DNA of 34,038 nt. It comes from Deltaproteobacteria bacterium (GTDB lineage: Bacteria > Desulfobacterota > Desulfomonilia > UBA1062). The notes under the pieces are model-generated. The model was given only the letters and a program-made list of their open reading frames with translations. It was not told the DNA's origin and searched no databases. Below are positions 1-34,038 of the stretch, piece by piece. The position numbers and the translations under genes are program-made. Position 1 is the first letter of the stretch. Every line of letters starts with the position of its first letter. The stretch is taken from positions 1 through 34,038 of the forward strand of contig JAHDOV010000051.1 of NCBI GenBank assembly GCA_018434685.1, written 5' to 3'.

Positions 1-272
<272 letters not shown>

Positions 273-333
273 CATTAATTACTCTCTTCCTATTTTTTGA
301 ACATCCAGAACTACTTATATTTTGCTACAAAAA

Positions 334-453
334 GTTTCTGGTGATCATGGCAAAGGGGAAACACCCGATCCCATACCGAACTCGGTAGTTAAGCCCTTTA
401 GCGCCAAAGGTACTGCATGGGCGACTGTGTGGGAGAATAGGACATTGCCAGGA
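334..453 (+). rRNA. 5S ribosomal RNA
   Basis: This is a full 5S gene of about 120 nt, some 60 nt after the 23S end. The core GATCCCATACCGAACTCGG is at about 369-387, followed by the usual loop E and helix IV region. The 5' end TCTGGTGAT pairs with the 3' end ATTGCCAGGA to form helix I, which sets the boundaries. It is the last gene of the rRNA operon, since a terminator follows directly. Open reading frames that cross it are artefacts. Confidence 0.96.
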
Positions 454-461
454 CAACTATA

Positions 462-495
462 CAGGCCCCCGGTCATAGACCGTGGGCCTTTTTTA
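462..495 (+). terminator. Rho-independent terminator of the rRNA operon
   Basis: The arm AGGCCCCCGGTC pairs with GACCGTGGGCCT, with a short internal mismatch and a three-base loop, and is followed by a run of six or more T. It starts only ~9 nt after the 5S helix closes, as expected for the end of an rrn operon. Confidence 0.9.
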
Positions 496-845
496 TTGCC
501 CGCACGAGGCTTCTGCGGGGGGTATCATGGCCAGAGATGCATCCCCGAGGAGCAGTACGACCCCGAATCAGGCCGTCATCAGGCCATGCCCGATCGGTAC
601 CGGACCTTGCGGTCTCAGGGGAGGGTACACAGGGGAATGACCGCGATTCTCAACACACATTCGGGATGACCATACCACAGGATCAGCATGGGGAAGGATG
701 CTTTGAGCGATGGCGCACTTGGTACGCTGCTGGCAGGTTCTTTTATTCGTCGGCAAGGATACTGGCCGGGGCAGTCAGTGTGCAATCACCCCTGCGGTAT
801 TCTTGGCTGGAGCAGGATGGGGCTCTTCCGTGCGCGACCACTCGA
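496..845. other. Intergenic region, no gene seen
   Basis: These 350 bp separate the rRNA terminator from the 3' end of the diguanylate cyclase gene. Several short frames are open but none has a convincing ribosome binding site or a recognisable protein. A small hairpin (AGCAT, eight-base loop, ATGCT) lies near 684-701. I see no tRNA cloverleaf and no T-tract terminator for the converging gene. Confidence 0.5.
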
Positions 846-1895
846 TCAGGACATGGGATCAAGCTTGAACACATCTTCCTCGCTCGTCACCCGGCACCTG
901 CCGCTGACCTTTGCCAGGTACAGGGCCTTGTCCGCCCTGGCGATGAGACTCTTGAGAGATTCTCCATGCCTGTATTGGGATACGCCGAGTGAAACATGCA
1001 CGTGACCGATTGATTCCTCGGTATCCTTGCGTTTCCAGTTCATGGTCTTGAAATAGGTGCAGATATGTTCTGCAAGACGTATGGCACCCTTGAGCGGGGT
1101 CTCGGGAAGCACGATGACAAATTCCTCGCCTCCGTAGCGGATAACGATGTCCCTGCCTTTGACACAGTCGATGAGCATTCTGGCGGATGTCCTGAGCACC
1201 CTGTCACCGATGAGGTGACCGTACCGGTCGTTTATCCTCTTGAAGTGGTCAAGGTCACACATAATAAGAGACAGGTCACTGCCAGTTTTGAGGGCATGTT
1301 CCGCTTCTCTGCCAAAGTTGGTCTCGAGGTATCTCCGGTTGCGCAGGCCGGTGAGAGCGTCTGTCGTTGCCTCCATCTTCACCTTTTCAAGTTCCGTGCG
1401 CAGCGACTCGATTTCCCGGGTAGAAGCGACGATCCGCTCCTTGAGCAGGAGCCCAGACCTGTTGATGGCATCGGTCTCGACAAGAATGTCTTCAACAACC
1501 TTCTGGATGGCCTCGGCATCGAGATCATCCTTGAGCCTCTGGGAATAGATGTTTATCATGGTGCTGAAACGGGTCAGTTCTCCACCAGTATCGACAACAT
1601 GGTTGAGAATGGTATCCAGCACCTTCCGCAGTTCGATTCGTATCTTCTTTATGATCTGTTTATAGTCGGTTGCCACGTATTTTTCATACAGGCTCTTGTT
1701 GAGTTCCGGGGTGACAGATCTGGTCTTTGAAAGTACATCATCTATGACAAGTTTGAGCGGTTCGTTCCTTCCGGACACGTATTCATACCAGACAGAATAA
1801 TTCTCCGGGTCTACCGGTATTCTGTGACGTCCCATGTGATCAAGGGCCATCCGTAAATATTCGCTCGACTGTTCGATAGTGTCTGAGTAATTCAC
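846..1895 (-). CDS. Diguanylate cyclase (GGDEF domain protein)
   Basis: This enzyme should make cyclic di-GMP from two GTP. The 349-residue protein has an N-terminal helical region (about 1-145) of the kind often seen before bacterial GGDEF domains, a short coiled coil (about 150-175) and a GGDEF domain from about 178 to the end. Visible motifs are DALTGLRNRRY (179-189), metal-binding CDLDHFK (Asp214, Asp216) and the active-site GGEEF (255-259), so catalysis looks intact. The product-inhibition I-site should read RxxD just upstream; here it is KGRD (247-250), so Lys replaces Arg and inhibition may be weak. There is no signal peptide or membrane segment, so it is probably cytosolic. The start is GTG, chosen because ACAGGAG sits 7-8 nt upstream. 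It stands alone as a transcription unit. Confidence 0.93.
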   Translation of the reverse strand: MNYSDTIEQSSEYLRMALDHMGRHRIPVDPENYSVWYEYVSGRNEPLKLVIDDVLSKTRSVTPELNKSLYEKYVATDYKQIIKKIRIELRKVLDTILNHVVDTGGELTRFSTMINIYSQRLKDDLDAEAIQKVVEDILVETDAINRSGLLLKERIVASTREIESLRTELEKVKMEATTDALTGLRNRRYLETNFGREAEHALKTGSDLSLIMCDLDHFKRINDRYGHLIGDRVLRTSARMLIDCVKGRDIVIRYGGEEFVIVLPETPLKGAIRLAEHICTYFKTMNWKRKDTEESIGHVHVSLGVSQYRHGESLKSLIARADKALYLAKVSGRCRVTSEEDVFKLDPMS

Positions 1896-2085
1896 GTTCT
1901 TCTCCTGTACAACGATCTCCTTGAAATAACTCAGTACCTATCGACATCCGCTGCAGGCATCTTGAATCCGTCTTTGCGTTCGCTTTTTAAGTCTTCTTCT
2001 ATGCCGGAGATGTGGCCGGACGAGATGCCCTGGGTTTATCCTGTTGATTGGATTTCAAGAAATCATGTGCCTTGAGCGGAGGAAG

Positions 2086-2277
2086 TCAGTAATACACGGA
2101 GTGATCGGACATCCCTTCCTTCCTGCGGATACGTACCAGTTTATCGTGGTATGGGCATACTGCATGATCGCCAAGCCGCTGGGTGAAAAGAGACATCACC
2201 TGCAGACCGAGGAGAATGACCTGCATGAACCACCAGGCCTCGTCGAGTTCGAACGCCTGCTGGTGCTCAGGGAGAGC
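2086..2277 (-). other. In-frame coding-like extension after a TAG stop
   Basis: Directly after the TAG (2278-2280) that ends the iron-sulfur flavoprotein-like gene, the same frame stays open for 63 codons and ends with TGA at 2086-2088. The translated stretch looks protein-like: it has two adjacent Trp, a hydrophobic segment (MQVILLGLQVMSLF) and CPYHDK followed by basic residues, with codon use like the neighbours. It could be a C-terminal extension reached by decoding UAG, the remains of a longer protein cut by a nonsense change, or a separate 46-residue peptide starting at an internal ATG (weak GAGG about 11 nt upstream). The sequence alone cannot choose between these. Confidence 0.4.
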
Positions 2278-2910
2278 CTATGGTACGAGAGAGGATGCCA
2301 GATCTGCTCCGAGCTTCGTGGCCCGGGCCAATGCCTGAGCATCATCCCGGATCATTCCCCGCTCAAAGATGGCAAAAACAGCCAACTCTCCAACTATTTC
2401 ATAGCCCAGGGCTTCAAGCGGACGATGCATTGCCTCGAGCGTGAATCCCAGATCGTCCTTCGAGGCCTGTTCGCATACGGCCGCGATAACCGCCTTGCGG
2501 CCCTGGAGGGCCAGGCGACTTGTCCATCCCCTCGGGCGATCATCGGTGAAATCGTAAAAGCAGTAGAGCCGGTCAATGAACGCCTTGATCCAGGCCGTGA
2601 CATTATAATTATGCACAGGGGACACCATGACCAAGCCTCCTGCCCGAACGATCTTCGGATACAGGGGATTCATGTCGTCATGCAGGCCGGTACAGGTCCA
2701 GTCCGCTCTGCACCGTTCACATCCGATGCAGGGCTGAAAGCGATAATCCCGCAACAGGATCATCTCGGAAGGCAGACCTCTTTTTTCTGCACCGCGCAGT
2801 ATGTGTCTCAAGAGGACATCGGTATTCCCGTTCTCTCTCGGGCTGCCGCCAATGCCGAGCACGACCGGCTTCGGTGAAAGATCCGGGAAATCTTCCTGCA
2901 CTGAATGCAT
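2278..2910 (-). CDS. Iron-sulfur flavoprotein-like, flavodoxin-fold oxidoreductase
   Basis: This 210-residue protein belongs to the NADPH-dependent FMN reductase / iron-sulfur flavoprotein group. Near the N-terminus is the flavodoxin-fold FMN-phosphate loop GGSPRENGNT (21-30). It is followed by a compact cysteine motif, Cys61-x2-Cys64-x2-Cys67-x5-Cys73, which resembles the 4Fe-4S ligand set of iron-sulfur flavoproteins. SPVHNYNVTAWIKAFIDR (97-114) is the usual second flavin-contact segment. The physiological electron donor and acceptor cannot be deduced. It starts 14 bp after leuB, with a GAGGA at the leuB stop as probable ribosome binding site, so the two are likely co-transcribed. The annotated end is a TAG, after which the frame remains open and coding-like for 63 codons, so the true protein could be longer. 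Confidence 0.8.
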   Translation of the reverse strand: MHSVQEDFPDLSPKPVVLGIGGSPRENGNTDVLLRHILRGAEKRGLPSEMILLRDYRFQPCIGCERCRADWTCTGLHDDMNPLYPKIVRAGGLVMVSPVHNYNVTAWIKAFIDRLYCFYDFTDDRPRGWTSRLALQGRKAVIAAVCEQASKDDLGFTLEAMHRPLEALGYEIVGELAVFAIFERGMIRDDAQALARATKLGADLASSLVP

Positions 2911-2924
2911 GAGATGGTTTGTCC

Positions 2925-4022
2925 TCAGCCCTTGACAATGATATCGACGACCATGTCCCCGAAGTCGCTGGTGGAGAGTATTCTGCTCCTGTCATGCTCC
3001 TGGTGGGAGAGTTCGACGGTTGTATAGCCCCGTTCAAACACACTGAAGAGGGCAGTCCAGATATCGTCCGATTCCTGCTGTAAGTTCAGACACTTCTCGT
3101 AGAGAAAAGCGATGCTCCCGATCATGGAATAGGGGTTGGCAATATTTTTGCCGGCAATGTCGGGGGCCGAGCCGTGAGCTGCCTCAACGTAGCCTTTCGC
3201 CGGGCCCATGCATGCCGAAGGCATCAGGCCCAGGGAGCCCAATATGCCGCCGGCCTGATCGGTCAGGATATCCCCCTGCATGTTTTCGAGCAGGACGACC
3301 CCGTTGAACTGGGAAGGGTTTATCAGCAGCTGGAAGGCTGCATTGTCGACCAGCATGTGCATGAAGGAAACATCGGGGTAGTCCCTGGCGACCTCATCAA
3401 CGATCTCCTGCCAGAAGCGAGATGTGGCGAGCACGTTCGCCTTGTGGATATTCGTCAGGCGGGCCTTTTTTCTCCGCGCCTCCTCAAAAGCCACAACAGC
3501 GACCCTTCTTATCTGTTCATCGGTGTAGGTGCAGTCGTCCCGGGCAAAGGTCATCTTTGTCGCAGATCCCTCGGTCTTATCCCCGAAATAGATGCCGCCA
3601 ACCAGTTCCCGGATCATGAGGATGTCGATTCCGTCTCCGATGATCTCTTCTTTCAGGGGAGAGAACGATGCCAGCGCCTTGGGCAACCGCACCGGCCGGT
3701 AGTTGGCAAAGGTGTCGTAGCGTTTCCTCAACGGTAAGATGGCGCCGATCTCCGGTCTGTGCTCCTGGGGGATGGAGCTCATCTTCTCCAGAGAGAGTCC
3801 CACCGGGCCCTTGATGATGGCATCGGCCTCATCACAGATGAGCCGGGTCTTCTCGGGAAAAGGTGATCCCTCGGTAAAGTATGCAGCTGCCCCGAACGGT
3901 GCCCAGTTCAGGGTGAACTCATGGCCATACTTTTTCTCCACAGCACGCAACACCTTTATTGCTTCACGGACGATCTCCGGTCCGATCCCGTCTCCTTCCA
4001 GTACAGCTATTACCTTTTTCAT
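2925..4022 (-). CDS. leuB: 3-isopropylmalate dehydrogenase (isocitrate/isopropylmalate family)
   Basis: This 365-residue NAD-dependent beta-decarboxylating dehydrogenase would convert 3-isopropylmalate to 2-oxoisocaproate in leucine synthesis. Motifs include GDGIGPE (10-16), IRELVGGIYFG with Tyr145, Lys194 in HKANVL, and metal-binding aspartates in VDNAAFQLL (Asp226) and GDILTDQ (Asp251, Asp255). Length is normal for LeuB. The segment before GDIL reads VVLLENMQ, where textbook LeuB has a V-T-x-N type sequence, and no leuA, leuC or leuD lies nearby, so a related substrate (another 2-alkylmalate, or tartrate) cannot be ruled out. Start ATG is preceded by GAAGAGGA at a good distance and by a strong promoter. 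It probably forms an operon with the flavoprotein gene downstream. Confidence 0.8.
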   Translation of the reverse strand: MKKVIAVLEGDGIGPEIVREAIKVLRAVEKKYGHEFTLNWAPFGAAAYFTEGSPFPEKTRLICDEADAIIKGPVGLSLEKMSSIPQEHRPEIGAILPLRKRYDTFANYRPVRLPKALASFSPLKEEIIGDGIDILMIRELVGGIYFGDKTEGSATKMTFARDDCTYTDEQIRRVAVVAFEEARRKKARLTNIHKANVLATSRFWQEIVDEVARDYPDVSFMHMLVDNAAFQLLINPSQFNGVVLLENMQGDILTDQAGGILGSLGLMPSACMGPAKGYVEAAHGSAPDIAGKNIANPYSMIGSIAFLYEKCLNLQQESDDIWTALFSVFERGYTTVELSHQEHDRSRILSTSDFGDMVVDIIVKG

Positions 4023-4051
4023 GATCCATCCTCTTCATGTGTTATGGGGGC

Positions 4052-4079
4052 ACTATACCGCGGGAATCATTTTCGTCAA
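4052..4079 (-). promoter_or_regulatory. Sigma-70 promoter of leuB
   Basis: On the minus strand a -35 TTGACG (4074-4079) and a -10 TATAGT (4052-4057) are separated by 16 bp, giving five of six matches in each box. Transcription would begin near 4045, about 22 nt before the leuB start. The rest of the 298-bp gap up to yajD (4080-4320) holds no gene that I can support. Confidence 0.65.
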
Positions 4080-4320
4080 CCGGCAAATCCTCTCTATGGG
4101 GAATCTTTCAGGGCATGATGGGTCGACCTTCACCGTATCAGATACGAAGAGGGAGTTGTACAGGCGCACCGACTTTGAGGCTTCCTTCTACGGCGGAACG
4201 ATAACGATGTCTTTGGCTGTATCGGATTACTGGTCATAAAGCCTTTGGGAGACGAGCCTGTGCCGGGGGGACGATCAGGGCATCACGGAGACATACACTG
4301 ACAGCGACGGTGATTCCGGC

Positions 4321-4719
4321 CTACTTCTTCTGATTCTTGAGCATGTCGCCGAGCGCGGCAAAGGGGTTGTGCGTGATGGAGGGGGTTTTCTCTTCCCTCG
4401 TCCCGTCGTGGTCATCCGCTCCATCGTCGAGGTATCTGCCGTGTTCATTGTCGTGGCAGTAGACGCAGAGATTCTCCCAGTTGCTCCCGTCGGGGGGGTT
4501 GTTGTTGTGGTTGTGGTCCTTGTGGTGCACGGTCAGGAGTTGGAGATTCTTGCTGGTAAACTCCCTGCCGCAGCGGGCGCACACCCAGGGATGGATCCTC
4601 AGGGACTGCTCCCGGTAACCCTGGAGACGATCCTTCTTGGCGTCCCGGGCCCGCTGAACGATGCGGTCCATCTCTTCCTTGCTCAACTTCGCAGGAGGTT
4701 TCGGTCCCTTAGAACTCAT
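4321..4719 (-). CDS. yajD: YajD-family HNH nuclease-like protein
   Basis: This 132-residue protein matches Escherichia coli YajD closely in order of motifs. A basic helical N-terminus is followed by IHPWVCARCGREF (CxxC zinc knuckle), the HNH core TVHHKDHNHNNNPPDGSNWE, then LCVYCHDNEHGRY with a second CxxC-like pair and the last His. An acidic linker and the NPFAALGDMLKNQKK tail, also typical of YajD, complete it. HNH proteins of this type bind zinc and may nick DNA; YajD's physiological role is not established. The start is the ATG at 4719 because AGAGG lies just upstream; an in-frame TTG six codons earlier lacks a ribosome binding site. Confidence 0.9.
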   Translation of the reverse strand: MSSKGPKPPAKLSKEEMDRIVQRARDAKKDRLQGYREQSLRIHPWVCARCGREFTSKNLQLLTVHHKDHNHNNNPPDGSNWENLCVYCHDNEHGRYLDDGADDHDGTREEKTPSITHNPFAALGDMLKNQKK

Positions 4720-4942
4720 GATCGCCTCTGGTGGCAATGTAGTGGCCCGGGGTGTTGTGAATGTTTGCCGCTTCCATGATTTTTCTGCTTAGATCATTTC
4801 TGACTTTCCGTAAAGATGCAATATCTCGGATGAGAGGCGCACTGTCCGGGCGGAGATGCCCTGCGACTCCGTCCAGAGCTGTCCTTTGCCCTGTCGAGGG
4901 GATTTCATGAACAGCGGCATGGGGGAGAGGAAGAGGATTCAC

Positions 4943-5638
4943 TCAGTCGTGTGTGGTGTTAGGATCCTTCCTGCTCCGGGTCTCCTCTTCGACCTCACGG
5001 TCGAAATTAGCTTCATTCCAGGAGCTGTCTGCGAGGTATTCCAGGCGGAAGGTTTCCATGATCCGGTCGAAGGGGACATCGGCAAATTCGCCGCGGTAGG
5101 CCAGATATTCCATGTGCCTGTTTCCCTCCAGATCGAACGGGTGGTAGATGGAGTCGCTGCGGCCGTCGAACTCGAGAGGCTGCAGCCGGAAACGCTCGCA
5201 CAGCTCGATATTAAAGGCCGGGGTGGCCTTGACCCAGAGTTCGTCCAGGTAGATGGACGTATAGCCGTGCCAGAAAAAGACGTCGGTTTTCATCTGTTCG
5301 CGCATACGGGCAGTGGTGAGGTGGTTGCGCACATCGGCGAAACCGAGCCGTGCGGGAATCCCCTGGGCCCTGCAACACGCTGCGAGAAGGATGGCCTTGG
5401 TGACGCACCAGCCCCTGCCGGTGCGTAGCGTGGTGCTTGCCCGGAGGCCTTCGATCGATAAATCGAGGGTGTACGGATCGTATCGAATGCCGTCGCGCAC
5501 CGCGTAGTAAAGGCTGATGGCCTGTTCTCGCGGATCTGCAGAACCGCCGGCATGCGCTTTTGCATACGCTGCCACTACCGGGTTGTCACGGTCGATGGAC
5601 GGCGTGGGTTGAAGGTACTGCTGCAGCTCTTGTTTCAT
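4943..5638 (-). CDS. Transglutaminase-like (cysteine protease fold) protein
   Basis: This 231-residue protein carries a transglutaminase-like core. The presumed nucleophile is Cys78 in GRGWCVTKAILLAACCRA, followed by GIPARLGFADVRNH and the catalytic His124 in FWHGYTSIYLDELWVKATPAFN. The third triad position, often Asp in DPT, falls in ATPAFN and is not obvious. Such bacterial proteins are usually proteases, amidases or deamidases; the substrate is unknown. No signal peptide is seen, so it is probably cytosolic. The start is the ATG at 5638, with AAAGGAG 13 nt upstream, slightly far. Longer upstream frames run into the structured leader and are rejected. The gene stands alone, 223 bp before yajD. 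Confidence 0.82.
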   Translation of the reverse strand: MKQELQQYLQPTPSIDRDNPVVAAYAKAHAGGSADPREQAISLYYAVRDGIRYDPYTLDLSIEGLRASTTLRTGRGWCVTKAILLAACCRAQGIPARLGFADVRNHLTTARMREQMKTDVFFWHGYTSIYLDELWVKATPAFNIELCERFRLQPLEFDGRSDSIYHPFDLEGNRHMEYLAYRGEFADVPFDRIMETFRLEYLADSSWNEANFDREVEEETRSRKDPNTTHD

Positions 5639-5668
5639 GTCAAAAAGAACACTCCTTTCATAGGGTAG

Positions 5669-5777
5669 CCCCTGTCTTGACGGGACCAACCGCTGCTGCC
5701 TTCGGGTGCGGCATCTTCCCTCCTGAGGTCGCCTCACCGGCCGCAGGTTCATGGACCCGGTCAGTCAGGGCAGTATA
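5669..5777 (-). promoter_or_regulatory. Candidate structured 5' leader with -10 box
   Basis: Between a good -10 (TATACT on the minus strand, 5772-5777) and the ribosome binding site of the transglutaminase-like gene, about 100 nt can fold into a three-way junction. The closing helix is made of CCC/GGG, TGAC/GTCA (5678-5681 with 5764-5767), GGG/CCC (5682-5684 with 5756-5758), CC/GG and AACC/GGTT (5688-5691 with 5746-5749). Inside are a perfect 5-bp hairpin with a three-base loop (5724-5736) and a 6-bp hairpin (5694-5713). The second hairpin pairs better on the plus strand, where it has G-U pairs and a UUCG-type loop, and a perfect TATAAT (5774-5779) also lies on that strand, so direction is not certain. 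I do not recognise a known riboswitch. Confidence 0.4.
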
Positions 5778-6005
5778 ATTAAACAGTATGGAGAGTCTGA
5801 CACAAATCACCTCCCGAGGGAACAGCTATTTCATCCCTCAGCCCTCAGCGTTGTGTGCCTGGCATGTCCGGAGAAAACCGCCCCATGCATTCTCCGGGGG
5901 AGATTCTGGCCCTGCAACCGACAGGATCGATGGGATGAGTGAGAGATACAATGCCCCTTTCAGTATCGGGGTACTCGATGGATCATCCAACTCGTATTGC
6001 TATTC

Positions 6006-6034
6006 TTGTCAGATCCAATACTCTATGCTAGATA
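6006..6034 (+). promoter_or_regulatory. Probable promoter of the yebC-ruvCAB operon
   Basis: TTGTCA (6006-6011) is followed after 17 bp by TAGATA (6029-6034), about 35 bp before the yebC start. The -35 is good and the -10 is moderate. No other convincing pair lies closer. The rest of the gap from 5780 holds no gene I can support. Confidence 0.4.
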
Positions 6035-6068
6035 AGTTTAAACGTTAGAACATAAGGGGAGGGCGTGT

Positions 6069-6818
6069 ATGTCCGGTCACAATAAATGGAGTACCATAAA
6101 ACACAAGAAAGGTGCTGCGGATGCCAAGAGAGGCAAGGTCTTCAGCAGGCTGATCAAGGAGATTACGGTTGCGGCCCGCATGGGTGGCGGCGACATAGAA
6201 GGCAATGCGCGTCTCAGGTCTGCAGTGGCGTCTGCAAAGGCATCCAACATGCCCAAAGACAACATTGATCGAGCCATCAAGAAGGGTACGGGAGAACTGG
6301 AAGGATATAACCTTGAAGAGATCTCCTATGAGGGATATGGACCGGGTGGCATGGCTGTCCTGCTCAATATACTCACCGACAACAGGAATCGGGTGGTGGC
6401 CGATCTCAGGCATCTCTTCACAAAGTACAACGGCAACCTCGGCGAGACCGGGTGCGTGAGCTGGATGTTCGACAAGAAGGGCTTTGCCTCCGTCGACAAG
6501 AAATCGGTGGATGAGGAGACGCTCTACGAGATCGTGCTGGATGCCGGGGTAGAGGATATTGCCGACCAGGGCGACGTGTTTGAGATCCTGTTCGCGCCTG
6601 AAGACGTCGAAACGATCAGAGAACTGCTCGATAAGAATAATATCAGCTACAACCAGATGGAAGTCCAGATGATCCCCCAGACCAACGTGACCCTGACCGG
6701 AAAACAGGCCCAGCAGGCATTGAAACTGCTGGATGCATTGGAAGACCTTGACGATGTGCAGTCCATATCTTCCAACTTTGATATTGACGACGAGGAAATG
6801 GCCCAACTGCAGGGATGA
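6069..6818 (+). CDS. yebC: YebC/PmpR-family DNA-binding regulatory protein
   Basis: This 249-residue protein is a full-length YebC/PmpR/TACO1 family member. It begins with the diagnostic [20 protein letters not shown] and continues with [31 protein letters not shown] and [12 protein letters not shown], then the acidic central and C-terminal domains including GCVSWMF and [11 protein letters not shown]. Family members act as transcription regulators, and some help translation through proline-rich stretches. The ribosome binding site is AAGGGGAGG, 6 nt before ATG. The gene overlaps ruvC by four bases (ATGA), so it leads a Holliday-junction repair operon, a common bacterial arrangement. Confidence 0.96.
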
Positions 6819-7315
6819 TGGTTATCTGCGGCATTGATCCGGGGACACGGGTGACGGGCTATGGGGTGCTCGAGATCAGTTCAAGATCTGCGGGCAGCAT
6901 TGCGTATGTCGCCCATGGCGTCATCAGGACCGGCGCAGACGATCTGGCAGGGAGGCTCAAAGAGATATTCCTCGGGCTGAGCGAGGTGTTCAGAGAGTAT
7001 CAGCCCGGAGAGGTGGCAGTGGAGACGTCGTTTCATGCCCTGAACGCCCAGAGCGCCCTCAAGCTCGGACATGCGCGCGGGGCAATCCTCCTGGCGGCGG
7101 CGCTTCAGGATATCCCGATATTCGAGTATACCCCCACCGAGGTCAAGAAGGCCACCTGCGGCTATGGCCGTGCAGACAAGGAGCAGATCCATACCATGGT
7201 GAGCACCATACTCCACCTGCCGAGAAACCTGGTGAGCTCGCGTGATGCATCGGATGCGCTGGCAATAGGAGTATGTCACTCGTCGTGCCGGCGTTTCAAG
7301 GAGCTCGTGCAATGA
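6815..7315 (+). CDS. ruvC: Holliday junction resolvase RuvC
   Basis: RuvC cuts Holliday junctions at symmetric sites after branch migration by RuvAB. The 166-residue protein has the four acidic catalytic residues in the normal order: Asp8 in [12 protein letters not shown], Glu70 in [11 protein letters not shown], and Asp144 and Asp147 in [12 protein letters not shown], spaced as in E. coli RuvC. The ATG at 6815 overlaps the yebC stop as ATGA; a second ATG directly follows and could also be used. Its own stop overlaps the ruvA start, which suggests translational coupling. Confidence 0.97.
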
Positions 7316-7878
7316 TCAGCATGCTTCGGGGAGAGGTTGTGCAGAATACCGGTTCGGACGTTACGCTGATGATTGCGGGCGTCGGCTACCTCGTGCATGT
7401 GCCGGCAGGGATCGACCAGAGACTTGCCTGCGGGGATGAGGTGACCCTGTATACGACCCTGATCGTACGGGATGACTCCCTGGATCTATACGGGTTTACA
7501 GACCAGAGGCAGAAGGAGATCTTCTCCCTGCTCCTGAATGTCTCGGGCGTGGGGCCCAAGACCGCCATGAATGTCATAGCAGGGATCGAGCCCAACCGGT
7601 TTCTCGATGAGGTGGTCAGCGAGAACATCTCGTACCTGAGCACCCTGCCGGGCATCGGAAAGAAGAGTGCCCAGCGGATCGTGCTGGAGCTCAAGGAGAA
7701 GATCGCCAAGCTGTACAAGACCAGCGGCAGGGTCGGCCCGGTAAACAGCAATGAAGATGCTGTCGCAGCACTCGTGGCCCTGGGTTATTCCGAGAATCAG
7801 GCGCGCAAGGCAGTGGGTTGCGTGCAGGCAGACAGCGTCGAAGATCTTGTCAGAGGGGCGCTCAAGGAACTGATGTGA
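7312..7878 (+). CDS. ruvA: Holliday junction branch migration protein RuvA
   Basis: RuvA binds four-way junctions as a tetramer and loads the RuvB motor. The 188-residue protein has the N-terminal OB-fold ([10 protein letters not shown] to about 65), two helix-hairpin-helix motifs ([13 protein letters not shown] and [13 protein letters not shown]) and a C-terminal RuvB-binding three-helix domain ([21 protein letters not shown]). I place the start at the ATG overlapping the ruvC stop as ATGA, since it gives the normal family N-terminus; an in-frame GTG further upstream lies inside ruvC and is not needed. The stop overlaps the ruvB start as TGATG. Confidence 0.96.
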
Positions 7879-8903
7879 TGAGGACAGAGCTCGAAGGAAC
7901 CAGGACAGACCGTGACGAGATCGAATTTGAAGCCAACATCCGGCCCCGCACGCTCAGCGAGTATGTGGGCCAGCAAGCCCTCAAGGACAACCTCGATGTC
8001 TTTATCAGGGCTGCCCGCGCCCGCAAGGAGCCCCTCGATCACTGCCTGTTCTACGGGCCGCCCGGCCTGGGCAAGACAACCCTTGCATACATCATCGCCC
8101 ATGAGAGCGATGTGGGGCTCCGTGTTACGAGCGGTCCGGCCATAGAGAAGTCCGGTGATCTGGCGGCCATCCTCACCAATCTCGAGCCCAACGATGTCCT
8201 GTTCATCGATGAGATCCACCGCCTCGGCAATGCCATAGAAGAGATCCTCTATCCTGCCATGGAGGAGTACAAGCTCGATATCGTTATCGGCCAGGGTCCG
8301 TCCGCCCGGTCCATCCGCATAGACCTGAACCCGTTCACCCTTGTTGCAGCCACGACCAGGGCCGGGATGATCACCTCGCCCCTGAGAGACCGGTTCGGGA
8401 TCATCGGCCACCTGGAATTCTACAGCGTGGACGAACTGGCCATGATCCTGAGAAGGACAGCCACCATACTGAACGTGGCATCCGACGACAAAGGCCTCTA
8501 CGAGATCGCCAGGCGCTCCCGCGGCACACCGCGGGTCGCCAACAGGCTGCTCAAACGGGTGAGGGACTTTGCCGATGTGCTCTCGGACGGCATTATAACA
8601 CCGGATGTCGCGGACACGGCCCTGAGCAGGCTCGATATCGACAAGAGCGGACTCGACCGGACCGACCGGAAGATTCTTGAGACCATGATCCACTCGTTCG
8701 GCGGGGGACCGGTGGGGATAGAGTCTCTTGCGGCATCCATGGGCGAGGACAGGGACACCATCGAGGATGTCTACGAACCGTACCTCATCCAGAAAGGCTA
8801 TATCAAGCGTACCCCGCGTGGCCGGCAGGTGTGTGCACGGGCATATGCGCTTTTGGATGCCAGGCCGTCACCGGGACAGGTGGAGATTTTTGACGAAGAA
8901 TAG
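7878..8903 (+). CDS. ruvB: Holliday junction branch migration ATPase RuvB
   Basis: RuvB is the hexameric AAA+ motor that drives branch migration. The 341-residue protein shows [11 protein letters not shown] at the N-terminus, Walker [10 protein letters not shown], Walker B LFIDEIHR, sensor 1 ATTRAG, the arginine finger PLRDRFG and a C-terminal winged helix including [17 protein letters not shown] and RTPRGR. The length is normal. The ATG overlapping the ruvA stop (TGATG) gives the expected N-terminus; longer frames extend into ruvA. It is the last gene of the operon. Confidence 0.97.
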
Positions 8904-9086
8904 TGCCGTCCCAGGTCCCGGGCAACCCCTGTTTCGCATGCCGACCCCGGCATGTGTGGTATGGGAATGACGCAGGCTGCATGGTACGGGGTTTCCACAA
9001 ACCCGTACCAGGTCGTACCGGGATATCGGCACAGTGGATTTTTAGGTTCATATCTGCTAATATTCTCCACCTCGCCAGGGTGGAGA
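8903..9086. other. Intergenic region with nested inverted repeats
   Basis: From the last base of the ruvB stop, the arm GTGCCGTCCC (8903-8912) can pair with GGGA-TAT-CGGCAC (9020-9032). Enclosed are two good hairpins: CATGCCG/CGGCATG with a four-base loop (8937-8954), and GGTACGGGGTTT/AAACCCGTACC with a four-base loop and one bulge (8983-9009). A third perfect 8-bp hairpin, TCTCCACC/GGTGGAGA, follows at 9064-9086. A TTTTT at about 9038 comes 5 nt after the closing arm, so part of this may terminate the ruv operon. Otherwise it may be a structured leader of the next gene. No known RNA family is recognised. Confidence 0.4.
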
Positions 9087-9143
9087 GACCTCCCTGCTCG
9101 CGAGACTGTATGAGACGGTTCTTATTCTCGAGGGGTTTGCGGT

Positions 9144-9761
9144 ATGAAGATTGTTCTTCTCGATGTGGATGATACCCTGTACCAAAAGGGCACCGGTCCT
9201 TTTCAGTACGTGAATGAAAAGATAGACTCGTATGTCATGTCATGGTGCAAGGTCGATTTCAATGCGGCCAGGGGCCTGAGGAAAGAGTATGTCGGTGCCT
9301 ACGGATCGACCCTGGGCGGGCTCATGCTTCACTACGGTGTGGATCCGGACGACTACCTCAGGGATGTTCATGATGTGCCGGTGGAACATCTCCTCAGCCC
9401 GGATGAACGGCTCAGACAGACCCTCGAAGAGATACCTCATGAGCTCATCGTGTTTTCCAACGGTTCGACCGCTTATGTGAACCGGATCCTGGAGGCCCTG
9501 GGCATCGCGGACCTGTTTACCGACCTCTTCACCATAGAGTACATGGACTTCATCCCGAAACCAAGGCCGTACCCCTACCATAAGATCATGGAACTCTATG
9601 GGAAATCACCCCATGAGTGCGTCATGGTGGATGACCGGCTGCCCAATGTTTACACCGCCATCGACATGGGCATGGAGGGAGTCCTCGTGGGAGAGGATGT
9701 CCCATCCTCCCGGGCCTCCGGCATCCGGAATATCTATGAAATATCCCGTGTGTTGAGCTGA
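9144..9761 (+). CDS. HAD-superfamily phosphatase, pyrimidine 5'-nucleotidase type
   Basis: This 205-residue haloacid-dehalogenase-fold hydrolase has motif I LLDVDDTLY (nucleophile Asp7, acid Asp9), a helical cap from about 15 to 85, motif II VFSNGS, motif III KPRPYPYHKIM and motif IV VMVDDRLPNVYTA. The helical cap and the DxDDTLY start match the SDT1-like pyrimidine 5'-nucleotidase group, so a nucleoside monophosphate or similar small phosphate ester is the likely substrate; this is inferred from family only. Start ATG follows GAGGGG at 8 nt. It lies 40 bp before the epimerase gene and may be co-transcribed. Confidence 0.85.
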   Translation: MKIVLLDVDDTLYQKGTGPFQYVNEKIDSYVMSWCKVDFNAARGLRKEYVGAYGSTLGGLMLHYGVDPDDYLRDVHDVPVEHLLSPDERLRQTLEEIPHELIVFSNGSTAYVNRILEALGIADLFTDLFTIEYMDFIPKPRPYPYHKIMELYGKSPHECVMVDDRLPNVYTAIDMGMEGVLVGEDVPSSRASGIRNIYEISRVLS

Positions 9762-9801
9762 CATCTTTTGTGCCCCACACCATGCTGACAAGGAGATCTT
9801 C

Positions 9802-10809
9802 ATGAATGTGTTTGTAACCGGTGCTGCAGGTTTTATCGGGTTTCACCTTTCCAGGAGGCTTCTCGATGAGGGCAACAGCGTAGTCGGTATGGACAACCTC
9901 AATACCTACTACGATCCCGCATTGAAGAAAGACCGTTTGACCATCCTTGAGGAATATCCGGCCTTCTCGTTTACGAAGCTCGATCTGCAGGACAGAAACG
10001 GTATGGCCGAGGTTTTTTCACAGCATACCTTTGACGTGGTCGTTCATCTCGCTGCGCAGGCAGGCGTGCGCTACAGCCTCGAGAATCCCCATGCATACAT
10101 CGATTCAAACCTGACAGGGTTCATGAACATACTCGAGGGCTGCAGGGCTCACGCTGTGGGCCACCTCGTGTTCGCCTCGTCCTCTTCCGTCTATGGTGGA
10201 AACACCAGGATGCCGTTTTCCGTGCATGACAACGTGGATCACCCGGTCTCGCTCTACGCCGCGACAAAGAAGGCAAACGAACTCATGGCCCACTCCTATG
10301 CCAGTCTGTACGGGATTGCCTGTACCGGTCTGAGGTTCTTTACGGTCTATGGCCCCTGGGGCAGGCCGGACATGGCCCTGTTCAAGTTTGCCAAGGCAAT
10401 CTTGGAAGATGCCCCCATCGATATCTATAATTATGGCAATATGAAGCGGGATTTCACCTATGTGGATGATATCATAGAAGGTGTTGTCCGGGTTATGGGA
10501 ATAATCCCGCAGGGCGACGAGCAGGGGTGGGCTGATCAGCCTGACCCGGGGAAGAGCTTTGCCCCCTACCGCATCTACAATATCGGAGGTTCGCATCCCG
10601 CGGACCTCATGCAGTTCATCTCCGTGCTCGAGGACACGCTTGGCAGGAAGGCACAGAAGAACATGCTCCCCCTGCAGAAGGGGGATGTGGTGGCGACCTG
10701 TGCCGATGCCCATGACCTCGAGGCTGCCACCGGATTCCGCCCGCAGATACCCATAGAAGAGGGGATCAAACGTTTCGTACAGTGGTACCGGTCGTATTAC
10801 CGGGTATGA
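9802..10809 (+). CDS. UDP-glucuronate 4-epimerase (extended SDR)
   Basis: This enzyme likely converts UDP-glucuronate to UDP-galacturonate for cell-surface polysaccharide. The 335-residue protein has the NAD-binding GAAGFIG (7-13), HLAAQAGVRYSLENP, SSSSVYGG and the YxxxK pair Tyr152/Lys156 in YAATKKANE. Then come the diagnostic GLRFFTVYGPWGRPDMA segment and YNYGNMKRDFTYVDDI, which mark the uronate-specific epimerase group rather than GalE. Ribosome binding site AAGGAG lies 6 nt upstream of ATG. No other polysaccharide genes are in the window. Its last 13 bases overlap the 3' end of the converging PilZ gene. Confidence 0.9.
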   Translation: MNVFVTGAAGFIGFHLSRRLLDEGNSVVGMDNLNTYYDPALKKDRLTILEEYPAFSFTKLDLQDRNGMAEVFSQHTFDVVVHLAAQAGVRYSLENPHAYIDSNLTGFMNILEGCRAHAVGHLVFASSSSVYGGNTRMPFSVHDNVDHPVSLYAATKKANELMAHSYASLYGIACTGLRFFTVYGPWGRPDMALFKFAKAILEDAPIDIYNYGNMKRDFTYVDDIIEGVVRVMGIIPQGDEQGWADQPDPGKSFAPYRIYNIGGSHPADLMQFISVLEDTLGRKAQKNMLPLQKGDVVATCADAHDLEAATGFRPQIPIEEGIKRFVQWYRSYYRV

Positions 10810-11840
10810 TGGAAGCCTTCGATGAGGGTCTCGGGGGGGAAGTCCATATCGAGAACATATTCGAGGATCTTGTCTTTATAGTTGTCTGACCCGCCGATGA
10901 ATTCTATGCCCAGCTGCGTCTTCTCCAGGACACTGTCCGTTCGTACGGACCGTACGATTCCCGATGTCTCGATCGACCCCTTGGGGAGCTGTATCTGTAT
11001 GGCAGGCAGGTTCATGCCCTCGATGAGGGGGGCCCTGTCGCTTAAGAGTTCAGCCCCCATACCCTCGATGCTGATGTCCCAGACCAGGAGATCTATCTTC
11101 TCCGAGCTTATGGGGTGCAAAACGCTGGCTGTCATAGGTTCTTCGCCGGTGACAAAATATCGCAGGACACTGCGTCTGCTGATATACTGGATAGTTTCCG
11201 GCCAGCTCGTTTCCACGATGTTTTTGATCACGTCGAGCACCCTGGCATAGAACAGCATGACATTGATGCCCTTGAAGAGGTAGAAGGGATAGACCACGTC
11301 CTTCTGGGGCAGGAAGGGCAGACGGAATTCGGAGATCCTGACGATCCTCAAGACCATGTTGTCGTCGTCGGGCCTCAGGTAGAAGAATTCCGCAGGGATG
11401 ACCTTGTGTTTCTGGATCATGAGCAGATCCCCGAAGCCCCGCGACCACCGCTGTATCTCGCTGAACATGCGATGGATCTCTTCCTTGTCGGTGATGAGTC
11501 TCCCGGTCTCGCCCCGCACGCCATGGAGTCTCGCATAGGCCTCGATGGGTGTGTCCGCGGGGGAGAAGTCGATCCCCATCCGGGAAGGTACCCCAGTACC
11601 CAGGTGCGCTATACGCCCCTGTATGTCTGTAGCAACGATCGTCCCGTTGTTCTCGAGCGTCTCGATCCTGATGGCTTTCCCCTCGCGGAGCAGGGAGAAG
11701 CCACTGGTAACAAGGACCCCCAGGCCGCCGATAGAGATGTCCAGCACCGGTAGCCTCAGGGTGTCATTATCAATTCTCGCGTTGGCGAAGAGATCTCCCC
11801 GCAGCAGTGTCTTCTGTCGTTTGCTTTCTCTTTTTTCCAT
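10797..11840 (-). CDS. Tandem PilZ-domain protein, probable c-di-GMP effector
   Basis: The 347-residue protein appears to have two PilZ domains. The first (about 5-105) has the DxSxxG motif DISIGG (34-39) but only Lys10-x3-Arg14 in place of RxxxR. The second (about 221-335) has both Arg223-x3-Arg227 and DISIEG (255-260). The middle part (about 150-220), with YPFYLFKGINVMLFYARV and WPETIQYISRRS, resembles the YcgR-type N-terminal flagellar-brake domain that normally precedes PilZ. The architecture PilZ-YcgR_N-PilZ is my reading of motifs. It should bind c-di-GMP, at least through the second domain, and no membrane segment is seen. The ribosome binding site (GAGAAG) is weak. Its stop codon lies within the converging epimerase gene. 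Confidence 0.8.
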   Translation of the reverse strand: MEKRESKRQKTLLRGDLFANARIDNDTLRLPVLDISIGGLGVLVTSGFSLLREGKAIRIETLENNGTIVATDIQGRIAHLGTGVPSRMGIDFSPADTPIEAYARLHGVRGETGRLITDKEEIHRMFSEIQRWSRGFGDLLMIQKHKVIPAEFFYLRPDDDNMVLRIVRISEFRLPFLPQKDVVYPFYLFKGINVMLFYARVLDVIKNIVETSWPETIQYISRRSVLRYFVTGEEPMTASVLHPISSEKIDLLVWDISIEGMGAELLSDRAPLIEGMNLPAIQIQLPKGSIETSGIVRSVRTDSVLEKTQLGIEFIGGSDNYKDKILEYVLDMDFPPETLIEGFHHTR

Positions 11841-12103
11841 CTATGCTTCTCATCGGATCTCTTGAAGGGAAAACTTTAGCCTCATCATGGAGTAGATGGA
11901 TATTTTCCTGCCGCGCAGAAAAGTCAAACGAGGGATTCGGGGGTGGGTAGAAAGGGGTGTGCCGCAGCCGGAAGTTCAATGGGCGTTAACAGGGTCTGGC
12001 AGGCTGCGCAGGGTAGACAATGGCCGAAACGCCGTTGCCTGCAGGGCAGGTATGCCGCAACGGGACCCGGATACTGCGCCCGGGCATTTTCACCGAGCGT
12101 CTC

Positions 12104-12141
12104 CTTCAGGACCGGCAGGTTGTCTCATGCCGGTCCTGAAG
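12104..12141. repeat. Perfect 14-bp inverted repeat in a gene-free gap
   Basis: CTTCAGGACCGGCA (12104-12117) and TGCCGGTCCTGAAG (12128-12141) are exact reverse complements around a ten-base loop. It lies 11 bp beyond the 3' end of the crotonase gene (minus strand). A T-tract is missing on either side, so it is not a classical intrinsic terminator, although it would block or stabilise the 3' end of that mRNA. The rest of the 311-bp gap (11841-12151) shows no gene. Confidence 0.6.
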
Positions 12142-12151
12142 GGATGCAGAT

Positions 12152-12976
12152 CTATTTGCCGGTATAATGAGGTTTTCTTCTTTCCATGAATGCCTTCATG
12201 GTCTCGGCAATATCTTCGGACGGAAGGATCATGGCACTGCGTGCGGCAACGTACTCCAGTCCGTCTGCTATGCTCTTCCCCCTGCAGTAATTGAGGACTT
12301 CCTTCGCTCCCTGCACGGCGAGCGGGGAATTGTCGGCTATCTCGAGGGCCATTTCGTGGGCGGCCTTGAGCAGCGATTCCTTGTCCGGATAGACCTCGTT
12401 TACCAGGTTGATCTCCCGGGCGCGCTTCGCATCGATATACTTCGCGGTGAATGCCAGCTCGCGGGCAATTCCCTGACCGACGATCAGGGGCACTCGCTGC
12501 AGGCTTCCCACATCGGCGATAAACGAGACAGCCGCTTCACGCAGGGATATCTGGGCGTCTTGTGAGGCGAGACGGATGTCGCAGGCAGAACCCAGATCAA
12601 GGGCTGCCCCGATGCAATAGCCGTGAAACGCACAGATGACCGGCTTTGAGCATTTTTCCACGCAGGTCATGGCATCCTGAAGCGGGAAGATGGCCCGGTA
12701 CAGCTCTTTTTTTGCCCCTGCGCTCAGGTCCCAGTCCTTCAGTGCCGGGACCACCGGTGCCATACCGATCAGGTCGATACCGGCACAGAAATCCTTGCCC
12801 TCTCCGGCGATGACCGCCACACGGATGTCATCGTCGTTCTGGATGTCCTCAAAGATGGGGATGATTTCTGTCCAGGCATCCGGCCCCATGGCGTTTTTCT
12901 TCTCGGGCCTGTTTAAGAACACCCATGCAACGGTTTCTCTCTTCTCGACCTTGTAAAAGTTGTACGATCCTGTCAT
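12152..12976 (-). CDS. Crotonase-fold protein, Δ3,5-Δ2,4-dienoyl-CoA isomerase-like
   Basis: This 274-residue crotonase has the CoA-pocket oxyanion segments FCAGIDL (63-69) and FHGYCIGAALDLGSACDIR. Three acidic residues fall at the exact spacing of the catalytic set in mammalian dienoyl-CoA isomerase ECH1: Asp127 (LDLGSACDIR), Glu147 (LREAAV) and Asp155 (ADVGSLQR), 20 and 8 residues apart. That favours 3,5-dienoyl-CoA isomerisation, needed for odd-position double bonds, over simple hydration. A standard enoyl-CoA hydratase pair of Glu is absent. Ribosome binding site GGGAGGG is 7 nt from ATG. It stands alone with its own promoter and may serve beta-oxidation of unsaturated acyl-CoA. Confidence 0.82.
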   Translation of the reverse strand: MTGSYNFYKVEKRETVAWVFLNRPEKKNAMGPDAWTEIIPIFEDIQNDDDIRVAVIAGEGKDFCAGIDLIGMAPVVPALKDWDLSAGAKKELYRAIFPLQDAMTCVEKCSKPVICAFHGYCIGAALDLGSACDIRLASQDAQISLREAAVSFIADVGSLQRVPLIVGQGIARELAFTAKYIDAKRAREINLVNEVYPDKESLLKAAHEMALEIADNSPLAVQGAKEVLNYCRGKSIADGLEYVAARSAMILPSEDIAETMKAFMERRKPHYTGK

Positions 12977-13000
12977 ATCGTTGCCCTCCCGAAGTTAAGA

Positions 13001-13028
13001 TTTAAACTTTATACTTTAGCTTGTCAAA
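13001..13028 (-). promoter_or_regulatory. Promoter of the dienoyl-CoA isomerase-like gene
   Basis: On the minus strand a perfect -35 TTGACA (13023-13028) is followed after 16 bp by TTAAAT (13001-13006); TTTAAA one base over is an alternative. It lies about 25 bp before the start codon. The fmdB-like gene diverges from the other side. Confidence 0.5.
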
Positions 13029-13103
13029 CAGATATTGAGGCCAAGCTTGACTTTTGCCTTTGCTGACACTAGTTAAGGGAAAAACGTTATCAAAGGAATG
13101 AAT

Positions 13104-13295
13104 ATGCCCATCTATGAGTATCAGTGCAAAGACTGCGGCAATGAGTTCGAGAAACTTGTTCCGATGTCGTGTGACAAGATCCCTGAATGCCCGAAGTGTC
13201 AGGGCAGTCAGGTAAAGAAGAAGATATCCAAGACTGCATCAAGCCTTTCATCAGGGTGCAGCTCGTGCTCTTCGACGTCGTGCTCCTCCACGTGA
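13104..13295 (+). CDS. FmdB-family zinc ribbon protein
   Basis: The 63-residue protein starts MPIYEYQCKDCGNEFEK, the signature of the FmdB/CxxC zinc-ribbon family. Its two metal knuckles are Cys8-x2-Cys11 and Cys29-x2-Cys32 (PECPKCQG). The tail is rich in Ser and Cys (GCSSCSSTSC), as seen in many family members, and may be disordered or bind another metal. The function of the family is uncertain; a regulatory role has been proposed from links to formamidase genes. The ATG at 13104 is chosen because AAAGGA lies 6 nt upstream and the family begins MPIYEY; an ATG two codons earlier overlaps that site. Confidence 0.88.
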   Translation: MPIYEYQCKDCGNEFEKLVPMSCDKIPECPKCQGSQVKKKISKTASSLSSGCSSCSSTSCSST

Positions 13296-13300
13296 GGATA

Positions 13301-13325
13301 AAATAAAAGGCCCGGTCAGGGCCTT
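13301..13325 (-). terminator. Rho-independent terminator of serA-purA
   Basis: Read on the minus strand, AAGGCCC-TGACC-GGGCCTT is followed by TTATTTTAT, a strong stem with a T-rich tail directly after the purA stop. On the plus strand the same stem lies 12 bp after the fmdB-like stop but lacks a T tail. Confidence 0.85.
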
Positions 13326-16222
<2,897 letters not shown>

Positions 16223-16262
16223 AACGACCCACCTCCTAAGGTATAATAACAAGTCCGCTGCA

Positions 16263-16291
16263 CTTTTAACAAATGCATTGGGGTGTGTCAA
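16263..16291 (-). promoter_or_regulatory. Promoter of serA-purA
   Basis: On the minus strand TTGACA (16286-16291) and TAAAAG (16263-16268) are 17 bp apart, about 40 bp upstream of the serA start. The -35 is perfect and the -10 matches four of six. Confidence 0.5.
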
Positions 16292-16403
16292 TAATATAGA
16301 CTCTTTTATGGGCCGGAAGAGAAATGACGCTCTGGAGCGAGTCTTTCCGGGTAGAATGGGGGATTGGTAGGGCCCTGGATCCCGCAGGCGACGTGATTCC
16401 GGC

Positions 16404-16463
16404 TTGACATGAAATGAACTAACAGTTAAAAAAATACCAAGAGTAGCAAAAATACTCTTGGTA
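16404..16463 (+). promoter_or_regulatory. acd1 promoter with three operator-like palindromes
   Basis: A -35 TTGACA (16404-16409) and a -10 TAAAAA (16427-16432) are 17 bp apart. AACTAACAGTT (16417-16427) sits in the spacer. A perfect 11-bp inverted repeat follows: TACCAAGAGTA (16435-16445) and TACTCTTGGTA (16453-16463). All three fit WACY-N3-RGTW, the same palindrome found five times between tetR and acd2. The placement over the promoter and start of transcription suggests repression by the TetR protein encoded at 17803-18468. Confidence 0.65.
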
Positions 16464-16538
16464 ATGAATACATTTGCCGCGCAGACGTGCCCGCCCGGGC
16501 AGGGATATCATGCAGGCATGGACAAGGAGAGTGCACTC

Positions 16539-17702
16539 ATGATGGACTTCACGCTGACGGAAGAACAGCGGATGCTCAAAGAGACGGTAGCGAATTTCGC
16601 AGCCCGGGAGATTCAGCCCATAGCCGAAGAGATAGACCGGACAGATACCTGGCCTGAGGGCATGTGGAAGAAACTCGGCGACCTCGGGGTGTTGGGGGTA
16701 ACGATCGAGGGCGCCTACGGAGGGGTGGGGCTCGACATACTTTCGGGCGCCCTGGTGGGTGAAGAGCTGGCCAAGATCTCACCCTCCATCTCGATATCGT
16801 ATGGTGCCCATGCAAATCTCTGCTGCAACAACATCAGGTTGAACGGCACCGAGGAGCAGAAGCACAGATATCTTCCCCGGATGTGTTCGGGCGATCAGGT
16901 GGGAGCCCTGGGGCTTACCGAGCCGAATGCCGGCTCGGATGCAGTAAGCATCCAGACCACGGCCCGCAGGGAAGGGGATCGGTTTGTCGTCAATGGCAGC
17001 AAGACGTTCATAACCAATGGCGTAATCGCCGACACCATCATCCTGTATGCAAAGACCGACAAGTCTGCAGGTGCACGGGGGATCACCGCTTTTATCCTCG
17101 AGAAGGGATTCCCGGGGTTCTCGGTCTCCCGGAAACTCGACAAGGTGGGGAACCGGGGGTCTGAGACCGGGGAACTGGTCATGGAAGACTGCATCATCCC
17201 TCAAGAGAATGTTCTCGGGCAGGTCAACGGCGGGGTCGCTGTGATGATGCGGGGGCTCGATATCGAGCGCGCATTCCTGTCCACCTATGCCCTCGGTATG
17301 GCGGAGGGGGCCTTTGCAGAGGCCCTCAAATATGCCCGGGAGCGGGTCCAGTTCGGCAAGCCCATCGCCTCCTTTCAGCTGATCCAGGCAAAGCTTGCCG
17401 ATATGTGGACCTTGATCGAGGCCGCCCGCCTGCTCAGTTACAAGGCCTGTATACTGGCTGATGACGCGGAAAAAGGCGGCAAGGGCACCGAGTTGCACAA
17501 GGTGACTGCAGCGGCAGTCCTCTTCGTGGGAGAGATGGCCGACAAGGTCTGCACCGAGGCCATCCAGATTCACGGGGGCTATGGCTACTGCATGGAATAT
17601 CCGGTCCAGCGGTTCTGGCGCGATGCCAAGGTGGCAACCATCGGCGCCGGTACCTCGGAGATGCGCAGGCTGATCCTGGCGAGGGAACTGCTCGCCGGCT
17701 AG
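16539..17702 (+). CDS. Acyl-CoA dehydrogenase, isovaleryl-CoA dehydrogenase type
   Basis: This 387-residue flavoprotein would oxidise a branched short acyl-CoA, probably isovaleryl-CoA, to its 2-enoyl-CoA and pass electrons to electron-transfer flavoprotein. It has LTEPNAGSD and FITNG near the FAD, and RVQFGKPIASFQ. The catalytic base pattern is that of isovaleryl-CoA dehydrogenase: Glu243 in GLDIER, with Ala370 in IGAGTSEMRR where medium-chain enzymes have Glu. Start is the first ATG of ATGATGGAC, 9 nt after AAGGAG; an upstream in-frame ATG lacks a ribosome site. It is a separate unit from the acd2 operon, facing the end of tetR, but shares operator-like sites with it. Confidence 0.9.
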   Translation: MMDFTLTEEQRMLKETVANFAAREIQPIAEEIDRTDTWPEGMWKKLGDLGVLGVTIEGAYGGVGLDILSGALVGEELAKISPSISISYGAHANLCCNNIRLNGTEEQKHRYLPRMCSGDQVGALGLTEPNAGSDAVSIQTTARREGDRFVVNGSKTFITNGVIADTIILYAKTDKSAGARGITAFILEKGFPGFSVSRKLDKVGNRGSETGELVMEDCIIPQENVLGQVNGGVAVMMRGLDIERAFLSTYALGMAEGAFAEALKYARERVQFGKPIASFQLIQAKLADMWTLIEAARLLSYKACILADDAEKGGKGTELHKVTAAAVLFVGEMADKVCTEAIQIHGGYGYCMEYPVQRFWRDAKVATIGAGTSEMRRLILARELLAG

Positions 17703-17802
17703 TGAGCAGGGCGTGTCTTGAAGGTCGCAGCGGCACGCTGACGGGTGCAGGACCGTGCTATGGGTAAAGGCATGAGAGCCACTGCCACGCGACAGGCAAG
17801 AA

Positions 17803-18468
17803 TTACTTCAGGACGATAGCGTCGATTATGAGCTTTTCCGCCAGGCTGAGCGTGGACTTCAGGTACTTTCTCTCCTGGTCGTGTTTGGTGGCTTTCATAT
17901 CCATTACCTGGGTTATCCCGACAAACAGGCCCCAGAGGATGTCGGAAAGGGCAAAGCTGTCGATATCCCTGAGGAGTCCCTGGGTGATTGCCGCTTGAAG
18001 AACCCGCCTCGCGAGCTCGAAGTCGTATTTGCCCCTGTCGCTTATGGCGGCCCGGGTGTCCGGGTTGAGTTCATTGATGAGGTCCTGGTGCTGAAAGAAC
18101 GTGTGCGCCACCCGGAGCGAGTCCGGCGCAGTTTCATAGCTGCGGATAAAGATGTTGAACAAATCTTTCACCAGGTCGTTGCCGCTTGTATATTTCCTGT
18201 CGGTCAATTTCTTCTCGATGCGCTCGAACTGCCTGCCGAATTCCTCGAGAAACGGCAGCATGAGCGAAGAGTAGAGCTCGTCCTTGGTTTTGAAGTACTG
18301 ATAGATGGTCGGTTTGCTGATCTGGGCCTCGAGCGCGATCTCGTCCATGGTCGTCTTGAGGTAGCCCTTGGAGAAAAAGACCTGCTTTGCAGCGGCGAGA
18401 ATACTCTGAATGCGCTGATCCTTCTCTCTCTTCTTTCTCTCGCGTATTGCCTGCTGGTGTTTCTGCAT
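17803..18468 (-). CDS. TetR/AcrR-family transcriptional regulator
   Basis: This 221-residue regulator has an N-terminal helix-turn-helix (about 18-66, with FFSKGYLKTTMDEIALEAQ and SKPTIYQYFKTKDEL) and a helical ligand-binding domain of usual TetR length. It is divergent from acd2 and convergent with acd1. The site list suggests a ligand such as an acyl-CoA from the encoded pathway; this is inference. Start ATG follows AGAGGTG; a TTG one codon earlier is also possible. Its promoter has a perfect -10 TATAAT and its -35 lies inside an operator palindrome, so it probably represses itself. Confidence 0.92.
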   Translation of the reverse strand: MQKHQQAIRERKKREKDQRIQSILAAAKQVFFSKGYLKTTMDEIALEAQISKPTIYQYFKTKDELYSSLMLPFLEEFGRQFERIEKKLTDRKYTSGNDLVKDLFNIFIRSYETAPDSLRVAHTFFQHQDLINELNPDTRAAISDRGKYDFELARRVLQAAITQGLLRDIDSFALSDILWGLFVGITQVMDMKATKHDQERKYLKSTLSLAEKLIIDAIVLK

Positions 18469-18504
18469 CAATCACCTCTGTATATGGATACTTCCCGGTG
18501 AGAA

Positions 18505-18664
18505 ATTATACCGAAAGACAAATATGTTACTAATAGTAAATATTAAACCAATGGTAGGGAATGTCAAGGGGGAATCGGTCTGCCTGCCGGCAATGATTGT
18601 GCTTGACAGGCAGTTTACCAGTAGTTTAATAATTACTTGCAGTAGTTAAATTAACTAATAGTAA
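18505..18664. promoter_or_regulatory. Divergent tetR/acd2 promoters with five palindromic sites
   Basis: The tetR -10 TATAAT is at 18505-18510 (minus strand). The acd2 promoter is TTGACA (18603-18608), 16 bp, TTTAAT (18625-18630). Five sites fit WACY-N3-RGTW: in TTACTAATAGTAA (18527-18539, over the tetR -35), in AAACCAATGGTAG (18545-18557), in TTACCAGTAGTTT (18615-18627, in the acd2 spacer), in TTACTTGCAGTAG (18633-18645) and in TAACTAATAGTAA (18652-18664). The first contains a perfect 13-mer palindrome around its centre. A leader of roughly 145 nt separates the start of acd2 transcription from its ribosome site. Confidence 0.7.
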
Positions 18665-18784
18665 ATTTATATTTGTATTTTTGGGGTTGTCGATGCCGGA
18701 GGGTTTTACCCTGTAATCAGATCACCCTTTGGTTCGGTCAACCCGCTTAAGCGTGCTTTAAGAGAACAGGTACAGGAGGTGTCC

Positions 18785-19936
18785 ATGGATTTTTCCCTTA
18801 CGGATGAACAGAAGATGTTCAGAGAAACCATCTACCGCTACGGCAGAGATGAAATCGCCCCTCTCTGCGGAGAAGCCGATCTCAAGGGCGAGTTCAGCTT
18901 TGAGATATGGAACAGGCTCGGGGCTATGGGGATCTTGGGGTTGCCTTTTCCTGAAGAACTGGGGGGATCGGCGGCTGATATCGTCACCTGCTGCCTTGCC
19001 GGTGAGGCCCTGGGGCATGCAGGGGTGGATGGCGGCAGCCTGCTGGCCTGGGGGGCCCATACCTATCTGTGTGCCTGCAATATCTTCGATTTCGGCACCG
19101 AAGAGCAGAAGAAAAGGTATGTGCCGAAGCTTGCATCGGGCGAGTGGATCGGGTGCATGGGGCTCACCGAGCCCGGCTCGGGTTCCGATGCAGCCTCCAT
19201 GCGGACGACAGCGGTGAAAAAGGGGGACCGCTATATCTTAAACGGTTCGAAGACCTTTATCACCAATGCCCCGGTGGCAGACGTCTTCGTGGTATTCGCA
19301 AACCTCGACCGCTCGAGAAAGCACGAGGGGATCACTGCCTTCATCATCGAGAAAGGCACGCCCGGGCTGACGACCGGCAAGCCCTTCCATAAGATGGGGT
19401 GCAAGTGCTCGGCCACCTCCGAGGTCTTTCTCGAAGACTGCGAGATCCCGCTCGAGAATGTGCTGGGCGGTGAGGGGGGAGGCTGGTTCATCGCGCTCAG
19501 CGGTGTCGAGTGGGACCGCTGCACGCTGCTGTCTCCCATGCTCGGCTCCGCGCTGAACAACCTCGATTCCTGCGCCCGCTATGCCAACGAACGGCAGCAG
19601 TTCGGTCGTCCCATCAGGAGCTTCCAGGCTATCCAGCACCGGATTGCCGACATGAAGGTCTTCATCGAGGCCGCGCGGCTCGCCATTTACCGGGTTGCCT
19701 CTGCCAAGGACAACGGCACGATGCTCAATCCACTCCAGGCCGCTGTCAGCAAGGTCTATGCAGGTGACCGTGGCTTTGAGATGGCATCCGAGGCCGTGCA
19801 GGTCTTCGGCGGCTACGGCTTCATGCAGGAGTACCCGGTTGAGAGAAATTTCAGGGATTCGAAACTGGCTGCCATCGGCGGGGGAACATCGGATATCATG
19901 CGCATGATCGTGTCCAGGATCATGCTGATGCAATAG
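18785..19936 (+). CDS. Acyl-CoA dehydrogenase with atypical catalytic position
   Basis: This 383-residue acyl-CoA dehydrogenase has all fold and FAD motifs: [39 protein letters not shown] and [18 protein letters not shown]. The helix-G position that is Glu in isovaleryl-CoA dehydrogenase is Asp244 (GVEWDR), and the position of the medium-chain-type Glu is Gly366 (IGGGTSD). So neither usual Glu base is present; Asp244 could substitute, or the base lies elsewhere. Substrate is unknown. ATG is placed after AGGAGGT at 4 nt; a GTG two codons upstream overlaps the ribosome site. It is the first gene of the operon that ends with the AtuA-family gene. Confidence 0.9.
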
Positions 19937-19955
19937 GGCTCTCAAGGGGGAGAAA

Positions 19956-21116
19956 ATGGATTACACACTTTCTGAACAGGAAAAGCAGATGCAGCAGGAC
20001 CTGGCTGCCTTCTGTCGGGCACACATCGCCCCCCGGGCGAAAGAGCTCGACCAGTCCTCCCGGGAAGCGTCAACGGTTCTCATACGGGAAAATCTCGGGA
20101 TGCTTGCCGAAGGCAGCTGGCTGAGCGCCGGACACGAGGGGGATTCGATCGACCTGATCAAAGTATACCTGGCCGGCGAGGAGCTTGCAAAGGCATGTCC
20201 CGCAACGTTCCTGAGCGCACGTGCGAGCACGTTCCTGTGTGCCGGTGCGCTGAGGCTGTTCGGAACGGCCGGGCAGAAGCAGCGCCATGTCCCGGGCCTC
20301 ATGCAGGCTGATGCGGTGGGTGCCCTTGCCTATTCCGAAGAACAGGCCGGATCGGACCTCGGCGCACTCCGCGCCCGCGCATGGAGGGAAGGCGATACCT
20401 GGGTGCTCAGCGGCGTGAAGGATGTCGTGGTAAATGCACCCATGGCGGATGTGCTGCTCGTGCTCGCCTATATCACGCCGGCTGCCGGGCCCGAGGGTGG
20501 CATGGGCCTGTTCATCATTGAAAAGGGTGCCCCGGGGTTGTCTGTGGGCACCCCGGTCGAGACCATGGGGCTGCGAGGGGTTCCCATCGCGCCGGTAAAG
20601 ATGAACAACTGCCCGGCATCAGGGCTCCTGGGAGGCGAACCCGGTCACGGGTATGAGCAGATCATGCGCCTGCTGGAGCTGGGTACTGTGGGCGTTGCCG
20701 CCATGTGTGTCGGGATAGGGAGCGCCTGCATGGAGTGTTCTACGCGCCATGCCAAGAGCAGGATGGCTTTCGGCAGGCAGATCGGCAAATTTCAGGACGT
20801 CGGGTTCAAGCTGGCGGACATGTTCACCTTCAATGACCTGGGGCGGATGCTCGCGCTGAGGGCTGCCCAGGCCCTGAACACCGGCGAACAGGGTGCCGGG
20901 GTCATGGCGGCATGCGCGAAGCTCTTCACCAGCGAGGCAGTGACCAGGATCGCAGGCTGGGGCATGCAGATCTTCGCAGGGCATGGATATCTCGCCGGCA
21001 GTGATATGGAGCGACTCTACCGCGATGCGCGGTTCGGAGAAATCTGTGAGGGCACCTCGGAGATGCAGCGGTCCCTGATCGCGCGCAATGAGCTCGACCG
21101 GTTTCTGCTGGCTTAA
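19956..21116 (+). CDS. Acyl-CoA dehydrogenase, medium-chain-type base
   Basis: This 386-residue dehydrogenase is more divergent than its two neighbours. The TEPxAGSD motif reads SEEQAGSD, and the FGGxG segment reads FAGHGYLAGSDMERLYRDAR. It keeps the general-base Glu365 in ICEGTSEMQR, the medium/short-chain arrangement, while the helix-G position is Gly243 (LELGTVG). So it should be active on an acyl-CoA different from that of the isovaleryl-type enzyme; substrate is unknown. The N-terminus has only weak similarity to the neighbours. It starts 19 bp after acd2, with AAGGGGGAG before ATG. Confidence 0.88.
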   Translation: MDYTLSEQEKQMQQDLAAFCRAHIAPRAKELDQSSREASTVLIRENLGMLAEGSWLSAGHEGDSIDLIKVYLAGEELAKACPATFLSARASTFLCAGALRLFGTAGQKQRHVPGLMQADAVGALAYSEEQAGSDLGALRARAWREGDTWVLSGVKDVVVNAPMADVLLVLAYITPAAGPEGGMGLFIIEKGAPGLSVGTPVETMGLRGVPIAPVKMNNCPASGLLGGEPGHGYEQIMRLLELGTVGVAAMCVGIGSACMECSTRHAKSRMAFGRQIGKFQDVGFKLADMFTFNDLGRMLALRAAQALNTGEQGAGVMAACAKLFTSEAVTRIAGWGMQIFAGHGYLAGSDMERLYRDARFGEICEGTSEMQRSLIARNELDRFLLA

Positions 21117-21197
21117 GCAGGTGCCCGGCAGCCGTGAGCAGGGCTCAATGACGCTGATGGCGCCGGACGCGAGTGAAACGGGAAAGGTGGAAGTACA

Positions 21198-22814
21198 ATG
21201 GATGTCATAGAAACCAGAATCGATACCAATTCACAAGAATACCGGGAGAATTACGAGGCAATGGAAGCCCTGGTGGAGGATCTCGGAAAGGAATTGAAGA
21301 GAGCGCGTCAGGAGCGTTCACCAAAGGCCGTGGACCGTCTCGCCTCCCAGGGCAAACTGCCGGCGGGGAAAAAGCTCGATCTGCTCCTCGACAGGAACAG
21401 CCCCTTCCTGGAGATTGCACCGCTGGCCGCCCGGGGCATGTATGACGGCAAGGTTCATGCGGCCGGTCTCGTGGCCGGTATCGGTGTGGTCGAGGGTCGC
21501 GAGGTGCTGGTAATTGTCAGCGATGCCACGATCAAGGGCGGTTCGGTCTACCCCATGGGGGTCAAAAAGAACCTGCGCTGTCAGACCATCTGCATGGAAA
21601 ACCATCTGCCGATGATCAACATGCTCGATTCTGCAGGGGCCTATCTGCCCCTCCAGTCGGAGATCTTTCCGGACATCGACGACGGCGGCAGGATCTTCTA
21701 CAATCAGGCCATCATCTCCAAGATGGGGATACCGCAGATAACGGCGGTCATGGGACTCTGTACGGCCGGTGGGGCCTATGTGCCCGCCATGTCGGAGGAG
21801 GTCGTTCACGTCAAGGGCACCGGCGCGATATTCCTGGGGGGTCCTCCGCTGGTCAAGGCGGCAACCGGGGAAGAGGTGACCGCGGATCAGCTCGGTGGCG
21901 CCGAGGTACACTGCATCGAGTCCGGGGTGTCGGACCATTTCGCGGAAGACGATGCCCATGCCATCTCCATACTTCGCAAGATCGTGAGCAATCTTCCGAA
22001 GAATGAGAAGGCGCGCCTGTCCATGCGGCAACCTGCACCGCCTGCGTACGATCCCAAAGAGATCTACGGGATCGTGAGCAAGGATTTGAAAAAGCCCTAT
22101 GACTGCAGGGAAATAATCGCCCGCATGGTGGACAGGAGCGAGTTCCTGGAGTTCAAGGAACTCTACGGGCCGACGCTCGTGTGCGGCTTTGCCTACATCC
22201 ACGGCTACCCGGTGGGTATCCTGGGAAACAACGGCATCCTGTTCTCGGACAGCTCGCTCAAGGCCACCCAGTTTATCCAGCTCTGCGACCGGCGCAAGAT
22301 CCCGCTGCTTTTCCTCCAGAACATCAACGGCTATATCATCGGCAGGGAGTATGAGCGGCGCGGCATCACCAAGGACGGGCACAAGATGGTCAATGCGGTC
22401 TCCACCTGTACGGTCCCGAAATTTACCGTCATCGTGGGTGCGTCCTTCGGGGCGGGAAACTACGGGATGTGCGGCAGGGCCTATTCACCCCGGTTCCTCT
22501 GGATGTGGCCCAATGCCCAGATCGGGGTCATGGGCGGTGAGCAGGCCGCAGGGGTGCTCATAACCCTGAAGAACGACCAGAACGCCAAGGCCGGTCTCCC
22601 GCCCATGAGCGAGGAGGAGGCCGAGGCCATCCGGGTGCCGATCGTGGAGGCAGCGAAAAAAGAGGGAGATGCCTACTACAGCACCGCCAATATCTGGGAT
22701 GACGGGATTCTCGACCCTGCACACACCCGGGATGTCCTGGGACTGGCGATCTCTGCCTGCCTGAATGCGCCCATCCGGGATGATGTCCTGGGGTACGGGA
22801 TATTCAGGATGTAG
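21198..22814 (+). CDS. Acyl-CoA carboxylase carboxyltransferase (beta) subunit, MCC/GCC type
   Basis: This 538-residue protein transfers CO2 from biotin to an enoyl-CoA. The order of motifs matches 3-methylcrotonyl-CoA and geranyl-CoA carboxylase beta subunits: GGSVYPMGVKKNLRCQ, DSAGAYLPLQ, RIFYNQ, MGLCTAGGAYVPAMSEE, GPPLVKAATGEEV, GNNGILFSDSS, FLQNINGYIIG, GAGNYGMCGRAYSPRFLWMWP and the C-terminal WDDGILDPAHTRDVL. The segment before RIFYNQ reads DIDDGG, where 3-methylcrotonyl enzymes I recall have D-H-F-G; the Phe is missing (Gly163). Together with the AtuA neighbour this could mean a longer isoprenoid-type substrate. Ribosome site is AAGGTGG. The BC and carrier subunits follow. Confidence 0.92.
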   Translation: MDVIETRIDTNSQEYRENYEAMEALVEDLGKELKRARQERSPKAVDRLASQGKLPAGKKLDLLLDRNSPFLEIAPLAARGMYDGKVHAAGLVAGIGVVEGREVLVIVSDATIKGGSVYPMGVKKNLRCQTICMENHLPMINMLDSAGAYLPLQSEIFPDIDDGGRIFYNQAIISKMGIPQITAVMGLCTAGGAYVPAMSEEVVHVKGTGAIFLGGPPLVKAATGEEVTADQLGGAEVHCIESGVSDHFAEDDAHAISILRKIVSNLPKNEKARLSMRQPAPPAYDPKEIYGIVSKDLKKPYDCREIIARMVDRSEFLEFKELYGPTLVCGFAYIHGYPVGILGNNGILFSDSSLKATQFIQLCDRRKIPLLFLQNINGYIIGREYERRGITKDGHKMVNAVSTCTVPKFTVIVGASFGAGNYGMCGRAYSPRFLWMWPNAQIGVMGGEQAAGVLITLKNDQNAKAGLPPMSEEEAEAIRVPIVEAAKKEGDAYYSTANIWDDGILDPAHTRDVLGLAISACLNAPIRDDVLGYGIFRM

Positions 22815-22885
22815 GGGTGAAGAGGCACCGATTGCACCTGGATCGGTCATGGCAGGCACAAACAGATGAACAGGGGAACGAAGCG

Positions 22886-24373
22886 ATGTTTGAAAAGTTA
22901 CTCATAGCAAACCGTGGCGAAATAGCCCTGCGCGTAATCACCACATGCCGGGAAATGGGCATACAGACCGTGGCGGTCTATTCCGATGCCGACCGGGACG
23001 CGCTCCATGTCCTCGAGGCCGATGAGGCAGTCTGCCTCGGTCCTTCGGAGCCTACCGAGAGCTACCTGAACGTGGACAAGATCATCGGCGCGGCCAGGAT
23101 GACCGGGGCTCAGGCCGTTCACCCCGGCTACGGTTTCCTGGCGGAGAACGCTGCATTCGCCGAGCAATGCGAGCAGGAAGGCCTCGTGTTCGTCGGTCCC
23201 CCGTCGCGGGTTATTCGGAATCTCGGGGACAAGACCGAGGCGCGCCGGACCATGATCAAGGGCGGGGTGCCCGTGATCCCCGGCATGATGCAGACCGAGG
23301 GTGATCCCGATGTGCTGGCCAGGGAAGCCGGTAATATCGGCTATCCGGTCCTCATAAAGGCGGCTGCCGGCGGCGGCGGCAAGGGCATGCGGGTCGTCCG
23401 GTCCCCCCAGGAGTTCAGGGAGGCCTGCATCTCGGCGTCCAGCGAGGCCCGTAGCGCCTTCGGCAATGGGGCCATTTACCTGGAAAAGTATCTCGAACAG
23501 CCCCGGCATATCGAGTTTCAGATCCTGGCAGACACGAAGGGCACGGTGATTCACCTGCTGGAGCGGGAGTGCTCCATCCAGAGGAGACACCAGAAGATCA
23601 TCGAGGAAACCCCCTCGCCGGCACTTTCGCCGGCGCTGAGAGCAGCCATGGGCGAGGCGGCGGTCGCAGCAGCCAGGGCTGCCGGATACGTGAATGCCGG
23701 GACCGTGGAATTCCTGCTCGATGCCAGCGGCGATTTTTATTTCCTGGAGGTGAACACCAGACTCCAGGTAGAGCACCCCATCACGGAGATGATCACGGGC
23801 ATCGATCTGGTTCGCCAGCAGATCGAGATTGCGGCAGGAAATCCCCTGAGATTCTCCCAGGGAGATATCGTGGGCCGGGGCCATGCCATCGAGTGCCGCA
23901 TCTATGCAGAGGATCCGCTCAACGGCTTTTTCCCGTCCCCGGGCAGGATCCTCTTCGTCAAGGAGCCGCGGGGACCCGGCATCAGGAACGACTGCGGGAT
24001 CTATTCGGGCTACACCGTGCCGGTGGAGTACGACCCCATCCTCTCGAAGCTCATCACTCATGCCGGGACGAGGCAGGAGTGTATCCACCGCATGATCAGG
24101 GCACTGAAAGACTACGTGATCCTCGGCGTCCTGACCCCCATCCCCTTCCTCGTCGATGTCCTGTCATCCGAGGCCTTCATGGAGGGCGAGACCTACACCG
24201 ATTTCATCGACACCCACTTTGGCAGCTGGAATCCCTCGTTGAACGACATAAACGCGGTGGGGCTGGCCTACGTGGTGGACCAGCTCGCAAACAGAGCGGC
24301 ACCGGCTGCGCCCGGCACTGCGGACGGTGAGACGTATTCGCCGTGGAAAACGCTCGGTAATTTCAGGCCCTGA
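22886..24373 (+). CDS. Biotin carboxylase subunit of acyl-CoA carboxylase
   Basis: This 495-residue ATP-grasp enzyme carboxylates biotin using ATP and bicarbonate. It has MFEKLLIANRGEIALRV, HPGYGFLAENA, the glycine loop GGGGKGMRVV, ERECSIQRRHQKIIEE, and the active-site FLEVNTRLQVEHPITEM, then a complete C-terminal lobe ending FGSWNPSL. The biotin carrier domain that is fused to BC in 3-methylcrotonyl- and geranyl-CoA carboxylase alpha subunits is absent and is encoded by the next gene. The ATG at 22886 gives the family N-terminus with AGGGGAAC upstream; an earlier in-frame ATG in the gap is rejected. The last ~35 residues are a poorly conserved tail. Confidence 0.94.
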   Translation: MFEKLLIANRGEIALRVITTCREMGIQTVAVYSDADRDALHVLEADEAVCLGPSEPTESYLNVDKIIGAARMTGAQAVHPGYGFLAENAAFAEQCEQEGLVFVGPPSRVIRNLGDKTEARRTMIKGGVPVIPGMMQTEGDPDVLAREAGNIGYPVLIKAAAGGGGKGMRVVRSPQEFREACISASSEARSAFGNGAIYLEKYLEQPRHIEFQILADTKGTVIHLLERECSIQRRHQKIIEETPSPALSPALRAAMGEAAVAAARAAGYVNAGTVEFLLDASGDFYFLEVNTRLQVEHPITEMITGIDLVRQQIEIAAGNPLRFSQGDIVGRGHAIECRIYAEDPLNGFFPSPGRILFVKEPRGPGIRNDCGIYSGYTVPVEYDPILSKLITHAGTRQECIHRMIRALKDYVILGVLTPIPFLVDVLSSEAFMEGETYTDFIDTHFGSWNPSLNDINAVGLAYVVDQLANRAAPAAPGTADGETYSPWKTLGNFRP

Positions 24374-24416
24374 GCGATGCGCCCGGCAGAGATGCGAACG
24401 ACAATGGAGGCATGAA

Positions 24417-24959
24417 ATGGACTATAATCTGAGAATAGGCGGGCTCACCCGCGGGATTGTATGCGATATCAGGGATGACGGCACACTCTCGGCCAGGGTG
24501 GACGGGGAGCTGTTCGAAGTCCGCTACCGTGTGATCTCGTCAAACCAGATCCACCTGGAGATCGACGGCGCCGGGTACAATGTCTATCTGGCCGATGATC
24601 CCACGGGCAGGATTATCAACCTGGGGGGGACGTCATACCTGGTGCAGGATGCTGACAGTCTCGCCCAGGGCAGGTCACGCAGGAGAGGCCCCCTGGAAAT
24701 TCCCCAGGAGGTCACGCCCCCCATGCCCTCGGTGGTGGTGCGCATCCTGGTGGCGGCCGGCGACCCGGTGGAAAAGGGACAGGGGGTCGTGGTGGTATCG
24801 GCCATGAAGATGGAGACGACGCTCATGGCGCCCTTTGGCGGCCGGGTGCACAGCATCAACGTCAAGGAAGGCGACAAGGTCATGCCCGGCCAGATTCTCG
24901 TGGATATCGAAAAGCAGGAGGAGGAAGTCACTGCCTGCCAGGAAGAGCTGTCCCGGTAA
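24417..24959 (+). CDS. Biotin carboxyl carrier protein with linker domain
   Basis: This 180-residue protein carries biotin between BC and the carboxyltransferase. The C-terminal biotinyl domain (about 98-170) has PPMPSVVVRILVAAGDPVEKG and the biotinylation site AMKMET with Lys131. The first ~80 residues are beta-rich (MDYNLRIGGLTRG to TSYLVQDA) and look like the linker or BT-type domain that in fused alpha subunits lies between BC and the carrier. So this gene seems to be the missing second half of a split alpha subunit (495 + 180 residues). Ribosome site GGAGG is 6 nt before ATG; longer frames start inside the BC gene. Confidence 0.93.
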   Translation: MDYNLRIGGLTRGIVCDIRDDGTLSARVDGELFEVRYRVISSNQIHLEIDGAGYNVYLADDPTGRIINLGGTSYLVQDADSLAQGRSRRRGPLEIPQEVTPPMPSVVVRILVAAGDPVEKGQGVVVVSAMKMETTLMAPFGGRVHSINVKEGDKVMPGQILVDIEKQEEEVTACQEELSR

Positions 24960-24994
24960 GGACAGGGCTATAGCCGGAAAGGAGAACGCAGAAC

Positions 24995-25765
24995 ATGAAC
25001 GAAGATCATGTGCTCTACCAGGTGAAAGACAGCGTGGCGTATGTCACAATCAATCGTGAAAAGAACAGGAATGCAATCACCCCCGAGGCGGTCAGCCTGT
25101 TCCTGGAGTATCTGGACAGGGCCGAGGCTGACGGGGATGTGCGGGCGGTCATCATCACCGGTGCCGGGGACAGGGCTTTCTGCACCGGGGCCCAGCTCGG
25201 AGACGGCATGTCTGCGGACGGCAAAAAGGTGTTCGGCGATTATGCGCGGCTCCTCAAACGCATTGCCTCGTTCCCGAAACCGACCGTTGCCCGGGTCAGG
25301 GGCTTCTGCCTCGCAGGCGGCATGGGCTTCATGCTTGCCTGCGACATCGTCATTGCCAGTGAAGACTCCATGTTCGGCACGCCCGAGGTCAATGTCGGCC
25401 TGTGGCCCATGATGATCGGTGCCCTGATCTTCCGGAACGTTCCCCGGAAGAAGGCCATGGAAATGATCATGCTCGGCGAACGTATCAATGCCCCGGATGC
25501 CCTGTCCATGGGTCTGATCACCAAGGTGGTGCCGGCAGACTCTCTGGACGCAGCGGTGGAGTCTGTCCTGAAGAGCCTTGCCGCAAAGAGTCCTATCGGT
25601 ATGCGGATCGGCAAGGAGGCCTTCCACGCCTCAGCCGGCCTGTCCCTGGAAGAGGCCCTGGACTTCCTCAGCCTCAAACTGGTGGAGGTCGCCGGTACGG
25701 AAGATGCCCGGGAAGGCATCACGGCATTCATCGAGAAACGCGCCCCGAGATTTACGGGAAGGTAA
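24995..25765 (+). CDS. Enoyl-CoA hydratase-family protein, methylglutaconyl/isohexenylglutaconyl type
   Basis: This 256-residue crotonase probably hydrates the 3-methylglutaconyl-type product of the carboxylase. It has FCTGAQL and LAGGMGFMLACDIVIAS around the oxyanion hole. One catalytic Glu is kept (Glu131 in GTPEVNVG), but the partner Glu of rat enoyl-CoA hydratase (in GGCEL) is Gly111. A missing first Glu with the segment GLWPMMIGALI resembles Pseudomonas LiuC-type hydratases as I recall them. The length and C-terminal FIEKRAPRF are typical. It starts 35 bp after the carrier gene, with AAAGGAG upstream, and 12 bp before the AtuA-family gene. Confidence 0.86.
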   Translation: MNEDHVLYQVKDSVAYVTINREKNRNAITPEAVSLFLEYLDRAEADGDVRAVIITGAGDRAFCTGAQLGDGMSADGKKVFGDYARLLKRIASFPKPTVARVRGFCLAGGMGFMLACDIVIASEDSMFGTPEVNVGLWPMMIGALIFRNVPRKKAMEMIMLGERINAPDALSMGLITKVVPADSLDAAVESVLKSLAAKSPIGMRIGKEAFHASAGLSLEEALDFLSLKLVEVAGTEDAREGITAFIEKRAPRFTGR

Positions 25766-25777
25766 AGGAGGGTTTGA

Positions 25778-27556
25778 ATGAAGGGGAGAGATCTGAAGAA
25801 CGACGACCGGGTCGTCATCGCAAACTGCAGCGGATTTTTCGGAGATCGCTTCAGTGCTGCTAAAGAAATGGTGCAGGGGGGACCCATAGATTTCCTCACC
25901 GGCGATTACCTGGCGGAACTGACCATGGCGATCCTCTTTCGTGCCAAGAGCAAGGACCCGGGAGGCGGGTACGTCTCGACCTTTCTCAAGCAGATGGAAC
26001 AGATCATGGGGGAATGCCTCGACAGAAAGATCCGCGTGGTATCGAATGCGGGCGGGCTCAATCCCAGGGGCCTGGCTGCAGAACTGGAACGCATAGCCGG
26101 GGAACTGGGCCTGCACCCGAACATAGCCTATATTGAAGGGGACGATCTCATGGCCCGGCTGGGCGATCTCCAGGCAGCTGGTGAGCCTCTCGTCCACATG
26201 GACAAGGGGATTGCCCTGAAGGATTCCAAGGCGTTCCCGATCTCAGCGAATGCCTACCTGGGCTGCTGGGGCATTGTCAAGGCACTGGAAGAGGGGGCTG
26301 ATATCGTGGTGGGCGGACGCATTGCCGATGCCTCGCTCGTGGTGGGCCCGGCCGCCTGGGCCTTCGGCTGGCAGCGCACCGAATGGGACAGGCTGGCAGG
26401 CGCCACGACCGCAGGGCACATCATCGAATGCGGCGCCCAGGCCACCGGAGGGAACTATTCGTTCATCGACGAGGTGCCGAGCTTCAGGAACGTGGGCTTC
26501 CCCATTGCCGAAATCGAAGAAGACGGGTCGTTCACGATCACCAAGCATCCGGGCACGGGCGGGCTTGTCTCGGTCGATACAATCAAGGCACAGCTCATCT
26601 ACGAGATCGGCGGCGTGCGCTACCTGACCCCGGATCTCGTTGCGCGCTTCGATACCATCGGGGTTTCCCAGGAAGGGCCCGACCGGGTGAGGGTAACCGG
26701 GGTACAGGGTGAACCGCCCACTGACACCACCAAGGTGTGCATAAACACGCTTGGCGGCTATCGTAACTCCATGACCATCATGCTCACCGGCCTCGATATC
26801 GAGAAGAAGGCCGCTATCTTGGAGGATGCACTCTTTGACGCGCTCGGCGGCAAGGAGCAGTTCGAGCAGGTCAATGTGCAGCTCATCCGGTCCGACAAGG
26901 AAGACCCGCTCACCAACGAGGAGGCCTTTGCCTACCTGCGCATCTCGGTGATCGATCCGAATCCGAAAAAGGTGGGCCTGGTGTCGTCAAAGATCGTTGA
27001 GCTCGCCCTTGCCAATATCCCGGGTTTTGCGGGAACGGCCCCGCCATCAAAGGGGACACCGGCAATCATGTACTGGCCTGCGCTCGTTTCCAGCAGGCAC
27101 ATCCGGCAGAAGGTCATCGTGGGCGGGAAGGAATTCACCCTGGAGTGCGTATCCCCGGTCGCCGGATACCGCAGCCCGGAAGCCCTTGCCGTTGAGCTTC
27201 CCCCGGTACCGCAGGGCAGGACCGTGCGGGTGCCGCTGGGCCGGGTATTTGCCGCCCGTTCCGGCGACAAGGGGGGCAACGCCAATCTTGGGGTATGGTC
27301 CAAGACGCCGGAGGCCTATGCCTTCCTGAGGGAATTCCTGACCACCGAGAGGCTGCAGGTTCTGCTCAACGACCTGAAGGACTTCGAGATCGAGCGCTGC
27401 GAGCTGCCGAATCTGCTGGCCGTGAATTTCTATATCAGGGGGATCCTGGGCGAGGGTGCAGCGGCATCGATGAGGCTCGATGCGCAGGCCAAGACCCTTG
27501 GCGAGTATCTTAGGGCCAGGATCGTGGATATGCCGGCCTCCATCGTGCCGGGCTGA
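25778..27556 (+). CDS. AtuA-family protein (DUF1446 plus C-terminal AtuA-like domain)
   Basis: This 592-residue protein is the last gene of the operon. Residues ~10-455 form the DUF1446 region: VIANCSGFFGDR, DFLTGDYLAELTM, VSNAGGLNPRGLA, GADIVVGGRIADASLVVGP, CGAQATGGNY and TIKAQLIYEIGG. Residues ~485-590 form the second AtuA domain with RVFAARSGDKGGNANLGVW. AtuA is needed for citronellol/geraniol use in Pseudomonas but its reaction is unknown; homologues accompany branched acyl-CoA carboxylases. Ribosome site AAAGGAGG is 6 nt from ATG. It ends 5 bp from the converging pepD, leaving no space for a separate terminator. Confidence 0.88.
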   Translation: MKGRDLKNDDRVVIANCSGFFGDRFSAAKEMVQGGPIDFLTGDYLAELTMAILFRAKSKDPGGGYVSTFLKQMEQIMGECLDRKIRVVSNAGGLNPRGLAAELERIAGELGLHPNIAYIEGDDLMARLGDLQAAGEPLVHMDKGIALKDSKAFPISANAYLGCWGIVKALEEGADIVVGGRIADASLVVGPAAWAFGWQRTEWDRLAGATTAGHIIECGAQATGGNYSFIDEVPSFRNVGFPIAEIEEDGSFTITKHPGTGGLVSVDTIKAQLIYEIGGVRYLTPDLVARFDTIGVSQEGPDRVRVTGVQGEPPTDTTKVCINTLGGYRNSMTIMLTGLDIEKKAAILEDALFDALGGKEQFEQVNVQLIRSDKEDPLTNEEAFAYLRISVIDPNPKKVGLVSSKIVELALANIPGFAGTAPPSKGTPAIMYWPALVSSRHIRQKVIVGGKEFTLECVSPVAGYRSPEALAVELPPVPQGRTVRVPLGRVFAARSGDKGGNANLGVWSKTPEAYAFLREFLTTERLQVLLNDLKDFEIERCELPNLLAVNFYIRGILGEGAAASMRLDAQAKTLGEYLRARIVDMPASIVPG

Positions 27557-27561
27557 TGGCG

Positions 27562-29013
27562 CTATGAAACAGCCATAGCCCGCAGGAGGGCGACCAGGAG
27601 ATCCCACATCCTCGCCACGGACTCGATGTGTATCCGCTCCGACGGGGAGTGCGCCTGTTCAACGGTGGGGCCGAGCGAGATCATGTCGAGGCCTGCGATC
27701 CGCTCGCCGATCACACCGCATTCCAGGCCTGCATGGATGACCTTTACCCGGGGGGGTGTGCCGAAGAGCGACTCAAAGGCCTCCCGTGCCTTCTTGAGGA
27801 CCCTGGAGTCGAACTGAGGCCTCCAGGCCGGGTAGTCGCCGGACTGGGCGACATGGGCTCCCATGACCTCTCCGATGGACCTCACCGTGTCGGACGCCTC
27901 CTGGATGGAGGTGGCGTATATGCTGCGCTGGTTGGTCAACACCTCGAGCATATGGTCCTTCACCCGGCAGATGGCAAGGTTTGTCGAGGTCGTCACCGGA
28001 CTGTCCATGGATTCATTCATGGCCAGGACGCCATGGGGAATCAGGGAGATCATGGTGAAGATCTTGCGGGTGTCTGTGGGCACGATCACCCTGCCGGTCG
28101 GGGGGGTATCCCTGCTCACCAGGATGTTGACGTTCTCTTCGATTCCTTCAAGTTCCCGCGCAAAGATGCTGTTCCACGAGGAGGCGGCATCGTTTAACTT
28201 GGGGAGAGCGTGTTCGTCGAGGTACACCACGGCCTGTGCTTCTCTCGGGATCGCATTATGCTTGGTTCCGCCTTCAAGGGTGGCAAGATAAAGGGGTGTG
28301 GATTCCTGGACAGACTTAAGGAATCGGTTCAGGAGCCTGATGGCATTGCCGTGCCCCTTGTGGATATCGCTGCCGGAATGCCCGCCCCTGAGCCCGGTTA
28401 CCATGATCTGAACCGGAACAAGTCCTGCGGGTGGATCGATGAAGGAGAGTTCCAGGTGTATGTCGGTGTTTCTGCCTCCTGCGCAGCCGATGTAGAAGGT
28501 GCCGTCCTCTTCGGAGTCGAGATTGATGAGCGTCGTGCCGGTCATGAATTCTCCGGTGAGCATGCTCGCCCCGCTCAGGCCTGTTTCCTCTTCTACGGTG
28601 AAGAGCATCTCCAGGTCAGGGTGGGTAAGCGAGGCGTCTCCCATGATTGCGAGCATGGCGGCCATGCCGATCCCGTTGTCGGCCCCGAGCGTTGTTCCGT
28701 CCGCGCGGAGCCACCCTCCGTCACGGACGAGGCGGATGGGGTCCGTGGCGAAATCGTGAATGGTTTTCGCGTCCTTCTCACAGACCATGTCCATGTGGGA
28801 TTGCAGCACCACGGTATCGGTGCCGGGAACGCCCGGCTTGAACACGAGAACGTTGCCTGCGCGGTCAATACGGTATGGCAAGGCGAGGCCCTTGGCCGTA
28901 CTGACGAGGTACTCGCGTATGCGCTGCTCGTTTCCGGATTCTCTGGGTACCCGGGTGATCTCTCCAAAGTACCGCCAGAGATCTTCAGGCACAAGCCCCT
29001 GTATCGCGCTCAT
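27562..29013 (-). CDS. pepD: Aminoacyl-histidine dipeptidase (PepD, M20 family)
   Basis: PepD hydrolyses Xaa-His and other dipeptides with two metal ions. The 483-residue protein has the metal-ligand segments LQSHMDMV (His73, Asp75), LGADNGIGMAA (Asp112), TVEEETGLSG (141-145 region), NLDSEEDG (Asp166) and the C-terminal VIHAGLECGVIGER, with a lid domain between them. The start MSAIQGLVPEDLWRYF matches the family. GAGGAG lies upstream of ATG. No signal peptide is seen, so it is cytosolic. It converges on the AtuA-family gene and is not part of the acyl-CoA operon. Confidence 0.93.
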   Translation of the reverse strand: MSAIQGLVPEDLWRYFGEITRVPRESGNEQRIREYLVSTAKGLALPYRIDRAGNVLVFKPGVPGTDTVVLQSHMDMVCEKDAKTIHDFATDPIRLVRDGGWLRADGTTLGADNGIGMAAMLAIMGDASLTHPDLEMLFTVEEETGLSGASMLTGEFMTGTTLINLDSEEDGTFYIGCAGGRNTDIHLELSFIDPPAGLVPVQIMVTGLRGGHSGSDIHKGHGNAIRLLNRFLKSVQESTPLYLATLEGGTKHNAIPREAQAVVYLDEHALPKLNDAASSWNSIFARELEGIEENVNILVSRDTPPTGRVIVPTDTRKIFTMISLIPHGVLAMNESMDSPVTTSTNLAICRVKDHMLEVLTNQRSIYATSIQEASDTVRSIGEVMGAHVAQSGDYPAWRPQFDSRVLKKAREAFESLFGTPPRVKVIHAGLECGVIGERIAGLDMISLGPTVEQAHSPSERIHIESVARMWDLLVALLRAMAVS

Positions 29014-29261
29014 AATATCTCCTCTTTTTAGATAGTTATGGTTGTGTAGATTGAATCTGTATTCCTATTAATATAGGGTATCTTCGCATTCTTCAATGGC
29101 CAGATGAAGAATACATCGTGCTGTCCCTGGGCAGTTCGAAAGGGCGATCTGTAGTGAAGTATTGCCGGGTGTGCTTCAAAGACACTCTCACAAACAGGAA
29201 CCCGGGGCATATGGTTTTGTGTTTCCCCCGAAAGAATAGGGGGTTATCATGCTCTTCTTTC

Positions 29262-29290
29262 TTGACACCGGCACATTTTCTCTTTATATC
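29262..29290 (+). promoter_or_regulatory. Cold-shock gene promoter and long leader
   Basis: TTGACA (29262-29267), a 17-bp spacer and TATATC (29285-29290) make a good sigma-70 promoter 155 bp before the csp start codon. Transcription from about 29297 gives a 5' leader of ~150 nt, a length typical of cold-shock mRNAs. The leader contains CAAGGG-T-CCCTTG (29394-29406), a small hairpin. The gap 29014-29261 otherwise holds only an unassigned hairpin (CCCCC/GGGGG, about 29225-29243). Confidence 0.6.
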
Positions 29291-29445
29291 TTCCTCAGAC
29301 TGGAATACGAAATTATCGAGCTGACCCGCGGTAAAACCCTCTGTAAGTTTTCCTAAGGTTTGTGGTAATACCGTTTTTCCAGAAAAAAGCACCAAGGGTC
29401 CCTTGCCCTTTGCCAGGAAAGGGGTCGATAAACGGAGGTATATTC

Positions 29446-29646
29446 ATGGCTACAGGAACGGTAAAGTGGTTTAACGAGAAAAAGGGTTTTGGGTTCATCA
29501 CTGAAGACGGCGGCAACGATGTATTTGTCCACTACTCTGCAATCAAAGATGAAGGTTTTAAAACACTTACAGAGGGAGAGCGTGTTACATTCGAGGTGGT
29601 TCAGGGACCGAAAGGCCCCCAGGCCTCGAACGTATCAAAAGGCTAG
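29446..29646 (+). CDS. Cold-shock protein (CspA family)
   Basis: The 66-residue protein is one five-stranded OB-fold cold-shock domain that binds single-stranded RNA and DNA. RNP1 is KGFGFI (13-18) and RNP2 is VFVHYS (26-31). The N-terminus [13 protein letters not shown] is standard. ATG follows GGAGG at 7 nt; a longer frame starting 28 codons earlier lies in the leader and is rejected. It is monocistronic, with its own promoter and a hairpin after the stop. Confidence 0.96.
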
Positions 29647-29655
29647 TTATTCAAG

Positions 29656-29680
29656 GGAGCAGGCTTGAAGCCTGCTCCTC
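29656..29680 (+). terminator. Hairpin after the cold-shock gene
   Basis: GGAGCAGGC and GCCTGCTCC (29656-29664, 29670-29678) form a perfect 9-bp stem with a five-base loop, 9 bp after the stop codon. The following TCT is a short T tail, so termination may be partial. Confidence 0.6.
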
Positions 29681-29736
29681 TAAGAAAGCATACTGATTTC
29701 GCGTTTCGCATAGTCCGTTAGGGTACGACGGTGGAT

Positions 29737-29845
29737 CTGTAGAGTGCTACGGGATATTCGGTAGTACGGGAAACCAGTGATGGGCAGCAGGGATCCCCGG
29801 TAAGGTCTCTTTCATCCCGATCCCTGCACGCATGATGCCCTACAG
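29737..29845. other. Possible branched RNA structure in a gene-free gap
   Basis: CTGTAG (29737-29742) pairs with CTACAG (29840-29845). Inside are a 7-bp hairpin GTGCTAC/GTAGTAC (29744-29767) and a long arm: GCAGGGATC with GATCCCTGC (29787-29795 with 29819-29827), extended by GGGCA/TGCCC. No known RNA family is recognised, and base pairing on the two strands is equivalent. The 421-bp gap (29647-30067) contains only open frames without ribosome sites or recognisable products. Confidence 0.3.
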
Positions 29846-30067
29846 TTCGAGCCGGTGGTTCATGGACGCCTGTGTTCTTTTTGCCAGGTGCTGGCAGAGG
29901 TATCTCCGCTGTTCGGTGCGATGCGGCCCTTGACCGGAAAGCGACCGTATCGGTATGACCTCTCGGTCGGGGCGAGGCATGAAAACGAAGAGGCAGGGGC
30001 CTGCTGTAGTGGAGAGCTGTCACCTGAATTCCCCCGGCACCAGATTCCTGTCTTCTGGATGCCCTTT

Positions 30068-31387
30068 TCACAGCCCCGTGGCCAGTGATTTCATCCACTC
30101 CTGGAACGAACACGCTTCCCTGTCGACTCGCGCCTGATTCCTTAATTTTTTCGGGACATCCGGTGATTCCATGATGCCGAAGTTGACGTTCATCGGCTGG
30201 AAGTCCTTGGTGTTCTCATCGGTAATATAGTGGATCAGTGCACCGATGGCGGTATCTGCCCGCGGCGGGGAAAAGCCGGTGCCGGACGTTTTTGCCAGCA
30301 GTGAAAGCCCTGCCAGGATACCTGTCGCGGCTGATTCCATGTAGCCCTCCACCCCGGTTACCTGTCCTGCGAGAAATATCAGGGGGTATCCCTTGAGACT
30401 CAGGTCCTTATTCAGCACCCTGGGGGAGTCGAGAAAGGTGTTCCGGTGGATGCTTCCGAACCTTTCAAACCGGGCATGGGCCAGTGCGGGGATCAGGCCG
30501 AAGATCCGTTTCTGTTCCGCATAGGTGAGCTTGGTCTGAAATCCCACCATGTTATAGGCGTCTCCCCTGAGGTTCTCTCTCCTGAGCTGCAGTACTGCAA
30601 AGGGTCTCCTGCCGGTGCGGGGATCCTCGAGCCCGATCGGTCTCATGGGGCCGTACCGCAGAGAATCCCTGCCTCTGGATGCCATGATCTCAACGGGCAG
30701 ACACGCCTCGAAGTAGCGGGCTTCCTCAAACCCGTGGGGGATCACCTGCTGAGCCTGCAGCAGCTCGGTAATGAAGGCATAGTAGAGGTCTTCATCGAGG
30801 GGGCAGTTGAGGTAATCCGTACTTTCAGGGTCCCACCGTGACCCGAAGAATGCGTGTTCCGTCTCGATACTGTCTGCGTCGATGATGGGTGAGATCGCAT
30901 CGTAGAAGAAGAGCCTGCTGCTGCCGGTCATCTTCGCGAGATGTTCAGCCAGCGCCTCCGAGGTGAGGGGGCCCGTGGCGATGATGGTGGGGATCCCGGG
31001 GTCTATCTCAACGATTTCCTGCCGGTGCATCTCGATGAGGTCATGGGCCTGTACGGCCTCGGTCAGTGCACGCGCGAAGGAAAGCCTGTCCACCGCGAGG
31101 GCCTTTCCTGCAGGGACCCGCGTGATCTCCGCAGCCTTCAGCGCGGCTGACCCGAGCAGGGACAGTTCTTTCTTCAGCAGCCCATGGGCCGTTGCGGGGT
31201 CCGTGCCCTTGAGGGAGTTGCTGCACACGAGCTCGCCCAGGAGGTCCGTCTTGTGGGCCGGGGTCTGTTTCCCGGGCCGCATCTCGAAAAGGTCGACGCA
31301 GACGCCCCCCTGTGCAAGCCTGAGCGCGGCCTCAACCCCTGCGAGGCCGCCCCCGACAACTTGAGCCCTAACCGTCGTTTTCTTCAT
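30068..31387 (-). CDS. trmFO: FAD-dependent tRNA (uracil-54-C5) methyltransferase TrmFO
   Basis: TrmFO makes ribothymidine at U54 of tRNA using methylenetetrahydrofolate and reduced FAD. The 439-residue protein has the FAD-binding VVGGGLAGVEAA near the start, FEMRPGKQTPAHKTDLLGELVCSNSLK, RVPAGKALAVDR, FFYDAISPIID, FEACLPVEIMASRG, GPMRPIGL and the C-terminal GQVTGVEGYMESAATG. The ATG at 31387 lies 20 bp inside the topA 3' end and gives the family N-terminus; a longer frame reading further into topA is rejected. It is the last gene of the dprA-topA-trmFO block. TrmFO rather than TrmA indicates folate-dependent modification. Confidence 0.95.
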   Translation of the reverse strand: MKKTTVRAQVVGGGLAGVEAALRLAQGGVCVDLFEMRPGKQTPAHKTDLLGELVCSNSLKGTDPATAHGLLKKELSLLGSAALKAAEITRVPAGKALAVDRLSFARALTEAVQAHDLIEMHRQEIVEIDPGIPTIIATGPLTSEALAEHLAKMTGSSRLFFYDAISPIIDADSIETEHAFFGSRWDPESTDYLNCPLDEDLYYAFITELLQAQQVIPHGFEEARYFEACLPVEIMASRGRDSLRYGPMRPIGLEDPRTGRRPFAVLQLRRENLRGDAYNMVGFQTKLTYAEQKRIFGLIPALAHARFERFGSIHRNTFLDSPRVLNKDLSLKGYPLIFLAGQVTGVEGYMESAATGILAGLSLLAKTSGTGFSPPRADTAIGALIHYITDENTKDFQPMNVNFGIMESPDVPKKLRNQARVDREACSFQEWMKSLATGL

Positions 31388-33710
31388 AATCACATTCGGG
31401 ACGGGGGCATGAGAGCTGGTTGCCCTTCTTGATGAGGAAATCCGCCTGGCACTTCGGGCATGTTTTCCCGACAGGTTTTGTCCAGCTGATGAAGGTGCAG
31501 TCTTTCTCAGAGCAGGCGTAGAACATCTTGCCCCGTTTTGACCTCTGTTGAACGATCTCACCCGTGCATCCCGGCAGGGGGCATTTCAGTCCCAGCGGGT
31601 AGGGCTGGATGTTTTTGCAGTTCGGGTAATTGCTGCATGCCAGGAACGGACCGAAACGACCGTGGCGTATCACCATGGGCGAACCGCACTTGTCGCAGAG
31701 CTTGTCCGTGGCCAGAATCTTGTTCAGGGGCTGGGTATTCTTGCACTGGGGATAGTTGCTACATGCCAGGAAGGGACCGAATTTTCCCCGTTTCGATACC
31801 ATGGGCGAACCGCACTTCTCGCATATGGCATCCGTGGTCTCGGGCTCCTGGGCCTCGATGACCCTGATCGTGCCGCTCTCATCCCTGGTGAACTCCTTCG
31901 TGTTCTTGCAGTCCGGGTAGCCGGCACAGCCGAGGAAGTGCCCGTTCTTCCCGAGTTTGATGAGCATTTCCTTGCCGCAGAGTTCACAGGTTATGCCAGA
32001 GGGCCTGTTGGCGGCACGAAGATTCTCCATCTCGTTCATGGCGAGCTCATGCTCGGTGTTGTAGGTCTGGTAGAAGTTGTTCATGGCACTGAGGTAATTG
32101 GTCTGGCCTTCTTCGATCTCGTCGAGCGAGTCCTCCATCTTTGCCGTAAAGCCGATATCGAGGATATGGGAATAGTGTTTCACGAGGAGATCGTTCACGT
32201 CGCGGCCCAGCTCGGTGGGGACAAAGGCCCGCTGCTCCAGATTGACGTATCCCCTCTCCTGGATCGTGGAGATGATCGGGGCATACGTGCTCGGCCTGCC
32301 GATGCCCTTTTCTTCGAGCTCCTTGATGAGGCCGGCCTCGGTGTAGTGGGCAGGGGGCTGGGTGAAGTGCTGTTTCTCGTCTATGTTCTCGAGGGAAAGC
32401 CGGTCCCCTTCGACGATGGAATCGGGCAGGAGCGAGTCCGTGTCCTTTTCCTCCTGGATCTTGTAGGCCCGCAGGAAGCCGTCGAACTGCAGGATCGATC
32501 CGTTTGCCCGAAGGCCGGTATCGCCTGCGGAGATGTCCACGCTGGTCTGGTCATATGCCGCACTGTTCATCTGTGAGGCGATGAACCGCTTCCAGATCAG
32601 GTCGTACAGGGCTGACTGATCCTTCGAGAGGAAGGCCTGGACTGCCTCAGGGGTGTTTTCCACACTGGTGGGCCTGATAGCCTCATGCGCCTCCTGTGCC
32701 GACTTCTTTGCCTTATACTGCCTGAATTTCTCGGGGAGATAGTCTTTTCCGTACCGGACCGGGATATAATCCCGAGCCTGCTGTATCGCATCTGCAGAAA
32801 CGACGGGAGAATCAGTTCTCATGTAGGTGATGAGACCGGTGATCTCGCCGCCACCGAGTGCGATCCCCTCGTAGAGCTGCTGGGCGATCATCATGGTCTT
32901 CTTTGCTGAAAAGCGCAGCCGGGTGGAGGCAGCCTGCTGGAGAGTCGAGGTGATAAAGGGTGGAAGCGGGTTTTTATACCTGACCTGTTTCTTGACCTTG
33001 TCTATGAGGATCTCAGGGGCCGTCCTGATGGAATCGGCAATTGACCGGGAAGACGATTCGTCCGGGATCTCCTTGGGGAGTACCACCTTTGCCGAGAACT
33101 CGTCACCGGCCGAGGTCCGAAGCGCAACGTCGATGGTCCAGTACTCCTGGGGAACAAACCGCTCGATCTCCTCCTGGCGCATACAGATGAGCCGGACGGC
33201 AACAGACTGCACCCTGCCGCCCGAGAGGCCGCGTTTCACCTTCTTCCACAACAGGGGGCTCATGGTGTATCCCACGATCCGGTCCATGACCCTCCTGGCC
33301 TTCTGGGCTTCATAGAGGGATCCGTTGAGCTGCTGGGGATTCAGGATGGCCTCGGTAATGGCCTTTTTCGTGATCTCGTGAAAGATGATCCGGCCTACCG
33401 GGGTGTTCGGTGCCTTCAGTTCTTCCACCACGTGCCATGCTATGGCTTCGCCCTCACGGTCAGGGTCGGATGCCAGGTAGATATGATCGGCTTTTGCTGC
33501 CTGGCTGCGCAGCTTCTTGACGATATCCCGCTTTTCGGGTTTGATCTTGTAGTTCGGCTCGAAGCCGTTTTCGATATCCACGCCGAGAACGCTCTTGGGC
33601 AGGTCTTTGATGTGCCCCATGGTGGCCTCGACCTCGAAGTCATTTCCGAGATACCGCTTGATGGTCCGCGCCTTGGTGGGGGACTCTACTATCAACAGTG
33701 ATTTACCCAT
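31368..33710 (-). CDS. topA: DNA topoisomerase I
   Basis: TopA relaxes negative supercoils by transient single-strand breaks. The 780-residue protein has the TOPRIM domain (LLIVESPTKA with Glu9; SDPDREGEAIAW with Asp82 and Asp84) and the catalytic Tyr296 in GLITYMRTDS. Its body is normal, with GRPSTYAPIISTI. From about 575 there are five zinc-ribbon-like units: four with paired cysteines (575-602, 630-657, 672-698, 710-738) and a last one (751-773). Topoisomerase I family members usually have three or so; five is on the long side. Ribosome site AAGGAG is 5 nt before ATG. The start overlaps the dprA stop by 8 bp. Confidence 0.97.
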   Translation of the reverse strand: MGKSLLIVESPTKARTIKRYLGNDFEVEATMGHIKDLPKSVLGVDIENGFEPNYKIKPEKRDIVKKLRSQAAKADHIYLASDPDREGEAIAWHVVEELKAPNTPVGRIIFHEITKKAITEAILNPQQLNGSLYEAQKARRVMDRIVGYTMSPLLWKKVKRGLSGGRVQSVAVRLICMRQEEIERFVPQEYWTIDVALRTSAGDEFSAKVVLPKEIPDESSSRSIADSIRTAPEILIDKVKKQVRYKNPLPPFITSTLQQAASTRLRFSAKKTMMIAQQLYEGIALGGGEITGLITYMRTDSPVVSADAIQQARDYIPVRYGKDYLPEKFRQYKAKKSAQEAHEAIRPTSVENTPEAVQAFLSKDQSALYDLIWKRFIASQMNSAAYDQTSVDISAGDTGLRANGSILQFDGFLRAYKIQEEKDTDSLLPDSIVEGDRLSLENIDEKQHFTQPPAHYTEAGLIKELEEKGIGRPSTYAPIISTIQERGYVNLEQRAFVPTELGRDVNDLLVKHYSHILDIGFTAKMEDSLDEIEEGQTNYLSAMNNFYQTYNTEHELAMNEMENLRAANRPSGITCELCGKEMLIKLGKNGHFLGCAGYPDCKNTKEFTRDESGTIRVIEAQEPETTDAICEKCGSPMVSKRGKFGPFLACSNYPQCKNTQPLNKILATDKLCDKCGSPMVIRHGRFGPFLACSNYPNCKNIQPYPLGLKCPLPGCTGEIVQQRSKRGKMFYACSEKDCTFISWTKPVGKTCPKCQADFLIKKGNQLSCPRPECDYEENDG

Positions 33711-34038
33711 TCACGCTCCTTGCAATGAATCTGTTTCCCTCTGTCCGTATGATATCACCCGAGAGCTCCAGCATGCTTATCCTCTGGGTTGCCTCCGGAA
33801 TACCGATCTGGAGTTCCTGTGCGATCTCTTCTATGCTCAATGCCTCTGCGGTGACGATACCGATGATATCGTCCCGGCTGGTGAAGCCGGTTGCTGTATC
33901 CTTTATGAAGCCCTTTACCTGGGGGGCGATCTCCATCATGACATCGGCTGCATCCCGGATGAGTACCGCGCCCTGGCGGATGAGATGGTGCGGCCCCTGG
34001 GAGCGGATATTGGTGACCGCACCGGGGACCGCCATGAC
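33703..34038 (-). CDS. dprA: DNA-processing protein DprA, C-terminal part (partial)
   Basis: This is the 3' end of a gene that continues past the window edge. The visible 111 residues begin in the conserved Rossmann-like DprA core at VMAVPG, continue with NIRSQGPHHLIRQGAVLI (family form S-G-x-N-x-L-I-x-x-G-A), and end in a winged-helix region (about 60-110: LSIEEIAQELQIGIPEATQRISMLELSGDI). DprA loads RecA on incoming single-stranded DNA in transformation. Its stop codon overlaps the topA start, which makes a dprA-topA-trmFO operon. The N-terminal half lies outside. Confidence 0.93.
   Translation of the reverse strand, partial: VMAVPGAVTNIRSQGPHHLIRQGAVLIRDAADVMMEIAPQVKGFIKDTATGFTSRDDIIGIVTAEALSIEEIAQELQIGIPEATQRISMLELSGDIIRTEGNRFIARSVNG

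Follow-up and report, generated by a model that had tools for sequence, protein, structure and literature searches.

BkaR (Rv2506 / MSMEG_4718) is an autoregulated mycobacterial TetR repressor of branched-chain keto-acid genes, and it acts at two palindromes in a shared promoter region, with a dimer on each (PMC3920632). The accD1-accA1 carboxylase, encoded in the operon divergent from the BkaR gene, is a methylcrotonyl-CoA carboxylase (PMC4347857). The regulators AtuR and RdmA, associated with the atu/dmg acyl-CoA clusters of Pseudomonas, are likewise TetR repressors, with two inverted repeats near the -10 region (PMC9973270), and LiuQ has been reported as confined to betaproteobacteria (PMC5343134). 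For uncultured Syntrophaceae-type bacteria, a search of the literature found no described regulator of isovalerate or leucine breakdown, and no description of the regulator considered here.

The window, meaning the whole 34,038-nucleotide stretch of DNA that was analysed, contains a gene for a TetR-family protein flanked by acyl-CoA dehydrogenase genes, with eight copies of one palindrome in the adjoining intergenic regions (Table 1). These palindromes are very probably the operators of the TetR protein encoded between them, which would be an autoregulated repressor of tetR, of acd1 and of the acd2-acd3-carboxylase-hydratase-AtuA operon, most likely released by one of the pathway's CoA thioesters. 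The arrangement is genuine, and relatives have it too, yet gene switches of this kind are commonplace in bacteria. It is of interest because it supplies an operator code that can be tested, along with a probable switch for isovalerate or leucine breakdown in uncultured Syntrophaceae-type bacteria, and the code permits targets to be predicted in other genomes, such as those of Spirochaetes with a different acyl-CoA pathway.

Table 1. Proposed operators, -35 boxes and genes of the locus, in window coordinates
Feature	Positions	Strand	Basis or comment
-35 box TTGACA, acd1 promoter	16404-16409	+	read in sequence; 7 bp before copy 1
Operator copy 1, AACTAACAGTT	16417-16427		acd1 -35/-10 spacer; pattern match
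Operator copy 2, TACCAAGAGTA	16435-16445		18 bp after copy 1; pattern match
Operator copy 3, TACTCTTGGTA	16453-16463		18 bp after copy 2; exact reverse complement of copy 2
acd1, isovaleryl-CoA dehydrogenase-like	16539-17702	+	Pfam acyl-CoA dehydrogenase domains; best PDB match isovaleryl-CoA dehydrogenase 4kto, 395 bits
tetR, TetR-family regulator, 221 aa	17803-18468	-	TetR_N E=1e-16; predicted fold; presumed binder of all eight sites
Operator copy 4, TACTAATAGTA	18528-18538		tetR promoter, start-site side; pattern match
Operator copy 5, AACCAATGGTA	18546-18556		tetR promoter, -35/-10 spacer; pattern match
-35 box TTGACA, tetR promoter	18562-18567	-	read in sequence
-35 box TTGACA, acd2 operon promoter	18603-18608	+	read in sequence
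Operator copy 6, TACCAGTAGTT	18616-18626		acd2 operon -35/-10 spacer; pattern match
Operator copy 7, TACTTGCAGTA	18634-18644		18 bp after copy 6; pattern match
Operator copy 8, AACTAATAGTA	18653-18663		19 bp after copy 7; pattern match
acd2, acyl-CoA dehydrogenase, first gene of operon	18785-19936	+	profile match; 82-89% identical adjoining tetR in seven other family genomes
acd3, acyl-CoA dehydrogenase	19956-21116	+	Pfam
Methylcrotonyl-CoA carboxylase beta subunit	21198-22814	+	657 bits to 3u9r MCC beta vs 463 to geranyl-CoA carboxylase
Biotin carboxylase subunit	22886-24373	+	Pfam + NCBIfam
Biotin carboxyl carrier protein	24414-24959	+	Pfam + NCBIfam
Enoyl-CoA hydratase family, presumed methylglutaconyl-CoA hydratase	24995-25765	+	Pfam; role inferred from operon
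AtuA-family protein	25778-27556	+	PF07287 E=6e-166

Proposed operators, promoters and genes of the locus

The 11-bp palindrome WACY-N3-RGTW occurs exactly eight times in the 34-kb window, in each of the places where the earlier note had put it, and a search of the whole window found no further copy outside the two intergenic regions, upstream of acd1 and between tetR and acd2. Measured from centre to centre, the copies follow a register of 18 and 18 bp in the acd1 group, 18 bp in the tetR group, and 18 and 19 bp in the acd2 group. Dinucleotide shuffles of both regions averaged 0.22 sites and peaked at 4, and none of the 20,000 trials reached eight sites or had two pairs at 18/19 bp. The signal is the clustering and register of the copies, not the single 11-mers. 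Because the 11-mer alone matches 501 times in the 4.29-Mb genome, an isolated copy carries no weight; perfect-core tandem pairs at 18-20 bp, in contrast, number five in the genome, all five of them at this locus. The earlier note's statement that spacer bases differ between copies needs correcting for copies 2 and 3, which as exact reverse complements are not independent in their spacer bases. Together these two copies make up an inverted repeat (16435-16463) whose 11-bp arms match perfectly around a 7-bp loop, and a similar exact pair is present in one of the Spirochaetes loci, L048.

Each of the three TTGACA boxes is followed 5-7 bp later by the start of a palindrome, which lies within the -35/-10 spacer, and this palindrome is followed in all three promoters by a 7-bp AT-rich linker at the expected place of the -10 element and then by the next palindrome. 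The layout said to be shared by the acd1 and acd2 promoters is therefore firm for the TTGACA boxes and the sites and softer for the -10 elements, since the -10 hexamers of all three promoters are weak and depart from the consensus. Outside Spirochaetes, nearly every pair at an orthologous locus has TTGAC ahead of it, at a distance of 5-8 bp from the first site or of 25-29 bp from a site that would then overlap the start point, a placement that suits a repressor that excludes polymerase. The gap between tetR and acd2, about 316 bp, tells against the proposed reading in that it is longer than 200 bp, the range of greatest reliability for divergent TetR targets (PMC3511530), although two separate operator groups cover it.

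The enzyme set of the locus makes leucine or isovalerate breakdown the most likely pathway, and the targets had been aptly named, in that acd1 is nearest to isovaleryl-CoA dehydrogenases among PDB entries and the carboxylase is nearest to methylcrotonyl-CoA carboxylase. In acd2 an Asp stands where isovaleryl-CoA dehydrogenases have a catalytic Glu (GVEWDR vs GLDxER), and a Gly occupies the other usual position of the catalytic Glu. The alpha subunit of methylcrotonyl-CoA carboxylase is usually a fused protein, whereas here its biotin carboxylase and carrier parts have a gene each (22886-24959). The AtuA-family gene forms the end of the methylcrotonyl-CoA carboxylase operon, a position kept in relatives.

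The regulator possesses a TetR_N helix-turn-helix domain (PF00440, 60.8 bits against a cut-off of 24, residues 24-68). Its fold model (pLDDT 86.9) is predicted to adopt the all-helical TetR fold, matching many TetR-family chains with Z-scores of 16-18.5 across some 185 residues. Close and distant orthologues show almost no change in the recognition-helix stretch KPTIYQYFKTKD. Foldseek placed 3whb and 5gp9 highest, that is, FadR of Bacillus and other acyl-CoA-responsive TetR proteins. Naming a ligand from such fold matches was rejected, as the Z-scores are tied across many unrelated TetR-family proteins.

Distribution of the palindromes and the regulator

Among 24 genomes of the family, 8 have an orthologue of the TetR protein, the window's own genome included, and 16 have none. 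The orthologues in the seven other genomes share 62-84% identity (62-100% with the own genome counted), and in all eight the palindromes adjoin tetR, between tetR and acd2. The eight genomes that have the regulator together contain 21 perfect tandem pairs, 20 of which fall at the tetR locus, and the 16 genomes without it contain 9 such pairs in total, as compared to 20 for a mirrored control pattern. Two of the family genomes retain a carboxylase operon 77-80% identical to that of the window in company with a different TetR gene. In G018, whose TetR is unrelated (recognition helix TGAVYFYF), no motif was found in 13.7 kb, and in G023 none was found in 10.2 kb of a contig that starts inside the carboxylase gene and leaves the operon promoter outside; because G023 does not include the operon start, G018 is the cleaner negative control. 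Since both genomes keep the operon with another TetR and without the motif, the motif follows this regulator and not the operon. The proposal of a single TetR regulator acting on three promoters is thus supported, within limits, by motifs that adjoin tetR wherever an orthologue is present in the family and that are absent from the carboxylase-operon contigs of two genomes with a different TetR. In two relatives an unrelated TetR gene follows the same carboxylase operon (L075 11354-12031 and L076 9217-9921, 62% identical to one another), an apparent replacement of the regulator.

Distant orthologues, 34-57% identical and including those of Spirochaetes, also carry tandem palindromes. Their pairs are spaced by 18-19 bp in Desulfobacteraceae and genomes related to them, as against 20 bp in four Spirochaetes; pairs at 20 bp with one mismatch occur in two further genomes, and one locus (L016), with a homologue 43% identical, has a single site and no pair. 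The neighbours of these orthologues differ, being a mutase with an enoyl-CoA hydratase, an HpaB-type gene, or a butyryl-CoA:acetate CoA-transferase-like gene. In three Spirochaetes loci (L046 5812-8085, L047 3869-5547 and L048 5884-8286) the 20-bp operator pair precedes either tetR or the butyryl-CoA:acetate CoA-transferase-like gene, and the regulator seems there to have switched pathway. It is reasonably probable, on balance, that tandem WACY-N3-RGTW is the conserved operator code of an undescribed TetR subfamily that spans Desulfobacterota-type bacteria and Spirochaetes while its targets change, from the leucine/isovalerate operon in the window's family to mutase or HpaB-type neighbours elsewhere and the butyryl-CoA:acetate CoA-transferase-like gene in Spirochaetes, with pair spacing shifting from 18-19 to 20 bp by lineage.

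The earlier note spoke of a regulon, a term that fits in a local sense only. By pattern searches of the genome, as distinct from matrix scoring, the regulon appears to be local and not genome-wide, with tetR and, wherever the regulator is present in the family (eight genomes), the acd2 operon as its predicted targets. In just 2 of 24 family genomes, the window's own and G016, acd1 appears to be a further target. A wider regulon, sought through one-mismatch pairs at 18 and 19 bp, was rejected, the four extra matches being scattered and below the level of the mirrored control. Single extended sites of the form TWACYNNNRGTWA number seven outside the locus, of which four lie inside an ORF of at least 250 aa or at its margin, one lies between convergent ORFs, one is about 210 bp upstream of a DUF6242-type gene, and one is in a short ORF without a Pfam match; Pfam comparison of the neighbours of two of these sites (L084 and L087) found no acyl-CoA gene. 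The one other close relative of acd1 in the family, in G016 (L078 5169-6323), adjoins tetR and has operators upstream. The window's TetR is 84% identical to that of G016, which belongs to another genus, versus 72% to that of G001 from the same genus, and this pattern, together with the restriction of acd1 to the window's genome and G016, suggests transfer or differential loss of the block.

Mode of action and alternative readings

In the proposed mechanism each palindrome would bind one TetR dimer. Every promoter has its first site in the -35/-10 spacer and its next one close to the start site, 18-19 bp further along, whereby two or three adjacent dimers, perhaps binding cooperatively, would enclose the -10 region and deny RNA polymerase access to the promoters of tetR, of acd1 (isovaleryl-CoA dehydrogenase) and of the operon for the acd2 dehydrogenase and methylcrotonyl-CoA carboxylase. 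A CoA thioester from isovalerate or leucine breakdown probably relieves the repression, as is usual for TetR proteins of this sort. The operator of TetR is 15 bp and those of SimR and DesT are 17 bp, and QacR-type operators bind two overlapping dimers on one element of 22-32 bp (PMC4150764). When 53 sites were symmetrised, the half-sites fell at ±2 to ±5, with a preference for T on the left and A on the right out to ±7. One dimer per palindrome is favoured because the resulting site, about 15 bp wide, is the size of a single-dimer TetR operator, and the palindrome centres, 18-20 bp apart, would probably place separate dimers side by side.

A different geometry, in which the operator is an everted pair, RGTW-N7-WACY, and one dimer spans neighbouring palindromes with half-sites 11 bp apart, draws on the fit of that distance to the 37-38 Å helix spacing of QacR and CprB (PMC4150764) and on the pairing of sites almost everywhere. 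It is quite unlikely, because inner and outer half-sites make the same base choice (Fisher p 0.85 and 0.46) and pair spacing varies among 18, 19 and 20 bp while the N3 within each palindrome is constant in the sites studied. The sign of regulation might also be other than proposed, the protein being an activator, or repressing only when ligand-bound, with sites that serve feedback rather than substrate induction. In Myxococcus, AibR acts as a repressor once it has bound isovaleryl-CoA (PMC6018408; PMC9131029), and the fold model has AibR among its structural matches (Z 16.3-16.6). That match is tied with dozens of TetR-family proteins and hence is not specific, the targets here degrade isovaleryl-CoA whereas the AibR operon makes it, and the overlap of the sites with the -35/-10 spacer argues against activation, so that a sign of this kind is judged unlikely.

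That the palindromes belong to an unlinked regulator of acyl-CoA genes, with tetR merely one of its targets, gains something from the fact that a palindrome alone does not identify its protein and that many TetR-type proteins share a genome (20 matches in the window's own). Such a regulator is nevertheless very improbable: tandem pairs accompany this TetR in different genera and as far as Spirochaetes, despite wholly different neighbours, they are missing where the operon persists with another TetR, and no perfect ones occur elsewhere in the genome. Chance AT-rich inverted repeats or RNA hairpins in intergenic DNA, which the 7-nt-loop repeat of copies 2 and 3 and the genomic abundance of the 11-mer might bring to mind, retain a practically negligible probability, because composition-matched shuffles never reach the count or the register and because the sites are conserved at orthologous loci of diverged sequence, a comparative result that already refutes them. 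The preferred reading accordingly remains repression by the TetR protein encoded between the sites.

Comparison with described regulators

Although FadR of Bacillus is a structural match to the model, its identity is about 20%, and the NCBIfam FadR equivalog model gives the window's protein 42.3 bits against a cut-off of 200. AibR of Myxococcus xanthus is, like the protein studied here, of the TetR family, and its ligand is isovaleryl-CoA (PMC6018408); it differs in controlling isovaleryl-CoA biosynthesis and in repressing when ligand-bound, and its sequence similarity is weak (29.5 bits). LiuQ, also of the TetR family, regulates branched-chain amino acid use, the same class of pathway (PMC5343134). 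The likeness to AtuR and RdmA lies in a TetR gene that adjoins an atu-type cluster including an AtuA protein. Their sites, AGCAAGCGCTTGG and CCAAGCGCTTGCT, are 13-bp repeats 40-42 bp apart, whereas the core here is another one with a spacing of 18-19 bp, and the window's carboxylase resembles methylcrotonyl-CoA carboxylase rather than geranyl-CoA carboxylase. Closest in function and layout is BkaR, a TetR repressor of itself and of a methylcrotonyl-CoA carboxylase operon, a role that is predicted from sequence for the window's regulator. The BkaR operator, GTTA(N)T(N4)A(N)TAAC (PMC3920632), differs from the WACY-N3-RGTW of all copies here, and similarity between the two proteins is confined to the N-terminal stretch 6-71, the DNA-binding end (4g12/6yj2, 30.4 bits). 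Because operator and protein sequence both differ, the window's regulator is not a BkaR, for all that the two systems resemble one another in what they control and how their genes are laid out.
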